The notes under the pieces: generated by a model
What the model was told of the DNA's origin: nothing
Database searches by the model: none
The model's input: only the letters and a program-made list of their open reading frames with translations
Translations under genes and position numbers: made by a program
Assembly (NCBI GenBank): GCA_029204225.1
Contig: CM055104.1
Span: 41,125,912 to 41,189,911 of the forward strand
Direction of reading: 5' to 3'
Length of the DNA stretch: 64,000 nt
DNA from: Diphasiastrum complanatum
Taxonomy: Eukaryota > Streptophyta > Lycopodiopsida > Lycopodiales > Lycopodiaceae
In this document: piece after piece, positions 1-64,000 of the stretch
How positions within the stretch are numbered: the stretch's first letter is position 1
How the letters are laid out: the number at the start of each line of letters is the position of its first letter

Positions 1-2393
1 GCTATATCCTCTGTGCTTCTCTTAGTATTGTAGCATTGTGAAATGACTTTTGTACTAGATGTGGAATGTTGAAGAATGCTTATTGCATCCAAGTAGACCA
101 AGATGGCTTTATGAGTATCCCCTTCTTAAGAACAGTTTGTGGTCGAGTGGGCTAATCAATTGTATACCTTTCAGGAACACACCAGCTGATCATAAGAAAG
201 CAAGTCACTTCTGGGGTTTGTCTAGTTGCAAATGTAGAAGATCCCTCTATTTGGATAAAGCTCCCTGACTGGTATTCACATAGACAACAGAGCGAGGATG
301 GCTAATCAGTGTTGCACAATTTTCAGATGTCTGTTGCATCTTTTTACAGGCAATGATAGTTGTTTGATAAAAAATGAAATTCTCGTTGATGAGGTAATTT
401 ATTCAGAGCTATTGAGACCTTCACTTTGTGTCTGTTTTCAGAATTTTATGAATATGGGGTAAATTAAGGTTACTGTATGTCTTTTGGTCCATCCAAATTT
501 AGGGAGCAAATAAGGCAGATTGATTAGGATGTCCTATAGTATTGTATGTGATTGTATCAATCCTTTTTCTTCATCAAATTGCTGGATGGAGATGAAATTC
601 TTTAAGTTAGTCAAATAATTAAGTTTTGTTTCTAGCCATCATCTTTTGTCCGAGAATTGTGGTTGTGAGGATGTTTCATTAAGGCTTGTTTGCACATTTT
701 AAGAAAAGTTGTTCAAAACTCAACTAGCTTAATTGAAACATATGCTTATCATCCAACTGAGCTGTTTTCTAGTTCGAAATCAACGATCAACCTCAATTAT
801 GGGGTTTTAGATATGAGTGGTCCAAGTGAGCAAAATGGATAGAGGTGATCCAGCAATAGGTGGCGTGTTGGCAAAGAGTTGTCTTAGTCTGCCAGAGGTT
901 AGAAGCTTGACTCCAATCAGCTGTACAAGTTGGGACATTCAAGAGAAAGAAAACAAGCTACATATGATGAAATTTTGACAAATGCATTTGTGCATATACA
1001 TCCAATCTATTTGGATGTAAAAAATTCATATTTGATAAGATTCAATTTGTGTATTACATGGTTGGATTCCAAAACATGTACCAAATGGGAGCGTTTCAAT
1101 TGTAGATTATTTTCCAGTCAATGGTTTCTTAGCATTGCTTGGGGGGGGAATATACCTTTAAAAATGTGATTTGTTATGAAGTGTGGACCTTTGGCACATT
1201 TTGATGATATTGACATTTGACCGTCCATGGGCACGACTTACGACCAACTGTACCTGGTACATTATCTTATGCATATTATGTATGCTATTCGGAGAACTTA
1301 TTAATAATAGAATCTGAAACATGTTTTGCTTCAAAGGCTTGAGATCAAAATTTTAATTTTAGAGCATTTGTGATCTTGACCATAATGTTACCCGCTCAAC
1401 TTTTCTATGTATTCTGGAGGCGCCCCTAAAAGTAGAATGTCCATATAAATTTAGAACCAATTTTTTTTGTGAGCCTTTTTATCACAATTTTCAAGTGGAC
1501 AGCCAATAAAAAGTTGACACACAGCACATGAAATTCCGATGGAATGTGCATGTGTCATGTGGATGGCCGTCAGCTAGAATGTGCATGTGCTGTGGTAACC
1601 CATCATTGCCTGTCCACATTCACATTTTGTCAAAAAAAAAAAAAAAATACGAAAGAAGAATTGGGAAAGAAAAGTAAAAAAGTTTAACACAAAATGGAAA
1701 AAAGAAAAAAAATGCCTTTGCATGTGGCATTATGCAGGGGCAGGCCCTAACTTGCTTGGGCCTTACGCCCTAGTCAATAAGGCCCTCGAGCATCCACCTC
1801 CTAGGGCAGAAGGCCTGAACCCCCACTCGAATTGAAAACAATATATTTGGAATTCAAGATCAAAGGCCCGTCCAGTGATGATAGCCAAATTTGAAAATTC
1901 ATAGATCGAAAGGAGACATAGAAAAGCATAATCAAGCCCAAAATTAGGTGAGCTACTACTATATATGTAGTCTAAGGATTGTCACTTGTAGCTACAATGT
2001 TTGCCAGTGACAAATTGAAAACATTTTTTCCTTTTTTGATTCCCAAAAGCATCATATTAATGAATGACATGTTTAAAAATTAGATAGCGAAAATTAAAAA
2101 AAAGCAAGTGAAATAGCATGTGAGCAATAACAAGCTACAATTAGCTTAAAATGATATACCAATCGACAGTCTTAAATGAGAAAGAAGAACAAAACTAGCT
2201 ATGCAATCTAGCCTTGCATTGAGTTAGCTTTGCGTTGAGTCGCACAAAGATTCCATTGACACATTGTAAAAGTTGTTGTGACATATAGCATAAAAACAAA
2301 CTTAAAAGGGGAAATAAATAAGTCAAACGGTTAACTAGCAAATATATTGCAAAAGACATGTGAGATTAAGAAAGACACATAGCATGAATAGAT
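1..2393. other. No recognisable gene
   Basis: This stretch is AT-rich and has only short ORFs (for example one of 69 codons at 59-268 and one of 79 codons at 930-1169). None shows a domain I recognise. A poly-A tract lies at about 1629-1647. I see no LTR, terminal inverted repeat or RNA gene. It could be diverged transposon or intron sequence, but nothing supports a specific call. Confidence 0.6.
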
Positions 2394-2759
2394 TTACAAA
2401 AACTTGCGTCTCTTTAAATACCAATATGCGTTTGAATTTACAGGAGTAGATCTTAGTTTGTTGTATCCAAGCCTGGTAGTTGATTTGTAATGTCTAATAT
2501 AAAACTTTTCGATTTTGTTAGCCAGTTTTTTATCTTCAACATAATCTAAAACTTGAACATGAAATTGTTCACAAAAAGATCGCTGTACACAATAGTGATT
2601 TCTCATTTTTCGGGGCGGCAGCCTTGCATGCTGTTGCAATTGACGTCGTAGATTGCAAGTTTGATCGATGTAGATATGATGTGTTTCTTTGCATTCTATT
2701 TTGTAGATTGAATATTTGATCTTGGGTGTTTCTTTGTTGGTGTTGTTTCGTACAACCAA
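2394..2759 (-). CDS. GIY-YIG endonuclease-like ORF (121 aa)
   Basis: The ORF has the layout of a GIY-YIG nuclease domain. Near residues 16-21 is YSIYKI (the GIY position), then HIYIDQTCNLRRQLQQH at about 28-44 (the YIG position reads YID, followed by the conserved T..L..R...H). A Glu follows in KIEKFYIRHYKST (about 83-95), the usual metal-binding Glu, and then GYNKL. The family cuts DNA with one metal-binding Glu and the Tyr/Arg/His residues; all except the YIG glycine appear to be present. The ORF lies on the same strand as the helicase remnant, about 1.1 kb downstream of it, so it may be a cargo or C-terminal part of that element. It could instead derive from another mobile element. The family call is fairly firm; activity and membership are not. 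Confidence 0.6.
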   Translation of the reverse strand: MVVRNNTNKETPKIKYSIYKIECKETHHIYIDQTCNLRRQLQQHARLPPRKMRNHYCVQRSFCEQFHVQVLDYVEDKKLANKIEKFYIRHYKSTTRLGYNKLRSTPVNSNAYWYLKRRKFL

Positions 2760-3884
2760 GAATTATATTAGTTTAATGGAAAGCTTATAAATGAAGCTTA
2801 TTGGTGTATGGTTCAAATTCACCTGCGTACTAGATGTAGATGGCAATGCCGATCGAGAAGATTCTTCCTACAAGAAATTTTGTATTAATATGTAATGAAT
2901 TGAAAATGATTATTTGTAAGCACACATGTAAACAGATGCGGATGGCAACAGACACTGCATCTGTGATCATTGTAGAAACTTCGCCTTGCAGAATTTCCAA
3001 AACCGTGTCAATTTGAATTGGACCATCTGTTAGTTTCGTACCATTATCTGACAAGTAGCGGCCCATTTTTTTTTCCCAAATCCATTGTGATTGCGTTTAG
3101 TTCGGCACGACTCGTATCTTTTCAATCATCGATTGAAATCTTGTAGCTGAAATAAAGGTTCTTGCTGTGTAATCATTCTTATTTAACATGGCGTCGAAAT
3201 GTTGTGTCGCGGGTCGATTTGTTGTGATTGTTGCAGGGATGTTTATGGAGAATATGTTATACAGATGTTTTAAAAACCCTTAAATAACGACATGCGAAAA
3301 TATTTATTTAACATTGGTATTTTATGTAGTAGCTGAGAGAAAATAGACATTTAGAAACAGAAAAATTTGTTACAATGTAACAAATGAATAAGAATATAGT
3401 ATACCTTCAACTGAATCTCCATGATATTGATTCATGTATTCTTTCCTTTCATGCTTCTTCTTCAATGAATCTGCTCAGAGCTAAATTTGTTTCGAAGCCT
3501 TCCTTGTACATATTTGGATCGACGCCACAGGAGTTTAGTAAGAACATTTGTTTTGTTGTTGGATATATTTTTTCCATGGGCGAGGTTATTCCAAAAGAGG
3601 GCTTTGAAGAAGACACCTCGGCTTTCAACTTTCGAAATAGCTGAAGCATGAAATTCGATATTGTAGTTACTGTGAGAAAAGGCATCTCTAAATTCAAGCG
3701 AAAATGAAATTTGTATCGTTACCTCTTTTGGATCATATTCATAGTCGGATGAAATTCATTTTTTAATAATTTGCAAACATTAGAAAGAGGTGATAAAAAT
3801 AAAAATGTGAAATCGTATACGAAAACAAAATAGATGGATATAAGTGATTATAATAGATGTCCGACGAGATTTGGGATGCTTCTC
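2760..3884. other. Spacer between helicase remnant and GIY-YIG ORF
   Basis: Two small minus-strand ORFs (2830-3066, 78 aa; 3449-3697, 82 aa) lie here. Neither shows a recognisable motif. If the Helitron-like element extends to the GIY-YIG ORF, these may be decayed linker coding sequence. Confidence 0.35.
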
Positions 3885-5143
3885 TCAAACGGAAACTGAT
3901 ATCGGTTGAAAATGTTTAGGTGTCAATCTACTTGTTAACAACAAATTTTCACGTTTTGTTACTCGAGATAACATGACATAAACCAAGCCAGCTGAGAAAT
4001 TTGATCTTATATCTAGAATAGCTTTTTCCTTAATGGTCGTATTTTTGCATATGTAGATATTGTTATGTTGATTTTTTTTTTGGATTTCAGTTTCAATGAT
4101 GATTGTTGTCAATTCATGATTCTTCGAATATTTCAAGGCATTTATATTAGCTATGGTGCCTTTGACTATACCATTTGAAATATCCAAATTTGCAAGTACC
4201 ATCACCTTTGCTCCTATTGCCAATTTTGGAATTTGATGGAACAACGGATCATTGATCCATGTTGTCAAGTCGCTTTCTAATGTAGCGTTTGTTTTAACAG
4301 ATATTTGTAGTATATTAGAGGTAGGAAATAGTTTTTCTAACATGTTGTTGTTGAAATAGAGCACATCTTCTCTATGAGTACATATGATGGTTGTATTATC
4401 ATTTGCTATGTCAAATATGTCGGACCTAGAAAATATGGAACCAATTAGTATTTCATCTATTTTTAATTGTGTTGGCTTTTCAAATCTAATTTCGTTTAGA
4501 AAACGAAGGTATTCGGGATCTTCAACATGTCTAATTTAGTAGGATAGATGCAAGTGTGCTGCAATTTTCAAAATGGAGAGCTCGAAATATGACATATTAA
4601 GCAAACCGATTGTGATTTGTGTTTACAAATGGCTAGAAGCTGTGCATGATCACCCACCAAAAGTAAAATATAATTTTCGAACGAAGTTTCAGATGGATTG
4701 TTTTTTATTTAATTTATTTGATGAATTACATATGTTAATATTTGAGCAGTTAGCATAGACATTTCATCTATCACAATAAATTTTGCCTCAAATATTTGTC
4801 TATGTCGGAAATCGGTTGATAATAGATTTTTTTTATGTAAAGCTGATTTATTGGAATTGCAAACAAGTTGTGCACTGTAAATGTCTGTTTTGCTAAAAGT
4901 TTTTCCACTTCCAAGAGTTCCAGATAGAATAAACAATCTCGATTTTGAGCTTGTAATAATTTTATATATCTTTTCTTGTTCACCGGTAAGAAATAAATTT
5001 TGCATGTTTTCAAATTCAGATTCCAAACGTAAATTTTTTTTCGTATCTTCTGGCAAAGATATACTTTGTGCATTTTCAATTGCAGAATTTGACATTGTTA
5101 ACGTTTTTACTGCTCCTGTACAAGTAGTTTCCTGTCTTATCAA
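3885..5143 (-). pseudogene. PIF1-type helicase of a Helitron-like element (broken)
   Basis: Read leftwards, the motifs come in PIF1 order. A Walker A box GTLGSGKTF and a Walker B FIVIDEMSML lie in 5143-4709. A motif-III-like VGDHAQLL and a ..DPEYLRFLNEIR.. block occur in the gap 4709-4365. The C-terminal part GAKVMVLANLD....GIVKGTI and YVMLSRVT lies at 4364-3885. Helitron transposases end in such a 5'-3' DNA helicase, which unwinds the displaced strand in rolling-circle transposition. Stops and frame changes separate the blocks, so the gene is dead. The preceding Helitron N-terminal domain on the same strand fixes its identity as mobile-element helicase rather than cellular PIF1. Confidence 0.8.
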
Positions 5144-5207
5144 TATAATAAAAAAGTGTATAGACTTTTTTTTTTCTACACGTACATATTCCAGATTTCG
5201 TAGAATG

Positions 5208-5886
5208 TTAAATTTCCAATTCTATAGGTCTATATGTGTAAACATCAATTGGATGAAATATCAATGTATTACTTCGATTGATATATCTACATCTAAGACT
5301 TGGAGGAGAGCTATCAACATAATGAACAACCTCATCTGCAGTTAACGTCAAAAAAAAATGAGGAAGTCCCCAATGTTCAACTATTGTTAAGAGATCTTTT
5401 AAATTTCTTCTATGCCAAGATGGTGTGTTTGGAATTTCAGTTGGCAGAGTATATTTCAAAACATGACTGAATATTTGTTGTTCAGATGTTTTTTTATTCT
5501 TTGAGAGAAAGCTGATTATATCTTTTTGTAATACTATTGATGACACACTATTTGATATCAAAAATTGCTTGTCTAATTTGGTATAAGACTATTATATAGG
5601 GCGGATATGAGGTAAAAAGTGAAAAGAAAGGACTTGCTCGCAAGCTCGCATAATGAAGGAAACTAATATTTCCATCGTAAAATCCATGAGCAAATGGAAA
5701 TAAAAAAAGAAACAAGCTTGTTTCTAATGTTAAGATAGGTTCGGCATTAGATTGATTATTATTTACAAGTCGTATATGTTTTGAACAGATTTTATTGTTG
5801 TTTCTTAATTTTACATTTGAATCTTGATAAATATCATGATGGCATTTGTCATTATGTCTCGATAATGGGGTTGTGTATTCTAGCAA
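5208..5886 (-). pseudogene. Helitron-like N-terminal transposase domain (frameshifted)
   Basis: Two overlapping minus-strand frames form one broken domain. The first (5886-5548) has NAEPILTLETSLFLFLFPF followed by a FYDGNISF..YASLRASPFFSLFT..PPYI block. The second (5561-5208) has PSWHRRNLKDLL.IVEHWGLPHFFLTLTADEV. Both are typical of the Helitron_like_N region that precedes the HUH nuclease. The HUH motif itself (H-x-H) is not visible between here and the helicase start at 5143, so an internal deletion probably removed the nuclease core. Its 5' side is cut off by the plus-strand gypsy gag that begins near 5846. Confidence 0.75.
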
Positions 5887-6366
5887 AACATATCAAACCA
5901 ATGAAAACTCATCATTTGATCTATCAAACTCATCCAATGTGGCACAAGCTTTTGAATTTTTATACCAACAAATTCAAGTCACTAATAAACATCTTCTTCA
6001 AACTAATAAAAGGAACCAAAACTTAGAGTCTAAGTTAGCCAACCAAAAGAAGCATGTAGTTCCACCTCCCTTAAAATTGTTTAGGGGGGAGAAGAAAGAT
6101 AGGAACTTACAAGTGGTAAGTTCATGGCTTAATGTATGGAACAAATACTTTGGCATGAACCAATTCCTTGAATGTGAAAAGTTGTCCACTGTAACTATGT
6201 TTCTTGAAGGAAGAGCCTTAGTATGGTGGGATGACCTAAATGCAAAAGGCAATCAACTTTGTATGTGGGATGATTTTTGCATAGTTTTTAGGGACTACTT
6301 CTTACCACTATTAGATGACTATGAACACTTTCAAAAGTTGAGTTATTTAACAATGAAGTCAAAATA
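5846..6366 (+). pseudogene. Ty3/gypsy gag fragment
   Basis: The frame contains a coiled region rich in Q/N/K, then the retrotransposon gag capsid signature: FRGEKKDRNLQVVSSWL, FLEGRALVWWDDL and W.DFC.VFRDYFLP. Gag forms the particle in which reverse transcription takes place. Near 6360 the gag frame runs into an RNase H tail (ADALSR at 6372-6389), so an internal deletion removed the zinc knuckle, protease and reverse transcriptase. The start is unclear; upstream sequence is minus-strand Helitron. Confidence 0.8.
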
Positions 6367-6960
6367 CTCTAGCAGATGCTTTGAGCCGTTTACTGGTTAT
6401 TAATCAGTTATGTTTTATTGTTATAGAACCGGGGTTGTTTCAGTCTCTCCAAGGACTTTATGAGTTCGATCCTTTTTTTGGAAAGTATTGGAAATAATTA
6501 CTTTCTGGGGTCGATTCAGATATGCAAGATTCCTCGAAAGACTGAAATGGATTTTGCTATTTGAAACAGGATTTTGTTTCGTAAAGGCAAGGTGTAAATA
6601 CTTGACTTAGTTCGACGACAATTTTGGTGGCCTAAGATGAAAAGTCAAGTAGAGGCATATGTACTTAAATGTGCTAAGTACTAGTTAAATAAAGTAGAGA
6701 GGTTAAAAGCTAGTGGCCTATTACATCTTTTAGATATTCCTACCAAAAAGTGAGAAAGTATATCTATGGATTTTGTGGTCGAGCTTCCACATACAGGGAA
6801 GGACCACGATTTAATTTGGGTCATTGTTGACAGACTTACGAAGTTTGCTCAATTTATCCTAACAAAAACTACTGTTAAAGCTTTAAAACTAGCTCAACTT
6901 TTTGTTGATAAGCTTTTTCGACTGTACGGGCTGCCTTGCGATATTGTCAACGACTGTGTC
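6367..6960 (+). pseudogene. Ty3/gypsy RNase H end and integrase remnant
   Basis: After the ADALSR RNase H tail comes about 200 bp of decayed connection, then integrase. A damaged HHCC region ends in KCAKYQLNKVERLKASGLL (from about 6664; in-frame TAG at a Q position). The core has ISMDFVVELPHTGKDHD, IWVIVDRLTKFAQF and LYGLPCDIVND up to 6956, which supplies the first and probably the second catalytic Asp. A TGA replaces the Trp of the usual KWESISMDF. The element stops abruptly at about 6958, where copia sequence begins. Confidence 0.75.
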
Positions 6961-7805
6961 ATGTTTCTCCTTTTTAGATCTTCTTGTTTCTTCAAACAAT
7001 TCTTCAGCATGTGCCGAGCCTCGTCGCAGTAGTAGCATTCGATGTCAATCCTTCTCTTGGCTGTATTCTGCACCCATCTTTTCTTCTTGAAATCCTTTGT
7101 GCTTTGCGACTACTCTTTCTTGGGTCTGATCTTTCTTGCCTTCCTTCAGCTGCGTTATCCTCACCTTATGAAAGAGAGCCAACTCATCATGAGGTTGTGC
7201 CACCTTCTTTCTGCATTATTCCTGATGCAGTCAGTTAATCACATACTCAAGCTCAAGGTCCATTCCCTGTCCTTCAAGAGACATGATCAACGGGTCGTAG
7301 CTGCTTGGCAAGCTACCTAAAAAGGTGTACACTAGTTGTATCTTTTCCACAGCTGCTCCAACATTTTTTATCTGCCTGCTGGCAAGCGTTTTGAGCTTCG
7401 CAGCATGCTCAGTCACAGACTAGTCTACCTACTTTTTTTAAACTCCCCAACTGTCGTTGTAGTAGGAGAATGTTTGTTATCCCTTTAGCTTCATGGATTT
7501 TTTCTCAAGTGATCCCATACACCTTTTGCGGTTTCAATCCCCTGAACCTACATTATCACAAGATCCCCAAGTGACAAATAGATGGTGAGGTACGCCTTCT
7601 CCTCTGTCGCTTCCATTGCTTTAGCAAGCTCACCATTTCTGGGAACGTCTTCATCATCCATCTCTACCGTGTCTATCCCTATGACAACCCCCGACAATCC
7701 TCTGCCTCTGAGAATAAGCTTCATTTTACAACTCCATGTGGAATAATTGGACACTTCCAACTTCTCCACTATCTTTGAATCCTGAAGATTCACAATTTCT
7801 GCCAT
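6960..7805 (-). pseudogene. Ty1/copia gag remnant
   Basis: The N-terminal part at 7805-7548 reads KLEVSNYSTWSCKMKLIL and GRGLSGVV, the typical copia gag opening. The middle at 7416-7231 has ..VYTFLGSLPSSYDPLIMSLE, the UBN2 domain. A CX2CX4HX4C zinc knuckle (CYYCDEARHMLKNC) is readable on the minus strand at about 6987-7033. Frame changes between blocks make it a pseudogene. No protease or integrase follows, because the gypsy fragment begins at the left edge. Confidence 0.8.
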
Positions 7806-8180
7806 CGCTGCGGCTGAAGGTTATCTCACACACAACCTAAACGTGCAAGTGTGGTTATCAGAGCTTCTATGTGCCTCTAAACGATACGTGGGCCCAAAAC
7901 CTTTGAAGAAAACACAGTTGATTAAGCTTGGAATGCTGCCTCCACGTACAGAACAACTTATGACGCATATTGAAACATGAAGCAATGTAATTAGTAGATT
8001 AATCAATTGATTGACAATTTACACACTAGGGAATACACAAGGTATAAAGGACAATCAATGACCATTGCTGAATAGGAAAAGAAGCAAAAAAGTCGATTAA
8101 GATGCATGAAGCCAACAAAAAACATTGTGTAGCTTATCTAGGACATATATATATATATATATATATACATACATTGGTAA
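7806..8180. other. Non-coding spacer with short (AT)n
   Basis: No gene is seen. A short (AT)n tract at about 8146-8168 directly precedes the Helitron-like terminus at 8172-8200. Confidence 0.5.
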
Positions 8181-8203
8181 AGAGTGCTCGTCATTGACAG
8201 GCG
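8172..8203 (-). mobile_element. Degenerate Helitron-like 3' terminus (copy 1)
   Basis: On the minus strand this reads as an imperfect hairpin followed by ACTCTTTACCAA and then (TA)n. It matches the better preserved termini near 25.6-25.8 kb, which end in ACTCTTTACTAG. The CTAG end has decayed to CCAA here. The flanking AT microsatellite is shared with the other copies. Confidence 0.5.
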
Positions 8204-8344
8204 AGTAGCGATGATTTAGGAGGAAAACCTATGGTTATTGAAGGGTGACTGATGAAGGGTGGCCAATGTATGTGTGTGTATATACGTGGCTAGCCGATGG
8301 CGCGGGCGACTGACGGGGTGTGTGTGTGCGTGCGAGCATGATGC

Positions 8345-8346
<2 letters not shown>

Positions 8347-8391
<45 letters not shown>
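8347..8391. repeat. (GA)n microsatellite, copy A
   Basis: Uninterrupted AG/GA dinucleotide tract of about 45 bp. Its counterpart in copy B (14536-14658) is about 123 bp. Confidence 0.97.
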
Positions 8392-8393
<2 letters not shown>

Positions 8394-8548
8394 CACTGTA
8401 AAATCCGATACTATCAGTCAGAAATTCGGATTTTTGAGTTGACAGTACAAAGGGTTGAAAATATACAAAGGGTCGGAATAAATCCGCCTTGATCCCATCC
8501 GATTTTTCAGGCGGAAAATTCTTTGCCAAGCTCAACGTTGGGTCTAAA

Positions 8549-8827
8549 AAGTTCAATCCTTCGAAAAAATTCGAGCCTTTGAAAAAAAATTCGAGATTTG
8601 AAAAATTTCGAGTCTCTGGAAAAATTCGAGTCTTCGAAAAAATTCGATCCTTCGAAAAAATTCGAGTCTTTGGAAAAACTCGAGTCCTTAAAATTCGAGT
8701 CTTGAAAAAATTCGAGTCTATGAAAAAAATTCAAATGTTCAAAATAATTTGAGTCTTCGAAAAAATTCGATCCTTTAGAAAAATTCGAGTCTTTGAAAAA
8801 TTCAATCCTTTGGAAAAAATAATTCGA
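8549..8827. repeat. 18-bp minisatellite, copy A
   Basis: About 15 degenerate units of the type ATTCGAGTCTTTGGAAAA or ATTCGAGTCTTCGAAAAA. Because 18 is a multiple of three and the unit lacks stops in some frames, ORFs run through on both strands as six-residue repeats (plus: ..FEKIRV..). These are not credible proteins. Confidence 0.9.
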
Positions 8828-9116
8828 GACACACATGAATGGCGTAGAAGTGCAACCACTTCTTTCAACATGCGTTCAATTTTGTGTGGAAGAGTGATCA
8901 TTGTCATTGGAGAGAGAGGGAGGGAGGGGCTGGGGCCACAATATACTACACAACTTACGTTTTTCTTACATTGTCTTTAAAAGAATGGGTGCTAAAATTT
9001 CAAGAAGCCAACTGCTCAAAAGGAGATACAACATTGTGTAAGCTACACTAATCTAAATTAGACAATGAGATCGAGCATTTTTATTTATCATTAAAGTAGA
9101 ACCACAAAACCAAATA

Positions 9117-9120
<4 letters not shown>
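8828..9120. other. Non-coding spacer, copy A
   Basis: No gene seen. The sequence is shared almost unchanged with copy B at 15091-15385. Confidence 0.6.
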
Positions 9121-9187
<67 letters not shown>

Positions 9188-9199
9188 ATGAAAGTTGTC

Positions 9200-9239
<40 letters not shown>
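9121..9239. repeat. (GA)n plus (TG)n compound microsatellite
   Basis: GA tract 9121-9185, then 16 bp of unique sequence, then TG tract 9202-9239. In copy B the single GA tract corresponds to two GA tracts with about 290 bp between them. Confidence 0.95.
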
Positions 9240-9240
<1 letters not shown>

Positions 9241-9610
9241 TCTCGTGGTCAGGAACGTCCCAATTCGGAATGACAGTTTCGGAACCATGAGGGGTCGATA
9301 ATGCAACTTAGTTTACGATCTGCTACTTGGAAGAAGGCTACAGTCAAATGAATTCTCCTCAAAAATCATGTTGCTGGTCAACGCTCAAATTCCAACTCGT
9401 CCACTCAGTTATCACGTAGGTGATTTTTGAAGGTTTGTGGCTCAACTGCTAAAACTTTAGCAGTAATGAGTCTTAGACATGCGATTGATGTCAATTGGGT
9501 TGGCTCATGTATGCATGCATTGGAGTCAATTGTAGATTATTGTGCTTCGTCAATAAGCATGCATAGACTAGATAACAAAATGATATGTTCAAAACATGAG
9601 TGGATTCGTG

Positions 9611-10395
9611 TTGATTTAGGGTTTTTGGTTCGGACGCACATTTCGCTGTGAGTATTGAATCATTTGGAGCCCAATTAGTATTGTAGTTCATCGTCGTATC
9701 GGCGTGCAACATAGGAGGGAACAAACGGTATGAAAAAGGGACTTCGTTCAGCGACATTGGACCCGTTCTCGGGGATGTTGAAAACTAGTTTATTTAGTGG
9801 CATTCCCCTTGACAAAAAGGTCATTCCCGGACAAACGACGTTGGAATTGAGTTGCAAATGGTCTTTTGGGTTCGTGTTGAGCCCACGAACTTGTGGAAAC
9901 CTCTTGTCCAAAGTTTTGATTGTTTTTCTATTGAATCCAAACAAATCTTGGCTCGATGGGCCTAGAATCCTAGCACTATATTTAGGGTTTTTAGTTCGAA
10001 AGAACGTTTCGCTGTGAGTACTGAACCATTTTGAGCCCAGTTTAGTGCTATAGGTTCATATCGGCGTGTAGTACAAGATGAAACAGACGGCCTAAAAAAT
10101 GGACTTTGTTCAGTGACACTAGACCGGTTCTCAGGGATGCTAGAAAGTAGGTCATTTAGTGGCATTCCCCTCGTCAAAAAGATCATCTTCGGACAAACGA
10201 CGTTGAAATTGAGCTACACATGGTCCTGTGGGTTTATGTCGAGCAGCACAATATGGAACAAATGGTAGGCAAAACGGACTCCCTTCGGCGACACTGGACC
10301 ACTTCTCTTGAATGCTGAAAAATAGTCCATTCATTATGCCCTAATGGTGTTCCTTTCGATACGAAGGGTGTTTTCAAGTAAAGAACGTTAGAATT
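9611..10395. repeat. 366-bp tandem repeats, 2-3 partial units, copy A
   Basis: A unit starting TTTAGGGTTTTTGGTTCGGA at about 9615 recurs at about 9980 (period near 366 bp, a multiple of three). A deleted third unit runs from about 10230 to 10395. Each unit carries a minus-strand ORF with related peptides (..RGMPLN.L...IPEN.S.V.E.SPFF..). I do not recognise a protein family. A diverged unit lies at about 24070-24200. Confidence 0.7.
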
Positions 10396-10410
10396 GAGCT
10401 ACAACTAGGG

Positions 10411-11369
10411 TTGTAAAGCTACCTTTACAAGCTTTACTTCCGGCACCACTGGCGCCAACATTGCCCTCCTGGCGCCACCGGCGTCGGCACCGCTCCTGAC
10501 GCCACTGGGACTAGAATCCAGCCGATGCCAAGTTCATATGGTTAAAAATCTTTGATCGGTTCTAGCAAAGTCTAGAGAGCTCGGATCGATGTGCAATCAC
10601 CTCACACGATCTAGGCATGATTAAAGGAAGTCTGGGGATCAATAAATTCTAGAGAGAAAATCCTAGAGAGAGAAAACATGCTTTACCAGTCTGGGCAGAA
10701 CACTTGGTATGAGGGGAGATGGCGAATCCCACCAATGCTATAGGGGAATGCGGGTTGTGACTCAAGACGAGCTCCAACCAAGTCTTAGCTTCCCTTGCTG
10801 GAATGTTGTCTTGGCGCCCGCCTTGGCATGCCAGCACCCTAGAGACTAGGGTTGGTCACACACTTGAAATGTAACCTTCTCAGATTTATTAATAAAGTGA
10901 GATTTTTCTCAAGCTGACTCTGATTACCTTCTGGATTTCAGTGTTCGATAAAAGCGACAATTGTAAGACCGCTTCAAACTTTTTGATCTGGCACATAGCT
11001 GAGGGTCGTATCCTGAAACGCCAGCGGTATGCCGTCAGGACCATTTGGTCTGAGGCGCCACCGGTGTGCTGTCGGGGCCATTCGATCCAGGAACTAGTTG
11101 TCTTCATATCTGTCGCAGCTTGTGGTTTTGAGTGTTTCTTGCATGAACGTAAATGGGTTGAGCTCTTGGAGAACGGGCTCTAACCTATCGACTGAGTTGG
11201 ATGGCTTGCTTGGGTGAAAGTTATATGTTTATGGCTGTCCAGTTTGGCGTGGCGCCAGGTTGGCTTCCAATGCTCGTGATGAAGCTTTGAGTTGGTTAAG
11301 TCTGATGTAAGTCAAACGACTTGCTTGGAATGGATGTTACTCGTTTGTAATGAAGCTTCGAGTTGTTGG
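10411..11369 (+). repeat. LTR-like dispersed repeat R1, copy A
   Basis: The sequence begins TGTAAAGCTACCTTTACAAG, has a GGCGCC-rich block at about 10440-10510 and an AATAAA signal at about 10891. It recurs in copy B (17130-18088) and, more diverged, at 23017-23745. The three-copy pattern and the poly-A signal fit an LTR plus leader of an unclassified retroelement. I could not fix both LTR ends or a primer-binding site. Confidence 0.5.
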
Positions 11370-11676
11370 ACCCTTTTCGTGCCTCCCTAATCGGTCGGAT
11401 CTATTGGGCAAAGAAGGGGTTCTATTGTGTAGTATCAGGCTTCGATCCAATAGGGAGAGGGCTAAGCGACGAAATAGGAGTGCAGATCTAGGCTTGCTAA
11501 AGTTGTCAGTCTTAGCTTTAGATCGGATCGTGGAATAGCCTAGATTGGTGCGACGTTCATCTCTGATGTTTCTCTCTTTTTGTCTTTTCTTGGATTCATT
11601 AATTCTTGCTTATCTAGGCGTCCTTGGCTCTAGATATTCTCCTCAAGAGGCTTATCTTCTCAAGGGAGGAGTCCCA
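11370..11676 (-). repeat. 3' LTR of gag-only element, copy A
   Basis: About 307 bp matching 18089-18395 and, with more differences, 21625-21929. The shared block on the plus strand runs from ACCCTTTTCGTGCCTCCCTA to CAAGGGAGG. Exact ends are uncertain and I found no target-site duplication. Confidence 0.65.
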
Positions 11677-11875
11677 TGGCACTTCGCCTCTGACTGGTCC
11701 TTGGGATGACAATGAGTCGCATTGTCAAAGTCTGTAGAGAGCATATGTATAGATTTTTTTCTTTGTGCTCCAGAAAAAGTGTAGACATGAGTTCGCTTAC
11801 GTATTTGATGACGATCAGCAAGAACATGGACTTGCCAAATTTTCAATAATAGCAATATGAGTCTGGTGGCCATTT

Positions 11876-12130
11876 CTAATAACCTTGTTCATCGACAAAT
11901 GGGTAGTCGACACCATCCATCAGAGGATCCCTTGACAAGGCTGGTTGATATTGATCTTGATAGAGCGGCGCTATTTCCCCCAGTGTTATTGTCATGGTAT
12001 CTCTCAATTCGTAGTGTGGATAGGACGTGCTCTCTTGACTGCTTAGTCTATCTAGGTATTCGTGATATGCTTTAACCTGAAGACTTTCTTCGACAGTCAA
12101 TCTTACAAGTTGCGGGCAAGGTGTAGACAT
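11876..12130 (-). CDS. C-terminal ORF of gag-only element, copy A
   Basis: An 84-codon ORF rich in acidic and Tyr/Pro residues. It matches 18562-18858 of copy B, where it reads 98 codons. No domain recognised. It lies downstream of gag on the same strand and is probably the end of the gag polyprotein or leader to the 3' LTR. Confidence 0.4.
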   Translation of the reverse strand: MSTPCPQLVRLTVEESLQVKAYHEYLDRLSSQESTSYPHYELRDTMTITLGEIAPLYQDQYQPALSRDPLMDGVDYPFVDEQGY

Positions 12131-12235
12131 TGTAGGCGCTGGTTCTTGCTATGCAGTTGGCCTTTTTGGGCTTGAATTCTCTAGATTTGGCCCTTCAAGC
12201 ACTGTTATACCCGGATTTGGAATTGTACTAGAGGT

Positions 12236-13749
12236 CTATTGCTTTGTGGAACAACTAGACTTTGATTGGACATTGCCCATTGATGACTTTGGACTTGGTT
12301 GGCAATTGTCGACCCAAGCCTTTTCCTTCCCATTGTCTTGTGGTCTTGAAGACTGCGTGACCATGCTTGCTTGCAAACCTTGTGCCGGTTTTCCGCCAAG
12401 AGTTTGAGTTGCCACAAGTACCTGTTGTAATGTAGCATCCACTGCTTGTTGTAGAAAGTTGGGTAGAATTCTCGTAATTTCTGTTGTTACAATTTGTTTG
12501 ATGGATTCTACCAGTTCTGTCTCTTGTGATGTTGTGGTTATTTGAGGTTGAGATGACACTGTGCACTTTTTGGATTTGGGAGGATTGTCGTATAATCCAC
12601 TAGCCTCAAAACCAAGTGGCACTAAAATTTTTCGTTTGTAGTGCATCTTGAGTGGATTTGTCTGATAACATGGTACATGCTGGTCCTTGTAAGATAATGC
12701 CATCTTTGTTTTTCGTAATTGTTTCAATGGACAATCTAGACATGGATGGTTGATGCCGCATTGTGAACACCAAGGTAAAAAGATTGTTGGATTATCTCGA
12801 TGTGGGCATTCTGATCGATGATGTCTTCCACCACATCCGAAACATCGTACCATGCATAGAATACCATCCCCTCGGAGGTGATAAGCATACACAGGTAACA
12901 ATGTCCCTTCTCTCCACATAATAGAGTGGTAAGTTGTTATGGCCTTCAGTTGAATTCGGGAACAAGCTTGACGATATTACCAAGATTTCCACTCCAACTT
13001 TTCCAGTTGAGAATTATCCTGATGTGCTAGGAACAAAACTCCTGACATCCATTGAATGATTTCTTGATGGCTCGTCGTTAAGTTTGACCTTTCTTGATTC
13101 TGACCTCCAACCTTATGGTCTGCATTATGCCCTTGATTTTTCAGCCGAGGGTTTCGTACTGGACATTCAGTGCGTGCATGATCTTCAAAACAGTGTCCAC
13201 ATTGGTCCGATTGAAGAATTTTCATTCTGCAAGACTTAGGCTCAGGTTGGTCATCCTTTTGCTAATCTCGGTCAACTTTGTGACATGCCGCACTTGGTTC
13301 TGCCTCTTGACTCCGTTTTGAGGCCATGTCTTCCTCTCTTGCATGATTGGCTAACATTGTGAATTTTGGTTCCTCTGATGCCCCATTCGATGATGCAGCA
13401 ATAGAATAGGGATGATCCACTCCTCCATCGAGATCTTTGCTTCCATAAGAGTGACATCTCGACAAATTTGTACAAATGAAGTATAGGATGTCAAGTTTGC
13501 CATGTCTGATCAGATCTCGTTGAGCAGTCTGGCATAATAGTTCATCATTATGATTCCCGAAGGTAGAGGTGGATCACAACTCTTCACGATGATGTATATT
13601 CTATAAGTGTATTGTTGAATAGTTTCATCAAAGAACATTTGTACTTCAGACAACCGTGCAAGTGGAGTTGCCATAGTTAGACAGTGGAGTGTAGTAGAGA
13701 TAGCTGTGTGTTGAATTGCTTCAATGCAAATACAATGGTGGCGTTCCAA
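12236..13749 (-). pseudogene. Gag with three zinc knuckles, copy A (frameshifted)
   Basis: The N-terminal block at 13749-13510 reads PLARLSEVQMFFDETIQQY, then ..YIIVKSCDPPLPSG, a retrotransposon capsid-like region. Three zinc knuckles follow with the unusual spacing CX2CX3HX4C: CGHCFEDHARTEC (about 13205-13160), CFGCGGRHHRSEC (about 12850-12810) and CSQCGINHPCLDC (about 12760-12720). A Q/S-rich tail ends at 12236. The blocks lie in different frames (13749-13510, 13465-13262, 13225-12977, 12919-12236), so copy A is broken. Ordinary plant gag has one or two CX2CX4HX4C knuckles. Identity as gag is inferred from knuckles, PBS and LTRs. Confidence 0.6.
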
Positions 13750-14295
13750 ATCTTTTTTTTTTTAACGAAAAAAAAGAAATAAGAAAAGAGTAAATAAATA
13801 AAAAATTGATCAGTATGGATGAAAAATATGAATAATGAAAAAACAAAAAGTCACAGTAACAAATGGATGGAGATGGATGTAACAAGTGAATTTAACAGAT
13901 GGATATACCAGATGGAGTTTACAAATAGATGGATTTGACAAATAGATATCACAGGTGAATAAAATGAAGGTTACACATATTGGAGATGGAAAAAAATGTA
14001 CATTGTGACGGCACAGATGGCAACTGATGTGGAGGAACAATGGTAACGATGGTGCTGAGGCGGGTGGGGTCCAGAGCTCAATTGTAGTCAACTGATGGCG
14101 AGTTATAACTTATAACTCGCCGAGCTCACAAAACAGTGTCTGGAGCCTGCCTAGCTCTCTAGAGAAGTGGCGAATAAAGAGGAGGAGAAAAAAGTGAAAA
14201 AAATTCTGTAGGCGAGTAATAAACCTGTTAAAATGAGAGAAAATAGCAGAAAAATACGAACTAAAAAACCACTCCTAGGATTGTGTAGCACCGTG

Positions 14296-14313
14296 TCCCT
14301 GGCAACGGTGCCA
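14296..14313 (-). promoter_or_regulatory. Primer-binding site of gag-only element, copy A
   Basis: On the minus strand it reads TGGCACCGTTGCCAGGGA, close to the TGGCGCCGTTGCCGGGGA site of plant Tat/Athila-type gypsy elements. It sits just inside the 5' LTR. Confidence 0.65.
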
Positions 14314-14533
14314 AGACCCTTTTCGTGCCTCCCTAATCAGTTGGATCTAGAGGGCAAAGAAGGGGTTCTGTCGTGCTCGTCATTGACAGGCGAGTAGCGA
14401 TGATTTAGGAGGAAAACCTATGGTTATTGAAGGGTGACTGATGAAGGGTGGCCAATGTATGTGTGTGTATATACGTGGCTAGCCGATGGCGCTGGCGACT
14501 GACGGGGTGTGTGTGTGCGTGCGAGCGTGATGC

Positions 14534-14660
<127 letters not shown>

Positions 14661-14814
14661 CATTGTAAAATCCGATACTGTCAGTCAGAAATTCGGATTT
14701 TTGAGTTGACAGTACAAAGGGTTGAAAATATACAAAGGGTCGGAATAAATCCGCCTTGATCCCATCCGATTTTTCAAGCGGAAAATTCTTTGCCAAGCTC
14801 AACGTTGGGTCTAA

Positions 14815-15090
14815 AAAGTTCGATCCTTCGAAAAAATTCGAGATTTGGAAAATTTCGAGTCTCTGGAAAAATTCGAGTCTTCGAAAAAATTCGATCCTTC
14901 GAAAAAATTCTAGTCTTTGGAAAAACTCGAGTCCTTAAAATTCGAGTCTTGAAAAAAATCGAGTCTATGAAAAAAATTCAAATGTTCAAAATAATTTGAG
15001 TCTTCGAAAAAATTCGATCCTTTAGAAAAATTCGAGTCTTTGGAAAAATTCGAGTCTTTGAAAAATTCAATCCTTTGGAAAAAGTAATTC
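14815..15090. repeat. 18-bp minisatellite, copy B
   Basis: Same array as 8549-8827, with one unit missing near 14835 and one gained near 15040. This shows unit turnover since the duplication. Confidence 0.9.
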
Positions 15091-15381
15091 GAGACACACA
15101 TGAATGGCGTAGAAGTGCAACCACTTCTTTCAACATGCGTTCAATTTTGTGTGGAAGAGTGATCATTGTCATTGGAGAGAGAGGGAGGGAGGGGCTGGGG
15201 GCACAATATACTACACAACTTACGTTTTTCTTACATTGTCTTTAATAGAATGGGTGCTAAACTTTCAAGAAGCCAACTGCTCAAAAGGAGATACAACATT
15301 GTATAAGCTACACTAATCTAAATTAGACAATGAGATCGAGCATTTTTATTTATCATTAAAGTAGAACCACAAAACCAAATA

Positions 15382-15958
<577 letters not shown>

Positions 15959-16329
15959 GTCTCGTGGTCAGGAACGTCCCAATTCGGAATGACAGTTTCG
16001 GAACCATGAGGGGTCGATAATGCAACTTAGTTTACGATCTGCTACTTGGAAGAAGGCTACAGTCAAATGAATTCTCCTCAAAAATCATGTTGCTGGTCAA
16101 CGCTCAAATTCCAACTCGTCCACTCAGTTATCACGTAGGTGATTTTTGAAGGTTTGTGGCTCAACTGCTAAAACTTTAGCAGTAATGAGTCTTAGACATG
16201 CGATTGATGTCAATTGGGTTGGCTCATGTATGCATGCATTGGAGTCAATTGTAGATTATTGTGCTTCGGCAATCAGCATGCATAGACTAGATAACAAAAT
16301 GATATGTTCAAAACATGAGTGGATCCGTG

Positions 16330-17114
16330 TTGATTTAGGGTTTTTGGTTCGGACGCACATTTCGCTGTGAGTATTGAATCATTTGGAGCCCAATTAGTAT
16401 TATAGTTCATCGTCGTATCGGCGTGCAGCATAGGACGGAACAAACGGTATGAAAAAGGGACTTCGTTCAGCGACATTGGACCCGTTCTCGGGGATGTTGG
16501 AAAGTAGTTTATTTAGTGGCATTCCCCTTGACAAAAAGGTCATTCCCAGACAAACGACGTTGGAATTGAGTTGCAAATGGTCTTTTGGGTTCGTGTTGAG
16601 CCCATGAACTTGTGGAAACCTCTTGTCCAAAGTTTTGATTGTTTTTCTATTGAATCCAAACAAATCTTGGCTCGATGGGCCTAGAATCCCAGCACTATAT
16701 TTAGGGTTTTTAGTTCGAAAGAACGTTTCGCTGTGAGTACTGAACCATTTTGAGCCCAGTTTAGTGCTATAGGTTCATATCGGCGTGCAGTACAAGATGA
16801 AACAGACGGCCTAAAAAATGGACTTTGTTTAGTGACACTAGACCGGTTCTCGAGGATGCTAGAAAGTAGGTCATTTAGTGGCATTCCCCTCGTCAAAAAG
16901 ATCATTTTCGGACAAACGACGTTGAAATTGAGCTACACATGGTCCTGTGAGTTTATGTCGAGCAGCACAATATGGAACAAATGGTAGGCAAAACAGACTC
17001 CCTTCGGCGACACTGGACCACTTCTCTTGAATGCTGAAAAATAGTCCATTCATTATGCCCTAATGGCGTTCCTTTCGATACGAAGGGTGTTTTCAAGTAA
17101 AGAACGTTAGAATT
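16330..17114. repeat. 366-bp tandem repeats, copy B
   Basis: Direct counterpart of 9611-10395, with a few substitutions. Confidence 0.7.
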
Positions 17115-17129
17115 GAGCTACAACTAGGG

Positions 17130-18088
17130 TTGTAAAGCTACCTTTACAAGCTTTACTTCCGGCACCACTGACGCCAACATTGCCCTCCTGGCGCCACCGG
17201 CGTCGGCACCGCTCCTGACGCCACTGGGACCAGAATCCAGCCGACGCCAAGTTCATATGGTTAAAAATCTTTGATCGGTTCTAGCAAAGTCTAGAGAGCT
17301 CGGATCGATGTGCAATCACCTCACACGATCTAGGCATGATTAAAGGAAGTCTGGGGATCAATAAATTCTAGAGAGAAAATCCTAGAGAGAGAAAACATGC
17401 TTTACCAGTCTGGGCAGAACACTTGGTATGAGGGGAGATGGCGAATCCCACCAATGCTATAGGGGAATGCGGGTTGTGACTCAAGACGAGCTCCAACCAA
17501 GTCTTAGCTCCCCTTGTTGGAATGTTGTCCTGGCGCCCGCCTTGGCATGCCAGCACCCTAGAGACTAGGGTTGGTCACACACTTGAAATGTAACCTTCTC
17601 AGATTTATTAATAAAGTGAGATTTTTCTCAAGCTGACTCTGATTACCTTCTGGATTTCAGTGTTCGATAAAAGCGACAATTGTAAGACCGCTTCAAACTT
17701 TTTGATCTGGCACATAGCTGAGGGTCGTATCCTGAAACGCCAGCGGTATGCCGTCAGGACCATTTGGTCTGAGGCGCCACCGGTGTGCTGTCGGGGCCAT
17801 TCGATCCAGGAACTAGTTGTCTTCATATCTGTCGCAGCTTGTGGTTTTGAGTGTTTCTTGCATGAACGTAAATGGGTTGAGCTCTTGGAGAACGGGCTCT
17901 AACCTATCGACTGAGTTGGATGGCTTGCTTGGGTGAAAGTTATATGTTTATGGCTGTCCAGTTTGGCGTGGCGCCAGGTTGGCTTCCAATGCTCGTGATG
18001 AAGCTTTGAGTTGGTTAAGTCTGATGTAAGTCAAACGACTTGCTTGGAATGGATGTTACTCGTTTGTAATGAAGCTTCGAGTTGTTGG
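17130..18088 (+). repeat. LTR-like dispersed repeat R1, copy B
   Basis: Counterpart of 10411-11369, nearly identical. Confidence 0.5.
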
Positions 18089-18561
18089 ACCCTTTTCGTG
18101 CCTCCCTAATCGGTCGGATCTATTGGGCAAAGAAGGGGTTCTATTGTGTAGTATCAGGCTTCGATCCAATAGGGAGAGGGCTAAGCGACGAAATAGGAGT
18201 GCAGATCTAGGCTTGCTAAAGTTGTCAGTCTTAGCTTTAGATCGGATCGTGGAATAGCCTAGATTGGTGCGACGTTCATCTCTGATGTTTCTCTCTTTTT
18301 GTCTTTTCTTGGATTCATTAATTCTTGCTTATCTAGGCGTCCTTGGCTCTAGATATTCTCCTCAAGAGGCTTATCTTCTCAAGGGAGGAGTCCCATGGCA
18401 CTTCGCCTCTGACTGGTCCTTGGGATGACAATGAGTCGCATTGTCAAAGTCTGTAGAGAGCATATGTATAGATTTTTTTCTTTGTGCTCCAGAAAAAGTG
18501 TAGACATGAATTTGCTTACGTATTTGATGACGATCAGCAAGAACATGGACTTGCCAAATTT

Positions 18562-18858
18562 TCAATAATAGCAATATGAGTCTGGTGGCCATTTCTGATA
18601 ACCTTGTTCATCGACAAATGGGTAGTCGACACCATCCATCAGAGGATCCCTTGACAAGGCTGGTTGATATTGATCTTGATAGAGCGGTGCTATTTCCCCT
18701 AGTGTTATTGTCATGGTATCTCTCAATTCGTAGTGTGGATAGGACGTGCTCTCTTGACTGCTTAGTCTATCTAGGTATTCGTGATATGCTTTAACCTGAA
18801 GACTTTCTTCGACAGTCAATCTTACAAATTGCGGGCAAGGTGTAGACATTGTAGGCAC
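18562..18858 (-). CDS. C-terminal ORF of gag-only element, copy B
   Basis: 98-codon version of the copy A ORF at 11876-12130. No domain recognised. A second, partial copy lies at 19227-19448 because of the internal duplication. Confidence 0.4.
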   Translation of the reverse strand: MPTMSTPCPQFVRLTVEESLQVKAYHEYLDRLSSQESTSYPHYELRDTMTITLGEIAPLYQDQYQPALSRDPLMDGVDYPFVDEQGYQKWPPDSYCYY

Positions 18859-19845
18859 TGGTTCTTGCTATGCAGTTGGCCTTTTTGGGCTTGAATTCTC
18901 TATATTTGGCCCTTCAAGCACTGTTATACCCAGATTTGGAATTGTACTAGAGGTCTATTGCATTGTGGAACAACTAGACTTTGATTGGACATTGCCCATT
19001 GATGACTTTGGACTTGGTTGGCAATTGTCGACCCTAGCCTTTTCCTTCCCATTGTCTTGTGGTCTTGAAGACTGCATGACCATGCTTGCTTGCAAACCTT
19101 GTGTCGGTTTTCCGCCAAGAGTTTGAGTTGCCACAGGTACCTGTTGTAATGTAGCATCCACTGTTTGTTGTAGAAAGTTGGGTAGAATTCTCGTAATTTC
19201 TGTTGTTACAATTTGTTTGATGGATTCTACCAGTTCTGTCTCTTGTGATGTTGTGGATATTGATCTTGATAGAGCGGTGCTATTTCCCCTAGTGTTATTG
19301 TCATGGTATCTCTCAATTCGTAGTGTGGATAGGACGTGCTCTCTTGACTGCTTAGTCTATCTAGGTATTCGTGATATGCTTTAACCTGAAGACTTTCTTC
19401 GACAGTCAATCTTACAAATTGCGGGCAAGGTGTAGACATTGTAGGCACTGGTTCTTGCTATGCAGTTGGCCTTTTTGGGCTTGAATTCTCTATATTTGGC
19501 CCTTCAAGCACTGTTATACCCAGATTTGGAATTGTACTAGAGGTCTATTGCATTGTGGAACAACTAGACTTTGATTGGACATTGCCCATTGATGACTTTG
19601 GACTTGGTTGGCAATTGTCGACCCTAGCCTTTTCCTTCCCATTGTCTTGTGGTCTTGAAGACTGCATGACCATGCTTGCTTGCAAACCTTGTGTCGGTTT
19701 TCCGCCAAGAGTTTGAGTTGCCACAGGTACCTGTTGTAATGTAGCATCCACTGTTTGTTGTAGAAAGTTGGGTAGAATTCTCGTAATTTCTGTTGTTACA
19801 ATTTGTTTGATGGATTCTACCAGTTCTGTCTCTTGTGATGTTGTG
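18666..19845 (+). repeat. 590-bp internal tandem duplication in copy B
   Basis: The segment beginning ATATTGATCTTGATAGAGCG at about 18666 recurs at about 19256 and is virtually identical over 590 bp. It is present only once in copy A, so it arose after the 6-7 kb duplication. Confidence 0.9.
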
Positions 19846-21058
19846 GTTATTTGAGGTTGAGATGACACTGTGCACTTTTTGGATTTGGGAGGATTGTCGT
19901 ATAATCCACTAGCCTCAAAACCAAGTGGCACTAAAATTTTTCGTTTGTAGTGCATCTTGAGTGGATTTGTCTGATAACATGGTACATGCTGGTCCTTGTA
20001 AGATAATGCCATCTTTGTTTTTCGTAATTGTTTCAATGGACAATCTAGACATGGATGGTTGATGCCGCATTGTGAACACCAAGGTAAAAAGATTGTTGGA
20101 TTATCTCGATGTGGGCATTCTGATCGATGATGTCTTCCACCACATCCGAAACATCGTACCATGCATAGAATACCATCCCCTCGGAGGTGATAAGCATACA
20201 CAGGTAACAATGTCCCTTCTCTCCACATAATAGAGTGGTAAGTTGTTATGGCCTTCAGTTGAATTCGGGAACAAGCTTGACGATATTACCAAGATTTCCA
20301 CTCCAACTTTTCCAGTTGAGAATTGTCCTGATGTGCTCGGAACAAAACTCCTGACATCCATTGAATGATTTCTTGATGGATCGTCGTTAAGTTTGACCTT
20401 TCATGATTCTGACCTCCAACCTTATGGTCTGCATTATGCCCTTGATTTTTCAGCCGAGGGTTTCGTACTGGACATTCAGTGCATGCATGATCTTCAAAAC
20501 AGTGTCCACACTGGTCCGATTGAAGAATTTTCATTCTGCAAGACTTAGGCTCAGGTTGGTTATCCTTTTGCTGATCTCGGTCAACTTTGTGACATGCCGC
20601 ACTTGGTTCTGCCTCTTGACTCCGTTTTGAGGCCATGTCTTCCTCTCTTGCATGATTGGCTAACATTTTGAATTTTGGTTCCTCTGATGCCCCATTCGAT
20701 GATGCAGCAATAGAATAGGGATGATCCACTCCTCCATCGAGATCTTTGCTTCCATAAGAGTGGCATCTCGACAAATTTGTACAAATGAAGTATAGGATGT
20801 CAAGTTTGCCATGTCTGATCAGATCTCGTTGAGCAGTCTGGCATAGTAGTTCATCATTATGATTCCCGAAGGTAGAGGTGGATCACAACTCTTCACGATG
20901 ATGTATATTCTATAAGTGTATTGTTGAATAGTTTCATCAGAGAACATTTGTACTTCAGACAACCGTGCAAGTGGAGTTGCCATAGTTAGACAGTGGAGTG
21001 TAGTAGAGATAGCTGTGTGTTGAATTGCTTCAATGCAAATACAATGGTAGTGTTCCAA
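19545..21058 (-). pseudogene. Gag with three zinc knuckles, copy B
   Basis: Same protein as copy A. In copy B the first knuckle (CGHCFEDHACTEC) lies within one 162-codon frame (20774-20286), longer than in copy A, and a 227-codon frame (20228-19545) holds the other two. The capsid-like N-terminal block is 21058-20819. A frame break between 20286 and 20228 remains. The tail is duplicated at 19161-18955. Confidence 0.6.
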
Positions 21059-21604
21059 ATCTTTTTTTTTTTAACGAAAAAAACCAAAAAAGAAAAGAGT
21101 AAATAAATAAAAAATTGATCAGTATGGATGAAAAATATGAATAATGAAAAAACAAAAAGTCACAGTAACAAATGGATGGAGATGGATGTAACAAGTGAAT
21201 TTAACAGATGGATATACCAGATGGAGTTTACAAATAGATGGATTTGACAAATAGATATCACAGGTGAATAAAATGAAGGTTACACATATTGGAGATGGAA
21301 AAAAATGTACATTGTGACGGCACAGATGGCAACTGATGTGGAGGAACAATGGTAACGATGGTGCTGAGGCGGGTGGGGTCCAGAGCTCAATTGTAGTCAA
21401 CTGATGGCGAGTTATAACTTATAACTCGCCGAGCTCACAAAACAGTGTCTGGAGCCTGCCTAGCTCTCTAGAGAAGTGGCGAGTAAAGAGGAGGAGAAAA
21501 AAGTGGAAAAAATTCTGTAGGCGAGTAATAAACCTATTAAAATGAGAGAAAATAACAGAAAAATACAAACTAAAAAATCACTCCTAGGATTGTGTAGCAC
21601 CGTG

Positions 21605-21622
21605 TCCCTGGCAACGGTGCCA
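21605..21622 (-). promoter_or_regulatory. Primer-binding site of gag-only element, copy B
   Basis: Minus-strand TGGCACCGTTGCCAGGGA, identical to copy A and 2 bp inside the 5' LTR that starts at 21625. Confidence 0.7.
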
Positions 21623-21624
21623 AG

Positions 21625-21929
21625 ACCCTTTTCGTGCCTCCCTAATCAGTCGGATCTAGAGGGCAAAGAAGGGGTTCTGTCGTGTAGTATCGGGCTTCGA
21701 TCCAATAGGGAGAGGGCTAAGTAACGAAATAGGAGTGAGGATCTAGGCTTGCTAAGGTTGTCAGTCTTAGCTTCGAATTGGATCGTGGAATAGCCTAGAT
21801 TGGTGTGGCGCTCATCTCTGATGTTTCTCTCTTTTTGGTCTTTTCTTGGTTTTATTTATTCGTTCTTATCTAGGTGTCCTTGGCTCTAGATCTTCTCCTC
21901 AAGAGGCATATCTTTTCAGGGGAGGTGCA
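21625..21929 (-). repeat. 5' LTR of gag-only element
   Basis: About 305 bp, homologous to 11370-11676 and 18089-18395. The duplication end (21684) falls inside this LTR; only its first about 60 bp were copied to the A/B junction (14318-14375). Confidence 0.7.
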
Positions 21930-21983
21930 CTGTGAAAGAAATCCTACCTATGGATCTTAATGATCGTTCCATGGTTTTCTTAA

Positions 21984-23015
<1,032 letters not shown>

Positions 23016-23745
23016 GATGTTGTAAAGCTACCTTTACAAGCTTTACTTCCGTGCCACTGGCACCAGCATTGTCCCCTGTGCCAGCAGCGCGACTGTTGCT
23101 CCCGACGCCACTGGGACGAGAATCCAGCCGGTGCCAAGTTCCTATGGCTGAAAATTTTTTATCGGTTCTGGCGAAGTCCAGAGAGCTCGGATCGATGTGC
23201 AATCACCTCACATAATCTAGGCATGATAAAGGAAACCTGGGGATCAATACATTTTAGAGAGAGAAAATGACATTCTAGAGAGAGAAAACATGCTTTACCA
23301 GCCTGGGCAGAGCACTTGGTATGAGGGGAGGTGACAAATCCCACCAATACTATAGGGGAATGCAGGTTGCAACTCAGGGTGAGCTCCAACCAAGTCTCAA
23401 CTTCCCTTGTTGGAATGTTGTCCTGGTGCCTACCTTGGCATGCCAGTGCCCCGAAGACTAGGGTGGGTCACACACTTGAAATTTAACCTTCTCAGATTTA
23501 TTAATAAAGTGGGATTTTTTTCAAACTGACACTGATTACCTTCTGGGTTTCAGTGTTCGGTAAAAACGTAAGGCCGCTTCAAATTTTTTGATCTGTATCC
23601 CGAGACGTCAGTGGTATGCTGTTGAGACCATTCAGTCCGAGGTGCCAGCGGTATGCTGTCGAGACCATTTGGTCCCGGAACTTGCTTGGAATGGATGTTA
23701 CTCGTTTGTAATGAAACTTCAAGTTAGTTAAGATGATTTGCTTGG
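23016..23745 (+). repeat. Dispersed repeat R1, diverged third copy
   Basis: Matches 10411-11369 from TGTAAAGCTACCTTTACAAG through the AATAAA at about 23500 to CTTGCTTGGAATGGATGTTA (about 23685-23704). It lacks the equivalent of 11096-11320. It is followed at about 24070-24200 by a diverged unit of the 366-bp repeat, so order differs from copy A, as expected if R1 flanks the repeats on both sides (LTR-like). Confidence 0.55.
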
Positions 23746-25138
<1,393 letters not shown>

Positions 25139-25179
25139 GTCTCAACAAGGAGGTTTTTGAACATAGGAGGTGTTTGCAA

Positions 25180-25480
25180 CCTCACTACAAGGACTGCATA
25201 AGGACAACAACCTCACTACAAGGACCGCAATTAGGCCGCATAGGTACCGCATTTAGGCCATTTTGTGGTCTTTTAGGCCACACATTTCACTAGATCATCG
25301 GCACCACCTAGATCAAAAAATCATGGTCCGTCAACGACATACTGAATTTCCAAATCATCGGCCGCATAGGGACCGCATTTAGGCCGCATAGGGACCGCAA
25401 TTAGGCCGCATAGGGACCGCATTTAGGCCGCACAAGGACTGTCGCGTAAGGACCGCAATCAGGCCGCATAGGGACCATCG
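25180..25480. repeat. 22-bp tandem repeats (GGCCGCATAGGGACCGC..)
   Basis: Units of about 22 bp (GGCCGCATAGGGACCGC followed by ATTTA or AATTA) repeat in register from about 25361 to 25435, with scattered units from 25200 to 25475. They sit just inside a Helitron-like 3' end, where Helitrons often carry subterminal minisatellites. No spacers, so not a CRISPR array. Confidence 0.75.
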
Positions 25481-25561
25481 CCACCTAGGTTGAAAATCAG
25501 TGTCTGTCAACAACATACCGAATTTCCAAATCATCAGCCGCCACCTAAATCAGCCGTCGTT

Positions 25562-25590
25562 GCTCGTCAATGACGGGCACTCTTTACTAG
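25562..25590 (+). mobile_element. Helitron-like 3' terminus, plus orientation
   Basis: Hairpin GCTCGT-CAATG-ACGGGC (25562-25578) followed by ACTCTTTACTAG ending in CTAG at 25590, then T and a (TA)n tract. A short GC-rich hairpin 10-12 nt before a CTRR end at an A/T target is the Helitron 3' signature. No transposase is attached, so this would be a non-autonomous element. Confidence 0.65.
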
Positions 25591-25754
<164 letters not shown>

Positions 25755-25783
25755 CTAGTAAAGAGTGCCCGTTGTTGACGGGC
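25755..25783 (-). mobile_element. Helitron-like 3' terminus, minus orientation
   Basis: On the minus strand, hairpin GCCCGT-CAACA-ACGGGC (25783-25767) then ACTCTTTACTAG ending at 25755. It is the mirror of 25562-25590, with the (TA)n tract between. The element body extends rightwards into the 18-bp minisatellite. Confidence 0.65.
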
Positions 25784-25871
25784 AATGACGACCGATCTAG
25801 GTGGCGGCCGATGATTTGGATGATGGCTGATCTCGCACATCTTGTATCTCGAACATCTCGAATATCTAACA

Positions 25872-26945
25872 TTCGAGTCTTTGGAAAAATTCGAACCTTC
25901 GAAAAAATATGAAAGGTTTCAGAAAAGTTCTAGTCTTCGGAAAAATTTGAGTTTTTGAGAAAAAAGATCGAGTCTCTGAAAAAATTTGAGTCTTCGAAAA
26001 AATTCGAGTCTTTTAAAAATTTTGACTTGACAGTACAAAGAGTCCTTCGATCTTTCGGAATTCGAGTTGACAGTTCGATCCTTCGAAAAAATTCAAGTCT
26101 TTGAAAAAATTTGAGTATTTGGAAAAATTCGATCCTTTGGGAAAAAAATTGAGTCATTGAAAAAATTTGAATCTTCAAAAAAATTGGAGACATTTGAAAA
26201 ATTCGAGTCTCGAAAAAATACGAGTCTCAAAAAATTCGAGTTTATGAAAAAGTTCGAGTCTTAAAAAAAATTCGATACTTTGGAATAAATCGAGTCTTAA
26301 GAAAAGTTTGAGTCATTGAAAAAATTCAAGTCATTGGAAAAATTTGATATTTTGAAAACATGCGGTCCATTGGAAAAATTCGAGTTGTATGAACAATTTG
26401 AGTCTTTCCAAAAAGTCGAGTCGTTCATAGAATTCGAGTCATTGAAAAAATTTGAGTCATTCAAAACATTTGAATCTTTAAAAAATTTGAGTCTTTTAAT
26501 AAAAAATCGAGTCGTTCCAAAAATTCGAGTCGTAAGAAAAATTTGAGTCTTTTTTGAAAAATTCGAGTCTTTGGAAAAATTTGAGTCGTTCCAAAAATCT
26601 GAGTCGTTCCAAAAATTGGAGTCATTGGAAAAATTCGATTCATTGGAAAATTTCGAGTCGTTCAAAAAATCGAGTCTTTCCATTAAAAATCAAGTCCTTC
26701 CAAAAATTCGAGTCTTTTTGAAAAAATTCGACTCTTTCCAAATATCCGACTCGTTCGAAAAAATCGAGTCATTGAAAATATTCGAGTCATTGGAAATTTC
26801 GAGTCGTTGGAGAATTTTGAGTCATTGGAAAATTTCAAGTCATTTGAAAATTTCGAGTCCTTGGAAAATTTAAAGTCGTTGGAAAATTTCGAGTCATTCA
26901 AAAATTCGAGTCTTATGGAAAAATTTGAGTCTTTTCAAAAAATTT
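25872..26945. repeat. 18-bp minisatellite, large array
   Basis: Roughly 55-60 degenerate units of ATTCGAGTC(A/T)TTGGAAAA over 1.07 kb. Same family as 8549-8827. Long apparent ORFs of up to 128 codons on both strands consist only of six-residue repeats and are artefacts of an 18-bp period. Confidence 0.9.
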
Positions 26946-28620
<1,675 letters not shown>

Positions 28621-28672
28621 GTGCTCATCCGAATGTGTTATGTCAAGAAATCAAATGCCTATTTAGCGAAAA

Positions 28673-28973
28673 CAAACCCTCAGGGAGCGCGTCGATCCGA
28701 TATTAGAGTTTTCGATTTTTTTTTTTTTCTTTTTTAGAAAGAGCTTGACGAGAGCTTCGCAACAGCACCAGAATGGCCTATTTCCGCGTTATGGTTCAAA
28801 AGTTATAGGCAGTCAAAGTTTTTGGCCTATAACTTTGACTGCCTATAACTTTTGAACCGTAATGCGGAATTAGGTCATTCTGGTGCTGTTGTGGAGCTCT
28901 CGTGGAGCTCTTTTCCAAAAAAATAAATAATTGAAAACTCTAATATCGGATCGACGGGTGCCCTGAGGGTTTG
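28673..28973. repeat. 301-bp near-perfect palindrome
   Basis: Two arms of about 145 bp, from CAAACCCTCAGGG at 28673 to CCCTGAGGGTTTG ending 28973, are inverted complements around a roughly 10-bp centre near 28823. They differ by scattered substitutions and a T-rich versus A-rich stretch. A diverged direct copy of the inner arm (CTGCCCAGAACTTTGATTGA ... GGAACTAGGTCATGCTGG) follows at about 29035-29125. No protein-coding potential was seen. Confidence 0.85.
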
Positions 28974-29590
28974 ACTGGGTCAAACTGGTCAACCGCGAGC
29001 CAATCCGATATTAGGTTGACCGTTGACTATTTTACTGCCCAGAACTTTGATTGAGAATATCTCTTTAACCATAGCTCGGAACTAGGTCATGCTGGGTGCC
29101 GTTGAAAAGCTCTCATTGAGGGCTTTCTAATGGCGTTGTAATCGTCTCAATCCGAGCTGTCTTTCAAAAGTTACCATTTTCCAATATCAGTTCAGCGCGC
29201 CTGACCCAATCGTAAAATTTCTGTTCCGGACTCCCACACGCCCATCCGATATAGCCTAGTTTCAATCTTTTCTGTTTGATATTGGTTTGACGCACCCGAC
29301 CTACATTCTGTAGTTGCTGAATTGCTATGCGCGCGCTGATCCGATATTGGGTCCGCGAATGGCTCGCACGAAGCAAACATCACAGAGGTGTCCCAATGCA
29401 AGGAGGCCACCACCCGCCTCCTAGGCCAAGGGGCATGCCATGTGACCCGCCATGATTGAAGGTTATCCGAATGATCTGTGCGCGTGCTGAATCGATATTT
29501 GGGCATGAAATTCAAATGTAAAGTTTTCTTTATTGTGATGTTAGTGCTTATGTAGAGCGGAGCTTCAAAAATGATTGCCCTCATAAGTTT
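28974..29590. repeat. Diverged repeats carrying the GATCCGATATTGG motif
   Basis: The motif (GA)TCCGATATTAGG/GGG recurs near 28690, 28945, 29010, 29340 and, weaker, 29490, together with a diverged copy of the palindrome arm. This suggests an old satellite-like or tandemly duplicated repeat. ORFs of 70-130 codons here are not recognisable. Confidence 0.45.
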
Positions 29591-30900
<1,310 letters not shown>

Positions 30901-31056
30901 CCCCATACATATGTGCACGACATGCGCACAAATAGTTTTATATATATAGATGTATATATGTATATATATACATAAACATACATATATATATATACATGTA
31001 TACATCTATATATATAAAACTATTTGTGCACATGTGGTGCGCATGTGTATGGGGCC
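30901..31056. repeat. 156-bp imperfect palindrome
   Basis: The arms CCCCATACATATGTGCACGA.. (30901) and ..CATGTGTATGGGG (to 31056) pair through CACAAATAGTTTTATATATA in both arms. The centre is AT-rich near 30980. Confidence 0.75.
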
Positions 31057-31369
31057 CCATGCATCCTCCTCCCTCACCCATGCATACACTTTTTTGAGCT
31101 AAAAAGTGAGGAGGAGGATGCATGTATGGGCCCCTCCCCATGCATGTATGGCCCCCTCCCATGTATGCATATTGCACCTCCCCTTGGCCCCACTCCGCAA
31201 TCCAAAATTCAAACGTCTTTGTGCCCCCTCTCCCTCCGTTGGGCATCAGTACATGTATTTTGTGCTCCCAAATTCATAGAATGGAACAACATTTGATATA
31301 TAAATGTATATTTTTCTATGAAATCGATACATGTTTTTTTTTTCTATGCTATCTATATATGTTTAGATC

Positions 31370-33005
31370 TTAATTTAGTACTACTACATCATCCTTTGCA
31401 CCATCATCAATAAAGGGAGGCTTAAGCCTTGCCCTAGCTAGTATGCTCAGGATGATTTCTTGTCTGAATCTGTACACCTGGCTTGATGTGTACTCAGGAA
31501 GTGTAAACTGCAAAATAGAACATTCATGTATTAGTAATGGCTAAAAACATCAACAAAATAGAAAACTAATCATGATTCCAAAAATAAGAATAAACAGAAT
31601 TTATTACCTTAGAAATATCAACATCTTCCGGAAGGTTGAACCACTCAAGAAATAACTTGGCATTGTATAACGTGTACCACCCACAGCTGAATGAATCATT
31701 TTGCTGTGGTGACTGCAAAATAATTCAGCACAAAAGAAATCGATTATGAAACAGAATGAATTAGAATGAAACAATTACATTAGAATACTGATTTCAACAT
31801 GCTATTAAGAAAGACAGAGTTTACTTCCAAACTCACGATCTCCCAATCCACGGAATGGGAAACATCTGTAGGAATATATTTACTTAAATATGGCAGATAT
31901 ATATCTACATCCTTATGCATATTTTTTGTTGAATTCATCTTGACACAAAAACCTTTGATACTATTATTTACAGATCTCTTAATAGAGATCATGTTTAAAC
32001 TCCAATGGTCACTGCAAAATAAGATTGTAAGTACTTTAGCGGCAATTCTGAGAACTATTTAAATTGAAAATATCAATGTTAATGCATAAAACAGGAAGAA
32101 GCACTTAATATATCTTACTTGGTATGATAAGGAATGACCAGATACTTTGTTGCTGGTGTGAATCCACTTGTCAGACACTGTGACAATGTGTCATTATTCT
32201 CCTTGAAGGCCTGGAGCAGAAAGTTACTCAGCACCAACAACTCGTTGGATGAATTTCTTGCAATGTCAAATTGCAAGAGTGTCAGACCGGACTCTATCAT
32301 AGGATCGCTGATAGAAGTCCGTTTGTCTTTGAGATCCAAGTAATCTAAAACTCTAAAATTAATACTAAAATCAAGTTCATCTAGTCTAAAACAAAAAGGA
32401 ATACCAATTTTATCTATAGCATCCAATATGTCTTTCTCAAATCTAAGATACTCATCCGAATCTATATATGTATAAAAATTTGGAGGAGGAGGAGGAGGTG
32501 GATGTGTAGTATCTATAGGAATTAAAGCGGTATCCAAAACAGCTGTAGCTATACTTACAGCATTATCAACAACAACGTTATCTACAATTGATTTCGGGTC
32601 AGGTTTCACAGAATCTGTGGTGTCTACGATCTTTGCTTTCTTTGGAGATCTCTTGGGGGCACTCTGCTTCCTAGGACGCTTCGTAGGAAGATCAGTCCTA
32701 TCTACAGGTGTTGGCCTGGGAGCAGAAGACTGAGATACGTGCAACCTACAGAACCTATCCCTTATTCTCATCAGGAGCTAAAAATCCTTGGGCATTATTG
32801 TGACTCTCTTGGAATGAATGGCAAGCAAAAATGAATCTTCAAAAAAAAGACTAAGGTAATCTTCAGCAGCCTCCTAAAGGCACTGAAGAGCACTGGGTGT
32901 AAATCTGACCAACTGTCCGAGATCATTTCTTGTTATGTTTCAGATAGCACGGTAGAATGGAGCCCTTGGGATCAATAACGCAGTTGATCTCTGGTACTTA
33001 CGTAT
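31370..33005 (-). pseudogene. CENH3-like histone fold fused to Ulp1-type (C48) protease, copy 1
   Basis: Minus-strand exon 1 (33005-32119) opens with an H3 alpha-N/alpha-1 region (RKYQRSTALLIPRAPFYRAI), then ..[40 protein letters not shown] and MRIRDRF, i.e. the H3 histone fold to its end. It continues in the same frame into a basic linker (KRPRKQSAPKRSPKKAK), a poly-Pro run and the first half of a C48 protease (..TKYLVIPYHT). Exon 2 (32011-31837) gives NDHW with the catalytic His. Exon 3 (31712-31608) gives PQQNDSFSCGWY with the Gln and Cys six residues apart as in Ulp1. Exon 4 (31507-31370) ends in TAA. Introns have GTAAG/GTGAGT donors and TTGCAG acceptors, and phases fit. Three in-frame stops (TGA, TAG, TAG) lie in the histone part. 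LLIP and a loop 1 one residue longer than canonical H3 point to CENH3. The N-terminal tail is replaced by copia sequence at 33005. Confidence 0.75.
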
Positions 33006-33240
33006 CTACAGTCTTGACAGACATGTAACTCAACTTTATCATGAGGATAGTCTAGATCAAGAACAATAGAATGTTTAGACATTTGTTGTACATCAGCATG
33101 ATTCAAGTGACCAAGTCTATAATGCCAAAGTAGACCTTTATTTGCATGAATAGAAGTATTGGGCACCTTACTAGAGGCAGAAAAGCAATGACTTATCTAT
33201 AAAAGTATTCATGCCTCTTTCTGAGTGCTATGATCTTGCA
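33003..33240 (-). pseudogene. Copia GAG-pre-integrase fragment
   Basis: Minus-strand LLWHYRLGHLNHADVQQMSK followed by ..CQDCRYVS is the H..H..C..C zinc domain that precedes copia integrase. It abuts the histone sequence of copy 1 and separates it from copy 2. No other copia domain is attached. Confidence 0.75.
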
Positions 33241-33244
33241 TGTC

Positions 33245-34917
33245 CTATCAACAATGAAGGGCTGAAGCCTTGCCCTAGCCAGTATGCTCAGGCTGAAGCC
33301 TTGCTTGATGTGTACTCAGGAAGTGTAAACTACGAGATAGAACATTCATGTATTAGTAATGGCTAAAAACATCAACAAAATAGAAAACCAATCATGATTC
33401 CAAAAATAAGAATAAACAAAGTTTATTACCTTAGAAATATCAACATTTTCCTGGAGGTTGAACCACTTAAAAAATAACTTTGCATTGTATAATGTGTACC
33501 ACCCACAACTGAATGAATCATTTTGCTAGGGTGATTGCAAAAAAATTCAGCACACAAGAAATCAATTATGAAAAAAAATGAATTAGAATGAAACAAATAC
33601 ATTAGAATACTGATTTCAAAATGTTGTTAAGAAAGACAAAATTTACCTCCAAACTAACTTTTGGCCAGTCCACAGAATGGGGAACATCTGTTGAAATATA
33701 TTTACTTAAATATGGAAGGTATATATCTACATCCTTATGCGTATTGCTAGCCGAGTTCATCTTGACACAAAAACCTTTAATAGTATTATCTACAGATCTC
33801 TTAATAGAGATCAGGTTTAAACTCCAGTGGTCACTGCAAAATAAGACTGAAATTTTTTTAGCTGCAATTCTGAGAACGATTTCCATTAATAATGGCAATG
33901 ATAAAGCATTAAACAACAAGAAGCATTTAATATATCTTACTTGGTATGATAAGGGACAAGCAAATATTTTGTTGCTGGTGTGAATATGCTAGTCAGACAC
34001 TGTGACAATGTGTCTTTATTCTCCTTGAAGGCTTGAAGCAAAAAGTTACTCAGCACCAACAACTCATTGGATGAATCTCTTGCAATGTCATATTGCAGGA
34101 GTGTAAGCCCAGACTCTATCACATGATCACTGATAGAAACCCGTCTATTTTTGAGATCCAAACAATCAACAGCTCTATAATTTATACTAAAGTCAAGTTC
34201 CTCTATTCTAAAACAAAAATGAGTACCAATTTTATCTACAGCATCGGCTATGTCCTTCTCAAATTTAAGATAATCATCAAGATCTATATATGTATAAAGA
34301 TTTGAAGGAGGAGGAGATGGTGGATGTGTAGTATCTACAGGAATTACAGGGGTATCCAAAATCAATGTAGCTATATTTACAAAATTATCAAGAGCAGCGT
34401 TATCTACAATTGGTTCCGGGTTAGGCTTCGCAGATTCTGTGGTATCTACTCTCCTTACTTTCTTCAAAGCTCTCTTGGGGGTTTCCTGCTTCGGTAGAAA
34501 GATCAGTCCTATCTAGAGGAACAGGTCTGGCAGCAGCAAACTAAGATACATGTAATTTGCAAAATCTCTCCCTCATTCTCATTAGCAGCTGAAAGCCTGT
34601 GTGCATTATGGTGACTCTCTTGGAATGAATAGCAAAAGGCTCATATAGTCTTCAGCAACTTCCTGAAGGCACTGAAGAATAGTGGGTGTGAATCTAACAA
34701 GCTGTCCGAGATCATTTCTAGTTATGTTTCGGATGACACGGTAGAATGGAGCTCTGGGAATCAATAGAGCGGTTGATCTCTGATACTTACGTATTTCAGA
34801 GAGCCACCTGCTGCGGTTGCGCATTCTAGGTCTAGCAGGAGGTGTAATGGCAACCGCAGGAGCTGAGGACGAGCCATCAGAGAAGAAATCCCTCCTTGTC
34901 TGCTTTCTCCTATCCAT
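33245..34917 (-). pseudogene. CENH3-like histone fold fused to Ulp1-type protease, copy 2
   Basis: A tandem paralogue of copy 1 that keeps the N-terminus. The Met at 34917 starts a basic tail (MDRRKQTRRDFF), a Ser/Ala/Pro stretch, then RSRWLSEIRKYQRSTALLIP, APFYRVIRNITRNDLGQLVR and LQCLQEVAEDYM. A deletion of about 20 bp at the alpha-2/loop-2 region (about 34635) shifts the frame. Beyond it HSKRVTIM and QLLMRMRERF are readable in another frame, with a TAG where copy 1 has CAG. The linker and protease N-half occupy 34467-33941, exon 2 33833-33659 (HWSLNLISI) and exon 3 33534-33430, where the PQQ Gln codon is TAG and the acceptor AG is AA. Exon 4 is partly deleted (33345-33245). Its 5' end faces the shared promoter region. 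Confidence 0.75.
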
Positions 34918-35515
34918 GGAAGTGTACTAGGGGATATCGCACTTGTGCATGATGACTAGGATGAGCAGGGAAGGATTATGAAGCACTCGCAGAGGACCGA
35001 TATGTACGAAAAAAATGTACGGTATATCGGACCTATGCGAGCCGAATATTAGAGAGATCGATTAGTATAGTAGACAGATGCACAAGTCCGATATGAGGAG
35101 ACACGTAGGCAAAAATATCGGACATGTGCGCATGGAAGATAGTAGGCTATATATTGTGAAGGAGGCGCACAAGTGCGATATGCAGAGCGAAAAAAAAAAA
35201 GTGAAAAAAATTCATCGGAGTTTGTGATTTTATATCATGGTTCGCACGTGCAAAAGAACGTTTTGTCGCACGTGTGGGATTTGTATGGCCAAATGCGAGA
35301 GCAACACGTGTCAGGTTGTCATTTTACACATGTGGGATTTCTATAGCCAAATGCGAGAGCGACACGTGTTGTCGAACTGACGAATGAACACGAGACACGT
35401 GTATTGATGTCATTTCACACGTGTCCAATTGTCACCTCACACGTGTCAGTGCCTGCAGTCCAATCGAAAGTAAACACGTGTCCATTGACCGTTGACCACA
35501 CGTGTAAACATTCAG

Positions 35516-35524
35516 TATAAAAAA
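35516..35524 (+). promoter_or_regulatory. TATA box
   Basis: TATAAAAAA directly downstream of the last G-box and about 240 bp before the plus-strand ATG at 35765. Confidence 0.55.
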
Positions 35525-35619
35525 CACGAAACTCGATTAATTTTTTACTTTTTTCTTTCTCAAAATTCACAGCATATCGCTCTTGTGCACGCGCATTCTT
35601 GTCCATTTTTTGCAACGAG

Positions 35620-35625
<6 letters not shown>

Positions 35626-35655
<30 letters not shown>
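35626..35655. repeat. (CA)n microsatellite
   Basis: About 30 bp of CA dinucleotides in the presumed 5' leader of the plus-strand gene. Confidence 0.95.
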
Positions 35656-35657
<2 letters not shown>

Positions 35658-35764
35658 ATTCAGTAGCTACCTGTCGTACATATCCCTCTTGTGCGCGATC
35701 TTTAGAGTTAGTTTTGTTTCGTTTGTTCTCCCTCGCGCACAAGTGAGATATCTATCGTAGTTCC

Positions 35765-36778
35765 ATGGCCTCTTCCTCATGATCTACACGAGATTCAGGC
35801 TCGAGTTCATTTTTTACTAAATTTGGGATTATTGAGAATCTAGACTACTTCCACAGACTATTCAGACCATATTTACATGTTTTCAAGACTGCACAACCAA
35901 ATTCTGACGTATTTTATGAACATTATGTTAGATTCAATTATATACTCAGTAAGTCTGTTATCCCCATAGGTTCACTCCAGTACATGCTTTATACTGATCT
36001 TGTTCATTTCTTCCCAGCTTTCAGACATAGACTAGATAGAATGTTCACCAAATTGTTTGATCTTTTCAAAAGTAGTTCAATGTGTCCTTATTGCAACAAG
36101 AAATGTCGATTGGTTGAATATCATAGTGGTTTCGTACTTTTTCCGTTAGTTCAGATCCCAGATGATGAGGAAGTTTCTGTTGCTGACTTTCCTATGGCAT
36201 CATCCTCTGTTCAGTCATCTATTAAGGATATCAATCACTTCCTAATCGACACCCCTAATAAGAAAAGTGACTTTATTGATGTAAATATTGATGTGCTCCG
36301 AGATTCTTTTATTGGCCAAAATACATCTACTGATGAATCGATCCCTATAGAGAAGTCTAAATGTCTTTTCAATTTGCCTGTATATTATATAAATGACGAT
36401 GTATATTTTACTACAGCTGATTTATGTAAGTTTTTTGACTATTGTGAATATGAGATTTTATGTTTATTATTCGGCACAATTTCCGAATTCTCCGACTTTG
36501 TAGATTTTGAAACAAATGACCTTGTTGCTGGAATTGATTTTGATGATGAGGAGGGACTTATGACCGGTGAAGAATGACTGACTAAGACTTTATCAAATAT
36601 TGCTGAGGATGGGCGAGACAGACCATCCGATGAAGAAATCACGCCATTTCAATCTCAAATGGGCTTTCCTCATCCATCATTAATGCATTTCACTGATGAT
36701 TCCACTTCAGTAGGTGGTCATTATATTGATCATCCTAATCTGCTTGCTGCTGTTGATGAAGAATGTATAAGTGTTTAA
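35765..36778 (+). pseudogene. Unknown plus-strand gene, 337 codons with two internal TGA
   Basis: The ATG at 35765 lies in a good context (CCATGG) downstream of the G-box/TATA promoter. The frame stays open to a TAA at 36778 except for TGA at codon 6 and TGA at 36575-36577; both could be former CGA (Arg). The protein has a Ser-rich start, a hydrophobic/aromatic central part, a possible metal-binding CPYCNKKC at about residue 110 and long acidic stretches (DFDDEEGL and others). It resembles no family I know. It is divergent from the histone-protease gene and convergent with the transposase-like gene, so it may be a further gene of the same element. Confidence 0.45.
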
Positions 36779-36839
36779 ACTTCCTTGCATTAGAATGTTC
36801 TTAACCACTGAATGTGTTTTTTCTAACATATTTTTTATT

Positions 36840-37280
36840 GCGGGATGCTCTCATAATTGATGATTTTGCTGTGAGACGAGGTGGTTTCAGACAACATGCA
36901 TCCTCGTTTCAGAGAGATAGTGGACTTGGCCACTATCTTAGGCATTTCCTAAAGAATGAGATCTGTACTGCTCATTCCAAGCTGAGCCCAGTTGGGGAGA
37001 GTCTTATAATGGCAGTTAAAGCTTTATCATTGTATCTAGAGGACATAAATTTGTTAAGACAAATAAGATCATTTTTGTCAAAAGATCTTATGTTTTGAAC
37101 ATTCTAGGTTTTATTGATGGGAATGTTCCTTTAAGGAACTCCCATTATTCATTGTATTCTACTTATATTGAACTTAGTGGAAATAAGGATAATGCAAATC
37201 TATTAGATGCATACTCTATCAGAGAATTTCTTTTTGACAATACTGCCATAGAATCTGACACACAAGCTGATGATGAATAG
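36840..37280 (+). pseudogene. Possible downstream exons of the plus-strand gene
   Basis: Two open stretches, 36840-37095 (RDALIIDDFAVRRGGFRQHA ...) and about 37104-37280 (FIDGNVPLRN ... SDTQADDE, stop), follow the main ORF on the same strand. The first is preceded by a pyrimidine-rich tract ending TTGCGG, possibly a mutated acceptor, and the second by CATTCTAG. Codon-like composition suggests exons, but the joins are unproven. Confidence 0.35.
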
Positions 37281-37407
37281 CTTTGTATTTTGTTATAATA
37301 CAATCAATACATTTACATTGAGTATTTCTCCTCTCTTGTTCAATGAATTTGCAAGCAATTCTGAACATGTCATGATTTGATGACAATGATGATCTTCTAC
37401 TCAACAA

Positions 37408-40005
37408 TCATCTAATTTTATCTTCTTGTATAAACTTGCATGCTTTTCTAAACTTGTTGTATTGTGCGGACTTTGTTATATGTCGACTCTGAACTCTGCG
37501 GTAGAACCACTGAAACAATTGACAAATGTAGTTTCGTTTTTCATTGGTTCCTCCATGTTGTGTATTTCGATGAAATGCTGCTCGTGCTTGCCAATGTGAC
37601 TTCTCCATCCCTTGTGATGACCATACACTCAAGCTTCCATATGTGTTTGCAAAAAATGTTGTATGATCTCTTAGTATGTGCTGCATATGTCAAAATCATA
37701 ATGTTAGTTTTATGTTTGGATCTAAACATATATGAAAAATTGAAAGCATCTTGAAGAATTTATACTAACCATATAATGAGTGATGTGAACTTCTCCCCAT
37801 GCTTTTGATACTGCATTAACAAACTCGACACAAGTCCTTTGGACAGCTTTCTTATCAATCTCAAAGTATTTATCTTTTCTTAAAATAACAATCATACTGT
37901 CAAACTTCTTCCATACATCAACTTTTAGTACTCTAGTTTTGCCGTCTTTCTCGAAGTCCTGAGTGGCAACAATAATATCTGTCCAGACTGAGTGTTGAAT
38001 ATTAGAAGCCTTACCAGTATAATTTGATAGGAAACGATGTGCTTTTGCTCCTCCTATGCTTGGCTTAGTTGGCATGTTCCCATTCTTTCCTAGAACCTTT
38101 TCATCTTTTTGAAGTTTGACATGTCCCTTATGAAGTCCTGCTTTTGATAAAACATCTTCTAATCGAGAGATAGCTTCTTTTGCTAATGATGTTATCTTAG
38201 TATTCCAAGCAAAAACTATATGAAGATAAATGATCTTTTCTATTAATCTAACTTCTGCATGAAGAGTGCAAAGGGGATAGGTAGCACAGGCTTCTAATTT
38301 GGATCTGCATATTCTCTAGAAATTCATGTACTCCTAGTAACATCTTTTGCCATTCTCATGCGGTACAAACAAGGGTGTTTTGATGTAACACTGTGAGAGA
38401 CATTATACATACAATTCAATGTTTTCAAATCACCTGCTAAGTGCCATTCAACATTGAAGTCTCCAATTCCTGGAACATTGAAGTCTCCATATGGACCTTG
38501 ATGATCCTAGGATAAGATGTCCTTGAGAATATCTATGATAATATATCATGATCCTCCTTCAGCACCTGTCCAAAAAATTAATTAGACTTAGTTAACAATG
38601 AGTTAATACTATTCAATGAATGTAATGTAATAATGAGACTAGTTACCTGAAATGCTGCCAACCACCATATATCATTTTCTGACTAGACATTGAATCTGAA
38701 ATCTTCTTGGTCCTCCGTTTGTGATAGAGCACCATTCATAAGAGTTATACTAACCCTCTCCATCTTCTGCCCTTTCACAATTTCTGACTCATCTAATTTA
38801 AGTACTATGATTATTTTGCCATTCACCTTTTCACAGGTTATATCATAGAATGTGATGATGTATCTCAACAAGTAATTTAGATCAACAAATAAGTTGTTTG
38901 ATGAATTGTAGAATATCGATCTTTCATCAGTTTCATACACCTCCTCAATATGAAATGGAGTTCCAGTGATCTTATGCATACCTATGTTTAATGTGTCCCT
39001 CTCTTTCTTCAAGTGATATGTCCTAGGGATTGGGACTTTTCTAATTTGAACTTGCTTAAAAGCTTCTCTAATTGATTTAAATATTGTTGCATATGCTTCC
39101 CTGCTAATACCTGCAAAATCACAAGCACCCTGAACTATAGTCTTATCTAAATTTTTTTGAATGTCCACCATCAAAGACTTTGTTATTTTACACTTTACAT
39201 TTGAACTCCTATTGTTCATCATGATACGCTCAGTGGATTTGCCTGTCAATATTGTGCCCAATGACACTCCTAGTGAAGCATTGTCTTTAATATTCTGAGG
39301 AGCTACTAATGCAGATCTGCAAAAAAAATAGATAGTTAACAGAACATTACCATAGCTGAAATTAAATCCAAATTTCATTGAAAAACCTACAAAAATCAGG
39401 ATATACTTACTCGAATGCACATTTCGATAACCTCCTTTTGAAATCGTTTGAATATCCTTGCAACTTTGTCGCTTTCGCTTCTTACTTTCAGCCTTCTTCT
39501 TTGCCAATTCCACATCCTTCAATAATTGTAAGTTTTCAAAACGAATAGATTGTAAGATTGATTGCATTTGCTCTAGTTCTGATTTGATATTGATTGTTAT
39601 CTTCTATAATGATTCATTATTTTTTTTAAGTTGTTCATTTTTTTCTAATGTCTTTTGGAGATGACAATCTTTATTCTAACAATAAGAAGATATCCGAATT
39701 TGCTCACCTTCTAAAATGTGAACTTTATTCATATAAAGTTGTTTTCCATGGTTCTGCAATCTTTCACAATATCCTAGTAATCCACTATGCCCATTACATA
39801 TCCATGTAACTAAATGAGTTATTGAGGAGAATGTGGGATGTGTCAAAGTGCTTGGATCTTGTGGATATAATGTTTCATCTATCCACAAATCCAACTTTTA
39901 TTTTTTTCCTTCTGCCCTGTAACGAGAACGATTCTCAGCAGATATTGAATGCCTTTGCCTCCTCTTCTCTACAAAGGTGCCAAATCAATAGGAATATCCA
40001 CATGT
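37408..40005 (-). pseudogene. Multi-exon transposase-like gene
   Basis: Exons on the minus strand are about 40005-39411, 39316-38647, 38565-37770 and 37680-37408, with GTAAGT/GTTAGT donors and TTGCAG/GGACAG/ATGCAG acceptors. The last join is in phase (HYM to HILRDH). Contents in order: basic N-terminus (EKRRQRHSISAENRSRYRAE), DLWIDETLYP, a coiled coil, KKKAESKKRKRQ, LKLDESEI, DFNVEWHLAGDLKTLN with a following PCL, KPSIGGAKAHRFL, then HILRDHTTFF..YGSLSVWSSQGMEKSHWQAR. The D-x-K, PC and G-L..S.QG.EK blocks recall large transposon-type proteins common in invertebrate genomes; this is from memory and unverified. In-frame stops (at least TAA, TAG, TAG, TAG, TAG, TGA) and frame slips show decay. 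An in-frame extension to 37219 is possible. Confidence 0.5.
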
Positions 40006-40624
40006 AGATGATACAATGTCATCATCAAAAGAAACAATAGAGTAATCAGTTGCATCAAAGTACTATGACCAGATTCTATGAAGTAAAACAAAATACTCAT
40101 CTTTGATTATATTATATACTCTGTACGATCAATCCAATCTCCATGCTTGTATGCTTGATTCAAATTTCAAAATGCCGCTCATTTTTTCATTCCAATAGAC
40201 GCTCATATTTCCATTCCAATGTGATGATCACGTTCATAATTGGAGATGGCACCCATATTTTCATTCTCGTGGAAGGAATGCATATGTAAACATTTTGTCT
40301 TTTTTTTTAATTCGAATTTGGGGATGGCGGTCATATTCTAGATAGTGAAAATATTGCCCTTTTCGTAACCAATGGAGGGAATATTTTTGAATTTAGTCAA
40401 GTTATACTGCGAACTGTTTATAGTTCTTAACTATGACTATAGACACTATGGTTAGATCATTGGGAGTTGGGGAGGCCTTGGGAGTGGTGGGGGCAAGCAA
40501 ATAAACAATATTGTTTTTTTTATTTTGATATTTTTTTATATCCTACATGGCATTCCTTAAAGGGTCTTCTTGATATTGAGAACTCCTCTAATGAAATTTC
40601 TTTCTGAGATGTAGCTCGGAAGCT
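40006..40624. other. Non-coding flank with imperfect repeats
   Basis: From about 40170 to 40340 a block of the type G(C/G)CG(C/G)TCATATTTTCATTCC recurs three to four times. It could be the subterminal region of the element ending here, but I found no matching inverted copy near 31.3 kb. Confidence 0.35.
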
Positions 40625-40807
40625 ATATCTCACACTTCATATAACGTGCTCAAGATGTCCCAGACTTCTTTGGATATCTGGGCTTCAGATACCTGGCCGA
40701 TCTGAGTATCCAAAATGTTGAGGATGATCAGCGCAAAAGCTTTGCCATCCTTCAGCTTCCATTTGGCGATTGTTGTGTCGTCAGCTTCGGGTTTCCCTTC
40801 TGCACCT
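40625..40807 (-). pseudogene. Copia gag (UBN2) fragment with adjacent A23
   Basis: The minus strand reads AKWKLKDGKAFALIILNIL and AQISKEVWDILSTLYEV, the UBN2 gag signature. A run of 23 A (40813-40835) lies upstream. Both sides are cut; no other copia domain is adjacent. Confidence 0.65.
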
Positions 40808-40835
40808 ATAACAAAAAAAAAAAAAAAAAAAAAAA

Positions 40836-43263
40836 CGACAAGTAATAGCGCGAGAACCATGGGTTACTGCATGTGTGAGCCCGGAACCTTTGTTGCGTTA
40901 TGTGAGAAGAGCACCTCCTCGAAACTAAGTGAACATTGGCAGAGAGAGATAGATCGTTATCGGCTGCTGATATTTCCTATGTTATATCCATCCAATTGTA
41001 AAGAGAGAACCAAGAAAACAAGAATGTTGTAGGAAAAATCACATAGAAAACAAGAATGTTGTAAGAAAAATCACATAGATCATTTTCCAACTCTCTAAGT
41101 CCATCCTCCTTTATAGGAAAAGAGCCACATCTACATGTGGGCCAAGTGACATATTAGCGATACAAATTGTTGATTAATGGCTTAAGGATACTGTGTAATT
41201 ATTTACGATAATCGAGCTCTATATCTTCAGTTGCAAAGGCTTTTGTTAAACTAATTAAAAGGTAGAGAATTATTCATCTTTTTTTGTAGTAAAGATTTTT
41301 GGAATATCTTGATAATCCATTGTAATATACATATTTGATAACATTTTTTTAATGATCATATTAAACCCCTATTCATTGTGGTGATTTTATGCGTTTGAAC
41401 TAATATGACTTCTCAGCTTGATGCTATGATGGTATAAAAGCTTTATATGCTTGTCGTGCTATGTGCAATTACTAAGTACTAACATCGTCTTTGTTGAAGG
41501 GTTGAAAAACCTATTTGTGAAATATTAGTCTGAATCAAAATAGGGATGAGGTTTTATAATTTGGTTGTACTAAAAATATTTATAAGAATTAATTTGAAGG
41601 TGTAATTGCTGTTTAAATTATGATATCTTTTAGAGTGATAAGGGAGAGTAAAATATAGAGAATTGTGACCAATATTGTTAACATGGTATACAAACAACCA
41701 ACAATCTATTTTCTACCTAGCATTTAGATATGTGGTAAAATTTTAGACCCAAGGAAATATGAAATAATATTTATCCTTCATTTGGTATCTAATTATGTGG
41801 CCTAAAGTCTTGGAAGGCATATCCCTTATGATTTTTAACTAGATATTGACAAATTATTCCTAGTTGATTGTCGAAAGGTGAGTAGTTTGAACCTTTAGTA
41901 GACAAGGGCACCTAGGTAGTTAGCATTTCATCGCTTATAAATAACAAAAATCTTTTACCTCAAAATGGCGTGACATACTAAAAGTTCAACAAATAAGATA
42001 ATTTGAACTTTTCAAGCTATAGGCAAATTTTCATAGGTGAAATAAAACTAGCCTTTCCATGAATTTGTTATCTCTCAAATAACTAGATCTTTCCATTAAT
42101 TTTAACTTCAACATTCATAGTGATATTTTTCAACTTTCAACTATGCCCCATGGCTCCAAATTCAAAACAATCTCGACACAATATTGACTTATTTTCTAGC
42201 TGATTAGCAATTCCATAACAAATTGAGATTTCTACATTAGTCACACTACATGACAACTACTTTGCAATCACTTCAATTAAATGACATAAGAGTTTGCACT
42301 TGTTTGTACTCTATCATATCAATGAATAGTCTACAACATCCTTGTCATATCGACATGTTATTTCATTTCTTTCTCAAAATGTGCGACAATGAAAAACTTG
42401 TCATTCCCCATGGGCATTTCTGTGATGGAGATGTGTAACAATTGAGTAACACATTCAAGCTGGCTGCAGAACTGCCCATGGTTAAAGATCAAATTCAACT
42501 TTATTCTAGGTTGAAGTCAATTTTCACATGAAAGTCATTTCTATGTTGAGATATGACTTTTAACGTTTTTAATTTGATAAGATATACCCTATGAATGGCC
42601 ATTTTCTATGAGAAAGAAACAAGGTCTCCATGTAATTCCAACATTAGTATTTTTTTTTTTTTTGTCAAAGTTGAATTGTCAATTGTAGTTACAGTGGCAC
42701 AAACCATTAGAGAAAATATCATGGGCCCAAAAAGAGCCCTATAAGAAATGCCATGTAGGAGAGAGAAAAATAACACTAAAATAATTAAAATATAATTTTC
42801 TAACCTCTTTATGCATCTACCACCGTATGACTTCACAAAAGTTACAAAAGTTATGTGTATACTGGGATGTCCTGCATAGGGTATGTCATGACATTCAAAC
42901 AAAATCTTGCATTTGATCTCATCATCCTTTGGTACACAAACCTTCCCATTACGAAATAGTAATCCATCTCAAATGGTAACCTGTTCCACAATCTTCTTAT
43001 CTTTCTTTATTAGCTGAGACCCCTATAGACTTGTCTCAATACTTCCTCATTTCTCCCTTTCGAAATAATAAGATATTGTCATGTGCTAGGCTTAGCACAT
43101 TAGGTATTGTCCTTCATAATTGTAAGCTTGATAGCATTGAAGGGAGTTAATAAATCATCTGTACCCCTCTTAGACGCCTCAAAGCTAATATTTAGATCAT
43201 TATGAGTAAAAGTGGTAGGTAGGAGATAACGATGTTAGGTGAACATTTAGAGATAGTTAATTC
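40836..43263. other. No recognisable gene
   Basis: AT-rich. Only short ORFs (62 and 98 codons) without motifs. One 41-bp phrase (AGAAAACAAGAATGTTGTA) is duplicated at about 41010-41065. Confidence 0.6.
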
Positions 43264-43885
43264 TGTTGGAAGAAGGAAAGAGAAATCGATAGTAGTGAAA
43301 TCACATTCGATAGGTGCACTATCAAACTATGCGAAAAGATCCTTCTCCTAATGCATGACTACGCCTATCAAATTCAAACAAAGCTGTTGTGACAATCATC
43401 ATGTTCGAATCTTCTAGTGACTAACATTGAAATCATTAGAGAGTGACGGTGATGTATAGAATATTGCAGTATTGAAGCATTAAATAGTTCGACTCAACTC
43501 AATTTTTGGAAATCAATTATCTGACATTGAAATTGGATACCACACATTAAAGACTTCTGATCCGAGAACAAATTGCTCTAATACCATGCTGGAAGAAAGA
43601 AAGAGAAATCGATAGTAGTGAAATCACATTCGATGGATGCACTATCGAACTCCATTGAAAGATCATTCTTCTAATGCATGACTATGCCTATCGAATTCGA
43701 ACAAAGTTGTTGCGACAATCATCACATTCGAATCTTCTAGTGACTAATTTTGAGATCATTAGAGCTAGAAGGTGATTTCGTAGACAAACAATTACAGAGT
43801 GAAAGTGAGGTATGGAATATTGTAGTATTGAAGCATTCGATAGTTCGACTGAACTCAGTGTGATTCGACTATTCGACACATTGGA
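43264..43885 (-). mobile_element. TRIM-like miniature LTR element
   Basis: Two direct repeats of about 240-290 bp start TGTTGGAAGAAGGAAAGAG (43264) and TGCTGGAAGAAAGAAAGAG (43587). Immediately inside the right repeat, minus strand 43586-43575 reads TGGTATTAGAGC, an initiator-Met primer-binding site directly after a CA end. The internal region is only about 50-90 bp and codes for nothing. This matches a terminal-repeat retrotransposon in miniature. The outer LTR ends are not sharp (right repeat to about 43850-43885), and the right repeat has a 32-bp insertion at about 43765. Confidence 0.6.
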
Positions 43886-46462
43886 CAATTTAGACTAAAT
43901 AATAAGATATTTGTTAGATATAGATAACTACTAAAAGCATGCATCTATTTTGACATAATATTGAATGCAATAAGAATGTATAATTGATTCAGTAAGTAGC
44001 ATCCATGTACAAATTAGATGATGCAAGTACAAAACATTAGCGGATGCAACCGTGTACTCAAAACTATCTTTGAGTAGCTGACAACTCTGTGAGCGCCGCT
44101 AGCAATATTCAAAGTAAAATTGAACATTTTTTATCAATGCTAAATGATAAGCTATTTATACTAATGAGGAATGTCATTTAGGCTTATCCATTTAGAACAA
44201 TTAATTAGGTCGTAGGTCACCATTCGCACATAGCAACAATGCGTTGTCACTTATCCAGTTAGGCAAATTAATTATTTGGTAACAAACGGTAACATGATCT
44301 GGCTAGCCTTCGATAGTTTGAACTATTGAAGCACCTGTTGTTTGACTCTAGTGTATTTCTGTAGAGTGTGTAAAAGCATTGAGTACAACTGTAGAGCTGG
44401 ATAAATGATGGATGTAGATTAACTGTAGGAGAATAATCCAACCAATTTGTGGAAGTTCTCTTTAAGTAACCCCACTCTACCATAGATCATGATGCTCTAG
44501 GCTCATTCAAAGTGATGTGAGTTTCTATTCCTTCATTGTGAATAGAAGCTATGAGACTCTTCAAAGCTATGGGTCTCATGTGCCACAATCCCACATGATT
44601 TTTTCATGTCTTTCTTGATGAGATTTCTATGTTCTTTTGGCATTCAATACTGATCTCTTCTGATTTTCAATGCTCTTACATTGTTTGGTCTTTTCTCTAA
44701 TATCATGTTGGATAGCTTGTCTTTGAATTGGCATATCTAGTTTTGGGTTTGCTAATTGCTTAGGCATAGGCGCATGACATTTCTTGGTATTAGAGCCTTA
44801 GATTCTTTTCCCATCAAATTTGATGGTTTTCTTTAAGTTTGGTAGAGTTTTTTCTAATAGTTTTTTGTTTTTCAATTTCTAGAATGTTTTGATTCAAAAT
44901 TTGACCTATTAATCTTCATTTTTTTGAAATGTTTTTTTTTTTTGGTTCTAGATCAATAGGACTTGCTTGTAGCTTTGTGGAGGTATTGATTTTTCTTGAT
45001 TTTGGAGGTGTAATGACTAAGTTATGGCCATTTTAGTGAATTCAATCCAATTTTAGTTCTGTTTTTCTCCATCTTTGGCTAGACTTTAGTTTTATAGATG
45101 TGTAGATCTTTGTCTTAGCTTGAATCTGGGCCAATTTTCAGCCAATTTGGTGAGAATTTGACAAAGATATCCAAGTTCTTGTGAGAGAGGTCCAATTCTA
45201 GCTTTCGTAAGATTTTCGAGAGAGAAGTTCCTGGAAGAGTAATTGTATGAACGATATTGAAGTGGTCGCTGGCCAACGCCTTCTCTGATGGAGATTGACC
45301 ATTGGCCAACGCATTTTTATGGCTCATGGATCGCGAAAGTACCTGTGATTTAGTATAACTTTGTGTATGTGCAATGCTCCATGCATTTTTCAGTATAAAT
45401 GGCCATTAGAAATGCAATGGATTGTTGTCCTTTCAAGCGGTTTCCGAAAAAACCAAAAGTTATAGCATAAATGTGGATGATATAAATGCTATTTCTACAC
45501 TCGATTGGCTGTAGCTTGCTACATATGATGGCTCTAGGTGTATGCTTGTTTAGTATGATTAAACTGTGATGCTATCTGCCTCTTATAACTAGCATGAGTA
45601 TGGTTGTGATTACTATAAAGGAAGCAGTATAAAGAATGCTTGGTATGCAATGATGCTCTTGAGATTTTTACAATAACTGATAATCAGTATGTGGTGGGTA
45701 TGGTAAAGAATGGAATGCGATAGCTACATTATAAATCTTCGGGAAAACAAATAACTAACTTTTGGTGAACATGCGTATAACTTGATATGGGTTTGAATTA
45801 TCACAATTTTTTTTCTCTCTTACATTCAAAGTCTAGTTGTTAGAAGTAATGCCACATACTTATATGGAGCTCGACTATGGTATACTTGAATGGCATGGAT
45901 TTGCCCAAGATGTTTAGTGCTTGGACTCCCGGAAATGTTTTATGGGAAATTCATGGGGCGAGTATAGCACGGAGTTGCTCTAGTACCTAGCGCTATGGCC
46001 ATTGGTAGGTCTCTGTGCATCTGCGTAATGAAAGATAGCTGCTTACATGTAGAATGTGTATGTGAATCTAATACATTCTTTTTGCTCTTTTACTGATCAG
46101 TATGGCTTCTGCCCTGATACGGCTTCATTAAAGGGCATAATGTATTGCTAAATTATGAAATGCATGATTGGGAAGATTGGACGTACTTTTTATAATTGCA
46201 GTCAAGCTGATAAAGTAGTGAATCTTGTTTTGGACATGGATGACAATTGATGCTCAACTATGACACCTATCTTCCTCACGTAACTAGCTTGTGCAGTTTT
46301 GTTGTGTGGGATGGTGGCATGTAACAGCTAGATGTCTTAAAACTTGCTTCGCTTTATGGTACTCTGTACTGTTAAACTTTATACAACATTGTTTTTACCT
46401 GTTATGCTATGGCTCGCACTCTCCCGCACCACAAAATGTTTTTTTTTAGACATTTAATCTAT
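43886..46462. other. No recognisable gene; isolated PBS-like word
   Basis: At 44785-44797 the plus strand reads TGGTATTAGAGCC, like a copia primer-binding site, but I could not recognise an LTR upstream or gag downstream. ORFs up to 71 codons have no motifs. Confidence 0.45.
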
Positions 46463-46689
46463 GTATATACTAGTAAAGAGTTCCCATCGTTGACAGGCAA
46501 TGGATGGCCGACGATCTAGTGGGTATGCCCGTCGTTGACAAGATCTGGGTGACGGGTGGTCCTAATGCGGCTAAAATGGTCAAAAATTGACACGGGCGAC
46601 CAAGGGTCTGGGTGGCGGCCAATGGTCAAGATGTGCAGGCGATGCTCATGGTGCTGATCATACAACATGATGCGGATTTAGGATTAGGG
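46463..46689 (-). mobile_element. Degenerate Helitron-like 3' end, copy 4
   Basis: TATATACTAGTAAAGAG at 46465-46480 followed by CCCATCGTTGACAGGC matches the minus-oriented terminus at 25755-25783, with a damaged hairpin. A second internal GCCCGTCGTTGAC occurs at about 46528. The sequence up to the (TG)n tract is probably the element body. Confidence 0.5.

Positions 46690-46741
<52 letters not shown>
46690..46741. repeat. (TG)n microsatellite
   Basis: About 52 bp of TG dinucleotides; it truncates the gypsy reverse transcriptase frame as a His-Thr run on the minus strand. Confidence 0.95.
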
Positions 46742-46742
<1 letters not shown>

Positions 46743-47645
46743 GTTCTTTTGAGAGAACCTATAAGTTGTCTAGAGATAGGGTGACTACCTGGAATTAACT
46801 CTGTCTTATGGTCTACAAATCTGGACGGTGGTATTCCATGAGGTAATTCTTCTATAAATACATCTTTAAATTCAGAAAGTATCTTATTCTTCTCAATTTG
46901 CTCCTGATCTAAGTCTACAGATTTAAGAATCTTTGACAATTCACAACTACTTAGATGCATTTTAGATAAATCCAAAATTGGCTTAGCATATAAAGAATAA
47001 GTTTCATACTGCGAATCAAAAATTTCCATTACACTAGCGAATGAACTCATCCCAGATGGATGTACATATTTGTCTCCAAACAATGTAACTAATTCTTTAC
47101 CCTCCTGAAAAGAGAGAACATGCTTCTCAAAATCTAAAACATGCTTCTCAAGATGCTTATTAAATAACCACTCATGTCCTAGAATTATGTCCATACGTGC
47201 TAAATCTAAAACATGGAAATCTATTTACTCTCTATAATCTTGGATCCAAACTAGAGGTCTTGGAACTTTAACATCCCACGTCTCCAACTCTGCACCTAAA
47301 GCTAGATATACTCAATATCTATGGTTATTGGCTTCAATTTTCAGGTCGAGTTTATGCACAAGACCAGAGTTTATAAAATTATGAGTAGATTCACTATCCA
47401 CTAAAATACTAACTTCATGTCCATTAACAGTGCCTTTAAAACGAAATAAATCATTTGACAAGAATGAAGTAGTACTAAAAGAACAATCACACTCACAATT
47501 AACCTTATTAATTTCCAACTTAAGATTTTTTTTACTTGGCATCTCAATCACTTGAGTTGCGCCTTTCTTTCGTTCTGGGTAGAATTTCAACATGTCCAGG
47601 CTTACTACAATGGAAACACACATTGGTCCTTCTAGCCTTTTTTCG
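46742..47645 (-). pseudogene. Ty3/gypsy zinc knuckle, protease and start of RT
   Basis: On the minus strand: CFHCSKPGH (knuckle without its last Cys), FKGTVNGHEVSILVDSESTH, where the protease DSG is DSE, then MDIILGHEWL and ..FIEELPHGIPPSRFVDH, ELIPGSHPISR, the start of the reverse transcriptase. It ends at the (TG)n tract. It is the continuation of the gypsy gag at 59996-59218, from which it was separated by the copia-1 insertion. Confidence 0.75.
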
Positions 47646-47666
47646 GGACATATGTTTCTTTTGTCT

Positions 47667-48233
47667 AAACTTATGAAAATAGATGACCTGCGGAAATTTT
47701 CTCTCTCTTCGCACTTTTCAAAAAAAATGCGAAAAAACTGAAGGTGGTAAGAGCAGTTAAACTTTTAACTTTAAACTTTTAAACTATGCAAGTGTCGCAT
47801 TTCGAGAAAATGCGAAAAAGCCGAAGCTGTTGAAAACATAGTTCATTTCTGCAGACTGTCGCGACACTTAGAGAGTATGTTTGCAGACTGTCGTGAAAGC
47901 AATGTATTTCTGCAGACTTGTTCTAAATGCTAATTTCGTGGAAGTCCTTGAAGATGGCCAAGTCTTCAATGACATCAAATTATTGAACTTAGCATCTGAA
48001 CTTGAAGTTATGACAAAATTGGTTACCTTTTGCTGGAGATCAGCCAGAAGCCCGTTGTATACGTTCTTCAAATAAATTGGTTGTCTGAGTTTGTGATTCC
48101 CGCAAGTATCAGATGAGCAGACTTTGAATCCAAAATAGGTTTCACCTGACCCTAGATCAAAGATCAATAAACGTGTAGGAAGAATCACGAAATAGAAATT
48201 AGTCATTCACCAAGGAGGCAACTGTGGGCTTAA
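47667..48233 (-). repeat. 3' LTR of copia-1
   Basis: Starts TGTTGGAAATTAAGCCCACA on the minus strand after the polypurine tract and matches 58665-59217. It ends ..CTATTTTCA at about 47667. It is shorter than the apparent 5' LTR, which continues towards the PBS at 57764. Confidence 0.75.
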
Positions 48234-48331
48234 TTTCCAACAGTCCCCCTTAAGGTCACGGGTGGTGCCTTGGTATCTTCGTCAAGTTCAGCATATTGAA
48301 GAACTTTTGGTGCTTGATCCTGGAAAGCGCT

Positions 48332-48985
48332 TGTGAGAGATTTCAACTAGGTTAGTCTAGTTTAGTCATATTTTGGTAAATTGTCAATAAGAGGCCAAAA
48401 CTCATTTTAGACTTAGAAATAAACTTTTTGAAGTTATATTAGTTCAAAATACATTTAATAAACACTTTCGGAAAGTGTGGGAAAGTTGGTAGTCAAGTTT
48501 GAGAGAGATTCAAATTTGAACTTTGGGTACATTGAATCTAGCCCCAAAAATAGTAGGGTTTACATTTTGGAGGGAAAGCCAAGTGGCCAAATAGTGTTTG
48601 GATACTCTATAAAAGGAAGTAACTCATGGAGAGACATATCTTCTCTCTTCTCTCTCTCATTTCATCATTATACATGGTTCTCTTTGGGTTCTACTACTCA
48701 TTGGTGCACTCTCATGATGTTATCTTGCAATTCTATGTGTAGAATGATCATTTATTGCTATTTTCGATTCCACACGCGTGAAATACAGTAGGGGTACTAT
48801 AATTGTATGGATAGCAAACATATTTTATGTTTTGGTTCATGTTTGATCAGTATCTACTAGAGTTTGCATCTCATTTTGTATGTAGTGCTAATTTTTTTAC
48901 ATTGGCAGGATTGTTGGTTTGCTCCCTATTGTAACCAAAGATCAGGGACATGGATTGGATTTTGAATGATCTGAAATCCTTCACA
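48332..48985 (+). repeat. 5' LTR of copia-2
   Basis: 654 bp, TG...CA. Contains TATAAAAGGA at about 48608 as a likely promoter. Differs from the 3' LTR by a few per cent by eye. Confidence 0.9.
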
Positions 48986-48997
48986 TGGTTTTAGAGC
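48986..48997 (+). promoter_or_regulatory. Primer-binding site of copia-2
   Basis: TGGTTTTAGAGC, a variant of the initiator-Met complement TGGTATCAGAGC, directly after the LTR. Confidence 0.75.
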
Positions 48998-49589
48998 TCT
49001 TCTGTTTCAGGTTATGAAAGGATCAGCCATCTTTAGCAAGAATTTGGAGGAGTTACCAATGCCAGAGCATGCTAGATTGATTTCTACTCAAAAATCAACA
49101 CTTTTGCATATGTAGATTGGATCTTTTGTAGGTCAAAGCTCAATATAGGATTATATACTTGATCAATTATGATTTCACACTTGGTTTACTGAAATTAGAC
49201 AATTTTTGGTCTTTTTAGGTAGGTCTCATTGGAGTCTACAAGAAGATATATCAAGTTTCTAGAAATTGCATGTAGAATTTGAGATATTCAATTTTTTGTG
49301 ATTTTGTCAAAACCCTAATTTTGATTGGATCTCTAGTTTTTGAGGTTACTGAACTTCATTTGAGTGTGTTTCAATCTTATGAAGTGGCAAGAATCATTAG
49401 ATTGAGGATAGATAATAGGTTGATCAAGATTTCACTATTCTATGTGTTGATTTTCTAGTTAGAGTGCTAGAAGAGATTTGAGAGGTTCCATATCTTTGTG
49501 ATTTCTTCTTGAGTTCATTTGTTGACATTCAAGAGAGTGCTTTGTGCGTTGGAACAGGTTGAAAGAAGAATATTAGGTCACTTCAACAT

Positions 49590-50631
49590 GGCTACAAGTG
49601 GTGGCTTTATGTTGGAGAGCAATGATAGGCTTACCTCAATCAACTATTCTACTTGGAAGGTGAGGATGGAGTCGTTATTGGAGATGAATGAGTTGATGGA
49701 GATTGTTGCAGGTGTGGAGGAGAGACCTCAAGCACCTCAAGATCAAATGAGGTATGACAAGAGGGCAAAGAAAGCTCTACACATGATTAAGATGAATGTT
49801 ACCAATGAACTTCTCAAGGAAGTTGGTAAGTGCACATCATCTTTGGAGGCTTGGGAAGCTTTGAAAAAGCTTTATGATCCCAAGTCTACATCAAGAGTGC
49901 TTACTCTTAGGAGGTAAATCTTTCAAAGTTTGCAAAAGAAGAAAGAGAGTACTCATGCTTTTGTTTTGAGGGTTAAAACATTCAATGATGAAAGCATTAA
50001 GGAGGTGAAACTTGTTCAAGTTATACTTAATGGCTTGTTGGATGATCATGCTAATCTTGTTCAAAGTTTTGCTATTCAAAAGACTTTGCCAAGTATTGTG
50101 GATTTGCAAGAGACCTTGGTGAATGAGGAGTATAGGCTTCAATCAAGAGGAGATGGATCTACATCAACATCTCATTATGAAGAGGATGCTATGTTCATCA
50201 AAGGCAAGTTCAAGGGCAAAGGCAAAGGAAAGTGGTCTAAAGGGCAAGATCAAGGTGAGACTTCCTCTTTCGGAAAAAAGAAAGATAAGTCAAAGTTTAA
50301 ATGCTTTTATTGTGGAATCAAAAGACATTTTGCAAATGAATGTTTGAAGAAGCAAAGAGATGAAGGTAGCAAGCAAATCAACTTTACTACTAATGATGAG
50401 GATCTAGGTGGTGGTGATTCTCTTTTGATGTGTTCTTCAAGTCCAATATCAAGTGAAGGTGACAAAGATTCATGGTGGATTGATAGTGGAGCTAGTTCAC
50501 ACATGACTAGTCACAAGGAGTTCTTTACTTCTTTGGTCACTTATGACGGAGCCAAGAAAGCAATTCACATGGCCAATGGTGGTGAGTGTGTGATTGAAGG
50601 TACTGGTTCAATTCCTATGTCTCTCTACTAA
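49590..50631 (+). pseudogene. Copia-2 gag and protease start
   Basis: From the Met at 49590: LTSINYSTWKVRMESLLEMN and ..CTSSLEAWEALKKLYDPKS (UBN2). A single in-frame TAA (49915) stands at a likely Gln codon. Then STHAFVLRVKTF, a basic region (KGKFKGKGKGKWSKG), the zinc knuckle CFYCGIKRHFANEC (CX2CX4HX4C) and the protease WWIDSGASSHM with intact DSG. A -1 shift near 50600 moves the frame to the next ORF (LYIPSLSKNLLSVGQM, still protease). Confidence 0.8.
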
Positions 50632-53073
50632 TAGGAAAGCAAGACTTGATGGTGTTCTTTACATTCCTTCACTTTCAAAAAATTTGTTAAGTGTTGGTCA
50701 AATGATAGAGAAAGGATATATGGTAAAGTTTGGTGGTGATGCTTGCTTCATTACAAAGGAAGAAATCTTGGTTGCTAGGGGCAATAGACAAGATAGAATT
50801 TTCAAGCTTGATGCTTTTGTTATGGCTAACAAAAAGGATGGAATGGAAAAGGAGATTGGTCTCAACTTTTCAAAGTTACCTTTTAGCATCAATAAGATTG
50901 GTGGGCCTTATGCAAAGTCTAACAAGCTTCCTTATGCTAGATCTAGGTCAAGATCTAATATGCTTCTTGGAAATGTTCATCTTTGTGCTAACCTGGCTAG
51001 TCTTGAGGATAATGATGGTGTTTCAATGGTTCTTCATGGCAAGTGCAAGCATGCAAAAGGTAAGGAAAGAGTTAACTTCATCAATGGAGGTGAAGATTCT
51101 TCCTTGGAAAAGATTCTTGCTAATGATTTCTTTGATCATATGGAAAAAGATGTTGCTAGGTGCATTCATGAAGAAGGTGGTTCTTTTACATTCTTTTGTG
51201 ATGAGTCCAAGAAAGTCATTTTTCCAATAAGTGGAGTCACATGTCTTCATAAAGAGAGTAGATCAAATGGTTCTATCAAGAGACTTGGTGAGGGAGATAG
51301 TCACAAGTCAAGAAGAAGAGAAGTATGTGAAGAGTTCAAAGTAGGATGTACTTTGAATGATGTCATTGTGAATGATAGTGAGAATCATTATCATATGAGT
51401 CATTACCTAATTCATTGAGTAGAAGTTCTTGTTTGAAAAAAGAGAGTACTTCAATCATCCTTATGTTGAAGGTACTAATCATTTTTTTCATGGCTTCTAA
51501 TGTCTTTGAGGTTTCTACTTTTTATGATGCAGTCATTAAGAGGGAGACTTATGAGGGAAAGAGCAATGGAATATTGGTTCTTGGGAAGATCCAAGGTATG
51601 GATCTCACATCTCTTCATCAACTCAAAGGATTCTATGATTGTGAATTGATCACTCATGATCGAGATGGCAAAAGGTTGGTTGGAGAAGACTACATGGAGC
51701 AAATCAAGAGGCAATTTTTTCAAGGAAAGGGAGATCTCATTGGTAAGCTTATTGAGGTTTTTTTATGGACTCAAGAAGGCTAGATTAATTAGGTTTGATA
51801 CTCATCTTCACCTACTCTATTTCATGTTGGATGGAAATTTTGGAATATATCTTTTGATTTATGATGGTGACATTGGTGACATTGTTTTCACTAACCTTTA
51901 TGGAAGATTGAGATCAAGCATTGATGAGATCTTGTTGGATCTAGATCATATATTTGAGAGGGAGTATTTTCAGAGTTTCAGGTCTGAAGATATTCATATC
52001 TTTGATATCTTTGATGATCAAGAGAAAGGTAAGCAAGTGGAAGCAACTCACTTTGCTTTACTCACATGTTTTGGAGAATTTTCTTGTGCTATGCAAGTGG
52101 ATATTGGTTCTAATGGTTTTCATACTGGAAAAGCTTGGTCTCAAAGGGCTTCAACAACACAAAAGGAAAGGTGGCAATTTGGAGCTAGTTAAGAGCATCA
52201 AAAGAAAGCTATTTGGCAAAGATGTTATGAATCTGTTTTTGTAGCTTATTGAAGAATCAAGTAAGGTCAAAGGAGCAGCAAAGAAGTGTTATTCAAGTTT
52301 ACTTTACCTGTTCTATCTCATGTTTGAGCTATTTCATGTGGATGTGTGCAAATTGTCAAGATATAGACAAACTAGCTACATTGTCTTGCAATATCTTATT
52401 GTTGGAGTTGTACTAGCATTCTTGGCTGGTTTTGCTGATGGAAATGAAGCTATTAGAGGCTCATTATATCACTCATCCATGATCAAGTTCTCAAGTTTTG
52501 AGTTACTTGATGCCAATGTTTGGAGATTGTCATTTTTTGGTGAATTCATGGTCATTTTCTTGTGTCAGGTAGATCTTGAAGATGGACTAGTGCAACCTAC
52601 TTGGTTTATGAAGTCATGTGGTGCTGGATTTGCATCATTTATGTACTCACCTACTCATGGATTTCCAAGTTTTGATGATATCTTTTGGCAAGATGGAGAT
52701 GGAGGCTCATTCATGGAGTTTTATGGTGGAGACATATCAAGAAAGGACAAAGTTGGAGGAGACAAACAAGCAAATGGTCATCACTCACATTTATTGTTTA
52801 GTTGCTATAATTTTTCAGAGAGTTCAAAGTTTGAAGCATGGAGAAATCATTTCATTCACATTCTATTTGGTTCTTCATGTTCTAGTTATATCTTGATGTG
52901 TAAAATTGATGTGAGAAATAGTAAAGCATCCAATTTGGACACTATTCTCTATATCAATTATGAAAGATACTTTAGAACCTTAGAAAAGAGATCTATACTT
53001 AGGATGAAGATCATTCTAAAGTTGAATCAAAGTAGTATGGTTAAAACTATGCCAAAACTAGTTGAAGAGGGAG
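50594..53073 (+). pseudogene. Copia-2 non-canonical ORFs replacing pol
   Basis: After the protease tail (LDGVLYIPSLSKNLLSVGQM, FITKEEILVARGNR) there is no integrase. ORFs at 50594-51418, 51415-51783, 51656-52192 and 52320-53078 fill the space. The only pol trace is YGLKKARLIRFDTHL with IYDGDIGDIVFT at about 51764-51895, which resembles copia RT (YGLKQAPR..W.., YVDDIIFT). The 252-codon ORF at the 3' end has a hydrophobic segment (YLIVGVVLAFLAGFAD) and no domain I recognise. The element must rely on an autonomous relative. Confidence 0.5.
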
Positions 53074-53727
53074 TGTGAGAGATTTCAACTAGTTTAGTCT
53101 AGTTTAGTCATATTTTGGTAAATTGTCAATAAGAGGCCAAAACTCATTTTAGACTTAGAGATAGACTTTTTGAAGTTATATTAGTTTAGAATACATTCAA
53201 TAAACACTTTTTGAAAGTGTGGGAAAGTTGGTAGTCAAGTTTGAGAGAGATTCAAATTTGTACTTTGGGTACATTGAATCTAGACCCAAAAATAGTAGGG
53301 TTTACATTTTGGAGGGAAAGCCAAGTGGCCAAATAGGGTTTGGACACTCTATAAAAGGATGTAACTCGTGGAGAGACATATCTTCTCTCTTCTCTCTCTG
53401 ATTTCATCATTATACATGGTTCTCTTTGGGTTCTACTACTCATTGATGCACTCTCATGATGTTATCTTGCAATTCTATGTCTAGAATGATCATTTATTGC
53501 TATTTTTGGTTCCACACATGTGAAATACAGTAGGGTACTATAATTGTATGGACAACAAACATATTTTATGTTTTGGTTCATGTTTGATCAGTATCTATTA
53601 GAGTTTTCATCTCATTTTGTATGTAGATACTGATTTTTCTACATTGGCAGGATTGTTGGTTTGCTCCTTATTGTAACCAAAGATCAGGGACATGGATTGG
53701 ATCTTGAATGATCTGAAATCCTTCACA
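53074..53727 (+). repeat. 3' LTR of copia-2
   Basis: 654 bp, preceded by GAAGAGGGAG and followed by the TSD GCGCT. Confidence 0.9.
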
Positions 53728-54448
53728 GCGCTTTGGTGAAGATGTCTGCGACCATTTCTGTTGTGGAGCAGTATTGAAGGATCACTTGCCCTGAGAAAAC
53801 TTTCTCCCGAATGAAATGATATTGGATTTCTATGTGCTTGAATTTGCCATGAAATCTGGGATTCAGTGACAGTGAAATACAGCTCAAGTTGTCACACAAA
53901 ATGGTGGTAGCATTGAACTGAGTGTGATGAAGGTCGTGAAGTAATAACCTGATCCATATAGTTTTTTTTGAAGCTTGGCATGCTGCGATGTACTCTGCCT
54001 CTATCGAAGAAAGCGCAACTGATTTCTGCTTTCTTGAGTTCCACGAAATCAGGCCCCCTACTAGATAGAAACAGAACCCGGAGGTAGATTTTCTGGTAGA
54101 GACTATTCCTCCCCAATCTGAGTCGGAGTAACCTCGCAAGACGAGTGAGTCGATAGCATTTCCATCGTAACATAAAATGTGGTCTAAACTTCTCTGAATA
54201 TATCTCATCACTCTCTTTAATGCTTTCCAATGAGAGATTCTAGGATTAGACATGAATTGACTTAATGTGCTAACAGTGTATGCTAAATCTGGTCTAGTAC
54301 ACAACATTGCATACATTAGAGATCCGATCAATGAATGATAAGGGTACTTCGCTAAGTCGAGTACTTCACTATCAGTCTCAACACAAGAAGGTTTAGTCAA
54401 TACTATACTTGGATCCATTGGGGTATTAACTGGTTTGCAATCAGACAT
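53728..54448 (-). pseudogene. Copia-1 RT end and RNase H
   Basis: The minus strand reads ..YHSLIGSLMYAMLCTRPDLA, HWKALKRVMRYIQ, GYSDSDWGG, KSTSGFCFYLVGGLISWNSR, ALSSIEAEYIAACQ and ADIFTKAL, the conserved copia RNase H landmarks. The frame continues across the copia-2 insertion at 48331 as SRIKHQKFF and stops near 48250. About 240 codons here are intact. Confidence 0.85.
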
Positions 54449-54481
54449 ATAAAACTTTTTTAAAATGCCTTTTAGATATGC

Positions 54482-55498
54482 CTACTGGCTAAGATAAATC
54501 TTTTTTTGAAGTATATTTTTAGTAATGTGAATTCCTAGCAAAGAATGAACAGCTCCTAAATCAATAATGTCAAATTCCTTTGACAGATCACTCTTAGTAG
54601 TGTGCAGAAGAGAAGTGTCATTAGACAAAATATATTCATCATCTACATAAAGAGCTATGTGAACTGAATTGGTGCCTATATGCTTTGAATAAACATTACA
54701 GTTAGCTGAATTGTTTGCAAATCCTAATTGAATGAGATAAGAGTTGATTCTATCGAACCATGCTCTTGTGACATGTTTCAGACTGTAGACTGCTTTGTGC
54801 AGCTTGCACACTTTGTGCTTTTGGCTTTTGGCTTCGAATCCTTCTGGTTGGAAGGTGTACAACTCCTCTTCGACATTGTCGTTGAGAAATGCTTTCTTGA
54901 CTTCCATTTAGTGCATTTCGAGGTCTTTCATGACTACTAGTGCAATCAGAGTCTTGATTGATTGCATTTTGATGACATGACTGAAAATTTCTTAATAATC
55001 CACTCCTTGGACTTGAGTGAATCCTTTAGCCACCAGCCGTGCTTTCCATTTTGCAATGGAACCATCAGAGTTGATCTTCTTCTTGAAGATCCACTTGTTG
55101 TCAATAACTCTCTTGTGAGTGGGGAAGTCGACTAGTGTCCAGGTCTGATTCATTAAAAGTGAGTTGTACTTGCTTTCCATAGCTTCTTGCCACTTCACAG
55201 CATCCTTAGAGTTAATTGCTTCGACTAGGCTCTCTGGTTCTTCTGATGAAGTCCAAAGTGATTGAGGTGCATACCTCTCAGGAACTGTCCAAGTCCATGA
55301 GGATCTGCGGATGTTGGGTTGACCAGGATGCGGTGATGCTTCTTCTTGAATTTCTTCAGATCTGTTCGAGCTAGCTTGGTCTGGTCTGATGACAGGTATT
55401 GTCGACTGCTCGGCTTCTGTAGCTGTAGCTGTAGGTTCTGTAGAAGGAACATCAACGTTGGAAGAATCCATGCTATGTAAAATAGGATGAAATGACAT
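54482..55498 (-). pseudogene. Copia-1 reverse transcriptase
   Basis: From 55498: WQEAMESKYNSLLMNQTW, NKWIFKKKINSDGSIAKWKA and RLVAKGFTQVQGVDY. After a short damaged stretch (54991-54908): MEVKKAFLNDNVEEELYTFQ, PEGFEAKSQ, VYSLKH (usually YGLKQ) and LYVDDEYIL with the catalytic YVDD. Breaks separate the two frames, so it is inactive. Confidence 0.85.
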
Positions 55499-56407
55499 AG
55501 CATCGTTTATTGATTGTTGTTTGAAATCATAATATGTATGTTCTTGAAATATTACATCCCTAGAGACAAATACTACATTGGTGGATGGATCTTAAACTTT
55601 ATAAGATTTATGTTCATCAGGATAGCCAATGAAAATATATTTATTTGTTCTATGGTCCATCTTCTTCCTAAGCTGTTTAGGAATGTGAACAAAACATATA
55701 CAACCAGAGGTTTTTAAGTGGTGGACACTAGGCTTGTGCCCATGCCAAACTTCATGAGGAGTCTTGTTGTAAACGGCTTTGGTGCTGAATCTGTTCTACA
55801 CGTAACAGGCTGTGGCAGTAACTTCTGCCCAAAACTTCGCAGGTAGGTGTGCTTGATGTAGCATGAATTTGGCTGAGTTGAGAAGAGTTCAATTCTTCTT
55901 TTCTACAATCTCGTTCTGTTGAGGTGAATAGGAAGTGGTGAACTGTCTTCTAATACCATGTTCAGCCATGTAGTCGGACATCTCGTTAGAGATGTATTCG
56001 CCGCCACCACCAATTCAGAGTGCCTTCACTTTCCTAGACGTTTGTGTCTCAGCCATGGCCTTGAATCTCTTGAAGCATTCAAAGGCTTCAGATTTGTGCT
56101 TAATGAACATGATTGTAGACGATCTAGAATAGTCATCTATGAATGTGATAAAATAGATTGCATCTCCCAATGATGGAGTTGGCATTGGACCATAGAGATC
56201 ACTATGTACAAGATCTAATACATGCTTTGTTTTGATGGAGTGTGATTTTGGAAACTTGCTTCTAGAGTGCTTCCCATAGATGTATGATTCACAAAAGAAA
56301 TATTTCCTATCTAATGAAGACGGGAAATACAAACCATCAACTAAATTATTACAACGCATATAAGAAAGTGATCTTGTATTCACGTGTCCAAATCGACTAT
56401 GCCACAA
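55499..56407 (-). pseudogene. Copia-1 integrase
   Basis: 56407-56015 has MWHSRFGHVNTRSLSYMRCN (GAG-pre-integrase His residues), LDLVHSDLYGPMPTPSLGDA and FITFIDDYSRSSTIMFIKHK (two catalytic Asp). The region to the left continues as LPAKFWAEVTATACYV and ..EVWHGHKPSVHHLKTSGC, then the IN C-terminus, with TAG at 55797 and other damage. Confidence 0.8.
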
Positions 56408-57722
56408 ATTAGCACTATTGTTTACATTTTCATTAGAGATACTAGCTAAGGCAACTGAATTAGAGAGTACATAAAAGTTTCCGACTCTAGTGCATGTAGT
56501 CAGAGTAGTATCTTCCTCGACTATTGTAGACTACTCAGATGAGAAAGTAACAGTGTAGCTCTCATCAGTTATCTTAGAGACTGATAACAGATTCTTTGAT
56601 AATTGAAGAACGTGAAGGACGTTAGGAACAGAAATGGATAGATTGTTGTTGAAGCTGATCTTCACTGCTCCTTTGCCTTCCACGCGTATGGTGCTAGAAT
56701 CTCCGAGGAAGATGAATTGGTCTCTACTGTAAGCTGTGTACTCTGTAAACCATTCCTTACGAGAGGCCATGTGTTGGGTAGCATCGCTATCCAGGTACCA
56801 GCTATCATAGTCTACGCTGTTGTTGTAAGCCATTAACAAGTGTGTATCTGACTCCTTGAATTTGCTGCATTGGAGGAGCCTGCCTGCTGTTATTGTTGTT
56901 GGTTCTTCGCCTCGTTGTAGATGCGGATGTGACACTCCTTGATGTTGTGATTGGTTCTTTTGCAATATCTGTAGAAAAGCTTTCCACCATGCTCACCTTG
57001 AGTGTGAGGCTTCTACTATTGCTACTGCACTTGATTCTTGCCCTTGAAATAGTTTTTCCTCTTGGTGTATAGAGCCATGAATTTGTTCTTTGATGGACAG
57101 GCTGCTAGTCTTTCTCCGTATTTCTTCTTGAAGAAGATGACCGATCACCTTTTGAAGAGTGAGGTCGGGTTGTTGTGGAGATCATCACCACAAAGTGCTC
57201 ATAAGACTTTGGAAGAGAAGAAAGCAAGGTCATAATGGCATCATCATCTTGAATAGAACATCCTACAGCTGATAACTAATCTAATAGAGATTTGAAGCTG
57301 TTGTTGTGAGAAGTGATGGCAGTAGAATCAGACATGCTAAGAGTAAAGAACTTCCTTCTAAGATGTAATCTCGTGGTTACATTGTGAGTCTCATAAATAT
57401 TTGATAACAAGTCCAGTGCTTCCTTAGAGGTTTTACACGTGGTGACGTGAGATATTTGGGAGTCGACTAGATTGAGTGTGATACATGCTAGGGCCTTATG
57501 ATCTTTGATCCTCTAGGCCTTTGCTTGATCACCATCTTCTGGTTTCAGGTCTGCACCTTCTACTACATCCCAAAGATCTCTATCTATCAACATCATTCTA
57601 AGTTTTAACTTCCAAATGTAGAAGTTAGAACCATTGAACTTGTAAATGACTCTAGCTTCACTGAGTGATGAAGATGACGAGCTACCTATATGAGACATGA
57701 TAACAGTATACAAATAGAACAA
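56408..57722 (-). pseudogene. Copia-1 gag and protease
   Basis: 57722-57513 carries YKFNGSNFYIWKLKLRMMLI and DLWDVVEG (gag N-terminus). UBN2 remnants follow to about 57180. The zinc knuckle near 56940-56980 reads YRYCKRTNHNIKEC, with its first Cys replaced by Tyr. The protease WYLDSDATQHM has DSD instead of DSG. Then VPNVLHVLQLSKNLLSVSKI. Confidence 0.8.
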
Positions 57723-57752
57723 ACTTAATCTCTCGGTTTATTTGGGCTATGC

Positions 57753-57764
57753 CTTGATACCAAT
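57753..57764 (-). promoter_or_regulatory. Primer-binding site of copia-1
   Basis: The minus strand reads TGGTATCAAGGC, a variant of the initiator-Met site, just inside a CA end at about 57767. Confidence 0.6.
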
Positions 57765-57766
57765 CT

Positions 57767-59217
57767 GATGGGGCAAAGGAGATAGAAGAACGTGAACGGA
57801 GAAGAGAGCAGGAATATTGCGAAACAACTCTCCTGTTCTAATCAGCTGCTAAATGAAAAAACAGTCTAATAGACAGCTTATGCTAAATGTAATCACAGTC
57901 TTAAGTGTTCTAATTGCCCAACAAGATCTTAAAAATTAATTCACACTCTGAAATAAGAGTACAGTCCACCGAAGAGATTAGAGATGGTTTGTGTGTGGTG
58001 CTACTAAAATCTAATTCAATGTGAAGTATAGTTTTGAAATGAATGGAAGAGCAATATGATAACACGAGTTCCTCAGGCGTCAAAGACAACCATCATCTGA
58101 TCAGAAACTAAGGAGTCGTAGACGTCCGTGTTCTGATCAGAGTGAGTAAACAAGCACGATCAAAACAATAATGAAAGTGCATTCAATCACAACAAGCATT
58201 CATCTACGTTGTATACAGATAAAAACAAGCTGCTGTTATATTACACTGAAGCACAATACAAAATAACAATTACAACAAAAACTAACGGCGTAATTGGGAT
58301 GCTCAAACAATGTGTCTCATGGACGGAGCAACCCGTAATCTGTGATCTATTTATAGATTTCATCCGTGTATTAATTACATTGAATGATTGTCACCTGATT
58401 AGGAAAGCCGTTGTACTTGAAAGTATATGGCTTTTGTGACAACTGTACACAACATATATACGGTCAACAAATCAGAAACGTTGACGTTGACGAGGATGTC
58501 GCAAATTCTCTCATTTCACATTTTACGTGAAGTGGTTTTCTCTCACTTCGAAAATTTTGGGAAGTGATGGAATGTTCCTCGTTAAAAAATAGACGACCTT
58601 CGGTATTTTCTCTCTCTTCGAGATTTTGCGAAAAAACCAAAGGTGCCCTTGAAACAGTTTAACTTATGAAAATAGATGACCTTCGGGGATTTTCTCTCTT
58701 TGCACTTTTCGAAAAAAATACGAAAAAACAAAGGTGTTAAGAGCAGTTAAACTTTTGAACTATGCAAGTGTCGCATTTCGAAAAAATGCGAAAAAGCCGA
58801 AGCTATTGAAAACAATGTTCATTTCTGCAAATTGTCGTGGCACTTAGAGAGTATTTTTGCAGACTGTCGCGAAAGCAATGTATTTCTGCAGACTTATTCT
58901 AAATGCTAATTTCGTGGAAGTCCTTGAAGATGGCCAAGTCTTCAATGACATCAAATTATTGAACTTAACATCTGAACTTGAAATTATGACAGGATTGGTT
59001 ATCCTTTGCTGGAGATCAGCCGGAAGCCCGTTGTATACGTTCTTCAAATAAATTGGTTGTCTAAGTTTGTGATTCCTGTAGGTATCAGATGACCAGACTT
59101 TGAACCCAAAATAGGTTTCACCTGACCCTAGATCAAAGATCAATAAACGTGCAGGAAGAATCACGAAATAGAAATTAGTCATTCACCAAGGAGGCAACTG
59201 TGGGCTTAATTTCCAAC
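57767..59217 (-). repeat. 5' LTR (and possible leader) of copia-1
   Basis: 59217-58665 matches the 3' LTR at 48233-47667. 58664-57767 lies between that homology and the PBS and has no counterpart at the 3' end. It contains a diverged repeat of the LTR block (AATAGACGACCTTCGGTATT at about 58588 and AATAGATGACCTTCGGGGAT at about 58670). Either the 3' LTR is truncated or the extra part is leader. Confidence 0.65.
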
Positions 59218-59996
59218 AACTTGATCTAGTTCATCGAAATACTTGGATTTTTTATTCCTACAAACTCTTTTTCTTTTCTTTCTTCTGGCTGGGTCCAGAT
59301 GATCCAAATGGATTAGCCTGTAATTGCTTCCTAGATGCCACCACTGTGGAATCATACGCTTTTGCAACTCGTACGCCTTCATCGAAAGTATGAAGCATAG
59401 TACGCTTGCACTCATTCCAATAATCTGCAGGCAAACCTAGGATAAACTGCCATAGTGCCAGTTTTGCATTGAATGAGGGAACTTTATTCCATAAATCCAT
59501 AAAATCTTGCAAGTACGAGTCCATCTTCGAGTACCCATTTTGCAGTTAACGAATCTTTGGTAGAAATCCGAGTCGTCTACAACCACAAAACGACTTTTTG
59601 AACACTTCCATAAACTCATCCCATGTGGTAGATTTAGGTTGCAGATCATGCCACCATGACGAAGCTTTCCCACGGAAGAACAGAATAACACTCTCAATCT
59701 TTTTTTCTTCACAAATTCCATGTAGATTAAAATAACCGGTCCACTTGGTTAACCAGTCATCTACAACTTCGAGTTTTTTCTCTTTCTTCTCCCCCAAAAA
59801 AGGTTCAGGCTGAAAGCCCAAATTCGTGTGGATAAATATTTCACTTGATTCAATAGTACTTCCATTTATTGATCTCTTAAAGTATTCTTGTTGTTTATTT
59901 CATTAAGTTCTTGAATTTACGCTATTGGCAAATTTGTAGATAGGTAGACATTGGCACCTGACCATCAAGAGCTGCATTTGCATTATCATCTGCCAT
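59218..59996 (-). pseudogene. Ty3/gypsy gag, N-terminal half
   Basis: Starts at the Met at 59996 (MADDNANAALDGQVPMSTYL). Stops follow, then GFQPEPFLGEKKEKKLEVVD, DWLTKW, FFRGKASSWWHDL and TTWDEFMEVFKKSF, the retrotransposon gag capsid signature. A frame change near 59535 leads to YLQDFMDLWNKVPSFNAKLA. It ends at the copia-1 5' LTR. Confidence 0.8.
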
Positions 59997-60749
59997 ATTG
60001 ATTTCATGACATGTAAAATTAGGCTTAATTAGTCGAGATCCAATCATCAACTAATAAGCTTGAGCTACATGGGTTCTTCAAGTCTAGTTGGTAGTATACA
60101 ACTTGCATATAGATTGTAGACTTAGAAATGTCAATAATAATGCTTGTAAAAACTCATGGGCATATCACGTGCAATGGTTGTAAGTGATCCACAGTGACAT
60201 GCAAGGCATGCACAAAGTGAAATGGACACATGCATGGTGATTTGTACAATTTTAGTTGAAAAAATGACTCCTTGGTAAAAGTAGGTAGAAATGCATGCAT
60301 GAGAAGTGACAAATGTCACTAATACTCTAGTTTTCACTCGTAGATGTGGATGGAAGTTGAATGGATGTGGTTCTACCTCGAGCTACCTCAAACTCCATAA
60401 ATATGTGTAGACATTCTCATAATCTTTGATGAAGAACCAAGCTTTGAAGCTATTCCATATCATTTTGGATCTACACTGTCATTTGCGTGAATAGTGCTCT
60501 CTCTTTCTCTCTCTAACTCGAGTTGAGGCTTATGCTAATGCATTAAATTCTTGTACTTCCTCTCTCTTGTTTATCAAAGCTATCATTCTTTGATTCTTAG
60601 CATGCTAGATTGTGATTAAGCTATAAAATTTTGTACTAGATCTTGGCATTCAATCTAGAATCAGTTATGTGCTAATCATAAAGCTTAATAAGATCATTCA
60701 CACTTGAGGATCATTCTCCACACGTGTGAACTTGCTATAAATTTTGTCA
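59997..60749 (+). repeat. Probable LTR end of a plus-strand copia element
   Basis: The sequence immediately before the PBS ends in TTTTGTCA (CA at 60748-60749). The left end could not be located; the upstream sequence has CTCTCTCTTTCTCTCTCT at about 60499 and no second copy in the window. Confidence 0.5.
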
Positions 60750-60762
60750 TGGTATCAGAGCC
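60750..60762 (+). promoter_or_regulatory. Copia primer-binding site
   Basis: TGGTATCAGAGCC, a perfect initiator-Met tRNA complement, directly after a CA end. Confidence 0.75.
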
Positions 60763-61190
60763 AAATTAAGCTTTGCATGCTATTATCTCTTATTGGTCAA
60801 GAATTTTTTGAGCCCAATTCAAGCAAAAAAGCAGTTATCACTTTTCTTTACCTTTTCTTGAAAGTGTTTGGATCAAAGAGGATAGAAACTGATGTTAAGT
60901 TTGGAGATGTTTGGTGATGGCGCTCTCAATGGTAAAGAAACGATGATGGCTGATAGTCAGTGGAGGTGGTGTGGAAGCGATGACAGATGCAAGGAACAAT
61001 AGAGCGCCAAGATCGATTATGGGAGCAAGAAGATCGCCAGTAGATCGTCACCACAAAACTTCAGAATTCGCACTTCGCTGAGGTGCGAATGGCGTCGGGG
61101 GTGATGACATAGTATGGACGTCGTCGTCTGGTTTCGGATGAGATGGGACGTGCCGGTTCGTTGAATTTTAAATTTGATCGAGATTTGAGT
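60763..61190. other. Leader-like region, no gag recognised
   Basis: Downstream of the PBS I find no gag. The sequence is G/A-rich and leads into tandem repeats. Confidence 0.45.
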
Positions 61191-61197
61191 GAGTCGC

Positions 61198-61445
61198 GTC
61201 GGTTGAGATATGATAGAAATCCATCGGTGGAGATCTGACAGAAGTCATCGGTTGAGATCTGACAGAAGCCGTCGATTGAGATCTAACAGAATCCCATCGG
61301 TTGAGATCTGACAAAAGTCGTCGGTTGCGATCTGACAGAAGTCATCGGTTGAGATTTGACACAATCCCGTCGGTTTGAGATCTGAAAGAATCCCATCGGT
61401 TGAGATCTGACAGAATCGTCAGTTGAGATCTGACCAAAATTCATT
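61198..61445. repeat. 24-25-bp tandem repeat, about ten units
   Basis: Unit GGTTGAGATCTGACAGAA followed by GTCGTC, GTCATC or TCCCATC. Confidence 0.9.
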
Positions 61446-61855
61446 ATGAAACAATAGAGCTGTTTGATGCAAGTGAAGAACTTTAAGGAGAAAAATATGA
61501 TTGTGGCTCAAAAATAGAAGTTCTTATGAGAAAGGTGTATCTCAATAAATGTTTATATGCTTGAGATACTAAACAAACAGAAATGAGGTGGGCAAAAAGT
61601 GTTAGAATCTTTTTCATATGGTGTAGCCTATCATTTGTTGACCTAGAACATTCATGACAAATGGATATTTATAGGAAAAAGAAAATGCATAGAAAGTAAA
61701 TAAGTACATGTATGAATTATAAAACAAGAAACGAGGTTAAAAATAGGCATGCAAAATGAGCATTACAAGCAAGAAAATAAGAAAATAAAATAAAAAAGAA
61801 TAAAAAATGTAAAATATATACTAGGAAAAAGGTGTTAAATTGGGTCAACAAAAAA
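61446..61855. other. No recognisable gene
   Basis: AT-rich spacer; a minus-strand 60-codon hydrophobic ORF at 61717-61899 is low-complexity. Confidence 0.55.
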
Positions 61856-64000
61856 CAACTATTCGTAATACCGCCAAAGACGACCACCGTTGACAACAAT
61901 GTCTAGGAGTATTTCGTCAAGTGTTTGCAACTGGACTGCACCATTAGGAAAGATTTTATTAATAGCATACGGTCCCTCACTTTGGAATTTCAATTTGTCG
62001 GGGTGCTTCTTTGATGTATAAAGAAGTACCTGGTCACCTAAGTGTAGATCTTTATTTCGTAAGTGACGGTCATGCCAGGCCTTTTGCCGTCGTTTGTTAA
62101 CCAGTTGTGCGTGGTAAGATATAAGTCTTGTCTCACTAGGCTAACGTAAATAGCCTAGTTTTGACTTGTTGTTCAATTGTAGCTTTTTCACAGAGATCTT
62201 CCATGACTCTTAGTGAAGGGACTAAGAATTCTACGAGCATTACCCGCCTCTTGACCATATACTAGGTGAAAGGGGTAACCCACCTAGTGGCTTTCTTCGG
62301 GGTGGTGCGGTAAGCCCAGATAGCTGAAAAAAGTTTTGTTTCCCAATCAGAATGACTGGTTTCCAACTATCTTTGTCAAAATTTTACATATTGTCTTGTT
62401 AGTTGATTCGGCCTGGCCATTACATCTAGGATAGTGTACTCTTTCTGTGAACGACAAGGTAATGGCATAGTAAATTATCAATGACAACATTTAAAAAATG
62501 CGTGTCGCGATCACTAACTAGCTCTATAGGGCAGCCAATACGTGTAATAATGTTTTCATAAAGAAAACGCTCGACAATTTTTGCGTTGGCATCCTTCGTT
62601 GCTCGAGCCTCAACCCACTTAGTGGCGTAATCTCTGGCTATGAGGATGTAACGAGCTTGGGTATATTCTGCTGCTGGACTGATGGGTTCAACAAAGTCAA
62701 TTCCCCACTTATGGAAGGCTTCGCCTTCTGTAATGGGAGTCAGTAGTGTGAAGTCTGCTTTGGTATTTTTTCTTGGCTCGTTGACAGATATCACACGTTT
62801 TAATAACAGCAAATGTGTCTTTAAACAAATATGGCCACCACAATTCCTGCTCGAGAGTATAATCTTAGCTATGGCTTTAGCAGAGAAATGGCCACCGCCA
62901 ATACCCTCATGAGCCTGAGATATGATAGGTCGTATCTTAGATTCATAAGCGCATCGTCGGATAATACCGTCACATCCCGTTTGTAAAGTGGTCCCGACTA
63001 TTATTTGAAAGGGCGCCGCTTTAAGCAAAATTTTCTTTTTGCCACCGTACTCAGGCCTTCTTTGAGTCTGTATGTTGTGAGGAACTGAGTGATCTCCTCA
63101 ACCCATAAGGGTGTAGCATCAATCTGAAAAAGGCATGCATCAGGGAGATCATCGTTGACTGGTGCAGTTGTTTTTTCAGCATTAGGTAGCCGGGAAAGGT
63201 GATCCGCCATGAAATGTTGGGTCCCTTTCCCTGAACGACTATGCGAAAATTAAATTCCTCTAATATCAACAACCATCGAGGCTATACGTCCCATTTTACA
63301 GGAATTTATTAACGATATATAATAGGGCTTGATGGTCGGTGTAGAATGCAAAGGTTTGGCCTTATAAATAATGTATTAGTTGTTGTACAATATAGACCAT
63401 CGCTAATTGCTTCTCGTTCAGTGGTTGTATAGTTTACTTCAACATGCACCAGTTTGCCTGCTCAAGAAACGTATTGGAAAATCCTTGTCATACTCGTCCG
63501 GTTGCGCAAGAAGACCTCCAATGGCATACCTTACTTGTGTCAAGTATGCAAATGGAATTCTTTGTATAGTCTAGCGAGCGAAGTATGGGTGCCGTGGTAA
63601 GGGCTGTTTTTCAACCCAAAGGCTTTAATTTCGTTCTTTGGGTCCAGCGAGGATCTACCCACAACTAGATTTGGGTTGTTAAAGGCAAGGAAAAATGGTC
63701 TTTCTTCGTAACCGCATTAAGGTTCTTGAGAGTATGACAGATACAACAGTTTGGTTGTTTTTCTTGGGGACAACCACAATGGGTGGACATCTAATCAGTA
63801 TTGTTGGACTTCATAAATGAAGCCAGCAGTCCAACAATTTCTTAATATCTTCATCGATTCTTTTGTGATTGACGAGGTTAACTTCTATAAGGTTTAGCCC
63901 GAATTAGGCTTAGCGTTGTCTTCCAAAGGAATCGTATGAACCACTACTTCAAGTGAAATTCCTTTCATTTCTGCACAGTTCCATGCAAATACATCCCTGT
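61856..64000 (-). pseudogene. Ty3/gypsy pol (RT end, RNase H, integrase), runs off the window
   Basis: From the right, 64000-63600 has decayed RT fragments, then AIGGLLAQPDEYDKDFPI and NYTTTEREA..MVY (RNase H, about 63560-63400). ADHLSRLPNAE (63207) ends RNase H. Integrase follows: HEGIGGGHFSAKAIAKIIL (zinc region), KWGIDFVEPISPAAEYTQAR, ILIARDYATKWVEARATKDA and GCPIELVSDRDTHF (catalytic Asp residues) in 63028-62426. The integrase C-terminus WHDRHLRNKDLHLGDQVLLY and KLKFQSEGPYAINKIFPNGA is readable at 62080-61930. Frame breaks occur throughout. PR and gag lie outside the window. Confidence 0.8.

Follow-up and report, generated by a model that had tools for sequence, protein, structure and literature searches.

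Proteases of the Ulp1 type are already known from transposons, although their purpose there is unsettled. Some anti-silencing genes of the Arabidopsis VANDAL elements carry an Ulp1 domain, according to a review (PMC13317346), and VANC proteins are described as removing silencing from related copies (PMC13317346, PMC10398659). KIU/Kaonashi and VANC of VANDAL, together with related Ulp1 MULEs in grapevine, melon and rice, resemble the gene analysed here in that an accessory Ulp1 gene of a plant DNA transposon stands beside other element genes (PMC13317346). Ginger1, like the element described below a TIR DNA transposon, encodes an Ulp1 (or OTU) protease domain (PMC2836005), and a ~9.5-kb hAT DNA transposon of Pseudocercospora fijiensis similarly contains an H3-like sequence, with 784 copies in 471 elements (PMC6710886). 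The gene studied here, which we call HU (histone-Ulp1), appears to combine the two features in one protein, and its histone-fold fusion gives a direct test of what such proteases do. No earlier description of such a fusion was found among the literature matches listed. Taken as a whole, the data are, with about even chances, best explained by a transposon accessory fusion gene that has both folds constrained and that would encode a chromatin-tethered anti-silencing protease.

The window, by which we mean the whole 64,000-nucleotide stretch of Diphasiastrum complanatum DNA that was analysed, contains two HU copies within 31370..34917, each with an H3-type fold, a basic Pro-rich linker and Ulp1-type exons, in agreement with the original prediction. 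Both copies and the fragment between them lie on the minus strand. Exon 1 of copy 2 (33941..34917), identified with PF00125 and by alignment to the open copy L003, is frame-shifted and comprises the N-terminal tail that had been proposed for this copy, the H3-type fold, the linker and the N-terminal part of the protease; its histone reading frame (34606-34926) matched PF00125 with E 1.5e-14. Translation and mapping placed the His motif DHWSL, with Asn in the presumed Asp place, in exon 2 (33647..33833) and the QNDSFSCG motif, with the catalytic Gln and Cys, in exon 3 (33430..33534), and mapping placed a partial exon 4 (33245..33329), in which 85 of 174 bases aligned. Next comes a copia GAG-pre-integrase fragment (33007..33241, PF13976 E 2.7e-9 on 32972-33196), which lies between the two copies in a gap between homology blocks. 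Copy 1 consists of exon 1 (32119..33005; histone fold, linker and N-terminal part of the protease) and exon 2 (31825..32011; His motif), both placed by translation and mapping, exon 3 (31608..31712; Gln and Cys motifs), placed by PF02902 and mapping, and exon 4 (31366..31507), placed by mapping. Its Cys exon (31566-31724) matched PF02902 with E 0.0015, under the family cut-off, and its N-terminal tail has been replaced by a piece of copia GAG-pre-integrase. The idea that copy 1 forms one reading frame did not survive: its histone part contains three in-frame stops (TGA, TAG and TAG), and four stops and two frame shifts fall within the 479 codons upstream of the usual stop. Copy 2 shifts frame within the histone part and once more ahead of the linker, with a stop in between; over the same codons it has two stops and four frame shifts. 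Rfam at gathering thresholds gave no matches on the window.

The two copies were thought to have arisen by tandem duplication of an already fused gene. Copy 1 is 95.6% identical to the genomic loci L002 and L007, and copy 2 is nearest L047 and L060 (88.5%), compared with 84.7% identity between the two. Each is thus closer to other genomic loci than to its neighbour, and the tandem duplication was ruled out because the copies belong to different subfamilies; they are two subfamilies side by side with the copia fragment in between. The other half of the proposal stands: the fusion is older than both subfamilies.

Searches of the genome with three probes yielded 4,794-6,861 first-look candidates per probe, of which 150 each were scored. 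That the genome is a plant's was supported by the last exon of a histone H3.3, for which 7ux9_E, an Arabidopsis entry, was the sole match at E up to 1e-30. All 150 scored matches in each search had E <1e-65, which excludes chance similarity. In the 30 best loci, which were picked by histone sequence and include several duplicates of one another, the linker adjoined the histone part in every case and protease exons lay downstream in 28, showing that within this genome the histone and the protease are not always separate genes. Joining the exons of L003, L024 and L064 gave predicted proteins of ~480-491 aa in which both domains exceeded their Pfam cut-offs, as had been proposed: PF00125, with a cut-off of 26.4 bits, scored 87.0, 86.0 and 78.2 (E 3e-24 to 8e-22), and PF02902 scored 36.1, 32.1 and 38.1 bits against 20.7 (Peptidase_C48 E 1e-7 to 2e-9). 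Single HU exons scored below the curated PF02902 cut-off, and joining the exons of one copy raised the score above it. When the genome was searched in six frames with PF02902, which works exon by exon, three matches came from the 150 scored of 520 candidates and none lay in the window, indicating that the protease is hard to detect in this way. The exon borders are sound and the protease exons look spliceable: of the 59 aligned copies, 54, 52 and 45 retain the GT donors and 47, 49 and 40 the AG acceptors. In the predicted product a short, non-canonical tail is followed by a histone fold of the H3 type, then by a linker that is basic and rich in Pro, and finally by a cysteine protease domain of the Ulp1 type (C48). 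NCBIfam gave no matches on the five proteins scanned. A viral origin of HU was considered and rejected, a scan of IMG/VR with the 336-aa exon-1 protein of L003 having returned seven pattern matches and no relatives.

HU is an accessory gene of a ~9-kb, four-gene DNA transposon family, which is present in very many copies and is not specific to the window. Between its two TIRs the element carries, in order, the transposase-like gene A, gene B in reverse orientation, HU, and gene D, again reversed. The copy in the window (31238..40593, given without strand) is truncated on the gene-D side at ~31238, as judged from where its homology with L061-L065 ends. Gene B (35783..37098, plus strand), delimited by its open reading frames and lacking a significant Pfam match, is divergent from HU; 54 of the 55 gene-B hits with an HU locus within 4 kb were on the opposite strand, mostly ~770 bp apart. 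Gene A (37430..39603, minus strand) is degraded in the window and has no Pfam match, and was called transposase-like from the D-x20-CxxC and HxxxxH-x20-E spacing seen in L065. This spacing is reminiscent of the CMC/Transib/RAG1 types, and we take its DDE layout to differ from that of Mutator-like elements. The pieces of genes A, B and D that were scanned had no significant Pfam matches, and no MULE or MuDR domain was present in the open reading frames scanned (gene A in part), so that the Mutator-like carrier originally suggested finds no support in them. The gene-A-side TIR of the window copy (40559..40593, minus strand) was recognized because L062 and L064 carry an inverted match to it at their gene-D-side ends, and no second TIR was found in the window when up to six mismatches were allowed. 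The TIRs are ~35 bp long, and their 24-bp core occurred exactly 1,422 times in the genome (700 forward and 722 reverse) versus 0 for the reversed control. Among the matches listed on contig C1, 7 of 11 HU loci had an exact TIR within 8 kb (0.15 expected), and genes A, B and HU lie between two convergent TIRs on C1 that are separated by 9,016 bp. The TIRs thus bound the element genes, as in a TIR DNA transposon. The six end pairs read had no consistent target-site duplication, one pair sharing TCA and one AC. That the gene is transposon-borne is upheld, and HU is almost certainly a fused gene of a transposon.

Since HU shares its element with a transposase-like gene, the protease might act in transposition itself, for example on the transposase or on repair factors, with the histone fold merely bringing it to nearby DNA. 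A role of the Ulp1/OTU domain in transposition or repair is what the Ginger authors propose (PMC2836005). However, the Ginger1 protease is fused to a Gypsy-integrase-like transposase in elements with CCGG-type 4-bp duplications (PMC2836005), whereas the HU protease is encoded by a separate gene and fused to a histone fold, and we regard an aid to transposition as unlikely.

Both the profile and the key residues identify the HU fold as a core histone of the H3 type. The positions matching H3 R83, F84, H113, K115, R116, T118, K122 and D123, key residues of H3 for DNA contact and for the tetramer, were kept in 50-59 of 58-59 copies. Three features of the HU fold, a longer loop 1, LLIPRAPF and a non-canonical tail, resemble CENH3. 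In comparisons with known structures, the copy-2 fragment placed CENP-A of fission yeast (Cnp1, E 1.1e-11) ahead of H3 (E 1.4e-9), whereas the fuller L003 fold matched canonical H3 first (E 2.4e-26). The fold was 54-58% identical to the host H3 (L089) and 47-54% identical to a poly-Pro second H3-like family (L084 and L085). From the H3/CENH3-like fold of the original prediction we retain the H3 type, for which PF00125 is over its cut-off; CENH3 identity is at most a possibility for a fold somewhat closer to host H3 than to this second family.

These CENH3-like features raise the question of a centromere role, in which the fold would recruit the SUMO protease to nucleosomes of the centromere or to the CENH3 loading machinery and thereby shift the element's insertion sites or alter centromere inheritance. 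Consistent with such a role, an Arabidopsis study reports that alphaKNL2 must be SUMOylated to be targeted to centromeres, that its SUMOylation also promotes binding of CENH3, and that SUMOylated alphaKNL2 accumulates mildly in plants mutant for the SUMO protease ULP1d (PMC12903445). In addition, of the TIR places on C1, 100 of which were listed, 28 fell at 64.97-66.68 Mb. This dense cluster was dropped as evidence of centromere targeting, since the two places read (L066 and L067) show one and the same junction, that of a truncated element lying within a copia element, pointing to local amplification, at least in part, rather than targeting. Given also that L003 ranks canonical H3 first and that the fold is nearer host H3 than the other H3-like family, a centromere role seems to us rather improbable.

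The protease part of L003 aligned with the yeast Ulp1 structure (E 0.0027), its His and Cys motifs falling opposite those of Ulp1, and the profile together with His, Gln and Cys points to a domain of the Ulp1/peptidase C48 type and hence to a predicted protease. Of the 59 aligned copies, 51 retain His, 53 the second Gln of QQND and 43 Cys. The position of the presumed catalytic Asp, a residue expected of peptidase C48, is occupied by Asn in 51 of 59 copies, which makes catalysis uncertain and raises the possibility of a pseudo-protease (His-Asn-Cys) that serves as a binder or decoy, for example as a chaperone trap made of the histone fold and a SUMO-binding domain. Papain-family proteases, however, use Cys-His-Asn, and the retention of His, Gln and Cys although most copies are decaying, along with the constraint on the protease domain described below, leaves such a decoy with a low probability.

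Lesions were counted over codons 1-479, before the stop common to 39 of the 59 copies (the C-terminus of L003 is longer). Four of the 59 sampled copies, L003, L024, L063 and L064, had no stop or frame shift, L063 having nevertheless lost the Cys; the remaining 55 had at least one. The sampled HU copies, the window pair included, are thus mostly broken now. Pooled Ka/Ks was set aside as biased because the loci had been picked by protein similarity, and selection was assessed instead from the window pair, from pairs between subfamilies and from counts of shared versus singleton variants. Between the window copies, synonymous versus nonsynonymous change per site was 26.5/50.8 versus 13.5/177 in the fold and 27/86 versus 27/331 in the protease. 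Comparisons across subfamilies gave pN/pS values of 0.18 for the fold, 0.25 for the protease and 0.49 for the linker. Protease variants found in at least four copies comprised 26 nonsynonymous and 35 synonymous changes, compared with 262 and 66 among singletons (stops left out; P 1e-8, a rough value because the copies are related). For the histone fold alone, in a set picked by the linker, shared and singleton counts (9:5 versus 67:18) did not differ significantly (P 0.30). Overall, these patterns indicate that both folds were kept under purifying selection while the family spread, and the HU protein was probably expressed and active in recent times. A functionless by-product, read through by chance from neighbouring captured gene scraps, would accord with lesions in 55 of 59 copies but is highly improbable in view of the conserved splice sites, the order fixed in all 30 histone-picked loci, the four open copies and the constraint on both folds.

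The fusion of the protease to a histone fold, with both under constraint, suggests that chromatin is its working place. The most likely reading, which we hold tentatively, is that HU encodes a chromatin-tethered deSUMOylase, acting through its predicted protease, that helps the element evade silencing. The histone fold would pair with H4 and be delivered into chromatin, or would bind host H3/CENH3 chaperones, and the protease, thereby placed on chromatin, could strip SUMO or a related modifier off silencing or centromere-loading factors. Element copies might then escape silencing, an outcome comparable to that of the VANC/KIU proteins of Arabidopsis VANDAL, which act by DNA binding. A bolder version, which we consider unlikely, is that the transposon makes its own histone, a divergent H3-type and possibly CENH3-derived subunit with a deSUMOylase built in, whose incorporation into nucleosomes would let the element mark and unlock its own chromatin. 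It is equally doubtful that anti-silencing would then work by joining the nucleosome and not by DNA binding. Should the protein indeed enter nucleosomes, it would represent a histone variant made by a transposon and carrying an enzyme, a new parasite counter to silencing and possibly a tool with which SUMO could be stripped from chromatin at selected sites. More generally, a histone-protease gene in a family of jumping genes suggests that the parasite interferes with the host's DNA packaging.

Like HU, CENH3/CENP-A and viral histones have a divergent H3-type fold with an altered tail and a longer loop 1, but we know of none that carries a protease domain. The VANDAL elements are non-TIR Mutator-like elements, whereas the HU element has TIRs and a gene A without a Pfam match; the word "histone" does not occur in the VANDAL review, which therefore describes no histone fold (PMC13317346). 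The H3 of the P. fijiensis hAT element is a captured housekeeping copy that has been damaged by RIP, with no other domain reported (PMC6710886), whereas the HU fold is divergent, fused to a protease and constrained. Relative to the transposon Ulp1 genes compared here, HU is set apart by a protease fused to a histone fold, with both constrained.

Analysis of the window revealed both domains of the histone-Ulp1 fusion gene (HU) in two minus-strand copies, which translation and mapping placed at 31366-33005 (copy 1) and 33245-34917 (copy 2). The histone ORF of copy 2 matched the Pfam Histone profile (PF00125, E 1.5e-14). In copy 1, it was the Cys exon that matched the Ulp1 protease profile Peptidase_C48 (PF02902), at an E value of 0.0015, below the cut-off. 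Thus, the histone plus C48 architecture of the original prediction was recovered, but copy 1 did not hold as one reading frame, since its histone part contained three in-frame stops and its tail was replaced by a copia GAG-pre-integrase piece. Copy 2 carried frame shifts and one stop, so that the window by itself contains two broken HU copies. Elsewhere in the window (49513-50631), a separate LTR retrotransposon is represented by ORFs for a copia gag (PF14223) and a Pol beta-barrel domain (PF22936). A 73-bp inverted repeat (30901-31054; 92% complementary, 8 bases between arms) near the element's truncated end is either MITE-like or an AT-rich hairpin.

Open copies were found elsewhere in the 1.74-Gb assembly containing the window. 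Searches with the copy 1 linker-plus-protease (220 aa), the histone part of locus L003 and a protease exon gave 5,873, 6,861 and 4,794 first-look candidates, respectively, and for each query all 150 that were scored had E < 1e-65. HU is therefore likely present in thousands of copies, the candidates beyond the 150 scored per query being unconfirmed. A six-frame search with PF02902 kept three matches among 150 scored of 520 candidates, none of them inside the window, because the protease is split among exons and becomes visible only once spliced. At L003, a first exon of 340 open codons and three more exons with GT-AG borders joined into a predicted protein of 491 aa, which scored above the Pfam cut-offs for both Histone (87.0 bits, cut-off 26.4; residues 28-123) and Peptidase_C48 (36.1 bits, cut-off 20.7; residues 326-450). 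The joined exons of L024 (86.0 and 32.1 bits) and L064 (78.2 and 38.1 bits) did likewise, so both domains are detectable on single conceptual translations. Among solved structures, the top match of the L003 histone part was H3 (E 2.4e-26), that of the copy 2 fragment was fission yeast CENP-A (E 1.1e-11; H3, E 1.4e-9), and the HU protease part matched yeast Ulp1 (E 0.0027).

The alternative that histone and protease are separate genes joined only in the window was not borne out, since the fusion order was kept at the loci sampled from the source genome. Among the best 30 loci picked by the histone part, the linker directly adjoined in 30, at least one protease exon followed in 28 and all three in 18; for 30 loci picked by the linker, the counts were 30, 30 and 23, although the two sets include the same places or near-identical duplicates and the 60 loci are not independent cases. 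A second H3-like family, found with a general histone profile, lacked the linker and protease exon downstream in all five loci read: L084 (C156:45700-48400), L085 (C8:36890600-36893300), L086 (C17:36125500-36128200), L087 (C11:4815300-4817900) and L088 (C5:71037400-71040000). In all five, this repeated family has a poly-Pro tail followed by an uninterrupted, CENH3-looking H3-like fold (104-110 bits against PF00125; L084 and L085 95% alike). A further divergent H3-like fold at L092 (C13:7458000-7458450) is 46% identical to host H3.

In an alignment of 59 HU copies (66 less 7 duplicates), the three splice donors were GT in 54, 52 and 45 copies, and the acceptors AG in 47, 49 and 40. Over codons 1-479, upstream of a stop common to 39 of the 59, four copies (L003, L024, L063 and L064) had no stop or frame shift, four had one lesion and 51 had more than one. 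These four open copies, one of which (L063) has lost the catalytic Cys, slightly favour a working protein. At the protease active site, 51/59 copies keep the His, 53/59 the second Gln of QQND and 43/59 the Cys; the presumed Asp position was Asn in 51/59. Histone-fold residues at positions that in H3 serve DNA contact or the H3-H3 bundle were kept in 50-59 of 58-59 copies. The fold has CENH3-like marks (a loop 1 longer by one residue, LLIPRAPF and a non-canonical tail), but the original assignment stands only as an H3-type fold and not as CENH3 membership, the identity being 54-58% with host H3 (L089), compared to 47-54% with the second H3-like family.

Window copies 1 and 2, a pair not chosen for similarity, differ in the fold at 26.5 of 50.8 synonymous and 13.5 of 177 nonsynonymous sites; the corresponding values are 27 of 86 and 27 of 331 for the protease, and 27 of 124 and 62 of 428 for the linker. 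Between two subfamilies (16 pairs from 4 x 4 hand-chosen copies), pN/pS was lowest in the fold (0.18), followed by the protease (0.25), the tail (0.30) and the linker (0.49). Protease singletons comprised 262 nonsynonymous and 66 synonymous variants, compared to 26 and 35 for variants in at least four copies (stops excluded; P 1e-8, a rough value because the copies are related); the fold, tested likewise on the loci picked by the linker, showed no significant difference between shared (9:5) and singleton (67:18) variants (P 0.30). The protease ratios indicate, at the level of sequence, that HU copies decay after insertion and that constraint acted on those lineages that multiplied.

The fusion belongs to a DNA transposon. 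Ten-kilobase loci showed the order gene A (transposase-like), gene B on the other strand, then HU, with gene D on the other strand beside HU in L063 and L064. The gene-A end of L065 and of the window is an inverted match to the ends on the gene-D side in L062 and L064, defining terminal inverted repeats (TIRs) of ~35 bp that start CATTAGAGGAGTTCTC. Their 24-bp core occurred exactly 700 times forward and 722 times reverse in the genome, and its reversed control 0 times. A convergent pair of cores 9,016 bp apart on contig C1 enclosed A, B and HU. Among the C1 matches listed, an exact core lay within 8 kb of 7/11 for HU, 2/5 for gene B and 5/8 for gene A, compared to a chance expectation of 0.15 of 11 random C1 places. 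Three of four gene-A-side ends predicted beforehand from homology or gene A positions were found and one was not, two of the three sharing a flank and thus representing one event. HU (256 sampled loci) lay within 4 kb of 55 of 150 gene-B hits, on the opposite strand in 54 of the 55 and mostly ~770 bp off; none did after any of three shifts of the hits. Six end pairs read had no consistent target-site duplication, and the gene A parts scanned had no Pfam match. Gene A of L065 contains GD with CxxC 20 residues on and HxxxxH with E 20 residues on, a layout like that of CMC and Transib/RAG1-type DDE transposases. An ORF at L063:9521-9901 resembles, by eye, a DNA N6/N4 methylase C-terminus. TIRs are densely clustered on C1 at 64.97-66.68 Mb (28 of 100 places listed) and 95.5-97.9 Mb, perhaps in (peri)centromeric DNA; the two places read (L066, L067), both in the first cluster, have one copia-element junction in common, suggesting amplification of a copia element with a truncated transposon copy inside it.

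The sequence itself establishes the fold, the fusion, the element and the constraint. HU is most likely an accessory protein of the transposon. We infer that, if HU is transcribed, pairs with H4 and is loaded into chromatin, its histone fold would put the protease onto chromatin, where action on a substrate could undo silencing. This is the simplest joint reading of HU and its precedents. Among the open-licence papers listed for a histone-Ulp1 fusion, a transposon-encoded histone or a captured CENH3, none described a protein of this kind, in agreement with the original prediction that the pairing is undescribed. According to the respective sources, both the binding of alphaKNL2 to CENH3 and its targeting to centromeres are under the control of SUMO (PMC12903445), VANDAL elements provide an anti-silencing precedent (PMC10398659; PMC5735166, with Ulp1 unmentioned in passages of the latter), some VANDAL anti-silencing genes contain an Ulp1 domain (PMC13317346), Ginger1 carries Ulp1 (PMC2836005) and a fungal hAT element amplified an H3 sequence (PMC6710886). 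DNA transposons carrying Ulp1 are thus known; for the histone-fold partner no precedent was found. As far as these sources describe them, the HU element resembles VANDAL in having an Ulp1 domain in an accessory gene (in VANDAL, some anti-silencing genes), Ginger1 as a DNA transposon with Ulp1, and the fungal hAT element in the multiplication of an H3-type sequence by a DNA transposon.
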